The position numbers and the translations under genes were made by a program. From Argopecten irradians (lineage: Eukaryota; Mollusca; Bivalvia; Pectinida; Pectinidae): a stretch of 64,000 nt of DNA. Location: contig NC_091138.1 in assembly GCF_041381155.1 (NCBI RefSeq), forward strand, positions 34,465,604 through 34,529,603, written 5' to 3'. Below the pieces are notes generated by a model, which saw only the letters and a list, made by a program, of their open reading frames with translations, had not been told where the DNA came from and searched no databases. Positions 1 to 64,000 of this stretch are shown one piece after another. The first letter of the stretch is position 1. The number at the start of each line of letters is the position of its first letter.

Positions 1-1435
1 GTTGGTTACATCCTCCAGATATGTAGGGACTCAAGTGATTTGATCAGAGGTGAATGGTTAGTTTTGGTTTTGGGAAAGTCAGAGCACGTGGTTGATGGAA
101 TCCAGGGTGATTAAGGCATTGGATTAAGATCAGAACGGTGTCTCTAGTTCTATCAACCAAATTGGAAGTGTGTGGGGAGAGCTCAAAAGAGGAAGATGAA
201 AAAGCTCCACAAGATCCTCAAAGGAATTATCAACAGTCCCTGCTGAGGTAGAATATCTTCTTGCTTCTAGTCTGGACAACTCCTAGAAAAATATCTAAAT
301 TATCTGTATCACATCAGTGATCCTCTAGTAAGTAAAGATCAACAAAAAACTACCTTCGATGTCTGGATCTGGCAGACATGCGTCGCCATGCCACATTGGC
401 ACACAAAAGCCATTCCAGCACTTCTCTCTGTGGTCCTAAACAGGATTTACATCAACAACCATCCTCAATATTCCAGGGGTTACTATCACTGTCAGATGAG
501 ACAGGTAGATTGGTCCTTTGATGTACATCAGAAGAACTCATAACAGTACACTGTTTGACTTTGAATTCAGGAGTTACTCTCTTCAAAGGAGGACTTGCAG
601 ACCTGTGATTGGTGTTTCATTCTTTCTCCTGAACTGCCTTCATTTTTGCTATGATGCATTCCAGGGGTGGATATTATGATATAATAATCATAATATAGTG
701 ATAGCAACCCATGGAATACAGAGTACTCAATGAATCTTGATTGGCCATGTCACCATGAACAATCACATTTTTCCTATGGCTTCCAGTTCAGTATTTCTCT
801 TGTATATGGAAGGCTGAAATCCACCATACAATGCTTTTGGGGGATGTTATCCTGATGGTAATGAAGGTCTGCATTTTCTTTTATGATGGTTACTGTGTAA
901 TCATCCATGGGAATTCAACACTTGGTGACATCTTGTAGCAGATGATATAGCAGAAAGGGGAAGCATCAGAACATGTGTGTATCATTGGACATGATGATTA
1001 TCTGGAAATACCTGAAATTTTCTTTTGTTGCTACCTGAACATGGTTGACAGTATGGCAACATCAGATCACAGGTTTTGTTTACTTTGCATTACTGGGTAT
1101 GTCATGTTAACAAACCAAACCTGGCATGTCTAACTCACTGACCCTACAGAGAGCAATTGTCCCACATTGGAACCATATGAGGTTGAGAGCCAATGGGATT
1201 ATGTCAGAAACTTGAACCACTGCCAATTTCATTGGATATTTCAGCTGTATTTCTTTTACTGCATATTGACATAGGAGAGAGATGGACTGCATGGATGTCA
1301 TGTTTCAGGATCTGTCTCCTATTTATAACTCACCATTGTTGATGTCATACCATTAGTCTGTGACTGCTATTGACGTATCTTCTAATACTGGTTGTACCGG
1401 TATGGCTTCTCTGATGGTTCCTGTATTGTAGCAAG
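1..1435. other. Left-edge stretch, unresolved
   Basis: No gene recognised. Only short broken reading frames occur on either strand (the longest is about 64 codons, minus strand, 1107-1301). The base composition is slightly richer in GC than the AT-rich DNA further right and resembles decayed mobile-element coding sequence, but I see no motif that names a family. It abuts a recognisable LINE tail on the minus strand, so part of it may be sequence downstream of that LINE. Confidence 0.4.
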
Positions 1436-2030
1436 ATGAGCTGAATTTTGAAAGGTGTTGATTCCAGGCTGTGTTCAGAAAAGGTTTGAATGAGTTCAGA
1501 TTTTTGGCAGTAACCACCGTTGCTGATAGACTGTTCCAGTTATCTGTGACACGGTTTGACAACGAATTTTACGCAGCTTGGCTCTGAACCTCTTTTTGTA
1601 TAGTTTACTTCCATACCCTCTAGTAGTTTGGTCGTTCTATTTAAACATGATAGTGAATTTATCTGATGTAGTGTCCCAAGGCTTTTAAGGCATTCTTCAT
1701 AGGTCTTATCTGTTAGTTCAGGCACTAGTCTTGTGGCGCAGCGTTCTTGTTATCAAGGGTAATTCTGTGTTTCTTGAAGAACCAGACTGAAGCACAGTAT
1801 TCCAGATGTTGTCTTACCAGGGATTTGTACAAATTTTGAAAGATGTTCTTATCCATATAGAGGAAGGTTTTAAAAATGATGTTTGCTTTCTTCACCTGTA
1901 TCTTGACATGCTCTTGTAAATTTCCAACTTGTCATCAAAGTTCACACTCAGGTTTACTTTCTGGAGTGTTGTCTCACTGCTTCCTGGGATTGAGTAGAGA
2001 TGATCAGGTGTTTTATTTCTACAATGGCGT
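1436..2030 (-). mobile_element. LINE fragment, C-terminal reverse-transcriptase region (CR1/Jockey-like)
   Basis: Read on the minus strand from about 2030 down to 1436, successive frames give the usual order of the end of a non-LTR retrotransposon ORF2: a 'VNFDDKLE' block, 'HVKIQVKKANIIFKTF', 'LYKSLVRQHLEYCASVW', 'RCATRLVPELTDKTYEE', then 'NRVTDNWNSLS.TVVTAKNLNSFK'. These blocks are typical of the thumb and C terminus of CR1/Jockey/L2-type reverse transcriptases. The blocks lie in different frames and stops occur between them, so it is a dead 5'-truncated copy, the common fate of LINE insertions. I cannot place it in a clade from the tail alone. Confidence 0.8.
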
Positions 2031-3930
2031 TGCATACATTAATGGTTGAGGAGGGTGAATATATTCTGGCCGAGATAGTTTGCGTGTGTCTCTGGGACTC
2101 AAGATCTAAAGCTAGCTTAAGCTTTCTGACTTAAAATATTCAAAATCCCTTTCCCCAGTCTTCATTGTGACAATCTGCCTCAAAACATTAATTTCTTTCA
2201 TCAAAGTTCATTGACAGAATTTAGAATCCACTTCCAGTCTAATGATAACTATGGAAATCACTACTAGTGACTCTGTCATTACCAAATGTGACCTTGACCT
2301 TTATCTAAGATACCTTGTAATGAAAGTCAATTGACTGTTTGTGTAATTCCAATAAATTCTGCCAATATCACAGAACAAGAGTCCGACAGGCCGAGACCAG
2401 TAAAATTTGCCCCTGGACAAGTGAAAATTGGTGTAAACTTGTCTGGTTTTTTATGTTAATTATCCTGTTTTGGGTAAAATTAGACTGAAATCTTAAATTA
2501 GGGCAAGTGGTTTTCAAAATAAGTTTCTTGTCCTGTTATCATACTAAATTTAACAAACAAATCATATCCTTGACCTTCGATCCAATGGTCAGCTGTCTCC
2601 AATAATTTTGTTTAATCCACCAGTAAACAGATATTTTCACCAAGTGACCTTGACTTTTAGTATTTAGCCATATAATATTATACAGAATCAGTGACCTTGA
2701 AGTTGCCACGAGTGTAGTTTGCAATACAAGATACTTAACAGTTCTATCTCAGAATTAGAACCATTTTGCTTCCTTCTACTTATAGCCATGAAAAACAAGG
2801 GCCATTACTCAAAGTATACTTTGACATGTTTAAGTTATCTCATCTATTAACAATCTAAAGAGAAAAATTCAATACAGTGGGCCCTGATAAGTATCCTTAT
2901 TCAATTTGAGGTAAGTTAAATTCTTTGCATACAATTTAGTGTGAAAATAATTATATTGATGTATGCAAAAAAGGTCACAAATATAGGTAAATGGATCGTA
3001 TACAAGATTACTAACCATCAATTTTCAGGATTTTCTTTGTATAAGTCTATCATCAACAACAGTTCTTTAGAAAGAGCTTTATGTTGTACCAAACTGTTTT
3101 AAATATAACCATACTCTAGACTGTTAGCTTTAGCAGCCTTCCACAATATCATATTTCACATACAAAATCATGTTAGTTAGATGGTTAATTATCTCCCCTT
3201 TAATTGATAAGCAATTGTTTGTCTCCCCTTTAATTTGCTGCATGCAATTATGTCTATAAATTTAGTGACTGATTTTTACATAAATGAATAACTTTAAAAT
3301 TATCTCCCATTTAAATTTCATTACGGATGATAAGATATATAAATTTGTTCTTTAATGTTCCCCTTGTTCCACACTTGAATAAGATTTTACTAAGTATAGA
3401 ATAATTAAAATAACACATTATCTATACTGTTTATAAATTATATCCCCTCTAATGTGTTAGTTATTTAATTTTTACAATATATAAATTATCTCCCCTTATT
3501 ATGCAATTCTTCATTTTGAAGATATTTCTACATGAATAGCCCACCTTTAATTAATTTTTGATTTTGTAGTTTGCTATTGTATTCATATAAAGAGAGATTT
3601 CACAAGACTATACATGCATGGTAGATTTAGTGAAATGCACAATTCATATTCTTCAATGATACACAACTGTGACCGAAGATCAGTAGAAATAACAAATCTG
3701 CCTGCCACCACATGTATACTTCTGTTTCAAAATCAGTAGGCATATGTACACATGTCTATTAATATGCGCCACTATCTGTTAAGAAGGCAGAAGGGTCAAG
3801 TAGAAAAAAAAGTGTGTTTTTCCTTAAATGGACCAAACACTGTCAATTTATCAATTAACATTATTAATGTGTAGCTGTACTTTTTTTTTTTTTACTTCAA
3901 TGACAAAGCTGTTTTCTTATATGATAAAGA
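2031..3930. other. Intergenic AT-rich DNA
   Basis: No gene seen. Around 2280-2720 the phrase 'gaccttgac' recurs several times in both spacing and context, as in degenerate interspersed repeats. Around 3180-3500 'tctccccttta' recurs about five times at irregular spacing. Nothing here supports a coding exon. Confidence 0.4.
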
Positions 3931-3931
3931 A

Positions 3932-4073
3932 AGTACAAACAAGTATACTGTCAATTAAATAAAATTTATTTTAGAAATGTAATTTTTACAATTGTTAATA
4001 TCAGGTACAAACAAGTATACTTTAAATTAAATTAAATTTATTTTAGAAATGTAATTTTCACAATTGTTAATTA
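3932..4073. repeat. Two tandem copies of a ~73-bp unit
   Basis: The block starting 'gtacaaacaagtatact' and ending 'acaattgttaat' occurs twice in a row with only a few differences, mainly in the 'aattaaat' stretch after the first 18 bases. It is AT-rich and non-coding. The near identity points to a recent duplication. Confidence 0.75.
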
Positions 4074-4472
4074 CAAGATATTCCCATTACATATTATCTC
4101 TCATGTAATTGTCATGATCACAAATATAAAATAATAAACATCAACTTACATAATGATTTCACATCAAAATCTCATTATGTTAAAAATGTATAATTACTAC
4201 AGATGTTGTCTTATATAATTAATAGGTACATAAATATGTATGAATAAATCAAGGGCTTTGGTAACCTTTCAATCAAACTTTTAAGCCCTTATGCCATATT
4301 GCATCTTACTAAAATTAAGGCGATCTTAATGTAAAACTTACAGAACTAGATCTTCTGCATGTTTCAAATTAAAGAATACAAAAAATTGTTGATAAAAACT
4401 TTAAATCTTATGTTAAATACAGCATTTAACAAACAGTTTATGAATTAATTTAATTATTATGCAAAACGCAAG

Positions 4473-4561
4473 ATTGGTGATAAATCCTAGATCTATGTAT
4501 AAAATGGTGATAAATCCTAGATCTATGTATAAATTGGTGATAAATCCTAGATCTATATATA
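4473..4561. repeat. Three tandem copies of a 30-bp unit
   Basis: The unit 'tggtgataaatcctagatct' plus 'atgtataaa' is repeated three times with spacing of about 30 bp. Copies differ only at one or two positions at the ends. A small microsatellite-like expansion with no coding potential. Confidence 0.8.
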
Positions 4562-5039
4562 CAATTTATCTTAATCCATGAATTTCACCTTATCATAAAC
4601 TCATATTTTACATTACATCCGCCTAAGTTCTTGTCCTCACTAGATTTTTTTTTTCTGTTGAAAAATAAACAAACAAATAATAGGATTACAATAGTACAAA
4701 AGTAATTTATATATATGGATATCATATACAGCTACAACAGCCAAAATAACCTTGAAATTATGATACACAGTCTACAGTGCAGGTTAAAGTCCTAGATAGG
4801 CTACAGGCCTACATCTTGAAGGGTATGTCTGTTGCTACCACTTGAGATACTGATCAAGATTTCATGAAGATAACGGATATTATGACTGTTCTATTTATAT
4901 CGATTATTGCTCATTATCGTACGATTCATGAACATCTGTAAAATATTTGTACAAATGTCATCTCTTTAAAAGAACAGCAAAATATGCCTGTGTCGTCAAG
5001 ACAACTGTATCAATGGAATGGTATGATAGTCCTATCGTG

Positions 5040-5590
5040 AACTAAAAACAGGAACAGGGTCGGTCAATGTCAACAAAACCCACGCGGGGCGGGTCGTCTT
5101 CTTAGATCACGAATGATGCTTCTTTGTCGTCATGATTTCTACTGTATCGCGCCGAACTTGTAAATTACTTATTCACCTACTAATGTCATGCACATGATCA
5201 CACAATTACGAAACAAACGGCCAGTCGAGGCGGATGCAAGACGAACTTGCTCATTTTCTTACAGACAAAAATGTCGACTGACGATCGCGAGTCTCGGATT
5301 TACGCTCAACATTTTGTTGGCAAACTCCGAAACTCGTTTTATTTCCTTCAACCTTGAGCACAATCTAACGTGCAGATTGTATAACAGTCATCGTAGCTTA
5401 TACTTACAAATGCATCAAACTATAACGTTAATCTTCGGCTGTCTTCTTACATGTGCTTTTGTGACGAAATGTACACGGGCTCATTATGGCGGTAAACTAT
5501 GTAAATAAGTAATGCGATTACTGACCAATCAAACCGCGGTATACCTCAAGGGTCGAAAGGTCACAATTATCATGGGGCCAAAGAGGGGCG
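5040..5590. promoter_or_regulatory. CpG-richer patch, possible promoter of an unseen gene
   Basis: This patch is visibly richer in GC and CpG than the surrounding 5 kb (for example 'cacgcggggcgggtcg', 'tatcgcgccgaac', 'ccaatcaaaccgcgg'), and includes a CCAAT-like 'ccaatca' at about 5525. A 106-codon open frame (5188-5508, plus) crosses it but shows no family likeness and no exon borders. A promoter or untranslated first exon is a reasonable guess; no coding gene could be attached to it. Confidence 0.25.
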
Positions 5591-6868
5591 TGTGTAGAGT
5601 TTTAGACTTACACAAGTCCAGAATATTGATAGAAAGTATTTAATATTTCTGCCTTCTGTAATAACATGTAATCGTAATGTCAGTCATTATTTACATGTCT
5701 TATTAAAATCTGGAATGCAGTATAAACGTTTAATTATGTACTTACGGAATTAATTAAAATAATGTTAGATCATAAATAAAATAAACATTTCTGACTATAA
5801 AATTAGGTCTTGCATTGTTATTGTAATTAGATCTATTACATAAATTACCTCTTATATGTGCAAAGAATATAATAATTTTGTTAATGATAGGATATGACAA
5901 AATCTTTTTTAATGTAGAATTAAAGTTAGCTATTATTTTGTATTAAATCTGTAACATATTTGTCAGTCAGTCATCATAATTCTTAACACCACTTTCCATA
6001 TAAAATGGATAATTCTGCAACCCAATTGAAATGTTGTGCAAATATGTGTATTAAATAGGTGTCTTTTTTACCTAAATATCTTTTTACATGTAACATTTTC
6101 CCCTTATTTTGCTTACAATGCATATCTAATTTTGTACATGTATAAATGTATTTGATATATGCCCTTAGCTTGCTTAAAGGATCTCTTCATATTCCCTTCA
6201 TTCTGCCTTTCAGGCAAGCATTTACCCAGTGAGGAAGGCTTCAAGTCTAATATTTCTCCTGGTTGCGACATATGTACAGAGTACCTAATTTGAAATATAT
6301 TTTCAAAGTACACCATCAGGTATGTACCACAGCATTAATTAACATAAATATAGGTTGTGAACTTCTGTTGATATACAAATATACTTGTCACTCTGGTCTG
6401 AAGATTTGTCCCAGGCATCCAGAAATAAATGTATTTTAATTCCAGGAGAGAATTAAGCCATTCACCTAACCCGATATATAAAAAAAGACAGGTTTGTTTT
6501 TGTATTGGTTTATTGCACCTTGTAAAAATATACAGCACTAAAATAATGTTGAATCAATATTCAATTATACTTAAAACGTACCGCTTAACATGTGTAATAC
6601 AGCAGTCATTCATACAATACATCACTTTCAATACAGGCACAACCTTTCAGGCATTTTGTAGTTTTCATTTCAACATGATCAAATACTTCTAAAGTATACT
6701 TTTATCATAGTATATGATAAATCAGTAAAAACATTTATATATCATGCAATTAGTGATTTTGGAAAATCACAGTATAGTTATTTCCAGGAATTTCTTGTTT
6801 CCTGAAAAATATTCTTCTGTACATGATACCGGGGTTTGTGTGAATTAGAGTACAATTTGCTGTCAATT

Positions 6869-6945
6869 AGTCCCACCTTCTAGTGATTGTGATGTCACAA
6901 AAATCAAGTCAAAATATGATGTCACAATCACCTGAAGGTGGGACT
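6869..6945. repeat. Short foldback (hairpin) repeat
   Basis: The left arm 'agtcccaccttctagtgatt' and following 'gtgatgtcaca' matches the reverse complement of the right arm, which ends 'cacctgaaggtgggact', with about two mismatches over 29 bases and an 18-bp spacer. A perfect-looking small hairpin of this kind is typical of a minimal foldback MITE. Confidence 0.7.
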
Positions 6946-7221
6946 TATCATCAGTTAGTCATACTTTACCCACGTCACTTTGGTATCTCGAAATCAACAT
7001 ATAATTCCTTGGAATGTTTGTCTAACCATAGAGGTTATACTTACAGACAATCGACATTTGAATGGTCAATGTTATTGACAGTATCTATTACTGTGATGCC
7101 AGCAATTGATTTGTTTGGTTAAATAACTGTACAAAATAACTAAGTAAAGTATAATTACTTATATCAAAATGTAAATACAATTAATGAATATCTAACAAAT
7201 GTTGTTATAGATCTATGATAT

Positions 7222-7413
7222 TGTAAACCAACTTTAGTTTGCATACAATTTACTTTCCTGATTTTTTGCAATACAAGTAAATTCGCTGAAGTTTATCTCA
7301 GTGAATTGATATCTACATCATCTATATTGATTGAATTATCGCTTAATTGTAAAATCAGCAAATAATTATATTTGATCTTTAAATTTAAAAGTCGCGAAAG
7401 AAAGTTTTCAGTA
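7222..7413. mobile_element. MITE copy, 'TGTAAACCAACTTT' termini (copy 1)
   Basis: Begins 'tgtaaaccaacttt' and ends 'gtcgcgaaagaaagttttcagta', which are imperfect inverse complements. The interior shares 'gtaaattcg..gaagtttatctc' with the copy at 21306-21530. Non-coding. A third weaker copy lies at about 19873-20062. The family is an interspersed non-autonomous DNA element of about 190-225 bp. Confidence 0.65.
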
Positions 7414-8303
7414 TACACTCCTAATGCTGACACTTATTCAGCAATGTGCGTTACAAGACCATACACACTGTTAGCTTAAATAGACATTTCATAAGTATCA
7501 CAGCTTTTATGCAGTAAGAGTATGCAGCATTTTCATACAATAACAAATTATTTGTACGACATCTCGTACCCAACAACTAATATGTTCTCATTTAATCAGA
7601 CTGAATATTCGGGTAACTGTTGACCAGGTCTAAGTGAGATTTTATATGACAACTCCCAGAACTTGACAGCTTTGGCACTGGAGTAGGAATAATATTCAGT
7701 TTGTAGTACAAATTCTTCACACCAGACTTATTGTCTTTTTTTCATCAGAATAGCCCCATTTGCTGCAGAGCTGTAGCAATTATGAATATGTACAAATAAT
7801 CGGATGTGTGAATGATTGCAAATTGCAATAATCTATTCTTACAAAGGAAACAATTTATTACATAGATTAAAAACTAATTTTTATAAGAACATGATAGTTT
7901 CAGAAAAAAGTTTTACTATGAATATATGAAACTTGATAGCACATACATGAATACTAACAAAACATTCCAAATCAACACGGTCTTACAGTTATACTAGCTT
8001 GACTGATTAAGATTCAACTGTACATGTATTATTATTTATCACATAATTTGCCAGGTAAAATTAATATATAAACAATTGTCCATGATAGTTGAACAAAACA
8101 TTGACTTTTCAATCTGATTTGTATTCACTTTAATACAGGAAGATTGAGGGAAAATGTACATTTTTTTAATTACATGAGTTGACAAAAGTTGAGTAAAAAA
8201 TATTATGTGCTCATTTTCAAAGGCTCACAATAATAAATATTTTTCTGATCTCATATGTTTTATAAACTTGTGTGGAGTCATTCTTCTCCAATATATCCTG
8301 AAA

Positions 8304-8390
8304 TCATTCACCCCTGAAGATATATTTGAACTCTTCTTAATTCAATGGCAAGAAGATTTCAAAATGAATTTTCAGGGGTGTATGAGTTAA
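8304..8390. mobile_element. ~90-bp miniature inverted-repeat element, copy 1
   Basis: The termini 'cattcacccctgaag' and 'ttttcaggggtgtatg' are inverse complements. The centre reads 'ttcttaattcaatggcaaga'. Two diverged relatives lie at 34653-34736 and 46467-46557. This copy sits about 130 bp past the VPS35L stop and so probably lies inside its 3' untranslated region, where it could form a hairpin in the mRNA. Confidence 0.65.
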
Positions 8391-8517
8391 TGTTGTACTT
8401 GGTCCAGCTGATGTAGGTCATTTCCAGCCAACAGACACGAGACAGAGTGAGAGTATTGTCTATTTCCTAAAATAGTTTCCATATCTGTATCCAAAAAGTT
8501 TGTGTAGAATTTGTTTA

Positions 8518-11500
8518 TCACGCTCGTGAATCTAAAGGGAGTTTTCTCACTAGATCCTCTAGGGCCTTATCTCCTGTTGATTCTGCCTTCCTTTTTACCA
8601 AAGCATAACATCGCACCTGTAAACAGACAGCAGGCTTGACTGTAGATCATTTGATTCTGATAAGCAACACATTATCTTACCTAGATGGACACATATGTAC
8701 CAAAGTTGAAGTACCAGTGCTTTATAATATAGGAGATATAGCCTGAATAAGCTTTTCTAAAATGGAGGTCAAAGGTCAAAATATAGGTTACCTTGACCTG
8801 GTTTAGGTGGCTCAGTTTTGATATCTGAAACACGATACTTTTAAGTTAACACTTGAAAAGTTAAAATCTGTTTTCAGGAAGTTAAGTGACATGTTTATAT
8901 GTAAAGCTGTTTTTTAATCATTTTTATGTAAGAAAGCTGCCTTACCATTTGTTTAGTATCATTCTGGCCATGTTTCTGAGCCAGATTCCACAGGTTGGTT
9001 GCTAAGGTAAACGACTGTTGGTGAGACATATCACCATGACAAATCAGAGTATTGAAGAGTTCCAAAGCAAGAAAACTTTGTCTCTTGAACGACTGAAACA
9101 AAGAAATCCGAGAATTACACTTTTGATTGATAGAAAGACTTTTTACATACATGCTGAAGATTCATAACATGTCAATTGCAAAAAAACGTCTCTAAGTCAT
9201 TAATACTTCACCTCCATTTGAAATTGTGATTGCACACGGCACTACTGGATACAAATAACTGTATGATGTAGCAGGGCATAAAAATCTTATACTTATTAAT
9301 AAATGTACATGTGTAATTCTATATTCAGACTATTTTTATATTCCACTTCTCAGAATTCAATCGATTAAAAATCCTTTAAAATATAGATGACTTACCTCTG
9401 GAGTAGCTAGTGTTTTTAAGTGGTTGAGAATTTCCTCGAGTAATGTCGAACACATAGAGTTGACCTCTGCTAGATACTTGGGGTCAGATCCATACATGGC
9501 GTCATTCGCATCAACTGCAGGAAAAAAAACACCATTCTTAAAACAGACATTTATAAAATACTGGCTACAAAAAATTTTGGAAAGGGGGTATAGACTGCCC
9601 AGCTTTCAACATTACAGGATGAAGAAAGATATTTCCTCAATAACAGTTGATTTTCATTCTTAAGTATGTACATGAATTTGGGTTCATGATCACATCACTT
9701 CAACCTCTTCAATATCTAGAAGGTGAAATATAAATGCTGTGTCCAACCTGCCATCTTAACCACTCAGCCACCCTGGCACCAGAGCCACTGCAGAAGTTTG
9801 CAAAGAAGACTTCATGGGGCCTTGTGGTCAAATGGTACATTCTACCATAATACTTCAGAGTTCTAAATGCATGTAGGGTAGTTGTCGGGTTCTAACCATG
9901 AATATGAGTTTTCTTTTGGGTATCTCCAAAACTTTGTATATGATCAAATTACCCTGACTATTTAAAAAATAACATGACATTAAACAAGTTGAACTTCATC
10001 AAAGGCCTGAACAAAACCGATCTATTCAATATGATCAAGATAATCTAATATTGTGACAAACCTTTATCTACATGGTATAGGTAGACCTCCTGACTGGTAG
10101 CTGACAACATGGCCAGGACTCGGGTGTAGACTTGGACCTTGGTGTCCTGATTCTGTTCCCAGGTGTAGTTCTGTAGGATGTTCAGGAGACCACGCAACAG
10201 GTAAAGCACACCGGCGTCGGGGTTATCCTGTAAATATTGCATTACAGAAATATGTTAAATTATATCAATAATTAAAGTCTACAGCCATCCTGTAAATACT
10301 ACACCATTGTCTGGGTTATCTTGTCAACAACACTCATGTATGTATGTTAGTCTGTAAGTAAATATAAGTTTAGTATTTAAAATGTATATTTCTCACAAAT
10401 GCACTCAAACACCAAGTACTGAAGTCTTTAAACCAATTCATCTTATCTATGTTACCTTCCTGCACCGACTAGCAAGCACATCATAATGATTGACAAAAGT
10501 TGCTAAAAATAGTAACAATGACCTTTAACTTGACCTGTAACCCCGGTTAGTACTTACTGGAACTGCTAGCAGTGTGGACAGGAAGTTATAGATAAACTCA
10601 ACCAGGAATGGCTCTGATGACCTTGCTTTTCCATCAAGGTCAAGGTTTTTCGGTACCTCAGGAATTAAGGAAATCGCAGCCTTCAAACATGAATCCGCTG
10701 TAACATCAAAAAAGAAAATATTCTATTAGGAAAATAATGTACATATAAATGGATATCAATAATTTCTCAAATCACATTCAACTTTTATTCCTTTTTTTAT
10801 TCAAAATCTTAAATAAAGATTTTGAAATAGGAGTGTATCTGTAAAATGGCATATGTATTTCTAACTTTTTAGTGGTTTTTATATCTAGAAACTTCAAATT
10901 CTTTATAACACGCTATAGAGGATAAGATCATTCAGATTGACTTTGAATTGTATGTGGGATACAAACAATTACTTGTCACCATTCTTGGCCCCATAGGCTG
11001 TCAGAATTTTGTGACATCATCTGAAACCAGGGAAGATAACTACTACTAACCTTGGTTGTAACACTGGTTCTGTAGCGCCACCTGACCCGACAGGAAGGGA
11101 AACCAGGGGAGATAACTACTACTAACCTTGACTGTAACACTGGTTCTGTAGTGCCACCTGGCCCAGCAGGAGGGGAAAACCAGGGAAGATAACTACTACT
11201 AACCTTGACTGTAACACTGGTTCTGTAGTGCCACCTGGCCTGGTAGGAGGGGAAACCAGGGAAGATAACTACTACTAACCTTGACTGTAACACTGGTTCT
11301 GTAGTGCCACCTGGCCCAGCAGGAGGGGGAAACCAGGGAAGATAACTACTACTTACCTTGGCTGTAACACTGGTTCTGTAGTGCCACCTGGCCCAGCAAG
11401 AGGGGAAACCAGGGAAGATAACTACTACTAACCTTGACTGTAACACTGGTTCTGTAGTGCCACCTGGCCCAGCAGGAGGGGAAACCAGGGAAGATAACTA

Positions 11501-14500
11501 CTACTAACCTTGACTGTAACACTGGTTCTGCAGCGCCACCTGGCCCAGCAGCAGGGGAAACCAGGGAAGATAACTACTACTAGCCTTCACTGTAACACTG
11601 GATCTGTAGCGCCACCTGGCCTGGCAGGAGGGGAAACCAGGGAAGATAACTACTACTAACCTTGAATGTAACACTGGTTCTGCAGTGCCACCTGGCCTGG
11701 CAGGAGGGGAAACCAGGGAAGATAACTACTACTAACCTTGACTGTAACACTGGTTCTGTAGTGCCACCTGGCCTGGCAGGAGGGGAAACCAGGGAAGATA
11801 ACTACTACTAACCTTGACTGTAACACTGGTTCTGTAGTGCCACCTGGCCTGGCAGGAGGGGAAACCAGGGAAGATAACTACTACTAACCTTGAATGTAAC
11901 ACTGGTTCTGCAGTGCCACCTGGCCTGGCAGGAGGGGAAACCAGGGAAGATAACTACTACTAACCTTGACTGTAACACTGGTTCTGTAGTGCCACCTGGC
12001 CCAGCAGGAGGGGAAACCAGGGAAGATAACTACTACTAACCTTGACTGTAACACTGGTTCTGTAGTGCCACCTGGCCTGGCAGGAGGGGAAACCAGGGGA
12101 GGTAACTACTACTAACCTTGAATGTAACACTGGTTCTGCAGTGCCACCTGGCCTGGCAGGAGGGGAAACCAGGGAAGATAACTACTACTAACCTTGACTG
12201 TAACACTGGTTCTGTAGTGCCACCTGGCCTGGCAGGAGGGGGAAACCAGGGAAGATAACTACTACTAACCTTGACTGTAACACTGGTTCTGTAGTGCCAC
12301 CTGGCCCAGCAGGAGGGGGAAACCAGGGAAGATAACTACTACTAACCTTGACTGTAACACTGGTTCTGTAGTGCCACCTGGCCCAGCAGGAGGGGAAACC
12401 AGGGGAGATAACTCTTATTAGCTTAGACTGTAACACTGGTTCTGTAGCGCTACCTGGCCCAGCAGGAGGGGAAACCAGGGAAGATAACTACTACTACTAG
12501 CTTTGACTGTAACACTGGTTCTGCAGTGCCACCTGGCCTGGCAGGAGGGGAAACCAGGGGAGATAACTACTAACAACTACTACTTACCTTGGCTGTAACA
12601 CTGGTCCTGCAGCGCCACCTGGCTCGTCAGGAGGGGAAACCAGGGGAGGTAACTACTAATAACTACTACTAACCTTGGCTGTAACACTGATTCTGCAGTG
12701 CCACTTGACCCGACAGGAGATACAGATGAAGTTGGGACATTGTAGACTGTAGAGTTGGAATCGTGATGAAGCAGTACGCTGCACAGGCCTGAATACAAAA
12801 TCTCAAATTAGTCACAATGATGTCCAAATAGCCTGTCAACTATCATTCATCTTTTTTATCACCTCTTCATGTATTGTATATAAACTTAAATGTTTACTGT
12901 TATTCAATATTAGGTAGAATTTCTGCAATTAAGCTTTTATTCTAGAGATTATTAATTCATTACTTCCAAAAAAAATTTATTTATTCATTTGGTCATTTGA
13001 AAATAATAGTAAGCTTGATGTAAATGCGGTCCAATGTCCCAGCAAGTAATATTACACTTACAGATTGATGAGGATGCAATTAAAACAAGAAATATAAGTT
13101 CTCCCTATATTCTACTAGGAAAATTTCTGAATTGGGAACAAAATTTGAAATTGAAAATATTTTGCAATATCTACTCAATAGCATAAAGTTAGTTTAATAA
13201 ATCTACATATACAAGCACAGATGTGAAAGCTTACCCTAACAAAGTTGCCTGTCTTCCTTGAATGGTTTCCTTTTACGACTTTCCTTGTTTCTATGGCCAA
13301 ATTGTTTACATTCTGAAAACACAGAATATTTACCCATCAAATAAAATGTATTTCAATTTTTATCAATCAATGAAATTACTAATATGTAATCCTTAAAGGG
13401 ACAATTCAGTCTGGCTAATTCTGTTACATAACCACAAAGCAAAATATGACATACCAGGTAAATGTATTGTTCTATTTTCGTATGAAACATATAACAAGAA
13501 ACATTGACAAATTCCACGTTAAGTATTTTGATTGATACCGTTGAAAATCCATATTATTGATCAATACGATTAAGCAGGTATAACATGTATGCTGTACCCA
13601 TACCCGAGTAAAAGTCATGTACGTTGATCAAATGCAGTAAATAACCACTGAAGAGTTGGTGAAATTATATTTAGACAAGGATGTGATCTAATAAGGTAAA
13701 CACATTACTGTAAGAGCGATTTGAGTAGTTCTAAACAAAAATTTCTTAACTACACTGACAAGGGCCATGGTTTGGCATACAACACATCCGACCACAATGT
13801 GTAATGGTGGCAAGTAAGCATTGAAGCAATTGTGAACATTTCACATAAATTCCAATACAGTGGGCTTTTCTGGCATATCACAGTAAAACCAATTAACCTA
13901 ATCTCCATTGGAACTAGTTTGTTTCTGATATATATGCAAATTTTAACATACTCTTAGACTGAATTGTCCCTTTACAGCCCTGCTACCCCAACTGAGAACG
14001 ACGCGTGTATATAAACCCCTACTGCTCTAACGCTGACTTGTATCGATGTATTGAATGAGTGTACTGTAGCCGTGTTATTTATAGACTCGGGTACTGTTGC
14101 CAAATCCACAGGTAAATTGGTACTGGATGCTACGCTCCGGCCTCTCATCCAGCTTAATGAAACTGAATGGCTAGTAAGCTTAACCGATCTATATATCATC
14201 AACAATGCGTCTGTATCTACTTAAAAACAAAACAAATATTTTTCAAATTGCATCAACATTCACTTGAATAGTATTTCTTTATTTTAAATATTTTGACAAT
14301 TCTTCATACTTCTAGTAAAATTGCATATGAAACTCCTTATAGATCTAGCGATGCTCATTACGTAGGGAACCACCATACCATGTCCCAGCTGCAGGCCGTG
14401 TGCAAAAAGTCAAAAAACACAAGGGATTTATAAGATGAGTCCTAAACTCTCCTATATTTAGGATTTTCAATAAGTGGTTTGTAATATTATTACAGCAAAA

Positions 14501-17500
14501 CTGACAAGCTACAAGGTTAGTGGCATTTTTAACCATACTGTATATATATATAATTAGCCATCAGCTTGGATCTGGTGCCGTACAGGTAGTGAGTTTACTC
14601 ACAATGTGATTATTGCAAGCCAACGTATCTGCTATTTGATTGCTCTTTAAAGTTTGTTAATGATCTCAAACACACTTTATAACTTATTGTGGCAATTTTA
14701 AAATAACTAAATTATAACATTTTCAAATAGTTCAGATAACTATTCATGTGTAATATCTCCAGACATTGACATGTGTACGGAGTACGGCGGCTGGCAATGT
14801 TTTTGACATGTTCTGCAAGATATATTTCACGGTTTCAGTTACGGTGGCCAATAAAAGAAAACAAACACAGTGCAATTATATTATATTATTTCTTCTAAAT
14901 ACAACACTTTTTGTGCAAGTTGTCAAGCATTTATTGTGAATGTTTTGCAATGAAATTACCATCTTTATAACATTGAATTTGTGGTTCCGCGGACATTGTT
15001 TTCCCCAAAATTTGAAAACGCAAAATATACCGATACTGAGTAGATTTTTTCAGCATTCAAAGCCCTAAGAAAATATATGTTCAAAATACACTGGTGTGTA
15101 AGTAACACAAGTTTATTCGGTATTTGTAGCAATTATGATTGTGTTTGGTACAGCTAATGTAGCCAGAGCGCCTGCGATTTACCTGTGGATTTGCGACAGT
15201 ACTCGAGTCTATAAATAACTAGCTTCACTCATTCAATACATCGATACAAGTCAGCGGTAGAGCGGTAGGGGTTTATATACACGCGTCGTTCTCAGTTGGA
15301 GTAGCACGGCTGTAAAACCTTAAAACTTATTTTATAAGACTAAACATCATGGAATGACAAACATTCAATCACAGACCCATATTCTATAAAGGCTACATTA
15401 ATCACTAGCATACTGAAAATTCCTCAATAGTAATTACCTTGTACAAGTTGAATTAGGACTAGATCAAGGTTTGTGAAAGCAGATCTGGCCTCCACATAAA
15501 AACTCAGCTGTTGTTCGAAATCCTTCCCAAATGAAATCTTTCGGACAAAATTGGATATCAGCTGACTGACCATCTTCTTCTCATCCGCTAGGGTTAGAGC
15601 ACTGTTGGTCAAATGAAGATTAGAATTAAATCACTGTTCCTGTCATTCAATATGAAATACTGTAACATCAAAGAGTAGTTCAAAATGATGAGCAATCACA
15701 ATAGTGTTTTTGAGCATTTCACCATTGTTCTATACATTTGACTAGAATATATTAACAATGGTTATAAAAGGACAGTGTAATATTATTTAAGAATTAATTT
15801 GAATAGATTTTTTATGTGCTGATAAAGTAAATTTTTAAGCCAATGGAAATGCTCGTAACAAGCAAAATTGAATTATTTATGATTAATTGTGTAGATTAAG
15901 GGCAATTAGCATTTTCAGGTTTTCATTTATAGGAAAAACTTGATGCAAAGAGATCTATGATATTGAACAGTTAATTTGTCAATGTATCATATACCTATCC
16001 AGAAATATACATAAGATTTAAAAGTTACTTTACTGATAAGGTATGTATAATAATACTTACTTTACAGAATCATGCATAGTTTTACAGATGAAAGTTAAAG
16101 CATTAATAATCACTGGGTCGTTTGTAGGCTCTGACTGGTGTCTGAAAAAAACCCATTACAATTAGTCATATTTTACCCATGTCGTTTTGGTATCTTAAAA
16201 CCCCTGTATTCCAAGACTTTGACAAAGTTTTGAACAATCTCATTATATGCCTATGCTAATTAATAGTCTGTATACAACTTTGCAAAGATAAAATAATCAA
16301 CATAATAAATGTAAGTATATAACCATTTGGGTAATACAGAACAACTTCCTCCTTTCAAAATAACGGGTCTCACATATTTTTACCAATGGTACAGTTTAGA
16401 TCTAAATCATCTCTAAGAAAAGCCTACAAATATGTTCTCATTGTTGACATCAAACAACCACTTACTTGGCAAAAGCTTCCATTATAGTTTTACATATATC
16501 TACTTTAACAGCCTCCTTCTGGAACATGTCTATAAATGGCAGGAATTTATTCTAAAAATAAAGAATTTCAATGTGAATTATTCATAACCAACATTTTTTA
16601 TCAATTAAAGCAGCAAAAGGCCTAGATTAAAATAGGTTCTTTCCAGATAGTATAATTTTGTTTAGCATCTGAAATGAAGACAACTGAAACCAGCGAAAGT
16701 TTAATTGAAATACATGTAGGTTCTTTTCAAGTGTACAAAATGTATTGGAACCTAATCGGTGACCAACAACCCATAATATACAAAGTACTTATGTGAGAGA
16801 GATAGATCTCATTCATCCTCCTAACATAAATCACCAGAACTTTTTAGGAAATACACGCCATCTACATTGACAGATGATTAAGTTAGCTTTCTGTAAATTC
16901 AAATAATCTCTAAGAACTCACCAATGAAAACAGTGTAGAGAAGTTATGAATGTGTGTTACGACTTTGGCCACGACTGACTGAAGCTGCGGGTAAAAATCC
17001 TCGAACGCTCGGTCGGGTGTCATGTGTTTGATAATGTCTGCAAGGATTGTGTTGACTTCTCTCTTCTACAACACATAAAAATTTAAATACATTTAAACAT
17101 AATGTCTAATAAAGACAGAAACTGAAGTTCATTAATCTTCGGACTACATATAGAAATTCTTACAGTCTTTATCTAAATTTATCTAAATAATGCAGTGAAC
17201 CAAGTCAATGGAAAAACTTTTCATGAATTAAAATGATCAGTAATAGTGATTTTCAGACAAACTGGTAATTCTATGTTTTGCTGAATGCCTCGGTAAAGGA
17301 GAATTCCTCAAAATATCACACTTATATTAATTATTATAATTCTCATTCTGTAGAATATGTTTTACTTACCCCAAAGTTTATTACTACATATTCAATCCAA
17401 ATCTCTGCACTGCCGATGTAATCCTGGAAAACATAATAGTAACAATGAATGACATTGGGTATTACACGTAATATGATTTACGATTTATCTCCCCCTCGGA

Positions 17501-20500
17501 TGCTCCAGTTGCAATATAGTATATTTCACAGTTAAACAAAATGTGTAAAAATTCAAATCTCAAACCAGATGTATGTTTTTGTCCCTTGTTGATAAATTGA
17601 ATGTGGAGTTGGTTTTACTTCGGTAACTGTTATGTTGTCAACTACCCAGCATAAAAAACCATCTATAAGATTATAAACACTTTTTTCACATCATAAACAT
17701 AAAATATTTTGTGAAGGACTTGAACTTACTGCAGGGTTTTTAAGCTTCATGACTGCCTTCCATACTTCATTAAGGACAGTGAGTTTCTGTTCTTCTGGAG
17801 GCGACGTCATCACAAGACACAGTCCCAGGGTTCGATGAAGTAAATGCTACAACAGAAAATATTCAAGACACTGTCATATCAGACATTAAGTTTCTGATGC
17901 CGTTTCTCTAAATATGAAGTTAAATTTCTACAAAAAACAATGATATTCGTGCCATTTCTTTCAGCATGTTTTTCTGAAAAAAAAGTGCAGCTGAAAATCG
18001 TTTTGTTATAAGCATAGTTGATTATACATAAATTTACGGTACAGGTATATTTTAGGAACCTTTACAGGGACTGAAAACTGATTAGTTATCACCACAAAAC
18101 GTTGTAAGCTTGTTCGTTTCAAACTTGTTTTACCGTAATAGAGAAAAAATTCATTTTTCTTTATCGGACAATAAATGTGAGTGTAATGTGACTATCCCAG
18201 TAATATTACGGTCATATACGATACCTTTGGGAAGCCAGTATCTTCACTCTCTCTGATCATCTCTGTAAACTCCACAGCTCGTACAGCAATGTATTCAGGT
18301 TTGAATGCGGAGATAATAGAGTTCAGCAATAGAGCACTGAAACCAAATTGAAACAAACCATGATGAGTATTTTACAATGACTTTTCAACTTCCATTGGTT
18401 ACATTTTATATAATATGAACATGGCATAATACAACTTCAAAAATCACCAAGAGATAAAATTTTCTTGTTACCTTCAATGAGATAAATTAGATGTTAATCT
18501 TAATATATTTTTTTTTTGTCTTTTTTTTTATTAGGGGTGGGGGAGGGGGTTATATCTCATAATACTAAAGAAATAAATTATTATAAGCAAAATTCAAACT
18601 TTCAAATGAAAGATTTATCCAGATTATTTTGTGACCGTCAAAAATTATTCTTTATCTCAGGGGTACAACTCTCTCCACTTGATATGTATTTCTTATTCTT
18701 ACCAATGTTGGAAAACTTTCAGACAAAAGAATTTCCTTACAACCCAATAATAAACCAAAATATAATTAACCTTTTACAGTGTTTTTTAAACTTCTGTAGG
18801 ATGTCCATGAGAGTCTGTTCCGAGGACTTGTTAGCGATACACTGTAGTAGCCAGTCGAGGGCCGGAGAGAACAGAGTCAGGTATTTAGGCATCTCTAACT
18901 TCTGTATGGCCAAGACATTCTGTACATGGTCTCCTTGGATCTGTCATTCATAGTTCATATCATTAGATACAGTATAATTGATCATGATCGTTATACATAT
19001 GTATCCTAAATGTTAAAGGGATATTCCTTTGTTTGGACATCAGGGGAAGTGTTGAAATTCTGAATGTATCATTGAATACATAGAAACTTGATTGTAAGTG
19101 TTCTAATGCCCATCAGTTATAGAATAATTTCCCAAAAGTGTAAACAAAAATTGTCCAGGCTTTTTTTTCCTTTTTTGTGGGTTTTTATTGGTGATACTCT
19201 GGGTTGATTCAATTATTATGAGGATGTGGTGTTTCAAAAGTTTTAATTATTAATAAATGTAGAATTTTATATACATATATATACTTTTCACTGTTTCACA
19301 AAATTAGATATTTCTCAACAGTCCTCAACATGGCACCCTAGAACTGTTTCAAATAAAAGATGCTCCTTTATTAGTTGATCAAATTAACAACAGCAAATAG
19401 ACCACAGTAACAACCATTTACATTAACGTATAAAATGTAAACCAGGGACTGTCTTTTGTGAGGAGAAAACAGGTACTTACCTGTGTATAGGAAGCCAGGA
19501 AATCATCAAAGCAAGGCATCAGGTGGTCACTGATGGTCGGGGCTATCAACATCCCAACCTACATACAAGATAACAAAATGGACTTAACTTTACCAGTAGT
19601 TCCTACTAATCTATAAATTTTATGACAATATGTGAAGGGGAGCTAGCCAATTTGTTGGGCTCCCAAAAGGTTGATTTCAACACAATATGCCTTATGTATA
19701 AATACAACTTGGCTATAGATTTTTCTTTTTCTCTTTGGTGGTTTCTATAGACAGGTTTGGCTATAACTTACTTCAATTTTTCAGTCTTTTTTTCCTTTCT
19801 ACTTGTGTTTGAATAATCAAAACATGACATAATTACATCACAAGAAATTTTTTTTTTAATCAAAATTGGTAATGTACACCTATTTATTTTCATGTATTTT
19901 GCGGGCAATTAGAATTGGCGAAAATAAGTTGCCACGAAAAAGATTCAATTACTAGTATAATAGTGTTTTACCTGTAAATCGTGAAATTAGATCGCTGTGA
20001 AAGTGTTGTTGAGAATAAAAACACGAAATTTAGTCACCATGGAACCAAATTGGCTTACAGTATATGCATAATGATAAATTATGAACAGTATATGTCACTA
20101 ACATCACTTACCCTACTTAGGTAACAGCGAGCATAGATAGCCACTAACGGGTCTCCAATACCTTTGATCATAGCCATCAGTCTGTTTATTGCATCTCGGT
20201 ACTCCCTGAAACATGTCAATAATAAAGCCATCGTAGACCCTATAATCAGCTTTCTATGCATATCAAAGCAGCAAAAGAAAGCCTGTCTTTCTGTGTAGTT
20301 ACCAGGTATATACATATTTTGTTTGTTGATAATACCTACTTCTTTGGGGCTAAATCAGATACAGTTAACGTAACTTTATCAAAATGGGAACAGAGGTAGT
20401 GATATGGATACGGAAACATTCACTAGCTCTAATACAGATAAAGACAGTAGGAATAAAATAAATTTCTAGGTTTTCATTTTTAGGCCCCTGCTCTGGCTCC

Positions 20501-23500
20501 TTTAATTGCTTGATAGTTTGACAGGTACTAAAGCATCCTAAAAAGGAGATTTACCCTTGATTGAGGTAGCTGTAACACTTGAGTATGGCCGTTTCCACAT
20601 AGAACCTCGGTATGAGCTCCCGTATCGACGCTATCTTATAGAACCAGTTACGACAGGTTTCTTTGGCTGACTCTGGCACCTGGTCGGGCGTGAAATTGTC
20701 TGTAAAAACAAATACAAGAAAACTTTCAAAATTAGCCTTAGCATAAAGGATACATTGTTGTGTAATCTGCATTTCCTTTAGTTATTCAAAAGAAAATATA
20801 AGTATGACAATTTTTATGTCAAATAATTCAAGTCAATATCCAGACATTATCTAGAAATAAGTAGCCAATTATAAACAATACAAGCCAGCAGAGGATTTAA
20901 AAAGAACATCAAAGCTTGAACAGAGTATTCAGGATGACAGCAAGGGTAGATATTATTGACAGAGACCGGTTAAGACAGTGTATTTTGGCCAGCACAAATT
21001 TAGAAGATATGATCTGATAGAAGGAAGATGTACGTGTTGTGGTATAAAATTTTCTCACCCGGTAATTTTACTGGCACTCCACTCCCTGGTGGGTAGTATA
21101 CAGCCTTCTCCTTCAGCCTATCATATACCAATCTCCCTGTAATAGAAATATCCTAGAATTAGTATGTTATGTAACTTTGATTAATAAACATCCCTAAGAG
21201 TACATTGTATGTGCCAATCTCCCTACAATGGAAATATCCTAGAATTAGTATGATATATACAAATCTCTTTGAGAGAGAAAATATTAATTGTCATGAGGCA
21301 AGTTCTGTAAACAAACTTTCTTTCACCTGCGATTAATTTTAGGAATTTTGCGATTAAGGTAAATTCGCAAAAGTTTATCTCCACAAATTGATTTCTTAAA
21401 AAATTCTTGGAAATTAAATTCAAAGATATCTTCATTAAATTTTAAATCCGTGGAACTTTATTTACGAGAAAATATTTTTAAACGAAAATCAAGAAACTTA
21501 GTAGCCGCGAAAGAAAGTTGGTTTACAGTAACTGCTTTCAAACATTAAACCTCCAAAGAAAAGGTGACAACTTAAAGCATTTCAATCATCTCAATGTGTC
21601 ACAAGTACGTACATTGTAAATGAATTCAGGATGATATTATTTAGTGATAACAGTTCACTACAAACTTACCAAATGTGTCCAGTATATCTGTGATAAGGAC
21701 AAACTTGCTTGGATAGAACTGGATCACTGATGTGTCGGCTAAAAGTTTGGAACACTGCAACAAGTCATTAGTAGTTAGAATCAATAGTAGATAATTGAAA
21801 AAAGTATTTCACATTGAGTTGTAATGTGGTTTTTTTATCCTTATAGGGAAGAATGTGTAAAAAATGATCTCAAATAAAACACCTTTGTTTAATTCTCTAT
21901 ACATATCCGCATAATGTTTTCAACTGATACCAAAATTTGGACAATTCCTGACATTTAAGAATAAAATGAAATTAATTACTACCTGTAATACCAAAAAAAC
22001 CTGTCAAATGGTATCTTGAAAATAAACCAAAAGAAAATTTGGTTCAAAATACGTTGTGTTAATATATATATGCCTGGTACTACAATTGTAACAATGTCAC
22101 ACAAAAACCTGAAAAAAAAGCCAGCGCTAGTGGAATGCAGGAAAACACTAACCTGGATAGCTATCTTGAGAGCTTTTACTCTCTGATCGTTGTCCCACGC
22201 ACTTATAAGAGCCTGGTTCAATTCATCAATCCGGTTCACGTAGTCCTGCTGACTAAGGTTCAACATCTCCTGAACAGACCCCTAAAATCAGAGACAGAAT
22301 CATGACTTACAAAGGTTGGTGGTACCAGTTTTGTTTTTAACTTCCTGTTATCAGTGGGGGTCATTTAAAGTGTACACGGAATGGATAATGATATTTAGAT
22401 ATGTTATTCTGTTTGATCTCCTGACAAGAATGTTGAAAACCGCATCAAAATCGGCCGCTTCAGTACCGAGATACCGCCCTCCGAAATGCTCGATTTTTAC
22501 CTGTATATCAACTGCTAATCAGGGAATCGGCCGCTCACGCTGATTTGGGGAATAACCGGATGTGACATCACGAGGACAACGGCAGTGAGGTGTTTGGTAG
22601 TGGGGTTATAGCACAAAGGTGGACATATGTATTCCTAAAATGGGGTTACGAGAATTTTACAGATATATATACAGTATACAGTTATGGTGACGATTTTAAT
22701 TATATATAAAATAGGAAATATTGCAACTGAAATCATGCTAAATATATAAGTTTATTAGCGGAAATTATAAGAATATTTAAGGATGTGTGCCAGGTTTTGT
22801 TGGTGGAGGAAAGGCAGAGTACCCGTACAAAAACCACAAAACTAGCAGTCAGTACCTGCCAACTACCCACAAGGGATTCGAACTCGCAACCAAGAGGTGA
22901 AGAGCTTGTGGCAATATTTTGGGACATCTTAACCATTCAGCACCATGGCCTACTTCTCAATATAATACTTGTCACCAAGAACAATTTTGGTAGATAGTGA
23001 GCAATGAAAATCGTAAATTAACAAACCTCTTCAAAATCATCTAACTGTTCCAGTCTGTTCTTCACTTTATCAGTCACGGTGGTAGCTGTCACGGCCTTGA
23101 TTACAACTGTAAGTATTCATGACATCATAAGGTTAATGTTAATCTATATATCTAATTATACAATACGATACAGAAAAACATGATTACAACGAACCTCTGA
23201 AAATCAACAAAACTACTTAGTTATAGGAATAGTTTCTTATACACATATTACAGATATCATATAGGAACCTTGACTTGGAATGAACATTACTAATTACTAT
23301 GTTGTAACCACAAATTTGTTACAAGTGTGTTTGTTAAAAATATGATTCACTGAAGTAGTTTTCTAAATACACATAAGGTAATCCTAACACACACCTTGAT
23401 GATATTCAAAGCAATAGCAATTCAATTCAATATAGAAACACTGTGCAATGAACTGATCCTTCCAAAAAAATATGTCTCTTTTTAAGTTAAACATACCAGT

Positions 23501-26500
23501 AAGCATTGGTTTACAACATATTGTATCCAACCCAAACATCAAAACGAAAGTTTCTACAATTCATATTGATGAAATATTGTCAATAAATTGTACATTGGAG
23601 TTATGGAGTTATTTTTTTCCTGAAAGCATGTGATATTCTAATACCTTTTTCCTTATCCGATGCTGACAGAAAACTGGTGGTAATGGAGAGCTTCTCTGAT
23701 GTACTGTACTTGGCCAGAATGCCAGCTTTCTTGGCACTCCATGGTTCAAAGGTCTCGTCCAGGTCATCACTTGGATTGTGTCCTTTACTCTCCTACAAGG
23801 ACAAATTTTATTCACTCTGGTTTAAAACAATTAAATTTTGTAAATACTTTTTTCTATTCATATTTTACCAAAATGATTGTTATTGAAATAATAATTGAAT
23901 TGTGATCGTTACTGAAATAGTAACTGAATTATGATGACCCACGTTGATTTATCTACAAGGTCTTTTGAAAAACCAGATAAGAGATTATGTTAAGATACAT
24001 TGTAATACTAACAATATCTTTCCCTTGATAGTACCTTGAGACTTGAGCTGCGAGTCTTGGATGTACTTTTAGTCTGGGCTTCAGCAGCAAACATAGACAA
24101 TGGGTCAGAGCCCTCTAGTGCTGAACTTAAAGGGTCTATAATATCCGACTTCACAGCTTTGCTGGCCGCTGCCCCCTTTACAGGTGTCCCACGTTTTTCG
24201 GTACTTTTTACTTCAACAACCTGAAAAAATAGATTTCAATATTATTCCATCGTTTCATTTCTGCTAATATTTCTGCGCTTTCCTAATCAAATGAACAGAA
24301 GGTTTCTTTTTTCTTCTTCTTCTTTTTTATTTTACTTTCGGTTTTTCATTTATTTAAATTTGATTTTAATACATTTTAACTTTACTAACTTTTAAGTGCA
24401 TTTTAAACTATATTTGTTTCCAGTACAACTGTATACATGTACATGTATTTATATGAATATGTACATGCATTATATAGAAGAGTAGTGAAAAATAACCCTC
24501 ACCACTCTTTTGTAACTAAAATCTGAAGTAATTTGACCACAAGTCTGCCACACATTTTATCAACTTTAAATACTAAAGAGAAATTACTGCCCATTAGTCA
24601 ATGCTTACACATGTTTATGAAGACTTGTACACATGAGCATGCACTCTCACTCTTTTACAAATGTATATGATCAGTTTGACTTTTTCCTTTTACTTTAACT
24701 TAAACATCAATCAATGAATATATACATAGTAAAAATTAATTCATACACTGATGGTTTTTAAAGGATGACTAGTTGTCTCCTCCAAAGGTAGATTTTCTTT
24801 CTTAGCTTCCAGAAGGTAGTTTCTCCTTTTTGGTACCCTGAAAGAAAATAATAGCAACAATTAGCATAAAATTAACGGTACGCTTCCAAATGCAAAAACA
24901 CAATTTTAGATATTTTCATTACACATTTGAATGCATGCCTTTCAACAATCAACCCTTACAATTGTTATTTATATGGTTTAATCATTCTAATTCTCCAGGG
25001 GTTACAAATACTGTTATTATACAACTCTCAAACACATCATAAAAAAAACAGTTTACTGAAAGCTCAGACAATTGATGAGCTGATCGAAGTTTGGCATCAT
25101 TCTCTGTTATCTTCAAAGAAATTTCTGCTGACTGGCGATAGTTCTTTTTTTTCTACACTGCCATCAGTTTTACATCGAGATATATCAGGTCGAGGAAAAC
25201 CACTAACTTGCATATTATACGCAAACTAGAGTATTATACCCCAATTTGAGTATGGATTCGTTACTAAAAAAAGCCTAAATCGATGAAATCTCAACTTTTG
25301 CTATACTTTTTCAAAAAATCACATTAATACATGCCAAGATAAAGTGCAATTTACTAAAATTTTTGCAGTAGCATCGTTTGTTATAACGGAACTTGATGCA
25401 ACTTTTCTCAAAGTATTTCATCTACTTTCAATCAGACATGCAAATGAAACTAATTTTTTTTCCTTTGTGTGCTGTTTCATAGTTAGATAAATGTGATTTG
25501 AGAAAATATTTGAGAAAAGTTCATTTTAGAGCATTTTTATCTTTTTATTAAGTTAAAGAATATTTTCCTCCTCATCAAAGAAGCCTCTGAAACCAAGTAA
25601 ATAACTGGCAGTTTGCTTTCGTTTTGAATGTCATAATGGTAGCAGGATAAAGTTAAAACAGAATACACGGTTAGTATCTTACAATACAAGGTTTATTTTC
25701 GTGCTCGTCATCTCGGCTTTCCTAAGTCTCGCACCAAAATAAACCTTGTATTGTAAGATACTAACCATGTATTCTCTATTTAATATGGTTTTATCATTCT
25801 TAATACTACAGGGGTTACAATTACTGTTATTATCAACCTTTCGAACATATCATAAAAAACAGTTTACTGAAAGCTCAGTGAGTGTCTGCGACAATGAATG
25901 AGCCAAAGTTTGGCATTATTCTCAGTAATCTTCAAAGGAAGTTTCTGCTGACCAGTGATTGGCATTTTTTTCCTGAACTGCCTTCAGTTTTACAATGAGA
26001 TATATAGTCCAGGTGTCCATATGCATATAACAACAGTTTAAGTAACACCTGGAGTATCAAGACCAGATGTGGTTTAATATATGCTCCAACGTCTGTGACC
26101 CATGTGAGTGTTTGGATCAAGACGGTTTTATCACTATAATGCATTTCACTAGTCAAAGAAGTGTGTCAGGGCATGTAAATAGTTTGTGTTTTATGGGAAT
26201 ATATATAGTGTTGTGGTCCTGTGTTAGTTGTAAGAGTACATGTGTATCTTGTACACGTGTAGCTGTCGTGTATAATATGTCATTGTATCGATCGCCTGTG
26301 TTGTGTTCCCTCTTTTTATTGGTCGAACGTGCATGTACTGTTGGCTGTAGTTTGTCGTTATTAACAAACTGGGCCCGTCTCGCTCCTGTTACAGAAGCAT
26401 ATAAAAATCTATATCCTCAATGATGAAAAAGGGATAGTGTACCAAAAGCTAAAGCTATGTCTTTCATCTAGACCCGATAGAAATAAAATAAATGAAAATA

Positions 26501-26768
26501 AATCAATGCATTGCTTCAGCATATAACGTTATACTAGAGAACTTTGCCTGCCTGTTTTGCTCCAAGTGAAATAGATTAACACATCTTAGACCGGCACTAT
26601 TGTATGCACTGCATTCTCACAGAATAACGTCAATTTCCCAATATACGTCTCATTCGAATATGAGATTAATGACAATAGTTTAATTTTCTATGCATTCACA
26701 AGTGCATACATTAAAGATGAACTTCATATAAAAAGAAAAATCATAACAAACCATTCGTAGGTCGCCAT
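8518..26768 (-). CDS. VPS35L: VPS35L, retriever complex subunit (26 coding exons)
   Basis: VPS35L (C16orf62) is the large subunit of retriever (with VPS26C and VPS29), which recycles integrins and other cargo from endosomes. Exons in transcript order: 26752-26768, 24747-24837, 24035-24220, 23645-23792, 23027-23106, 22153-22281, 21670-21754, 21059-21136, 20555-20699, 20112-20205, 19481-19558, 18771-18940, 18225-18336, 17730-17846, 17370-17423, 16922-17065, 16466-16551, 16061-16141, 15438-15601, 13235-13312, 12674-12788, 10558-10697, 10062-10227, 9396-9514, 8946-9092, 8518-8616. About 973 aa, against about 963 in human. Recognisable blocks: '[10 protein letters not shown]' (exon 3), 'FEPW' (exon 4), '[12 protein letters not shown]' (exon 6), '[20 protein letters not shown]' (exon 7), '[17 protein letters not shown]' (exon 9), '[14 protein letters not shown]' (exon 10), '[14 protein letters not shown]' (exon 19), 'METRK'-like 'IETRK' (exon 20). 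Phases agree at every junction except exon 19/20, where one extra G breaks frame. Exon 1 codes only MATYE plus two bases; the ATG lies 243 bp from the MED9 ATG. Confidence 0.95.
9724..9905. mobile_element. SINE-like tRNA-derived heads
   Basis: On the minus strand 9780-9736 reads 'ggtgccagggtggctgagtg' followed by 'gttaagatggcag', a tRNA-like start with an A-box. On the plus strand 9816-9898 reads 'gggccttgtggtcaaatggt' and later 'gtcgggttctaacc', an A-box and a B-box at tRNA spacing. They look like two degenerate SINE heads facing away from each other in VPS35L intron 23. Neither folds into a plausible functional tRNA. Confidence 0.45.
11023..12716 (-). repeat. 77-bp minisatellite derived from the VPS35L exon 21 donor junction
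   Basis: Twenty-one tandem copies of a unit of about 77 bp precede (in plus coordinates) the real 3' end of exon 21, which is itself the 22nd copy. On the minus strand each unit holds about 42 nt matching the exon end (coding '[12 protein letters not shown]' in the real exon) and about 35 nt of the intron start ('gttagtagtagttatc'). Most copies keep the donor 'caag|gttagt'; the copies near 11352 and 12588 have the stronger 'gtaagt', and those near 11582, 12420 and 12501 have lost the GT. Each unit also has a pyrimidine-rich run and 'gggccag', so it resembles a 31-nt exon flanked by both splice sites. Since 77 is not a multiple of 3, all three minus frames stay open for long stretches; these frames are not genes. 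Confidence 0.93.
13397..13971. mobile_element. TTAA-target MITE, copy 1 (VPS35L intron 19)
   Basis: The termini 'agggacaattcagtct' and 'agactgaattgtccct' are inverse complements. TTAA precedes the left end. The right end reads TTTA, directly interrupted by another element, beyond which the A residues continue, so the original right TTAA is restored if the second element is removed. It is 575 bp, non-coding and piggyBac-like in target choice. A copy in opposite orientation lies at 59070-59638, and a truncated one at about 27700-27945. Confidence 0.85.
13975..15312. mobile_element. Non-autonomous element with ~145-bp inverted repeats and TA duplication
   Basis: The ends 'cagccctgctaccccaactg' and the inverse complement of '...ttggagtagcacggctg' match over about 145 bp, including 'gaacgacgcgtgtatataaa' in full. 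TA flanks both ends (13973-13974 and 15313-15314). CAG...CTG ends with a TA target suit a Tc1/mariner-type element. The interior (about 1 kb) has no transposase. It is inserted exactly in the right-hand TTAA of the MITE to its left, so it is the younger of the two. Confidence 0.85.
19873..20062. mobile_element. MITE copy, 'GTAAACCAACTTT' family (copy 3, diverged)
   Basis: Ends 'aaattggcttacagta' and contains 'gcgggcaattagaattggcg' and 'cgtgaaattagatcgctgtg', sharing the style and terminal motif of the copy at 21306-21530. Left end uncertain. Lies in VPS35L intron 10. Confidence 0.4.
21306..21530. mobile_element. MITE copy, 'TGTAAAC(C/A)AACTTTCTTT' termini (copy 2)
   Basis: Starts 'tgtaaacaaactttctttca' and ends 'gcgaaagaaagttggtttac' plus 'agta', which are inverse complements over about 25 bp. 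The interior shares 'aaattcgcaaaagtttatctc' with the copy at 7222. Non-coding, about 225 bp, in VPS35L intron 7. Confidence 0.75.
22781..22953 (-). mobile_element. tRNA-derived SINE
   Basis: On the minus strand from 22953: 'ggtgctgaatggttaag' is an A-box-like start and 'ggttgcgagttcgaatccc' (about 22891-22873) is a B-box, at tRNA spacing. The body follows with 'ggtactctgcctttcctcca' then 'ccaacaaaacctggca', a block seen widely in invertebrate SINEs. The tRNA-like part does not form a functional tRNA. Lies in VPS35L intron 5 in the sense direction. Confidence 0.8.
24974..25240. repeat. Direct repeat, copy A (VPS35L intron 1)
   Basis: Shares an aligned order of blocks with 25786-26062: 'ggggttacaaatactgttat', 'aaaaacagtttactgaaagc', 'agtttggcatcattctc', 'atttctgctgac', 'gccatcagttttaca'. 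The copies are clearly diverged. A perfect-armed palindrome lies between them. No coding content. Confidence 0.75.
25661..25774. repeat. Long palindrome with 38-bp arms
   Basis: The left arm 25661-25699 and right arm 25737-25774 are inverse complements (core 'gttagtatcttacaatacaa' then 'ggtttatttt') with one clear difference. The 37-bp spacer begins 'cgtgctcg' and ends 'tcgcacc', which may extend the stem. Such arms can extrude as a cruciform or form an RNA hairpin in the VPS35L intron 1 transcript. Probably a foldback MITE; no target duplication was found. Confidence 0.85.
25786..26062. repeat. Direct repeat, copy B (VPS35L intron 1)
   Basis: The second copy of the block at 24974-25240. The 350-bp plus-strand frame that begins near 26067 is intronic on the opposite strand of VPS35L and has no recognisable domain, so it is not called as a gene. 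Confidence 0.7.
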
Positions 26769-27011
26769 TTTGTACAAGTGTGTCACATGACTTACTTTTT
26801 CCTCCTCCTCATATTTTAAGTTTCGTATAAAATAGATTCTACATAATTTTACTACATTATATTACTACAAAATAACGTTTTGAATTATATAACATGTCGA
26901 TACGATATTTGTTGACGATAGATAGAATTCTAGTATTGCATTTCCTTACAGGAAAAAGATACGAAAATAAACACTCAAAAATACATTGTGATTCGCACTC
27001 GTTTGCGAACG
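26769..27011. promoter_or_regulatory. Bidirectional promoter between VPS35L and MED9
   Basis: Only 243 bp separate the two divergent start codons, so both 5' untranslated regions and the core promoters must lie here. Visible sites: an E-box 'gtcacatgac' at 26782-26791, 14 bp from the VPS35L ATG and one base off the CLEAR-type 'gtcacgtgac'; and 'tataaaa' at 26826-26832 facing MED9. The remainder is AT-rich, with a pyrimidine-rich run just after the E-box. That these sites act is inference. Confidence 0.7.
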
Positions 27012-30000
27012 ATGGCAGATCAAGCAGCTGAAAATGAACTGAGTTTCCTGGCATTAGTTTGCGACGTGCTGAAAAGGTAACAATAATCATATATTTACTA
27101 AATAATTTTCTGTAAGCTGCATTATTTCGTATGGCTGTTTACCCTATGCTTTGCAAATCCAGCATAAGAGCACCTGCTTTACAGACGCCACAATGGATGA
27201 AACATTTAATTAAGTGTATTTGAAATGATTTTAAATCACTTCGATTTATTTAGATATGTTTTACAATGAATTTAAGCTAATTAACAAGAAACTTAAATTT
27301 AATGATTAATTTTGGAAGTAATCGTTGTGGCGCTGTGGGGGATCTTTGCCTTATCTTGAAACTGCAGTCTAATGGTTAGTATGAAGCCCGCGTAGCTCAG
27401 TCGGTAGAGCATCAGACTTTTAATCTGAGGGTCTAGGGTTCGAGTCCCTACGTGGGCGGTTAATATTTTTCATTTTTTTCCCCAAATTTATTTTAAATTT
27501 AAACGTTTTGGTTAATAAATTAATGTGCACATTTTTTTTCATGGGATGATAATTTTATATATTTTTTCCATAAATAACTGATTACCTATAGCTTTGATAT
27601 TGTAAATTTAACTTTGTCAAATTAACATTATAAAATGAAAAATGTGATATACATGTACAAATTGTTTTCATTCAAAGTTACAAATATTAATCATTGATAA
27701 AAACTTTAACATATCACGGACTCAAACCAGTTACAGTGCATTAGATTGCTAGTTTTCGTGATATTAATGCCCACTTGCAGTCATGTTCAATCGCCATGAC
27801 ACAGTCCTTGTAATGCCTAACCCAGGAACCTCTTGCCTGTGTAGGAAAATTTTTGGTACAAATTGTTTTCATAAGGACTGTAGAAAATACATTAATGTCA
27901 TATTTAGCTTCGTGGTTTTGTAACGAATTAGCCTTACTGAAAACATTGAAAAAATTGACGGATTTTAACCTTCAAACTCAAATGTCACAGATATGCATTC
28001 TAATGGAAATTCTGAGAATTAGTTCAAGATATTTTTACTGCTGAATAAAACTACTTATCCAACTCCCCATCATTATCACGTTCAATTTTTAATTATTGAT
28101 TACCTAAAAAGTCCACCCTCCCCCTATTATCATTGGAACTTTCCAGGCCTAATTACCTGCAGTCAGAAACATGGACAGAAAGATGCATACATTTTAACAC
28201 AGTAGTATCGTCCAAATAGTGAAATGTCGAAAAAGAATTACAATCGCCAGAATTTACAGCAAGACTGAACAGCTTAAAACAACATAGCCTGTATGCCGAA
28301 CCATGACCCTTGCCTTTGTAGTACATTCAAATGTTACTTATTTCACAAGGCACCCCCTATTGTTAATTAGATGCAATACATAAACAAAGATATTGAGGTT
28401 ACACATACGATGGCGCTGATGGACATGCTGGTTGTACAACCTGACCCGGTCTCTGATGGTATTGTTCTGTTTTGTAATTTGAAGAGGACAAGACAAAAAT
28501 GGATATAGGATGGTCCATGCCGTCAGAAATATATTCCGTACTCAGCAGCGATACACAGACCCTTGACCGCATACAAGTTAGAAAGAAGAACGAAGGCATG
28601 TAGTTGAACTTGTTGTTTTGTGAAGAATCTCTCCCCGTCGAGTACTACAGGGGATAGATATGGAGAAATTCTGGTCTATAAGTGTTGAGGCTTTCCGTAC
28701 GGTTTGTGGAACTCATCTGGGTAGGATTCAAATTAAGAACATGCCAGGCAGATCACGAAAGCTTGACTTTCATTTAGTGCATTCAAGTTTTGGTTCGCCA
28801 TTTAGTAAGAAAACTTCTTGTCTATAAATAATTTTTGATATCAACTCCTAGTGGTTATACATATTTACACTATCATTTGTATTCAGACCGACCCTCATCG
28901 CCCATCAAAAACTCTTCTAGCGTGTCTAGATTCCACTTCAAAAGAGTTTGAGTTGACCTTTCAAATATCCTACATGGGCCACGATTAATTACGGGGTGTA
29001 CATCATTGCTAGTAAATTCATAGGTCATTTTGACAGACAATTAAACACATTTATGTTTAATATTTTAGAAATATTTACAGTTGATATATTCTGTACTTAA
29101 AACTTCAATGATCGGTAACACTCTACGTAACTTAGTATGAATCCAATCAACAAAAAATTAATCCCTGTTTCTCACTTTCCTTAAATCCCTTAATTGAAGT
29201 ATGATAAGTGTTCTCCTGAATTATGAATCCTCGTGTTAATATCAATTCGTTTCTGTTAATTTCTCCATTCTTGCGGAACTTCACTGAATTTGTTTACGCT
29301 ATTTGTACCATGTTTTTGGTAAAAACTAAATCTTTTCTTAAAAAAATAATCAAACCCCTGGCCACCAAATATCAAAAGTCAAAGCATCTCACATAGGTCT
29401 TCGGAACACTGTATCAGGTATTCTCAATTTGATTTTGTCTCCAATGATAAAATGTTAATGAGAAAGCGTATGTCAAGCTCATTTATTTTAGTACAATAGT
29501 GTAATATAATCATTGTAATGCAAGATTTATAATTTCAATGATACTACAAGCCTTATTCTCTACACTTCATACACAGCATAATGACAACCCAAGATATTTC
29601 TTAAAGAATAAACTACTTATCCAACTCCCCTCTAAACCTGAATCCTTTATCAGAGGTTAACTGGAGGTCAGTAGGTCAATTGTTAATTATTGATTACCTA
29701 ATACCTACCGGTATACTGAAGTCTACTTGTTATCAGTGTGGCCCCTCCCCCTACTATCATTTAAGGTTACACTAGGATTAAGCCTAATTACCAGTAATTT
29801 ATCCTTATCAGCATCCAACTCAAATACATGGACAGAAAGATGCATACATTTTATCACAATAACAGCACAAAAGTTTGTCCAAATAGATTCAGGATACAAC
29901 ACTAACATAGCTTCTTTTTGGTTTTTTTTCCAGTATCGAAAAAGAATCACACGATGTGTCCCAGAAGATGACAGATTTGAAGAGTCAACTACAGCGGGCT

Positions 30001-30147
30001 AGAGAATGTGTTGAAAAAATGCCAGGAATTCAATACAGCAAGACTGAACAGCTAAAACAGATTGATGTACTTCGCAACCAACTAGCTGTTAAAACCGAGT
30101 TACTTCAGAAATACAAACACATGCAGACATTTGATTTGTCTCAGTAA
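27012..30147 (+). CDS. MED9: MED9, Mediator subunit 9 (two exons)
   Basis: Exons 27012-27076 and 29934-30147; the junction (codon AG|T) keeps frame and both splice sites are canonical (gtaaca; tttccag). The 92-aa product starts 'MADQAAENELSFLALVCDVL'. Exon 2 forms a coiled coil with the signature 'MPGIQYSKTEQ', then 'QLAVKTELLQKYK', matching 'MPGI', '.LR.Q...K.ELLQKYK' of vertebrate MED9. It lacks the proline-rich N terminus of the vertebrate protein (about 146 aa in human), so it is just the Med9 domain. MED9 sits in the middle module of Mediator and links regulators to RNA polymerase II. It is transcribed away from VPS35L, and GEMIN6 follows after 196 bp. Its intron holds a tRNA-Lys, a MITE remnant and decayed copies of its own exon 2 and of GEMIN6. 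Confidence 0.92.
27386..27458 (+). tRNA. tRNA-Lys (anticodon TTT)
   Basis: 73 nt that fold completely: acceptor stem GCCCGCG/CGTGGGC with one G-T pair, D stem GCTC/GAGC, anticodon stem TCAGA/TCTGA with loop CTTTTAA (anticodon TTT at 27419-27421), T stem TAGGG/CCCTA with loop TTCGAGT, discriminator G. No intron. A and B boxes are intact and a T run follows within about 10 bp as a Pol III stop. It lies in the MED9 intron on the same strand. CCA is not encoded, as expected for a eukaryote. Confidence 0.97.
27700..27945 (+). mobile_element. Truncated copy of the TTAA MITE
   Basis: In the MED9 intron, blocks such as 'atcgccatgacacagtcctt', 'ctaacccaggaacctcttgc' and 'gtggttttgtaacgaattagcct' line up in order with the interior and right part of the element at 59070-59638. 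The right-hand terminus 'gaattgtccct' is missing, so this is a relic. Confidence 0.55.
28222..28284 (+). pseudogene. MED9 exon 2 remnant
   Basis: 'aatgtcgaaaaagaatta' followed by 'cagaatttacagcaagact' and 'gaacagcttaaaaca' corresponds to the start and middle of MED9 exon 2, with most of the coiled-coil coding part between them deleted and the acceptor AG gone. It cannot act as an exon of MED9. Part of the decayed duplicate block. Confidence 0.8.
28340..28768 (+). pseudogene. GEMIN6 pseudogene
   Basis: Long stretches follow the GEMIN6 coding sequence: 'gatgcaatacataaacaaag', 'gacccggtctctgatggtat', 'atgccgtcagaaatat', 'gtgaagaatctc', 'gtactacaggggata', 'gggtaggattca', 'aagaacatgcca' and 'gatcacgaaagc'. 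Many small insertions and deletions break the frame throughout and the N-terminal codons are scrambled. The level of base changes suggests an old duplication, not a sequencing artefact. The functional gene is at 30344-30880. Confidence 0.88.
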
Positions 30148-30343
30148 AAAGATTCAGATCAAGGATATTTATCCTACAGACTAACTCAGCTGACAGGATT
30201 CATTAATTGTTCCATGAGAGATAATTGTATATCTTTCATCCAATTAGTGTTATTAGTAGTTTTCTTTTATTTTGATAACATTTTGTGTATTTTGATAGTA
30301 TTTTGTATATTTTTGATACAAGGAGATTTACTTGAACATTCAA

Positions 30344-30880
30344 ATGTCGGACATTAAAAATTGTGATGTGCAGAAGCACCCCATATTTCACAAAGATCCG
30401 GAGCAATGGATGCAATACATAAACAAAGAGGTATTGGTTGTCACAGACGATGGCTCTGAATGGACAGGCTGGGTGTACACCATTGACCCGGTCTCGGATA
30501 GTATTGTTCTGTTTGTATTTGAAGAGGACGAGACCAAAATGGAGATAGTGATGGGCCATGCCGTCAGAAATATTTCCGTTCTCAACAGCGAGACACAGAC
30601 CCACAAAGCTAAGTTTGACCAGCTTTTCAAAACAAGAGAACAGCAAAGTTTCTCTGAGGAGGAGCTAGAAAGACGAAGGCATGTTTTGAAATTGTGGTTT
30701 GTGAAGAATCTCCTCCCCGTGAGTACTACAGGGGATAATGGAGAAATTCTGTCTATATCTGATGCGGTGTATATAGAGGCGCCGTACGGACCTGACAACT
30801 GTCGTAGTACTAACGAAATCATCCTGGGTAGGATTCAGGGACTCATTAAGAACATGCCAGCAGATCACGAAAGCTGGTGA
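30344..30880 (+). CDS. GEMIN6: GEMIN6, SMN-complex protein (single exon)
   Basis: An intact 178-aa frame. Residues about 15-90 form the Sm-like fold: 'DPEQWMQYINKEVLV', 'GWVYTIDPVSDSIVLF', 'MGHAVRNI', matching human GEMIN6 ('LEWQDYIYKEVRV', 'GWVLTTDPVSANIVL', 'IMGHAVQ'). The C-terminal part carries 'PYGPDNCRSTNEIILGRIQ', near-identical to human 'PYGPENCSSSNEIILSRVQ'. GEMIN6 pairs with GEMIN7 within the SMN complex, which loads Sm rings on spliceosomal snRNAs. The ATG at 30344 is chosen because the in-frame codons upstream begin with TTG, not ATG. The whole frame lies in one exon. It starts 196 bp after MED9 on the same strand and ends 523 bp from the RAD54B stop codon on the other strand. Confidence 0.95.
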   Translation: MSDIKNCDVQKHPIFHKDPEQWMQYINKEVLVVTDDGSEWTGWVYTIDPVSDSIVLFVFEEDETKMEIVMGHAVRNISVLNSETQTHKAKFDQLFKTREQQSFSEEELERRRHVLKLWFVKNLLPVSTTGDNGEILSISDAVYIEAPYGPDNCRSTNEIILGRIQGLIKNMPADHESW

Positions 30881-30934
30881 CTTTCATTTAGTCATTCATT
30901 TTTGTCATCACATTTTGTAAAAGTGTACTTTAGC

Positions 30935-30940
30935 AATAAA
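30935..30940 (+). terminator. Poly(A) signal of GEMIN6
   Basis: AATAAA 55 nt past the GEMIN6 stop. It is the first such hexamer downstream of either MED9 or GEMIN6; the 196 bp between those genes has neither AATAAA nor ATTAAA. Confidence 0.7.
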
Positions 30941-31277
30941 ATGTTGAGTATCTGGTTGTAGTATTTGGTCCTTTATTTATACATATATATCTGACCTATC
31001 TGGATAATATAATTTAAAATATTCATACCGACCTCATGACCCCAAAAACTCTTTGTATGAATATTAATAATCCTTTGATAATCATTGTGGTTAGATCAAT
31101 TCATCACTAGTATCAATTAGTAATCTGAGTTTCTTTCAAATGTTGAATTGACCTTTCAAATATTCCTACATGGGCTGATAAATTTCGGATTACTATACAT
31201 TATTAGCTTGTAAATCATTGCTAGTAATTCCATAGATGTCATTTTGACAGACAAATTAAACACATGTTTGTTTAATA

Positions 31278-31283
31278 TTTATT
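31278..31283 (-). terminator. Poly(A) signal of RAD54B
   Basis: AATAAA on the minus strand, 120 nt after the RAD54B stop codon at 31403-31405. It keeps the two convergent transcripts apart by about 340 bp if both signals are used. Confidence 0.5.
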
Positions 31284-31402
31284 GATAATATTTTACAGTT
31301 GTTACATTCTGTTAAATAGCTGAACACTGTCTTTAGAACTCAAGAAATTCAAGCAGCAAACTCTGAAAGACATCGGTAACACTCTACGTATCTATAGCGA
31401 CA

Positions 31403-34400
31403 TCAAGTCTTCGTCTCGTGCCAAAATATGAAGGAAACATCCTCAGACACACCTTCTAGGAACCAATCCTACAAAAAATTAATCCACATTTTATATAAAT
31501 AAGTTCTGTCTTAAACTTTAATCATCTATAGTTTCTCACTTTCTCTATCTTTTAGAAATCCTTAATGGAAGTATGTTAATTTCTCTGTAATTATGAAGGT
31601 TCATTGAATTCTATTTTAAACAATTTTAAAGTAAATATTATATCCTCTTTTATTTTAGATTTTTAAAACAATTATCATTAACAGAACTTTTTAATACTGA
31701 ATCGGCCTTAAATTCGTGTCTGTTAATTTCTCCCATTATTGCGGAACTTCACTGAATTTTGTTAACACTATTTTGTACCATTTTACAAGGAAATACTATC
31801 TTGTCTCTTATAAATTTCTATTTTAAATTCATCGCTAACAGTACTTACTGGATTAGCCTTGCTGCTGTTACCTCGAAGGTGTTTCCATTCCATTAACTCG
31901 TCCATACCAAGGTTTCGTTTAGCAGCCTGACAATGAAAGAAAAATGCCAACAATTTACTAAATGAATCAATATTTGATAAAAGTGACGAGTAAAAAATTA
32001 TACGAAATGTGCTGAATACTATGTAATTTTGAAATCAACATATCAAACAAAAACCTAGAAGTCACATGATATCATTATACCTTTTTGATGCCCCCAGCCC
32101 CTAGCTGACAAGGCCTGACACTAGAGGGAGCTGTGGTTGCGGTAGGGACACCTACAGAATCTGGCCTGTCCTGACAGTCGCAGCACAGGAGTTCATGAGT
32201 GTCACACAGGGTATTGACATTCAAAGAAAAAAGATCCTGCAACGAAATGTAACTCGATGAATAAACTATTTAATAAATAGCATAACAGATTAATATCCTA
32301 AATAACAATCTGTTTATAGTGATCCAAATTGAAATTTTGTATTTCACACTTAATTGGCTGACTGATCAAGCTTCAATAATGTAACAAATCCAGACTGTTC
32401 AGAATAATGATATAGACATAAGATTTTGCTAGCTTGATGTACTATACCTTTAAATCTTCCCTAGAAAATTGCACATCACTTTTGCCAGCCTTTGATTCCA
32501 TAACTGCTCCACTGAGGCCCTGCTTTGTGATCTGTCGCTGGTAGATTTTCTCTTCTATAGAACCCTGTAATGTGGCAATATTTAACTTATTATGTTTTTA
32601 TTGCAATAAAAAATTATCCTAGATGTATATAAAGACTACTGAAAAAATCAAATTCTACACATAATTACATATAGATGTACCTTTCAAAATTAGTAATAAG
32701 TTCAACTTTCTGTGGTGTAAGGGGAGATAATTGATATACCTCACTTACAAGGTTGTGTCCCTTTGACCAAATCACATTTATTGTTTACCCTCTCAATGTT
32801 TAAGATTGTCTCCCCTTCGTCCAGTACATATATTTTCTGTACCCTTTTCATGAACATATTGTATTGCACATCAATGGACTTTTTAAGGATTTTTTTAAAG
32901 TACAATTTAAAATCCAATGAAATAATGACTTCCAACACAATCTGTTTTGCTAAGAGTTGAAGCATCAATGTAAAACTGCATTGATCTACTAACAGTGGTC
33001 AGTAGTCGGTAGATGTGAACTTGCTTGGCTTGTCCATCACGCCACACTCGTGCCATAGCCTGCAAAACACAAAAATATCTGATAAGAAACATTTCCATTA
33101 ATTTTCAATCAATCTAGTAAATGATATTCTGTTCATTTCCATACCTTTAGTGATTGCATTGAAGATTAATTATAATTCATGATATTTTTCAGTTTTGATA
33201 TCAATATATCAAAATACATGTACACCAAATTCCTGAAACATATGATTCTATAACTATAGATCATGATTTATATACACACAATGAGATATTACAAAACAGT
33301 TATGAAGTTGATATAATTATAATTGCATGTACGTGTATCCATATGTCCATTTTTAAACCATAGGGAGAAAAGTCAGGCAAAATGTGGAGAAATATCTCGA
33401 ATGAAAAAAGGAAACTAAATTGTATATCCACGACAGACCTGTAAATCGTTAGCGGGGTTCCAGTCTATATCGTATAGTACCAATCTGGAGGCTCCTATCA
33501 GATTCAGACCAACACCTCCCGCCTTGGAACTCAGCAGAAATATAACTGTCAAAGATGACATTATGATATTCAGATAAAGATTATGATATTCATATAAAGA
33601 TTTAATAATTCAACTTTAAATTAGAATTGAAACCAAAACAAACATCTTCAAAGCCACAAAGGTTATCTACTTTATCAACAATTAGCTGTGGCTCCGATTT
33701 ATCAAAAGAAAAAGCACAGACTTAGGTCAAAAACTTTTATATGTAACTTAAGCAAAATATTTATTTTGTTTTGAGAAATTGGGGCCAAATCCAGCAATCA
33801 TATACATTGTACATTTTATGCTTTATATGATATATGAAATTTCATCAAAAGCTAATATTATATTATTGTGATATCTGGTTAAAAGTAGAGTGCAATTTCA
33901 GGCATTAACATGACCATATTCTGGTAACAGATTACAAAAGCTAAACATCTTACATCAACAATATGGATGCATTTTATGCTGCCTTACTGGTTTAATATAG
34001 TACTAAGAAAACCTTAAATAATAAAAACAGAAACCAGTAAGACATTCTCTGATTAGACATTTCATCAATCCTCTTTAGCAACAATGGTCTGAATTTTTTA
34101 CGGGAGGATTCTATATGTTCTATATTGGCTTTTTTGGGTTTGAGTTTATGTTAGGAACTGGTGATGCATTTGTCTGTCTTACATTCTTTAGAAAATTTGT
34201 TGTTAAACTTAGTGACAAGTTCCTGACGTCGATTTGTGGGTGTCTGGCCATCAAGTCTGAGGTAACCATACCGTTTCTGGTCACAAAACTTCTGTAACAT
34301 GTCCAGAGTCTGTCGGCGGAAAACACACAAAAATTAGTACTTAAACTTTCAATCAATGAATATCATAAGCTCCATATATCATCTGCTATTATTTTCAATC

Positions 34401-34866
34401 ATTGTCAATGATACATTATTACGCTTGATCTTAAGTTACAAGTGAATACAACATTTTCAACATGTTAAAACATAACGTTTTCATTTGATGTTAAATAGAC
34501 TTCATGGTCAAGTGTGCAAAATTCATTTGAACATATAACTTCTTATATAGAGATCAATCTCTTTATTCCCTTTATTCAGTGATAATAAATTATTAAATTT
34601 TATTCTCTTTATTCAGGGATAATAAATTATTCAATTTTTACTATCTAACCCCTTAACCCATGAAGACATATTTGAATTCTTCTAATTCAAAGGTTTGAAC
34701 AATTCATAATGAAATTTTAGGGGAGGATGGGTTAAATTGTGATGGTTTCTGTACCTTTGTATGGTTTGACACCAGAACTACTTTCTCTGTCGGACATTGT
34801 AAGATGAAGGTCGGCTAATATACCAGCTAGTACTTGAAGTTTCCCTGAGAATTTCTCAAGGTTTTC
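31403..34866 (-). CDS. RAD54B: RAD54B, SNF2-family recombination translocase (C-terminal 8 exons)
   Basis: RAD54B is a SWI2/SNF2 dsDNA translocase that acts with RAD51/DMC1 in homologous recombination. Exons in transcript order: 34755-34866, 34183-34309, 33439-33545, 32994-33059, 32448-32564, 32081-32236, 31849-31926, 31403-31468; about 275 aa. Visible: '[15 protein letters not shown]' and '[11 protein letters not shown]' (exon 1 here), '[17 protein letters not shown]' (motif IV/V area), '[20 protein letters not shown]', '[10 protein letters not shown]', '[10 protein letters not shown]' (motif VI arginines present), '[20 protein letters not shown]', and a C terminus ending '[13 protein letters not shown]'. 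'KQGLSGAV' and 'DGQTP' favour RAD54B over RAD54L. Phases agree at all junctions. The most 5' exon carries one extra base between 'TMSD' and 'EKVV', and its 5' border is uncertain (34866 or 34868). The N-terminal region and motifs I-III are not found upstream in the window. Confidence 0.9.
34653..34736. mobile_element. ~90-bp miniature inverted-repeat element, copy 2
   Basis: Ends 'ttaacccatgaag' and 'aggatgggttaa' are inverse complements, and the centre 'ttcttctaattcaa' matches the copies at 8304 and 46467. It lies in the RAD54B intron between 34309 and 34755, 20 bp from the donor of the upstream exon. Confidence 0.6.
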
Positions 34867-34881
34867 CTCTTCAAGGAATAG

Positions 34882-35545
34882 GTATTATTTGTGCAGTTAT
34901 GTGTTTGAGAACGTAACGCCTTGATATTCAGAGAAAAGTTTTTTGCTCACAAAATAATGACGTCATAATCGATACCTTCTTGCAGAAGAGATAATGCTTC
35001 CCAAAGTTAATGAGAATGCATAACGTAAGCATCCAATGTAATAATTTGCCAACAAAGACAGGTCTGCACGTTAATTATGTGTTCGCATCTTACACAAATG
35101 CAAACATTATATTCTAAATCAATCCGTAATGGCAACGTCCTTGCGTTCCCACATGTGACCTTCCATCACAACCGAAGAAAAAAAACTAAAAAGAAAAACA
35201 TACTGTCGGAAATTTTGTGATTTATTGAGCAGAAATGGAGCTGTTTCCTCCAAGATTTTCCTGATCATGAGCGATGATTTTTTGTAACTGTGTCTCAAGG
35301 TTAAACGCCGTCCACTGTCACTAATAAGTTTACAGATATCTCAGCAAATCACAAAAAAATAAAAGGCCTTCAGAGTTTAGAAAAAATAAATCATTAACTA
35401 TACATAGATTAGTTTCATGAGCGCGCTAAGGCTAACAAATGAAACATAGATAGTGTTGATGGTATCGGGGAACACCCTCCTCACAGTGTAGCATCATTAT
35501 ATTAAGTCCTTTTACATTGTTCTCATTTACTACAATTAATGTAAT
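34882..35545. repeat. Direct repeat A (~0.65 kb) flanking a 7.4-kb stretch
   Basis: From 'tattatttgtgca' and 'gtgtttgagaacgtaacgcc' through 'gacgtcataatcgatacctt', 'ggaaattttgtgatttattg' and 'actacaattaatgta', this block aligns over its full length with 42300-43010 in the same orientation, at perhaps 80 percent identity with many small indels. It starts within about 20 bp of the most 5' RAD54B exon seen. I see no coding content and no clear element ends, so the family is left open: a segmental duplication or the ends of an old element. Confidence 0.75.
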
Positions 35546-38500
35546 AATCAAATATTTTATTATTTCCTCCAAACTGACGGTTTACAACAATGTCATTTAA
35601 TAACAATATATTGTTATCAATAGTAAGACATCAAACTATGAAAAAATTTTAATACTTGAGTAAATATGAACCAAAGAAAAAATATATTTTCGTAAAACAA
35701 TATGCTATCATTATTGAACTTGTAGTTGTAATTTACATTTCCTTTTTCATTTTGATGTAAAGATACGATATAGCGTATTTTGCGCACCAATAAATTGGTT
35801 ATAATGTCAATGTACATTCAAATACTGGTGACATGAAGATTAACTTTGTTGGTAAAATACAATCACACACATCTAATGGGGGGGGAGATTAGTTTATTTG
35901 TAAAGCAGAGCACATATACATCTGCTAATGTAAAAACTAAAAACACAGGACAATTCTCTAGAAATCTTATTAATCTTATTCTCTTCGTAATCTGAATTAA
36001 TAACAAGTCATATTCAATCTCCAGTGTAATAAATAGTATATATCTTGAAAGCACGTTCACAAATATCAAAGAATATTTGCATATATCCATTCTATAAAAT
36101 TATCCCCTATCGTTGCTTAGTATGATTTACAACTTAAAAATTAAATTTTGGATAGATTCCCCGGAAGAAGAAATATCTCCACCTCTAATGACCACGTGTG
36201 GTTGAAAATTTCGTTTCTCGCGCGCGAGAGAGAGAGCGCGCGAGCTAATTTCATGATTAAAATGAGTATCTTGTCTCTCTAAGAAACAGGTTTAATTTAG
36301 CATGATATCTAATTCTCCTAATCATTTGTGTTTTTTAAACTGGTATTTGAATGTTTCTAAATTGACAAAAAATTATGATACATTTGAAATAGCGTTGTTC
36401 TGAAGATTATTTTCGCCCTGCAATTGTGTTTTTTGGACCGTACTATGGCGAAGCAATTATTTATTCTGCAACAGTTTTCCGATTTCCCAGCGTTATTCAA
36501 AACAAAATACAGTTAACTATGAGATAAATCTCATGTAACAATTTAAACGATATCACATCGAGGCTACGTACTTCATGAATAATTCGCTTTAGACACTCAC
36601 GTCTGAACATATACTTCTTGCTGAGGACTTAAACTATTTTGTATCTGTCATCTATTAAACAGAAATCAATCAATCTATTAATATAAATATTTTAAATTAT
36701 AATTTAATTCAACATCCATTCTACACGAACATCCTAGGAACAACAAACGCCCTCAACATATTTCTATCCAATACATCCATTCAGCAGGATGGAACGCAAT
36801 GCCACATCTGTCAACTCGAAAGGTCTTCTGCGTGCGAAAAGCCCTGAAGAGATTTGATTACAAAATAACGAGCCTTTCAAAATATAATGATCTCAAGTTG
36901 GGGATCTACATGATCGACAAAACGACCTACGTTTTGTCACTGCATCAACACGTTTCAAACTTAACGAACGGTGTGAAAGCTAAAATAGAAACCATTGGAA
37001 AAACTCTTAAGGATCACTGTCACGACGGCCAAACAGAGACTAACCTAGTTGTATGTCTTTTAAAATAGTATTGTTATCGTGACGTGGATTTGATATAACA
37101 AAAGCCCTCTATGACAGGGTGGTAAACCAATTTCGTAAAAGTTTCAGGAGCCGACTGCATATTCACCACCCCGCAACCCACATAAGTATCGTCCACACAC
37201 ACTTTCTTGACGATCAGACTGAGCTATGCTGGTCACACATTGGTAAAATTTCTCTCATTAATCAAATGGAGGTTGCTCGGACAACCGGAGATAATACGTC
37301 CGATTCTGTATACATCTTGTTCGATAATAAGATTGAATCAACAATATTTTCTGTTTTTTGATAGGCAGATAAAAAAACACAATTTCTTCCATGTTCAGGT
37401 ATCCTTAGTTTATCATATATCAAGGTGGCTTCACTGATGAATTTGATATCATTTGGTGGGCTGTCGTTTATAACAGTAATGCAATATGCGGCAGAGTTCT
37501 GAGTTGCTGACATTCCACTTGAATGCCCTCAACTTGTTAGTTTTTCTTCGTACAAGAGCCCTTGTGAACCGTGTGTACTTTCCTACTAATTTAAGATACC
37601 AGAAGTCTATTTCAATTAATAAAAAAGACTAGACACCACAGATCACGCAGGCTCTGGCAAATCATAAACCCATTACTATACAAACCACTGGAGCTCTTTT
37701 GGGACTTTTTGATTTGTTTAGCCATTGGTAATAATTACTTTTAACAACCCATTACAAGTATAACATTCATCATCTTGAATTGAAAGAAGCCCATATGTCC
37801 TTTGATGCTCATAGACCTATTGCGTTATAACTTGTCCAGGGGTACTAAACCAGCATGCCAATTCGTTGTCATTTGACTTTGTTGCTGTCAACAAGAAGCT
37901 ACAGGTCAAATTTTCCTTATTTCTTTCACATTATTATACTTTGATGCATTCTTAGTAAAGAAAAATATGTGCATAAAAAGCAGACTAAGGGTTTATCTGA
38001 TTACATAGGCTGTTGGATGTAGATTGGGTAATTCTCGGAGCTTGAAAATTGGCTTAATACAGGTCAGCAATTAACATCTCGAATTACGAATTTCTCGAGC
38101 TTGAAATGGTTAATTCAATCAAAGCCAATTAAACCATCACGAGATACCTACACACAATACTGGAAAGGAGGGGTTATACATCACGTAGCTATTGAATTGG
38201 GCTCCTTACTCTGAAGTTTAATTATTACCCGGTGTTTGATGAGTACAGATGAAAATGGCTGTGACATGTTGGCCGTCAGGTATGTTGCAATCAGTTGGTA
38301 TAAATATCGATATGAAAATTATCGACGAGTAATACACCAATAATCATTTCCAAGCAATGTTAGGCAAAGCAAACTACTCTATAAAGCCTACGTACCAGTT
38401 ACCAAAATTTTACGATCGTTCATACCAAGCTAGACCATTACACATTTCTATCTAAGCCACAAGTGGCCACCTTAGCTTAAGCACACCACTCAGATTCAGT

Positions 38501-40640
38501 TTCTACAACAAGACATTTCTCACGTCATCTCCGTTAAAGAATATATCTAAAAATAAGTCTTTCTCACCAGTTCTTACAGTCTTTTTTCAATTTCACAAAA
38601 TCTTTTCAAAATTAAGGTTTTGATATCATTAACATCGAACAAGTCAGAAGAATATTCTTTTGAACATATTTTCAAAATGTTTTGCCCAAACTTCTATGAT
38701 ATCTTAAGGTTTCCCTGGAATGTTGTGTCATATAAGTTCTCAATTCTGATTGCTGCCTAAGAACTTTACAACTTTGATTTTATTCAATGCTTTTTTTATT
38801 ATTAAAACTCAGTTTCACACGTCAAATTCTGATCGACATATCATGAGAGCGGCCTATTTTATGAACATCAAAATGATACAACATTGTCTCAGACATAATA
38901 CCATATGGTTTAATTAACATGCTTTGTCTAAAGACATTATCTGAATTCGGGTTTTGACTTTTTTTAGTCCATGCAGGGATATAGGGCTTATTTACGATTC
39001 CTAGTGCCTAGCCTCGTTTATCCAAGTTAATTTTCTCGTAAAAGGTTTTGTTTCAGTAAGGTTTTAGATACTTACGAAAACTGTCAGAACTGTCAGGGCC
39101 TAAATTCACGATGCCATTTTAAATGGCACCGACACACACTATCACGACGAAAACACTTCATCAGAACTTTCAGGGAATAAATTACCGTGGAATCTTTCAG
39201 GCACACCGAAACAATATCCTCACGGAATGAAACTTCAGGACTTTCCGGGTAAATTCGATGACTTTTCAGGACGAAACAATATCATGATCAAAGTTTTCAA
39301 TACTGTCATAGTAATATCTTTTTTGGGTATCACAGATGATCTATGAATGAAAGTATACCTAGTAATTTTCTCCATTTTTTATATCCTTTTCTTCCCAATG
39401 TAAGCTGTTATGATATATGGTCAACCTCTTAATCATCCTAAAAGGGCTAGTGTACAGAAATACTGGGTATAATGGATCAGATACATTACTGGCCAGAATA
39501 AAGCATTTTGTGTACCTAGATCTGACATTACATTATTCCATCATGATGATAAGGGTCAATCATAGAAATCCTCAACAACCACGTATTTGGTGACACATAT
39601 GTATTATCTAAGAGCGACCTTCACAGTTATTATGACACACTAACAGAAAAAAATGATACATCTAGAAGATAGCCCTTTCAGATCTTATGTCGTCAGAAGA
39701 ATGGAAATTCCCACACTTAGGAACATCGTACTACAGAGTAAACAGTTAATATCTCCTAGGAATTTATAGTTCCCTTATTCATATGAATAGATGATCAAAT
39801 ATGGCAGTTCAAATAATCCAATGTCGATCCGTAAAGATAGAACAATTATCTGTCTCTGATCGACTGTTGTGGAGATTAAACTAGCCGAAACAAAAAGCAA
39901 AAAAACTGTTACTTCATTAGATACAGTAATTTCACATTCACACCCATAATTCGCGGCCATTTTTCTATCTCTATTTGCTGTGCTGACCTTAGTGACAGCA
40001 GTGTTATTTATAAGAATTAGAATCGTCGCTATTTCTCCTAGCATAGTTGACAATACAAGATTCTCCTAGACTCATTTATACTGGCTTTGCTATAAACAAT
40101 GACAGTTATAGTTCAATGTAATGAAGGATAGAAAATTTATACTCTTTAACCAACGTTGATCTGAATATTCATAATTTTGTAGACACTGAATTCACAGATG
40201 CTCCTGGCGTTTCCAGTCACCTAGTATTAAACACTGTCCATCATCGTCTGCTGAAGCTTCCATGGAGCTACTCGGCCCAAGAAAAGTGTTTCACTTTTCA
40301 TTATGTGTTTCAATCATCGGCCATTAATGTTCAGTTGCGATGATGCAGTTTCTTTCCATTTTTTTTGGAAAATAATTCGAAAGGTGTGTAAACCATGAAC
40401 ATCAATCATGTGCAAAAACTCTCTCATGAGGCTTCTGAAGCTGAATTTCCATTAAATTTAATTCTTGTTCATTATACAAGGACATTAGTTTTAACCAAAT
40501 TCGTTATATTTTAGAGTTACTGTATATGTTTATTACATAATTTGTTTATACTAATATGAATATATATATGAGGAAATATAGTATTTCCTACCATTATGCC
40601 GAAATTTCAATAAAACTTATAAAAAATTATTTTATTAGTT
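35546..40640. other. Stretch between the direct repeats, no gene recognised
   Basis: Mostly AT-rich. Open frames of 80-90 codons at 36799-37068 and 37119-37361 (plus) and 37262-37513 (minus) lie in a patch that is a little richer in GC, but none shows a known domain, splice context or close relative that I recognise. Local phrases such as 'tttcagg' cluster around 39060-39270. A GC-rich palindrome is at 36217-36244. Confidence 0.4.
36217..36244. repeat. CG-rich palindrome around a GA run
   Basis: 'ctcgcgcgcgag' then 'agagaga' then 'gcgcgcgag': the CG alternation on both sides of a short GA tract makes two overlapping hairpins and potential Z-DNA. It stands out sharply in AT-rich surroundings. 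No neighbouring gene to assign it to. Confidence 0.7.
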
Positions 40641-42125
40641 CATAATTTGTTTTACCTGAGGTGGTGGTAATGAAATGTTAATATTGCATGTTCAATAAAA
40701 CCTTGTTATAGGCCAAGTGTTCAAAGTTATATTGCATTACCACCACCGCTTCCATGGAAAATTATATGCACGGTAACGAGATATTTATAATTGCACGGAT
40801 TTTAGGAACACCCTCGCTGTTGTTGTCTAGTTTTGTAGAAAACTTGTTAGGAATTGCGAGTAACAGTGACAACGTTATTATAACGTCACAAAGGTTCACG
40901 CTCAATTTCGCGTACTGGAAATAGCTTCGAAAGCCGTCATTAGATTTTACTGTATAGTACAGGACGGACACGAGAATTATTAGATCAAAAGTTTGCAAGC
41001 AGGTCTTATAATGTGAAAACAGACAATAAGACCTCCAAAGCCTTTTAAGTTACACGTGACGTATCATCGTATACGTCCTCTTCAATAGGATATTAAGGGT
41101 CTTTTTCCGTACGTGCTACGATGTTTGATGATTTTGTTAAGTGATAGTCGCATTCGTTTTATAAAAAAATATTGTGAAAAACGTGATTATGTAATAAAAC
41201 AAATAACTTCATGGGTTACTGTGCTCTAGTTCATAATATTTAACAAACCGACGCGATTTCTCGGATGGTGATGGTAATCAACAAATGTTATATAAAGGCC
41301 GTGCAATAACAATAACCCGAACCGTGCAATATAACATTTGTTGATTGCAATATAACTTCGGTAATCAGTGCAATATATACCCTCGTTTGATATGAACTGT
41401 CGGTGGTAAATAGTTGAAAATATAATCTTTCTTCATATATTAGATTGGGTGTTATCCAATTACTGTAATAATTCAATATTATGCCGACGTTCCATAAAAA
41501 CTTATAAAAGAAATTAATATATTGCACAATTCGAAGTTTATCATTGCAAGCTTCATAGAAACGTTATATGCACGGCTTTTAGGAAAACACCTCGCATGCT
41601 GTTGTCTAGTTTTGTAGAAAACTTCCGAAGAATCGCGAGTAACAGTGAGTTACGTTATGTATGACGGTCACAAAGGTTCACTCTCAAATTCGCGCTAGCT
41701 TTATTGATCTCGCCTCAAGACATGTCGTGTAGACGTATTATCGAGTAGAGGACCGTACACAACGAATGTATTAGATTAAAAGGCTTCAAGCAGGTCTAAT
41801 AATGTGAAAGAAGACAATAAGACATCCAAACCGGAGTTACAAAGTGACGTAACGTGGGGTATTTACGTCATACTTTTGAAGCTTTTCCGTTTTACGGTTC
41901 GGTTTATGATGAATTTTTGTTAAGTGATTGTCGTATTCGTTTTTATGAAAAACATATCAACTGAAAAAACTGGCGATTATGTAATAAAAACAAATATTAC
42001 ATGGGTTTACTGTGCTCTAGTTCATAACATTTATTTATCGGTGGTGATTATCAACAAATGTGTATATTGCACTCGGACTTAGCCGGCCTCGTGCTATATA
42101 ACATTTGTTGATTACCACCACCTCG
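40640..42125. repeat. Locally duplicated ~0.8-kb unit with three related hairpins
   Basis: 40744-41230 and 41555-42030 align directly: 'ttatatgcacgg', 'gttgtctagttttgtagaaa', 'cgcgagtaacagtga'-like, 'cacaaaggttca', 'aagcaggtct', 'gggtttactgtgctctagtt'-like. Three small foldbacks are spaced through it: 40655-40747 (arms 'ggtggtggtaatg'), 41267-41345 (arms 'taatcaacaaatgttatat') and 42033-42118 (arms 'caacaaatgt' with 'ggtggtgat'). No coding content seen. It lies inside the 7.4-kb stretch bounded by the 0.65-kb repeats. Confidence 0.7.
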
Positions 42126-42299
42126 GGTTTATTATGAACTAGATCACCAGTAACCCATGAAATATATGTATAATATTTAAAGCCATAATCAATGAAAATA
42201 TATAATTGATAAAAGACTGATATAATGTTATGATCGAAGAAGCTTACATCAACGAGTATTTCCGTCTTGAGTTTATCTAATCTGCCCTTTCCGGTAGAT

Positions 42300-43010
42300 A
42301 TTATTTTGTGCAACCTTATGTGTTTGAGAACGTAACGCCTTGTTGTTTCAAGAGTAAATAGTTTTGCTCACAAAAGAGTGACGTCATAATCGATACCTTC
42401 TTGTAGAGGTGATAATGCTGCCTTAAGTTAAGGAGGCATGTATTACGTAAGCATCTAATGTAACATTTTGCCAACAATGATTCCTTAAATAAGGTAACTT
42501 AAATTTTTCCGCACGTTAAGTATGTGTTAACTTAAGGGGCATCTTAACACAAATGCATAATCATTATATTCTAAATTCAAATCTAAATGCAACGTCCTAC
42601 TCGCGTTCCCACATATGACCTGTCCCATTTCATTTTTCACAACGAAAGAAAAAAAACTAAAAAGAAAAACCTACTATCGGAAATTTTGTGATTTATTGAG
42701 CAGAAATGGGAGCTGTTTACTCCAAGATTTTACCTGATCAAGAGCGATGATATATTTGTAACTGTGTCTCAAGGTTAAAAGCACATCCAATGTCACACAG
42801 ATCTTTACAGGATATCTCAGTGAATTCACGTAAAAACATAAAAGGGCCTCAGAGTTTAGAAAAAATAAATCTTAGTATAACCCTAATTAGTTCACATAGC
42901 ACTAGTCTAACAAATGACACAGAAAGATATTTGATGAGGAACACTTAATATTGTATCTTCATTGTATAATGTCTTTTCAGCTTGTACATATTACTACAAT
43001 TAATGTACGC
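42300..43010. repeat. Direct repeat B (~0.7 kb), partner of 34882-35545
   Basis: Same blocks in the same order and orientation as copy A, slightly longer because of extra short insertions such as 'ccttaaataaggtaactt'. The alignment fades after 'ttactacaattaatgta' near 43007. Confidence 0.75.
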
Positions 43011-45170
43011 TTTCACATCACTGAGAAACACTCTGATGGCAGAAGTGAAATTAGGGTGTTATTCGTTATTCTGGATAACGGATAACTTAGCAAACGTTAA
43101 CTTTATTCAAAGTCCCTTGCTAGTCGACTTTTCCTGAACACCCACGCTAGTGTAAGTTGCATTAGAACTGCGGTTACAACTTCTGGTCTGAGTGATTAAT
43201 ATGAATATGTTGGGCAGTTACAAATGACAAAATGTGAGTCAATAGTTATATTTAAAATACTCCGTCAATACTTCAATCAAATTGAAAATTGACACATCGA
43301 AGTAGTTTTAACGAAAATTAACTCCCGTCCGGTGAGTATGTTTAGTGAGTGGGTTTAATTTTTGTAAGGTTATGAGGACTGTAAAATTTCAGAAATAAGC
43401 AAAAAAATTAACGAAAATTTTGTCATAACTAAGTTGGTACTTTTATGATAAATTAGAGGAGGAAAAATGCTTTATGTATCAAATTTGATTCGAGATGTTT
43501 TCTTGTCGAATATATGACATTCCACTTTAATTGGCCTATTTATAGAAAAATTTCGATTGTTTACGAACAACACTCTTTATGAAAAATATAAAATTTGTAT
43601 GAAGAAAGAACCCAGTCCTGGTAAAGAAAGATAAGGTTGATTCTATGGGGCCGAAATTACGTACTACTCCCAACATCATCTACATCATCTCCCATCTTAA
43701 TTTGTGTAATTTTTTTCAAGTCCCAGCCAAATTTAAATGTTCCATTTTTTTATGTATTTCGAATAGATCTCAAATAATTGGGTTTCGAACTCTTGAACTT
43801 TGTTTACGATTGTGTTTCCTGCAAAAGAAAGAGAGTAACAGAACCAATACGTGTTCATATGTTACTCTAAAATAATAAAAAGTTCTGAAAACGGAGAAAA
43901 CCGTCTATCCATCTATACTTTTCGTCGTTCATTTAAAACATCTTGATGCCAATAATCATTTTTTAAATTTCATGGTGGTTATGGAAAATTCTAAATGCAA
44001 ACTGAGAAGTATCCGCGTTTACATCGAAAGTTCTTATGAATTTTCTAATGATTATTATTTACTTTGAGTTAATTTTATAAAATAAAAATACATTTTTATA
44101 TAACGATGACATCAATTTATCAAGGGTTTTTTATCCAATTCCATTCGAAACCATATCCGTCATAAAACTGTGACGGTCACGATATAAAAATCAGTCTTTT
44201 TCCAGCGTCTAAATGGATTTTAATTTTCATTATAAGGATTGGAATATTTCAGTTTTTATGGTTTAACACTCTGTTTAAAGAAATGCACCACCGCTGAAAG
44301 AGCATAAATGATCTGAAGCTTTTTTTCTCGTATAGATTTTTGGAAAAAGGAGCATAAATGATATGTCCGTGTGCTCGTTTTTGAGCTAATCTTAGTTGCA
44401 ACAATAAATGGTGTTTAATCATGTATATTTATGCCTATTTAACAAAAAAATATAGTGCGACCTTTAACAAAAAAATATATAATAATCTAGTTAGCCTTTG
44501 GTGTATGCGCAATCATTACTTCATTTCCTATAGGTTATAGTGTCACGGAATTTTTTCGGGATGCAATTAATTGTTTTTTTTCATAATTTTAACTTGAAGT
44601 ACAATTATAGAAGCTCAATGGTGGAAAATGTGTAAAGTAAGTCACTTTTCAATGGTGGAATAATACTAAAAATGTGTAAATTTGTAAGTCAATGCCTTTT
44701 TTGTACAGAAGAATAATACTAAATCGTCTGACTCCATGTTATATTCTATAGTGAAAAAAATAACCATTGTCAGCGGTGGAGTCATCTTTAACCATGCTTG
44801 TATGGAACAACTTCACTTAAGAATTAATAAGTTCTATGGTGGCAACTTAGACATTATGTATGCAAACTCAAGCTAGGGTATTTGCGTATAGTGAAAAGCC
44901 AAGCAAATGTAACTATAGAGAAATGAAACGAAAAAAAAAGACCACTAGAAAAATACTCTGATTTAGTAGTGAATACCAAGAAAAAAAAAATTCTCAGACG
45001 TTTACTTTCAAATTTTCCTTTCCTATATTAATAACCAACGGATTGCTCTTGCATCACACCCGTACATTGATGAGAATTTCAATTTAATTTTTAAAAATTT
45101 TTTTTTTTTTTTTTTATTTTATTTATTTTATATATACCATTATTCACCAATATTTTTTTTTTTTTTTTTT
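43011..45170. other. AT-rich intergenic DNA
   Basis: No exon, RNA gene or clear element recognised. Small internal repetitions occur ('gagcataaatgat' twice near 44303-44358; 'caatggtgga' several times at 44620-44660) and T runs near 45100-45165. Confidence 0.4.
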
Positions 45171-45173
45171 ATT

Positions 45174-45500
45174 TTAATTAACCCTATTATATTTCTTCCA
45201 TTGATATTCTTTGTATTTTTCATGCCGGACAAAGATCTTACTGTACCACTTGTTAGCGTTAATGCCATTCGACGGGTGACATTCACTTTCATTGGGGTCA
45301 ACTATTAACAAACCAAACAATGTTTGCTTACTGAGCACACCACATAATCGTTTTCTGTCACCGGCTGGTATTTCGTCCAAACATGATTTGGCGGAAGGGA
45401 ATCCATTCGTCTCCTGGGGCCCATTCTGTCCACTGTTAGTGTAAAGGACTAATCCCATGGTGATGGAATACATTGTCTTCTCCCTCCTTCTTCCTTTCAA
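45174..45500 (-). CDS. Unidentified 108-codon open frame
   Basis: Clearly richer in GC than its surroundings. The frame ends with a stop at 45174-45176 and contains 'GLVLYTNSGQNGPQETNGFP', three cysteines in 'SCLDEI', 'RLCGVL' and 'SECHPS', and a basic, aromatic tail 'FVRHEKYKEYQWKKY'. I do not recognise the family. The N terminus is arbitrary: the upstream sequence also stays open in other frames, so this may be the last exon of a gene, a retrocopied fragment or a piece of a mobile element. No promoter, splice acceptor or poly(A) signal could be tied to it with confidence. Confidence 0.25.
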   Translation of the reverse strand: MKGRRREKTMYSITMGLVLYTNSGQNGPQETNGFPSAKSCLDEIPAGDRKRLCGVLSKQTLFGLLIVDPNESECHPSNGINANKWYSKIFVRHEKYKEYQWKKYNRVN

Positions 45501-45659
45501 GAGAAAATGCCAATCTGACTATCCCGGACAAATGCCGTATGGACATAGCCTTATATGAAAGGTTTTTTTTACGACTTTTTCTGACACTCCAGGAGAATAA
45601 TCAGCCAGCGGTGTGTATTATAACATACCGTCAGATATTGAGTTGGGGCAGTTAGTAAA

Positions 45660-48600
45660 TGAACGATTTATACTCTCGTCTAAAAGGAAAACCAATATCA
45701 AATACATTTACATATGCAAAGTGCAGAAAGAGTACAGAGCGTCGTTCAGAACAAACTGCTTCTGACGTTTATCGCGGTATTTTTTCGGTGTTTTGAAGAT
45801 TTTTAGGGTTATAAATGTAAACTGTTACTCATAACATATCTAAAGTAATGTATACAAACATTTTATGCCATAGCAAACCGCCATGATGGCAAAATCCTAC
45901 ACACACAAAAAAAAATCATGAAGAAAAGGTTGAGAGAACAAAATCTAAAAATTATGTAGAATCACGAATTTGATGCAACATCTAAATAGGGTTCCACGAT
46001 GTTCATATGATCGATTTGATCTATTCGCAATGTAGGCAGATGTTTATTGGTATCATTGCCCTCAAAGATACTGTCAACGTTCATAAAAGCAATTTTCGTA
46101 ATTTCATAGCAACCATAGAAATTATTTACATAAAATATCAGTGTGATACAGTATAGGCCAAAAGTACTTTTTTATATAAAGATTTGCCGGCATCGACATC
46201 GGTTTTACTAAGTATGTTCATCCATGACATTCCTGTGAATCAATTTTATATTTTGCAGTGTAAGCAGATGTTCCTGCGGTGTCAGTGCCTTAGAGGGTAT
46301 GTCACCCACGACCAGATATAGTCTATACACCATCCGGCTGATTAAATACTAATCGACCAATAAAACATTCAGGCAAAGGGCAAGACTTCTTGGAGACAAC
46401 AGGTCGTTTTCTTTAACTAAATTGTGCAAAAAGAGTAGAGGTATGAAAAATTAATGACATCCGGATTTACTCATTCACCGGCCCTAAGGACACACTTGGA
46501 CTTTCTAATTCAAACACAAGAAAAAGTTCATTATAAATTTTCAGGGGTGTTTGAGTAAGGGCGATTACCTCGAGGAAGACTGATGGCTTTTTTAAATGTT
46601 TTTCATCAGATACGAGGCTATATCATAACAATTCTTAGTTTGAATTTGAATTTCGTGTTTTGATGTCTGTGAATGTTTTCATTAGAAACTCTAAACAAGA
46701 CTTAGCAAACGACACCAATCTCAAATAGACCCCATTATCACAAACTATTTCATAGTAAAAGTTAACTATTCCACAGTAGTAGTGATAATAGTATACTTTG
46801 TCTCAAACTATACTTGAAACTACAACAATACAACTACGTCACAGTCATGTTTTTGAGTGTGATTACATATCGAGATCGACAGAGCGATGACTATGATTTT
46901 ATCCATAATAATAGTGATTGATGTGGATTCCGGCAATTTTAAACTTTATGTATTCCACGGTATTTCGTTGCTCATCTATTTTGACAACTTTGATTAAAAC
47001 TAGGTGAGAAATAAACTAGATTTTCTAGTCTCTTGTCGTTGAAAGATACAGCCTGAACGAAGCAAATTCTCCTCCAAATATGCTGCACTCCACACAACCT
47101 TTTGTATTCAACGAGGTCATCTAAAATGACCTTAGCTATCGATGTATACAACCCAAACCAAACCGAAATTGATATACGTCATTGTAATGATGCTTTATCA
47201 CGAAAATCTGGAGAGCGCGTGATGAAAAGAAGAACGCATGCATGCGCATATATGCACGTATGTTTATTCGCAGTCGCCGGGAGCGGATGAATAAATTTCA
47301 ATTGTATTTATCTTCTATTGATTCTGATTTATATGAAAGTCTCCCACAATTTATTCCTAATAGATACGCCAAGGCTAGATTTATTTATTTCTTTCTGTGT
47401 ATCAGAACATGTATCACAAAGCAAGTCTTTAGGAAGACAGGGTAACATGCATCACTGCACACGAGACATTGACAGTACATAAACATTCATCGAATTACAG
47501 AGAGCGACAATATATATTTGTCTAAAAGATTTGGTAACCAACAGATTGACGCAATCTTGAATCTCATTGCACATAAACGAATTGTCAGAAATATCCATTT
47601 GGCGAAATCCATAGTTTTGGAGCAAGCGTAGAAACAACGATAACCACGAATAATATATATGCTTATAAAATCTAGCAAAAGCACATGTAATTCAGTAATT
47701 TGACTTTACAACGTCGATCCTTAATGGGGCATCCGTCACCCTAAACTTTAGCACTTAGTAAATTCAATCAATTAATAAACTGAACATACAATGTATTGTC
47801 GTAGGATAATGTGTATTTGATTTACGGTTGAGGCCTGGTGTACCAGATAGAATATAACCAAAGGATATTATAAATTTTAAGCTTTGCCTTTTGACTGCAC
47901 GCCATTCGATCTGTTATGATGGCAGAACAAATCATCGAGATGTCAAATGTGTTATTACAATTTGATTAGATATTTCATTTTCAGCTGCGGAAAAAAATCA
48001 TTCAAACATGAAAACAAAAATGAAAAAAAAGTCTTTCAATTACCTACGGCATATATGACAATTACCGTTATGGAACTGCAGAGTAATTAACAAACCATCG
48101 AAGAAGAAAATTAGGTATAGTAATTGTGAATACGAAAAACGTTTCAAACCAATTAATCACTAATGATGTTAAGATCTATATATGTATTCAAACTTTTTGC
48201 TTTTTAAACAACGGTAAATTGCTAATTACCTAGGACCCTACAAACTTAAGGTACTCTAGTGAATGAAGATGTTTAAATCTTCAGGGTTCGTTAACGTGTC
48301 TCCTTTGTTCCCCTTTAAAGGCACAAAGAACACGTCAACTAATGAACTTGTATGATATATGTGGCGTCAGTGCAAGTCATGACCTTTTTTGTAATTCTCG
48401 TGATATTTACCACAATTTATTAATTTCTATATTTGTTCATTATTGGAGGAAATAACATTATATTAATGATTGCGGTCTATAATAAGTCATAAGAAGAAAG
48501 TGGTTTAATGATTTGAAAAATAAATTTTGATGTGTGAAAACTATAAATTCCGTCTTGTGCTGATCAGATGTAGTATGTCGGTCCATGAGTGATTCATTAT

Positions 48601-49430
48601 TTATAAACATCTTCATGCACATAAATCGCGTGAAACTTTTAGACATTCCTTACTAGAAAGCACAGAAGATGCTTTGCTAAAGCATTGTATGAATATTTCA
48701 TGTTGCGACTGCATGACTCCAAATAACGGATTAGTAAGAGATTTATATCACCAATAAATGCAACGGTTTGAGGATGACAAAACAACATGGAATGGTGATA
48801 AAATCCTCTTTTAACTTAGCCAAGGGTTAAACTAGCAATATAAAACACTCGTGAAGTGATGTATTGAGAGCCCTGACTGGGAGATCTGTTAAGATGACGG
48901 GGCCATCGACAGTAAAAGCTAGAGGTAGAATATATCAACAAGTGTGTATATTTATCTACCTTATTCCCACACAAAGAAGACATTTTTTTTATTAAACCAA
49001 AATTTATCGAAATCTTGATTAGCCCGAGCGATATTTATCACCATATATAGTTAGTATAATGTGACCTGGTCGGGTGTACTTGTTCTATGTCTCTTACATC
49101 ATGCTTTAGTGGGGAAAAAAACACAGTAGAAAGGGGCAATAGTCACACTATTAAAACACGAGCATACTGCATGCTCCAAAACATGCTCCCCAAAACAGGT
49201 ACACACTTCATACTTGCAACACATCGCATACACACAGCCGTCCTAAATGGCCCTGACAGTTTCTGTGGCTATCTTAAAATAGACGCTAATTTAACAACCA
49301 ATCAATACAACAAATCGCAACCATTTTTTATATGTGGTATCTACGTACCGTTTTAACTATGGAGCTCTGATTCCTTCCTTGAAGTGTCGTTGAAAGAAAC
49401 AATACCTAAGAGATTGAACATGTTTTTGAT
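45660..49430. other. Intergenic DNA, no gene recognised
   Basis: AT-rich with many short frames and no domain. A patch at 47200-47290 has alternating purine-pyrimidine sequence ('cgcatgcatgcgcatatatg'). A MITE copy at 46467-46557 is listed separately. Confidence 0.4.
46467..46557. mobile_element. ~90-bp miniature inverted-repeat element, copy 3
   Basis: 'ttactcattcaccggccct' at the left and 'tttcaggggtgtttgagtaa' at the right are inverse complements with gaps. The centre 'ctttctaattcaaacacaag' matches copies 1 and 2. Confidence 0.6.
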
Positions 49431-49433
49431 TGT

Positions 49434-50494
49434 CAGGGGCGTGTAGGAAGCGGGGGGCAGGGGGGCCAACTGCCCCCCCGTTCCCCAGGACGGGGGGGCA
49501 AACATGTCTTTTTGCCCCCCCATTTTTCGCCGACTAAAATTTTCTAAAAAAATGCTTATTAGAAAGAAAAAAGTGGGTCCTCCTGCACATTTTTTCGTAC
49601 TTCATTCTAGAAAATTTTTCCGCTACGCGGCGCATTTCCTAAAATGATTTCAAGCACATAATGTCAATACAATACACACAAACTAGACTAAAAATGTCCA
49701 TAAAAAAGATTCTATGTACTATTTAAAAAAAATGTCTCTTAAAAGATCAATTTGTTTATGTCTTAGCGAGACAATTAATTTTTTTTTTATGTTACACAAC
49801 AATTGTGCCGATGGTGTGAAGCTGGTATATTTCAGATCGAGTAGGGTTGCATAATGTTATGACGACACAATTATCATTTCTAAATGCAGGTAGCTTTAAA
49901 TCGAAAAATTACCATGTTAAGAACGCTTTATAATCATTAAACTTTATCGTAAAACTCATCTCAGCCATTCTAAATCGTAATTTTTTTCCGGGGGGAGACC
50001 CCCGGACCCCCCCCCTAACACCAAATTCTCGCGCCTTTGGGCGCTCGCAAATTCATCAAATGCATCGTAAAACTCATCTAAGCCATTCTAAATCGTAATT
50101 TTTTTTCCCGGGGGAGACCCCGGACCCCCCAAACACCAAAATCTCTCGCGCTTCCGGGCGATCGCAAAATCATCAAAATACATAAAACTCATCCCGGGGG
50201 TCACCCTCAGACACCTTATAAAACACCAAAATCTCGCGCCTTCGACGCTCACACGCTAATTTGGCCAATTTGCGTATTCGTTAATTTCCTTTTACCGACC
50301 TCACTGCCTATAAATGTGTACAAGGATTTAATTTAGTGATATATGAAAAATGTACATTAAGCATGTATACATTATATGGTTGGGAGTTGAATTAATCTCC
50401 TCCTGTAGGTGTGGCGGGGGGTGGGGAGTGGTTGGGTTTACAAAATATTGAGGACCTTTGTCCCCCCATGACGTTTCATCTTCCTACGCCACTG
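49434..50494 (+). mobile_element. Non-autonomous hAT-like element, copy 1
   Basis: Ends 'caggggcgtgtaggaag' and 'cttcctacgccactg' are near-inverse complements (consensus CAGTGGCGTAGGAAG). The 5-bp sequence ATTGT directly flanks both ends (49429-49433, 50495-50499). G/C runs ('ggggggcagggggg', 'cccggaccccc') and the phrase 'aaactcatct.agccattcta'+'aatcgtaattttttt' appear up to three times in tandem at 49955-50250. The interior shares 'cgaaaaattaccatg.taaga' and other blocks with the element at 54143-55259, which carries a transposase remnant. No coding part remains here. Confidence 0.8.
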
Positions 50495-50506
50495 ATTGTG
50501 TTTAAA

Positions 50507-50600
50507 GGTGGTATGAACGCAATGGGATACAGACATATTCAATGTAGCGCGTTAGCGCTACATGAAGAAAATGTATGTATCCCATTGCGTTCATACCACC
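50507..50600. repeat. Nested palindrome just outside the hAT-like element
   Basis: The outer arms 'ggtggtatgaacgcaatggg'+'ataca' (50507-50531) and their inverse complement (50576-50600) match perfectly over 25 bp. Inside sits a second palindrome, 'tgtagcgc-gtta-gcgctaca' (50543-50562). The whole block is 94 bp and starts 12 bp after the end of the neighbouring element. A compact foldback MITE is the likely nature. Confidence 0.85.
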
Positions 50601-50639
50601 GTTAACGCAATAGAAGAAACACTGTTCAATCTATATATT

Positions 50640-51675
50640 TACATAAATAAATCTAATTTTACGTCAAATTTAAAGTTGGGTAACTACGGTAGTTAGGATG
50701 ACCGAAGATATAGTTCCGATTGTTGAATATTATAGCTGCAGTTTTGTTTGAAATTCAACAATGACACTTTTCAGTTATTTTCAATTTTTTTTTCAATTTG
50801 ATCATATATCAACAATGTCCATTTCGAATAAAAATTGAGATAACTGAGGCGGAACGACTACCGGTATGTATCGTTGTCAGGGTAGTGATGCGGTCCGAAG
50901 TGGAGCGAGCCGCCATATTTGATTTTCAACCGAGAAAAGTTATATTACTGTGATATAGCTTGTGGTACTTTAGTATGACCGTTGAGCTGCTGAATGTTTG
51001 TCATGTATGAATCGGTCTAAGAACGCGATTTACACTAAATTCTTCATAGTCATGATTTTTATTTTATTGTACGGAGGATAGACAAGCGTTTGCGTGTGTG
51101 TAGGACCATGCAAGACCATGAGACGGATAGGCTAACCTGTAATGGGTTTTTTTTCTGGACACCTGTATATGATCGGTTAACCTATTGTTCGCTTAGACGC
51201 TCCCAGAATTGTTCACTGACAATCAGATGTTCTGTTTATTTAGGTGAGATGAGTGACCGTACACACATGTAGGCCTACATCTGACGTAACTAGTAACTAT
51301 GGGATTCCCCGAACATTCTTGAGGAAAAACCCCTCCCCCCCCCCGGTTGTAGCCCCGACCAGCGATTAATTTTGTAGTTTATTACCGTTACAATGCTTGA
51401 ACACATCTTTTGTTTTGATGTCAAATACATATTTAACTGGATCTAATAAAAACTCTTTATTTTTATTTTGAAATCCGTCAATTTATGACGCAAAATCTTA
51501 TCGAAGCTTAAACTAGAAGTAGTCCGAACCTGCACTGCGTTTGTATTCATACGTCATTATAATTACGCTAATTTGAACGCAACTCCCCTAACTTTGACTA
51601 TATAGGGACATATGTAAATATAATCGTTTATTTCTTTATTGCACTTTTTTTAAAGTTAAGTTCCTCATTTGTGGT
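50640..51675. other. Intergenic DNA, no gene recognised
   Basis: A slightly GC-richer patch at 50850-51300 includes 'gagcgagccgccatat' and a C run at 51332-51344. Short frames only; no domain or RNA gene recognised. Confidence 0.35.
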
Positions 51676-52875
51676 TTATCGATTCATGCCAATGTATTAT
51701 CATTCTGAGATCTGATTATATCATTCATGCCAATGTATTATCATTCTGAGGGATTCGATTATATCATTCATGCCAATGTATTATTATTCTGAGATTCGAT
51801 TATATCATGCATGCCAATGTATCATCATTCTGAGATATGATTATATCATTCATGCCCATGTGTTATCATTCTGAGATTCGATTATATCATTCATGCCAAT
51901 GTATTATCATTCTGAGATTCGATTATATCATTCATGCCAATGTATCATCATTCTGAGATATGATTATTCATTTATCATTCATGCCATGTATTATCATTCT
52001 GAGATTCGATTATATCATTCATTTGCCAATGTATTATCATTCTGAGATTCGATTATATCATTCATGCCAATGTATCATCATTCTGAGATATGATTTATAT
52101 CATTCATGCCCATGTATTATCATTCTGAGATTCGATTATATCATTCATGCCAAAGTAATATCATTCTGAGATTCGATTATATCATTCATGCCAAAGTAAT
52201 ATCATTCTGAGATTCGATTATATCATTCATGCCAATGTATCATCATTCTGAGATATGATTATATCATTCATGTCCATGTATTATCACTCTGAGATTCGAT
52301 TATATCATTCATGCCAATGTATTGTCATTCTGAGATTCGATTATATCATTCATGTCCATGTATTATCATTCTGAGATTCGATTATATCATTCATGCCAAT
52401 GTATTGTCATTCTGAGATTCGATTATATCATTCATGCCAATGTCTTATGATTCTGAAATTCGATTATATCATTCATGCCAATGTATCATCATTCTGAGAT
52501 ATGTGATTATATAATTCATGCCCATGTATTATCATTCTGAGATTCGATTATATCATTCATGCCAATGTATCATTCATTCTGAGATATGATTATATAATTC
52601 ATGCCCATGTATTATCATTCTGAGATTCGATTTATATCATTCATGCCAATGTATTGTCATTCTGAGATATGATTATATCATTCATGTCCATGTATTATCA
52701 TTCTGAGATTCGATTATATCATTCATGCCAATGTATTGTCATTCTGAGATTCGATTATATCATTCATGTCCATGTATTATCATTCTGAGATTCGATTATA
52801 TCATTCATGCCAATGTATTATGATTCTGAAATTCGCTTATATCATCCATGTCATTGTATTATCATTCTGATATTC
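51676..52875. repeat. 41-bp satellite, about 29 units
   Basis: The unit, 'atcattcatgccaatgtatt' + 'atcattctgagattcgattat', repeats about 29 times. Variants are ordered: a unit with 'tatcatc...gagatatg' is in every case (7 of 7) followed by a unit with 'ccatgtattatc' in place of 'caatgtattatc', and the early part runs as a B-C-A trimer. This is a higher-order arrangement produced by multi-unit duplication. Non-coding; a frame through it is incidental. Confidence 0.93.
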
Positions 52876-52879
52876 GATA

Positions 52880-54137
52880 ATATGTTAGTATGTGTGGGGG
52901 AGCTCATGAGAGCATTGCGTTTTATTTACCACATTAAAACGATTGTGCCCTAAATGTTAATTTCCGCCGAGTGAGCTGAAAGGACAATAAACTACCGACC
53001 TATCATTTACATCTATTTTAAGAATTCGAAACCAGCTTATCATGAAACTTGCAACATGACAATCAACAAAATACATTTACGAAAAACACACCCCTCGCGT
53101 TTCGTTATAATGGTGCCTTACGGTAAAAAAGTAAAACAAATAAAATTCTGGGAACGGCGGAGCCAAAGAAGTATTTAAAATTTTTAACAAAATGATAACA
53201 GCATGAACATGCGTGTTCGCGTGATTCTCTACTCGTAAAAGCTTAAAAGAATTTTTATCCTGGGGTGATCACGTGGTTATTTTACTCTCAAATTTGTTTG
53301 TATTAATGGACTTTGGCACTTGGCTTTTGTCAACATACAGATTACGTAACCAATTAAGGACACGTTATCAATCCTGTGAAAGATTATAATAACAAAAAAT
53401 CGTAGTTTCCTTATCAAACACTCATGCTTCCGTATGAAGACTCGCACACATTTTGCAATATACGCATGCGCTTCATTTCAATCTGATTAAAATCCATATC
53501 TCCAATACGCTTACCCAAACGCTTCATAGCTACGTGCATCGTAAGCGTATTGAAGATATAGACTGTAATCAGTTTACGCTTTATCGGTAACAAAAATACT
53601 TCAATCGACCAAATATTTTGGAAAATTCCTGATTTATATGTCTTTTTCTTTCATTATTAGCTTACAGTTAAACCTCGTTTATTCGTAATTCTCTAATAAG
53701 TGGACCGTTTTCTTTTTAGTGGAACTATCTTGTGTATGGTTTATAGATACAGGCTGTGTTTTGTGTTGTCTTGTCCGCTGTCCGGGTATTCACAATAATA
53801 TTGGCATTAGTATTAAGATGAAGCTTACAGAAATCGGCTGATAAAAGTGAACTAACAAACAGGTGTCGATTCTTATGAGCAATAAGGCCCGAATCATAAC
53901 AATTACAGTCACCACATTCAAGTTTCATTTAAAAAAAAACCCACGTATTTCATTTCTCTTTCAAAACAATTTGGGGGACAAAATGTATAATTGTATATAT
54001 TAATCTGGTTGCAACGACCACATAGGTTTTTTTTTCCCCGTATAAATTTTCATAATCAAATTATTTGTGTTACAATACCCTTACTCGTAGGGGCGGGCGC
54101 TGAACTTGAGGTCAAAATTGAGAAGGTGCCACTGGAG
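52880..54137. other. Intergenic DNA with one hairpin
   Basis: A 90-bp foldback at 53483-53572 has arms 'ctgatta...ccatatctccaatacgcttac' and 'gtaagcgtattgaagatata...taatcag'. The remainder is AT-rich and no gene is recognised. Confidence 0.5.
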
Positions 54138-54142
54138 GCGTT

Positions 54143-55123
54143 CAGTGGCGTAGCTATCATTGACGCAAAAACGCAACTGCGTGCACATCAATCGATTTTC
54201 AAAAAAAAATCATAACTACACGTAACCGAGACTAACATTATATATTTTAATTTGTTATCCGAATCGCCTTTTATTTTTACTTTTTTAGGTTTACTTTTTC
54301 CGGAAAATTTCGTTTCCAGGGTTTACAATTATACTCGCTAAAATTGACGTTTTTAAGCCGAAAAACCCGACAGGAAAAAGACAGTAGGTAACTAACAAGG
54401 ATCTATATCCCAATATACACAAGATCTTTCAGATCTTAAGAACCATCATACCAACAACGGCAACAGCAGAAAGAAGCTTACTTGAGTGTTCTGAAACGCC
54501 TTAAAACCTGCGAGCATGGGCTCTGGCTCTGTTACATGTCCATAGACGTGGATACCGTTAATGACATTTCCGATGGGCAAATAAAAAAAAAAAACAACAA
54601 AAAAAACAAAAAAAAAAACCAGGAGGATGTTGTTATTACAATGAACTTTGATATGTGAACTAGTGTTCGTCGCTATCACAATAAAATAAGTGCACAAATA
54701 AAGAGTACGTTTGTATTCAATTTTCATTTAGTCCCCTTTGTGCATTTTAACTATGCGTTTCCATGTGTAAAAGTTGATCTTGCATAAAGAAATTGACTGT
54801 CTATTAAAACTCTTACAAAATCTTACAAAAATTATCAAAATTGCTCTAGGCCTACCATTTAATTACAGTGTAGTAAGAAAGTCACCAAAGACACGACCGT
54901 GTTTGGCAAAAAAAATACAGTATATGTTAGCATAAAGATACGACGACATTTACAATTATATTTAATTTCTGAATGTAGGTAACTTTTCAATCTACGATAT
55001 GAATTAATCCGTTTTCAATGTCATTTCTTCGAAAAATTACCACGTAAAGAATGCTTTTTTAAAATCATAAAAAATACACCGGAAAATTCATCTCGGTCTT
55101 TCTAAATCGTGATTTTTTTTCCA

Positions 55124-55164
<41 letters not shown>

Positions 55165-55259
55165 TACCCCCCCCCCCCCCCAATACCAAAATTTCTCGCG
55201 CCTTCGGCACTCGGACTTCAATTTGAGTGCACATTCATTTCCTGCTAGCGACGCCACTG
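54143..55259 (+). mobile_element. hAT-like element, copy 2, with transposase remnant
   Basis: Ends 'cagtggcgtagcta' and 'gctagcgacgccactg' are near-inverse complements and GCGTT flanks both ends (54138-54142, 55260-55264), a 5-bp target duplication. On the plus strand about 54406-54480 reads 'YPNIHKIFQILRTI' and 'PTTATAERS', the start of the hAT C-terminal dimerisation domain (family pattern FPN...L..IL...P..TATAERSFS). A shifted frame then gives 'LSVLKRLKT' and another 'ALALLHVHR'. So this is a frame-broken 3' end of a hAT transposase in an internally deleted element. Its right half holds the 35-G run and shares phrases with the element at 49434-50494. Confidence 0.82.
55127..55174. repeat. 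Run of 35 G followed by a C run
   Basis: 35 consecutive G (55127-55161), then 'ccctac', then 13 or more C. Both strands could form G-quadruplexes or a long hairpin. It lies where the sister element (49434-50494) has 'ggggggagacccccggaccc', so it looks like slippage growth of a native G/C-rich hairpin. Its true length may be misjudged in the assembly. Confidence 0.85.
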
Positions 55260-55287
55260 GCGTTAGATAGAAGAGAAAATTTATTCC

Positions 55288-57888
55288 AAAGGACCTCTTT
55301 CACGAACAATGGAAATTTGCCCACGAACCAATTTTATTAAAACTAAATGTTACATGTAGCAACATTAATGCAAACCCCTGAAATACGTATAAAAAAATTC
55401 AAAAGGTCCCAGGGGCCTGTGCTGTGGCCAAATTAATGTTGCCCAGTAGGGGGTGTATGACAGGGTTCCCTTTTTGATCCAAAAAGGTATCAAAATAATG
55501 TTTTTATGTCATAAAACTGTATTATTGTCTGAAGAGTATAAATAATTACATATTATGATCACAAATATGTAGGCAAAAATGTGACAAATAAAATTTTGGC
55601 TACATTTTAAAGACAGAAAATCGTATCGAAATTTTGGGTGTTATTTTCGGCCATGTCAATTATTAACAATGGTAATTCACCCACTTCCAGCTTGAGTGCA
55701 CCAAAAAATATTTATGAAAAAGTTGGCTCATTACCTGAAGTAAATATTGTGAACATTTCAGAAAAATTGTGGACCGGTAAATTTGTCGTTTAAAGGTTAT
55801 AATATAGCAAGGTCTATTTTTAGCAGTATTAAACCGTGGTCGCACCACGGCCCCTTTTCAATCTTAAAATTGAGAAAACAAAGAAAGTAATTGCTTAATC
55901 TTATTTAATACTCATTAGTTACGTTAAATGTAAAGTAATATATATGATTTTATAACCTATATATTGTAGAATAATCAAAAATATTGAATCACAATAACAA
56001 AGTATTTCTGAATTTTTTAGGGCATTATCGTTCACTTTTTCAAGCTAGATAATGATTGCAATTGCATTCTCAGAAATATTCTTTTTATTTACTGCTGAAA
56101 GGCATATAAAGCAAAATAATAACAAAATTTAGAAAAAAATGGGTTGGAGTAGATTATTATGTAAGAGAATCAAGTTTTTACCAATTTTTTTCACACATCC
56201 AGTATATTAGTACATGTATGTATAATGTTGTGTTGTTTTTCAAAATATTGTGCTTTCAAAGTGTTGGCAATGGCATCAAATCACACCATTACATACAAGT
56301 TTTTGTTTAAAAAAAACATAGAAAAATTGATTTTTTTTTCGTTCAAAATTGTATTAATTTTACTATATTAAGTATTTCTTAGCAGTTTAATATTTAGATT
56401 GTCCAGAACATTTTGTGATCAATCAACTGAAGTTTGATTTCGAGTTTTGGCATTTTTTTTTTTTCAGAATTTTTATGAATTCCATATAGATTAACTAAGA
56501 GTTGTTTTTCAGTTCAAAAAACAACAGCATCTTTTATGGTTAATGAAAACAGTCAAAAGTTTTTGACGGGTCCATAGTTTTATTTTTCATAATTAGCTTT
56601 GTGTATCGTAAACACATCATACTATCAATCAAAATGGCATAAGGTTTATCATTTCAGGTATTAAATTTAATTTTAAATTTTATTTAATTTTCTAATTATA
56701 TAATAATACTAACATGGAATTCAAATATGATTATTGAAAAATAAAGATACAATCACGTTTTGATGATCTACTTACAGATTAACGTGTATTTTCATTATTA
56801 AAACTGCTACATTCAGTTAGTTATAAGATTAAAGAAGTATTTTGCCATTTGTTTCCCGACCAAATTAAACTTAAAATCTAAAAACAATACAATATGTAAA
56901 AGTGATTAGATTTTCATTTGTTAGCATGAATCAACATAAATGTTAATCTATCAGAAGTGTTAGCCCTTCAAATAATTGAACTACCGTAGGTTTGTAAACA
57001 TGACCCATGTAACCTGGTAACTATTCCCTGTCAAACCAAACAGTTACAGGAATCCCATTTTAATCACTCTTTTCACTGTAAATATGCTCTATAATTACAA
57101 AATAAATCACTAGAATAGTACATATTAGTGAAGCTACTTCAAATGCAAAACAGCTTATTGTGGTCATAAAACATCAAATGTTTTGTAATTTTTTGATTAT
57201 GTAAAACTTAATTTTTCTACAAAGTTTCACTAAATAAATCAATTTGAAATCATATCAAGCGTTACAGATGAGAATTGGATTATACATTAATGTTGACACC
57301 GTTAGATTCGTGATTAATGATCCAAAATAAGCATATTCATAGCATTATGTAACGTTACTAAAAATAGACCTTGCTATATTATAACCTTTAAACGACAAAT
57401 TTACCGGTCCACATTTTTTCTGAAATTTTCACAATATTTACTTCAGATAATGAGCCAACTTTTTCGAAAATATTTTTGGTGCACTCAAACTGGAAGTGGG
57501 TGAATTACCATTGTTAATAATTGACATGGCCGAAAATAACACCCAAAATTTCGATATTTTCTGTCTTTAAAATGTAGCCAAAATTTTATTTGTCACATTT
57601 TGCCTACATAATTGTGATCATAATATGTAATTATTTATACTCTTCAGAAAATGATACAGTTTTATGACATAAAACATTATTTTGATACCTTTTTGGATCA
57701 AAAAGTGAACCCTGTCATACACCTCTACTGGGCAACATTAATTTGGCCACAGCACAGGCCCCTGGGACCTTTTGGATTTTTTAAAACGTATTTCAAGGGT
57801 TTGCATTAATGTTGCTACATGTAACATTTAGCTTTGATAAAATTGGTTCTCGTGGGCAAATTTCCATTGTTCGTGAAAGAGGTCCTTT
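55288..57888. mobile_element. 2.6-kb element with ~0.53-kb inverted arms
   Basis: The left arm 55288-55823 and right arm 57358-57888 are inverse complements over their full length at high identity: outer end 'aaaggacctctttcacgaac', 'aatggaaatttgcccacga', 'acatgtagcaacattaatg', 'gtgggtgaattaccattgtt', and the inner end 'agcaaggtctatttttag'. The 1.53 kb between them is very AT-rich with no open frame of note. No clear target duplication is seen at the borders. A foldback-type or long-TIR non-autonomous DNA element is the best description. Confidence 0.88.
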
Positions 57889-59065
57889 AGTCGCCTTTTA
57901 TAATATGCAATGGGAGCAGCAGGTGCAGTTCTAACGGCGCCTACTTTGGACCGCTAACCAACCAATATAAAGTGGATCAGAGTCTATAAGAGAGCATTCG
58001 TGTTTAAAACCAACACAACAAAATTATCCAGCGTCATAATTTCATTCTAAAAATTCAATTACTTTTATTACGGATATTTCAAACGTACATGTAAGAATTG
58101 TTTGTTTTTGAATCTCATATCTAACAAATTTGCTGTGTTCTAATCAATATATTTGAAGTTTTGGTGATTGAACTTATCATTTATTATCCACATACAAGAA
58201 TTATCCTACTACACCAAAGTCAATTTGTTTGGGGAAAAAGGGGTCATATCTTTAAATCTTTATTCATGCCATCGGCTTTCTTTGTAGCTGCAAGCGCCTC
58301 GAGTTGTAAGACAAACTACCGAGTCTCTCTCACTCTCTCGTGATGCAATGTTGTAAAAAAGTCCCTGCTTAGGAAATTTAATCAGAATTAAAAGCAACCA
58401 AACAATACATGTAAATTGCTGTTATTTTCCTATATTGAATCACCAGATCAATCAATGGGCATAAGATCTTGGAATTACTGGAGTCGACACAAACATTGTT
58501 ACTCTACACTATCGATTACTCGATAAACAATGAAATATTGTGTCGTAATTAACATACAACACACAGGGACATGGGAATCAGAGTCAGGTGTTGTGGTTAG
58601 CTTAACTAATTCTGGTGTAATTTACAAGGATATTGGAACCTGATTTCAATTTCATCATCATATTAAAAACCACTGAATGCGAACCTAGTGTTGTTATAAG
58701 AATTATTTGCACAACCATTTGGATAATAGACTCTCTCGACGTTGACACCAAAATCAACACAGGGACGTGAGAATATTGGTCTAGTCAGTTATCACGAAAA
58801 CCAACACAGGGACATCAGGATATTGGTCATATGCAGTTATCATGAAAACCAACACAGCGTTTTCCTATCATTGATAACGAACTGGAGTAAATTATCTTGT
58901 AAATATATACATATAGGCCTATTCGTTACAGATATTTGTTGATTTGAGACTGGCAAACTGCTGCAAGTTCTGATAAGTACGTGGTATCATCGACTAAAAA
59001 TAAACTGAATGATGCTAAATTTCAGTATTGATGTACTACCATCATAATGAATGTATACAAAAGCA
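57889..59065. other. Intergenic DNA with a small tandem repeat
   Basis: No gene recognised. At 58750-58857 a unit of about 48 bp ('caacacagggac' ... 'attggt' ... 'gttatca.gaaa') occurs twice plus a partial third; a related 'acacagggacatgggaat' occurs earlier at about 58561. Confidence 0.5.
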
Positions 59066-59069
59066 TTAA

Positions 59070-59638
59070 AGGGACAATTCATTCTACGATAACATTAAAA
59101 TTTGTATATATATCGGAAAACCCCCAGTTCTAATGGAAATTAGATCAGTCGGTTTTACTGTGATATGTCAGAAAATCCCATGGTGGTGAAATGCGTGTGA
59201 AATGTTCAAACTCACTCGCTGTCCGCCATTACACATTGTGGTCGAATATCTTGTATGCCGAACCCAGTCCCTTGCTCGTAGAGTAATGCTACTTTTGTCT
59301 AGAACTGCTCAAATCGCTCTGACAGAAGTGTGTTTACCTTATTAGGTGAATTGTTTTGCCTAAAAAATCATTATATCACCTCCACAGTGGTTATGTAGTT
59401 CATTTGTTCCACGTGCGTGACTTTGGCTCGGATATGGGTACAGCGTACATATTGTACCTGCATAATCGTATTGATCAACGATTTGTAATTACAACGGTAT
59501 CAGTTAAAATACTAAACAATGACGTGGAATTTGTCAATATCTTATGTTATATGTTTCATAAGAAATGTAGAACAATACATTTATGCTATATTTTGCTTCT
59601 TGGTTATGTAAAAGAATTAGCCTGAGTGAATTGTCCCT
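59070..59638. mobile_element. TTAA-target MITE, copy 2
   Basis: Starts 'agggacaattcattct' and ends 'tgaattgtccct', with TTAA directly on each side (59066-59069, 59639-59642). Its sequence follows the reverse complement of 13397-13971 along its length ('ttttactgtgatatg.cagaaaa', 'ctcaaatcgctct.acag'). Non-coding, about 569 bp. The intact target duplication on both sides shows a complete insertion. Confidence 0.9.
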
Positions 59639-59639
59639 T

Positions 59640-62600
59640 TAATGGTGATATCATAAAAATAAAGAATATCTAAAACTTTTAATAATAATCTGCATAAGAT
59701 ATAATATCACCTTGCAGCATGAGTCTATCTACATATTTTAAAAAACCTACGAATAAACTGCAGTTTCGCTCAAAGTTATAAAAAAAAATAGAAAAAAAGT
59801 TTTTGGGTAAACGGATGTATTCATTCAACCTTCACTTATCCGATCGGAGTTCGATTCCCGACGCGTATGTGAAATGGTTAGGGGTCCCCTACACGCCAGT
59901 TTACATGGTGTTTTCTGAACAGTTTAATTTCGTCCTACTCTAATACCTATTGTGCGCAAAAGTCTGGATTTTGTTAACGTTTTTGGCAATCGATGTAAAG
60001 TAACATTTATTTTAAACAAACATGTTTTGAATTTTTCGAGTTGCTACAAAGAGTATTTCACATCAACAGAAGAGCTACGGACCACAACAGAATACAATTC
60101 CCTGCTTTACTTGAACTTTTTAAGTCCCAGTGTTGTAGCATATGGTTCGCATTTGTAACGTCTTGATTATATACCGAAAAACAGTTCGTAAACTTATTAA
60201 AAATCAAAATCAATATATGTGAACCTAACCATTTTGGGAGCCTACATCTCGTGACATTTGAATTAACCAACGTGTTTAAACTTTGCGTGCGAGATTAGCG
60301 TGTATTGTTATAAAAAGAAAACAGTTATCAGAAAATTGATTCATGACAGAAGCCAATCTTTTTGAAATAAAAAATACTGATGTGCTTTAGTTTGCCATGA
60401 ATAACGTTTTCGGATAGGAATGTTTTGGAGAGATACACGGTATTCATTGTTTATATTTAGAATAAAATCCAACTTTTCATTAGGACTGGTTGGTATGATA
60501 ATCATTTTAAAACCATTTAATCCCGCCCCGATTCCAACTTAAGTTTGTTACTTTGAAAGTAAAACCTGGAAAGTATCAATTTATTTTAAAAATGCCGAAA
60601 AGCCGACAAATGGTAATTTTTTATCTATCAAAAACAGGAGCAGACGAATTAGTATTTTACTTCAATAACAAAAGTTATTTACTTTACACAATTACTACAT
60701 TGATACGATTGAGCTTCTCATTTTACATCGGAATGATTTTATTTAAAATAATTAATTTCATCCCTAAAAATATTCATTCATCTATGCCATTGCCCTATAT
60801 GGAATGATGTCCTGACTTCACAGGCACTCAAAATGTTTGTGTTAATTTGACATACTTATACGAGAAAACATCTTGTACAAATTTTGTTTATGCTCTGTCA
60901 GCGACGGAGCTGAAAAGGTAAGGCTTATATAATTATGAAAAAAAGCAAAATAAAAAGCGTTTGTGTAAGATGAACGTTAAATGTTAAATGTTCAGAAGGT
61001 TTTAATGAGGAATTGCTATAACAGTTGTGAGTGGATTTCTTCTAACAGATTTCCGACAACTCTTATATACCAAACCTGTTATACCTAATAGACAGCTCTA
61101 GAGCTCTAATCATACACGAGTTGTCACCCCTCTCAACTGATTTAATATAAAAAGAAAAGAAATACACGCGAGTTATATCCCCTTGCTTTATTAGCAGTGT
61201 TTCTTACAGTCATCAATAGTACTTATTGAACAAGAGATCATAGAATGATTTTGGCGTCCAACTTCTTTTCCTCTTCATATGAAGAATTTATTGCTCACAA
61301 CTTCAGTTATCTAGATAGCTAGATAATAATACTGATCATGTATCACCTTGTTAACTATACGACAGAACTGATACAATTTTAAAATTTTAGATGAGTGAAG
61401 TTGTGTTATTAATTCTTGACGATTCCTTAACTAGATAACTTGATACTTTTTTATACATACGTATCTTTGAAGTGTTTCGTTAGTCAAATCTGACAGGACA
61501 TTTTTACTCTAATTGGTAATTAATTTATCATATAAGTTGTTTAACCTGTTGTAAAAATGTGTGACATTCTAATAAATAAAATATTTTATTGTATTGTTGC
61601 ATTGTATTATCAAATTCCAAATGATCAGCTGGCCATGGTGTCTAGACAAAGGTTACAAAGTTGTCCATGACTACAAATGTTTCTAATCATTCCCAGATCG
61701 TGAGGTACATTACTACTGAATTGACAGAACTTGATATGAAATTAGTCTGAATAAAGAACCTAAAGTTTATTCTAAGAAATAATGATTTGAAAGAAAAATC
61801 TGAAAAATCGCGATAACAATCTTAAATTATCAAAATCAAGGATTGAATTTCTTTTCTAAAAATGCAATATGCATAATTTTGCACTAAAGGGAACCTACAT
61901 ATGAAATTTCAGAAATATATCTTCAGTAGTTTCCGAAAATTATCTATAACAAATTATAACAAAACATTGTCGGCCATCTCATTTTCGGATCGGTCCCGAA
62001 ATGTAATATGCATCCCCAGGTAGATAACAACAATTGTTTGCGGATGAAGGGAGAACCACGGACGAAAGGCGATTAGAAAAGTCTACCAAAAAGAAATGTA
62101 ACGATAGAGTTTGCCCATCTGATACATACATACGGGTACTTTAAATTAGCATCAATATAGTGTTCTATTAACAGTGAATTATTATATATACTTTTTATCA
62201 TTTTATCAGGCGACGAACACCTGGGATCGAGGATGTCACCTGCTATTATATTGGAGTTGTATCAGTTATTAAAATAGGAAAGGAAGTCTTTTTACAAACT
62301 GAGAAGCTTCAGATTGAAAGTATAATAAATTTCGTTTTAAATAACTGATCTACATCCGTCTCGATGCTCATTGGTAGAATAAAAGTATGACGTAAAAAAA
62401 AATTAAGACCCCTGAATACGACATTTTATCAATTACTCAGAACAGATAACGTGTTCCAGACGGCATTTTAATATATGAATTACGTCTATATTTAGCATGT
62501 TTTTCACACGATAGCTGTGTACGTGCTTAGAAGTATTCTTTGAAAATATGTGGGAATGAAAGAGAATGCTAAGGGCAGGTATACCAGGAGATAATCTATC

Positions 62601-63440
62601 ATTTGGTCTACAAAAGAGAAGTCAGAGTTATCCTTCTTGCATTCAACAGGGATTCATATTGAACTAAATCCGTTAAAGACAAAATTGATTTCTAAATGAT
62701 CAAAATTTACTCAAACGTATTCCGTTACAAGGGTATATTGTTATACTTTTGTCTGAATATAAAGAGATATTTAGCAAAATCGAAGACATATGTCATTTAT
62801 TCTTGGTTTTTAATGGTCTTTAAAGTATTTCTGTCAGTGCGAGATGTACCAACGTGTAAAAACCCTAATTGACCTTCCTGTAGATTTGCCCTAATACACA
62901 TTTAGATTATTACATACAATGTAATAATAGTACACTTTTATTCACTTTTTGTACCAGGTGTAATACTATATTACTTTTGTAGGATAATTCTGAAAGTTTA
63001 TACCTTCCCTTTGAAAACTTCCCTTAGTAAAGCACGAGAAGAGAGTAGGCGTAGACGTACGCGAGTGCGAGAAACGTTCAAAGGTGAATGACTGGAAAAG
63101 AACAAGTATGGGTGTGAGCTGAAAATAGGTTGGGTGGATAAGAGAGTAGAAGACGTTGAGGAAGTGCGAGAAATGATCATGAGTGGGGAAGAAAGGTGAT
63201 TGAGTCTAAGTGGGTATGAAGGAGTGCGCGGGAGATGTTCACGAGAATTGAATTACATTGACCAATGCCAAACAAGATGGTGCAGTTAAATTTAATAATG
63301 ACTTTGTCCTTTAGAAGAATTAAATAACATGGATTTCACTAAATTTATCTGGTGCTCAATATAGCTAACATGCAAGAGAAGAAATAATCATTAGATGCGT
63401 AGAATTAATTGAAGTCAAAACCTGTCATTGATTTAGTCTG
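59640..63440. other. Intergenic DNA, no gene recognised
   Basis: AT-rich. At about 59835-59860 a B-box-like 'ggagttcgattcccg' followed by 'atggttaggggtcccctaca' and 'cgccagtttacatgg' is probably the middle of a degenerate SINE. 62985-63230 is purine-rich with repeated 'gagtgcgagaaa'-like words. No exon recognised. Confidence 0.4.
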
Positions 63441-64000
63441 TAAAAATTATTATCACCTAGTCATTATGGGAGGTTTCAATTTCAAAAATATTGATTGGAG
63501 CATGGAATATACAAAATGTACAATTCATGACTTATAAAGGATGATATACAATGTGTAGTAGAAGGCTTGTTTGTAGAAACAAAAATTGGAGAAATTGATC
63601 ATGTAGTAATTTTATTCAAATTAGATGTTATTCTAAACAACAACATCATAAAGTGTGATAGATATTTTTACTACGGGGGTAATGATGATGAGATGAGAGA
63701 TGAATTAAAGAACATTACATGGAACCCTTTGGGTCAGCTGACCTAAAAATACCAGTGACAAAAAGTTGACCAGGAATTCGGTACCGAAAATCAAATATGA
63801 ACGAAAATGCAAATGAAGCCGGAAAGGAAAAAAGAAGGCATGACACATATACATGAACATAAAGAACTCCACGGTCAACAACTATGAAATCTACAGGAAA
63901 GCCAGAAATCAGGCAGCAACTAAATTTAAAAAGCATCAATCTAACATTAACATGAAATAATCAGAGAACCCAAGACCAATCCAAAGATTTTCTGGAAATA
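63440..64000 (+). mobile_element. Decayed LINE, endonuclease end and linker, cut by the window edge
   Basis: On the plus strand, about 63457: 'LVIMGGFNFKNIDWS', the last conserved block of an apurinic-type endonuclease (family: 'IMGDFN.P.IDW'; the catalytic D is G here). About 63632: 'NNNIIKCDRYFYYGGNDDEM' and 'RDELKNITW'; about 63884: 'YEIYRKARNQAATKFKK', the linker ahead of the reverse transcriptase in CR1/Jockey-type LINEs. Stops and frame changes lie between the blocks, so it is dead. The reverse transcriptase would lie beyond 64000. Confidence 0.8.

What the first reader, a model, noticed from the sequence alone, without database searches (positions are those of the whole stretch)
11023..12788. 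Minisatellite made from a coding exon's 3' end plus its own splice donor
Seen: 21 tandem 77-bp copies, each pairing about 42 nt of VPS35L exon 21 with about 35 nt of the following intron, directly after the real exon. Most copies keep a GT donor, two have an even better donor (gtaagt) than the real one, and each has a pyrimidine run ending in AG. Inference: the spliceosome faces about 20 decoy donors and possible 31-nt microexons (which would shift frame), so either the first donor dominates or VPS35L mRNA varies. Length changes in the array could tune VPS35L expression between individuals. I know of no described case of this exact kind.
Basis: partly seen in the sequence, partly recalled or inferred. 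Interest (0 to 1): 0.85.

Follow-up and report, generated by a model that had tools for sequence, protein, structure and literature searches.

The report
Exon-end repeat array with decoy donors
In one animal gene (VPS35L) the end of a coding exon and its splice signal have been copied 21 times into the next intron, giving many look-alike splice sites, most of which are predicted to be hidden by RNA folding; a human gene with a comparable repeat is already known.

Summary
On the minus strand, the last 46 nt of a VPS35L exon plus about 30 nt of the following intron recur as 21 head-to-tail copies, filling 1623 of the intron's 1976 nt. Of 21 copies 18 keep a GT donor, two of them GTAAGT; by sequence these 18 equal or beat the genuine donor.

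The interpretation changes in three ways. The frame-shifting 31-nt microexon has a poor acceptor in 20 of 21 copies; a better AG, in 10 copies, gives a 36-nt in-frame microexon repeating the exon's last 12 residues, but branch-point motifs are nearly absent. Any array donor used as an alternative 5' splice site gives a stop one codon past the exon. After predicted RNA folding, 12 of the 18 GT donors bind U1 worse than every genuine donor examined; the nearest copy's GTAAGT, 86 nt downstream, stays open and is the likeliest competitor.

Donor columns are no better conserved than the rest, so selection is not shown. Precedents exist: the human IFI6 minisatellite and repeats at exon-intron boundaries. 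No transcripts or relatives could be examined. Best reading: a passively expanded minisatellite that normal splicing mostly ignores.

The parts
12674..12788 (-).
   Evidence: Protein match to human VPS35L 703-740; boundaries by reading-frame continuity with flanking AG/GT
10698..12673 (-). Following intron, 1976 nt, of which 1623 nt are the 21 array units
12668..12676 (-). Genuine donor AAG|GTTAGT; in the exon's frame the intron reads on as GGT TAG TAG TAG
11051..12673 (-). Array of 21 copies (u1 nearest the exon, u21 most distal), each about 30 nt of intron start plus 46 nt of exon end; 18 of 21 followed by a GT donor
12582..12673 (-). Copy u1 (86 bp, 12588-12673) and its strong donor AAG|GTAAGT (GTAAGT at 12582-12587); predicted main competitor, would make a 201-nt exon with an immediate stop
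   Evidence: U1 duplex -12.2 against -8.3 for the genuine donor; net after opening cost -6.9 against -2.9; frame
12347..12587 (-). Copies u2-u4; u2 and u3 have lost the donor (GC); u4 keeps GT
11661..12346 (-). Homogenised core u5-u13, with the most deeply buried donors and a roughly 228-bp higher-order pattern (u7, u10, u13 share a variant)
   Evidence: Within u5-u13, identity is highest at lag 6 (0.983) and lag 3 (0.974); opening costs
11051..11660 (-). Distal copies u14-u21; u14 GC donor, u17 GTAAGT, u21 the copy most like the exon (5 of 43 differences)
11023..11050 (-). Partial 28-nt unit at the distal end, continuing into unique intron sequence (AGATGATG); probably the ancestral intron start
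10558..10697 (-). Next VPS35L exon, 140 nt, in frame with the genuine donor (SQ-ADSCLK)

Best explanation
A 76-bp segment crossing the exon's 3' end and the intron's 5' start was tandemly duplicated and then expanded inside the intron by slippage or unequal exchange (the anatomy is shown; the process is inferred). The array is mainly a passenger. The genuine donor, as the first donor after the exon, defines it in most transcripts, because exon definition favours a near donor (recalled) and because most array donors are predicted to lie in hairpins made with exon-derived stretches of the same and the next copy (predicted, not shown). Leakage should go mainly to copy u1, whose GTAAGT is stronger and open. 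That yields a 201-nt exon with a stop one codon past the normal end, so nonsense-mediated decay or a protein cut near the position of human residue 740 (inferred).
For: 21 copies in an intron directly behind the source exon; found at no other place in the genome. The copies nearest the exon are the most diverged and the core is homogenised, with a 3-unit pattern, as expected of a slipping minisatellite. Donor columns are no more conserved than others (P 0.53), and 3 of 21 GT are lost. Cost of opening the donor 9-mer, context 70/120: median 8.5 kcal/mol for the 18 array GT donors, 5.4 for the genuine one, median 3.9 for 11 other genuine donors, median 4.2 for 120 of 803 background GTs, of which 0.8% reach the array median. 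The array median is also highest in the two other contexts (6.9 and 7.9), where 10.8% and 2.5% of the background reach it. Net U1 binding is worse than the weakest genuine donor (-0.6) in 12 of 18 array GT donors (u4-u13, u18, u19). All 21 alternative 5' splice sites give a stop after 39 residues from the exon start.
Against: No transcript evidence was available. Six of 18 array GT donors (u1, u15, u16, u17, u20, u21) have net U1 binding within the genuine range, and u1, u17, u20 and u21 match or beat the genuine donor, so masking is incomplete. A simpler measure, mean unpaired probability of the donor 9-mer, did not separate array (0.21-0.62) from genuine donors (0.17-0.89; 0.37 for the genuine one here). 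Genuine donors can cost as much to open (7.2 and, in another context, 8.9). The hairpin has no compensatory change (0 of 17 pairs). In constructs CTG-type copies do not exceed random recodings (P 0.56), while CCA-type ones do (0 of 500). A passive array with a stronger open donor 86 nt away should be costly, which could argue for a tolerated or regulated role.
Confidence: 0.6

Rival explanations
1. Regulated poison switch: the array donors, above all u1, compete with the genuine donor, and the immediate in-frame stop turns donor choice into an on/off control of VPS35L mRNA whose strength varies with array length.
For: The u1 donor is stronger by sequence and by net U1 binding; all 21 alternative donors lead to a stop one codon past the exon.
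Against: Donor columns are not conserved above the rest; u2 and u3 have lost GT; no length-variation or expression data.
Confidence: 0.17
2. In-frame cassette source: 36-nt microexons from copies with CCTGCCAG (or CCTACCAG) add the 12 residues [12 protein letters not shown] in frame, giving VPS35L isoforms with a repeated segment.
For: 10 of 21 copies have this AG (scores 3.9-5.7, within the genuine range of -1.9 to 10.4), 8 with a GT donor; all 10 stay open through the next exon. Pyrimidine content upstream 0.75, against 0.35-0.70 for genuine acceptors.
Against: The score is not distinctive: the 90th and 95th percentiles of 752 other AGs in the gene are 4.4 and 6.4. An AG only 5 nt before the donor scores about as well in most copies. 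A yTNAy motif at 15-45 nt is present in 1 of 21 copies against 9 of 12 genuine acceptors (my count), and that copy (u4) lacks this AG. Core donors are predicted buried. Introns between neighbouring copies would be 40-50 nt, short for animals (recalled), though single inclusion from the genuine donor is not barred by length.
Confidence: 0.08
3. U1 landing pad: 18 U1-complementary sites in 1.6 kb recruit U1 to protect the transcript from premature polyadenylation or to slow splicing, without being used as donors.
For: 18 array GT donors score at or above the genuine donor by weight matrix, against 1 of 820 other GTs in the gene.
Against: By U1 pairing alone 1.6% of the 820 do as well. Net U1 binding is unfavourable or near zero for u4-u14. 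An intron of about 350 nt without the array would need little such protection.
Confidence: 0.05
4. Assembly artefact: the array was created or its copy number mis-set by the assembler.
For: Raw reads could not be examined; one assembly only.
Against: Copies differ from each other (mean pairwise identity 0.90) with an ordered variant pattern, and the 1.6-kb array lies in a contig longer than 34 Mb.
Confidence: 0.04
5. Hairpin-driven expansion: complementary stretches within each unit form hairpins in single-stranded DNA, so foldable copies multiplied for replication reasons, with RNA masking as a by-product.
For: Array sequence folds better than the exon's own end in the same setting, as RNA (-26.9 CCA type, -23.3 CTG type, -17.9 exon) and as DNA (-8.3, -7.7, -4.9 on the sense strand; -8.1, -8.4, -4.8 on the other). 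The seven array-exon differences of each type jointly stabilise the RNA more than random sets of seven transitions (P 0.0007 and 0.018).
Against: Put singly into the exon end, 5 of 8 changes stabilise and 3 destabilise. DNA energies are weak; the test was made after seeing the fold; the direction of the changes is unknown. Compatible with the best explanation, not exclusive of it.
Confidence: 0.06

Closest known systems
Human IFI6 (6-16, G1P3) minisatellite (Turri, Cuin and Porter 1995, Nucleic Acids Res 23:1854)
   Same: A minisatellite that, by its title, provides multiple splice donor sites (seen in reference lists); PMC4526556 states that two downstream repeat units used as donors enable three mRNA species (passage). 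That it adjoins an exon's 3' end is recalled.
   Different: IFI6 units are 12 nt and in frame (recalled; paper not held). Here the unit is 76 bp, holds 46 nt of coding exon, has acceptor-like AGs, and any array donor runs into a stop at once. Donor use is reported for IFI6 and not shown here.
Variable internal tandem repeats at exon-intron boundaries of human genes in segmental duplications (PMC2812944)
   Same: Minisatellites at exon-intron boundaries that change splicing; 27 intron modifications reported (passages).
   Different: Variable repeats there average 30-bp units repeated 4 times, between recent paralogues, with transcript support. This is a longer array in a gene with no paralogue found.
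Intron gain by tandem duplication across a splice boundary (potato RdRp gene, PMC4974935)
   Same: Tandem duplication of a segment crossing an intron-exon boundary that brings ready-made splice signals (abstract).
   Different: The potato case copies an acceptor boundary and makes a new spliced intron; here a donor boundary is copied 21 times inside an existing intron, with no new intron shown.

Membership tests
IFI6-type donor minisatellite | Minisatellite directly behind an exon with a donor in most units (exon position recalled for IFI6) | tested here: met
   21 copies behind exon 12674-12788, 18 with GT donor
IFI6-type donor minisatellite | Several of the donors are used in mRNA | not testable with these tools
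   No transcript data held
IFI6-type donor minisatellite | Repeat use keeps the reading frame (recalled for IFI6) | tested here: not met
   All 21 alternative donors lead to a stop one codon past the exon
Tandem repeats at exon-intron boundaries | Minisatellite at an exon-intron boundary | tested here: met
   Unit is 46 nt exon end plus about 30 nt intron start, contiguous with the genuine exon
Tandem repeats at exon-intron boundaries | Copy number differs between paralogues or individuals | not testable with these tools
   No paralogue found (7 of 7 matches lie at this locus); one assembly only
Intron gain by tandem duplication | Duplicated segment carries splice signals of the parent boundary | tested here: met
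   Donor copied with GT in 18 of 21
Intron gain by tandem duplication | A new intron is spliced out within the duplication | not testable with these tools
   No transcript data; introns between neighbouring copies would be only 40-55 nt

The most novel reading that the evidence does not exclude
A self-masking splice-site array: copies of an exon end have diverged so that exon-derived sequence folds over the neighbouring donors, silencing decoys that are by sequence as good as or better than the real one, while one unmasked copy (u1) acts as a poison donor and array length sets VPS35L output.
Probability: 0.1. Interest if true: 0.75.

Novelty: new variant of a known kind. Interest (0 to 1): 0.42.

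Why it matters
The locus is a natural experiment on how a cell picks one donor when 18 equal or better copies lie directly downstream, each with copied exon context. It would make the relative roles of proximity, exon definition and RNA structure directly measurable. VPS35L is a subunit of the Retriever/Commander endosomal recycling complex (recalled), so mis-splicing would have consequences.

Tried and rejected
The 31-nt frame-shifting microexon was scored and set aside as unlikely: weak AG in 20 of 21 copies, a stop in all 21. Microexons of 19 and 13 nt also shift frame and stop in every copy; a weak 27-nt AG in u3 stays open. The AG 5 nt before the donor scores well but was left out of the frame table, which took only pieces of 8 nt or more.

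Selection on donors: tested by column variation, not found (P 0.53).

Synonymous bias as a sign of coding constraint: exon against consensus 5 synonymous and 1 non-synonymous; 18 distinct minority changes among copies, 8 and 10, where about 0.26 synonymous is expected. The exon-array differences are all transitions, for which 16 of 42 changes are synonymous, so I claim neither constraint nor an age.

Retrocopy or paralogue showing the spliced form or an empty site: none found (7 matches at E up to 0.1, all at this locus; only the best candidates are scored).

Compensatory changes in the hairpin: 0 of 17 pairs.

Hairpin as a clean divide between genuine and decoy donors: rejected. Ranges overlap, unpaired probability does not separate them, and in constructs the opening cost follows the upstream part more than the downstream one (9.3 to 4.4 against 9.3 to 8.4 on swapping in the exon end). 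The genuine donor costs about the same with the array following (5.4) as with the later intron (6.0).

Local fold strength varied: z from -4.31 to +0.01 over 21 modules. In one search z was -4.39 and -2.05 for two array stretches and +0.58 for the genuine exon end.

Literature: searches (10 of 10 used; two returned nothing). I looked into seven papers and saw the other rows as listings only. One search, the only search naming VPS35L, listed three papers; I saw a passage of one, PMC12923665, on a 783-bp intronic deletion linked to VPS35L splicing in cattle.
Full report
What is there. The window lies in an 846-Mb genome on a contig longer than 34 Mb. On the minus strand is VPS35L: the exon at 12674-12788 aligns over its whole length to human VPS35L 703-740 (E 1.5e-10), and concatenated exon translations from about 24.2 to 8.9 kb align at E 3e-171. 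Directly behind this exon the intron (12673-10698, 1976 nt) holds 21 head-to-tail copies of a unit made of about 30 nt of intron start and the last 46 nt of the exon. Spacing is 76 in 14 of 21 copies, 77 in 4, and 86, 86 and 79 in the three nearest the exon. A partial unit closes the array and runs into unique intron, which probably is the ancestral intron. The array has 52% G+C, against 27% for the rest of the intron. The exon-donor 22-mer was found only here (21 matches: the genuine site and 20 of 21 copies), a two-unit stretch matched only here (13 matches), and no paralogue or retrocopy of the two exons was found.

How it grew. Mean pairwise identity of the copies is 0.90. Copies u1 and u2, next to the exon, fit the consensus worst (0.78, 0.81), while u21 is the copy most like the exon (5 of 43 differences). 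The core u5-u13 is homogenised; within it identity is highest at lags of 6 and 3 units (0.983, 0.974), and u7, u10 and u13 share one variant, so blocks of about 228 bp were probably duplicated. Over the whole array there is no such peak: lag 1 is highest (0.93). That is ordinary minisatellite behaviour.

Donors. I scored donors with a weight matrix from 11 other donors of the same gene, chosen by frame continuity and not from transcripts, and with U1 pairing energy. The genuine AAG|GTTAGT scores 10.95 and -8.3 kcal/mol. Of the 21 copies 16 are identical in the nine scored bases, two (u1, u17) are AAG|GTAAGT at 12.25 and -12.2, and three (u2, u3, u14) have GC. Outside the array 1 of 820 other GTs in the gene reaches the genuine matrix score, and 1.6% reach its U1 energy. 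So the decoys are real by sequence.

Consequences if used. The intron reads on as GGT TAG TAG TAG in the exon's frame, so each of the 21 alternative donors (18 with GT) yields a stop one codon past the exon. In 10 copies a better AG (CCTGCCAG or CCTACCAG, 3.9-5.7) gives 36 nt that read in frame as copies of [12 protein letters not shown], the exon's own end, some with small changes; 8 of the 10 have a GT donor. Against inclusion: such scores fall around the 90th-95th percentile of 752 other AGs; a yTNAy motif 15-45 nt upstream of the AG is present in 1 of 21 copies and 9 of 12 genuine acceptors (my count); neighbouring copies leave 40-55 nt, though a splice from the genuine donor to a farther copy is not limited by length.

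Folding. Two core or distal stretches fold better than shuffles (z -4.39 and -2.05; genuine exon end +0.58), pairing the intron start of a unit with the exon-derived part of the next. By module, z ranges from -4.31 to +0.01. The cost of freeing the donor (context 70/120) is a median 8.5 kcal/mol for the 18 array GT donors, 5.4 for the genuine one, and a median 3.9 for 11 other genuine donors; 0.8% of 120 sampled background GTs reach the array median. In two other contexts the array medians are 6.9 and 7.9 against 3.9 and 4.2, and 10.8% and 2.5% of the background reach them. Adding U1 pairing (70/120), 12 of 18 array GT donors fall below the weakest genuine donor; u1 (-6.9), u17 (-5.7), u21 (-4.8) and u20 (-3.0) match or beat the genuine one (-2.9), and u15 and u16 lie in the genuine range. 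Of the open ones only u1 is near: its exon would be 201 nt, the others 1280 nt or more. Plain unpaired probability did not separate array from genuine donors. The seven differences between array and exon jointly stabilise the fold more than random transition sets (P 0.0007 for CCA-type, 0.018 for CTG-type copies), though singly 3 of 8 destabilise. In donor-opening constructs the CCA type stands out from shuffles, random transitions and random recodings (0 of 300, 0 of 500, 0 of 500), the CTG type only from shuffles (0.047; 0.41 and 0.56 otherwise), and there is no compensatory change. Masking is therefore a fair prediction for the core, weak for the ends, and not proof of selection.

Selection. 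The donor 9-mer varies as much as random columns (sum 9 against mean 9.9, P 0.53), and three GTs are lost. Nothing shows that donors are kept for use.

Known cases. The claim of no described case does not stand. [quoted passage not shown] the paper is not held), and PMC4526556 reports three IFI6 mRNA species from two downstream repeat units used as donors (passage). PMC2812944 reports minisatellites at exon-intron boundaries altering splicing (passages). PMC4974935 reports intron gain from a duplication across a splice boundary (abstract). What differs here is the unit size, the long coding share, the immediate stop, the in-frame 36-nt cassette and the predicted self-masking.

Verdict. A real and neat locus, most likely a passive minisatellite whose main risk is the strong u1 donor. 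It is a new variant of a known kind, and only transcripts can raise it further.

Noticed in passing
30317-30877 (+): Single-exon open reading frame with both Gemin6 domains (Pfam PF06372 and PF20417), an SMN-complex subunit (recalled), near VPS35L.
   Followed up: partly
51677-52883: A second minisatellite, 41-bp unit, 29 copies, A+T-rich; not tested for any link to an exon.
   Followed up: no
49946-50177: 118-bp tandem duplication with a C/G-rich core.
   Followed up: no
55127-55161: Uninterrupted run of 35 G.
   Followed up: no
1725-1931 (-): Open frame resembling the end of a non-LTR retrotransposon reverse transcriptase (LVRQHLEYCASVWF; motif recalled, not searched).
   Followed up: no
11661-12192 (-): Higher-order pattern in the array: u7, u10 and u13 share the same variant bases, so 3-unit blocks were probably duplicated.
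   Followed up: yes
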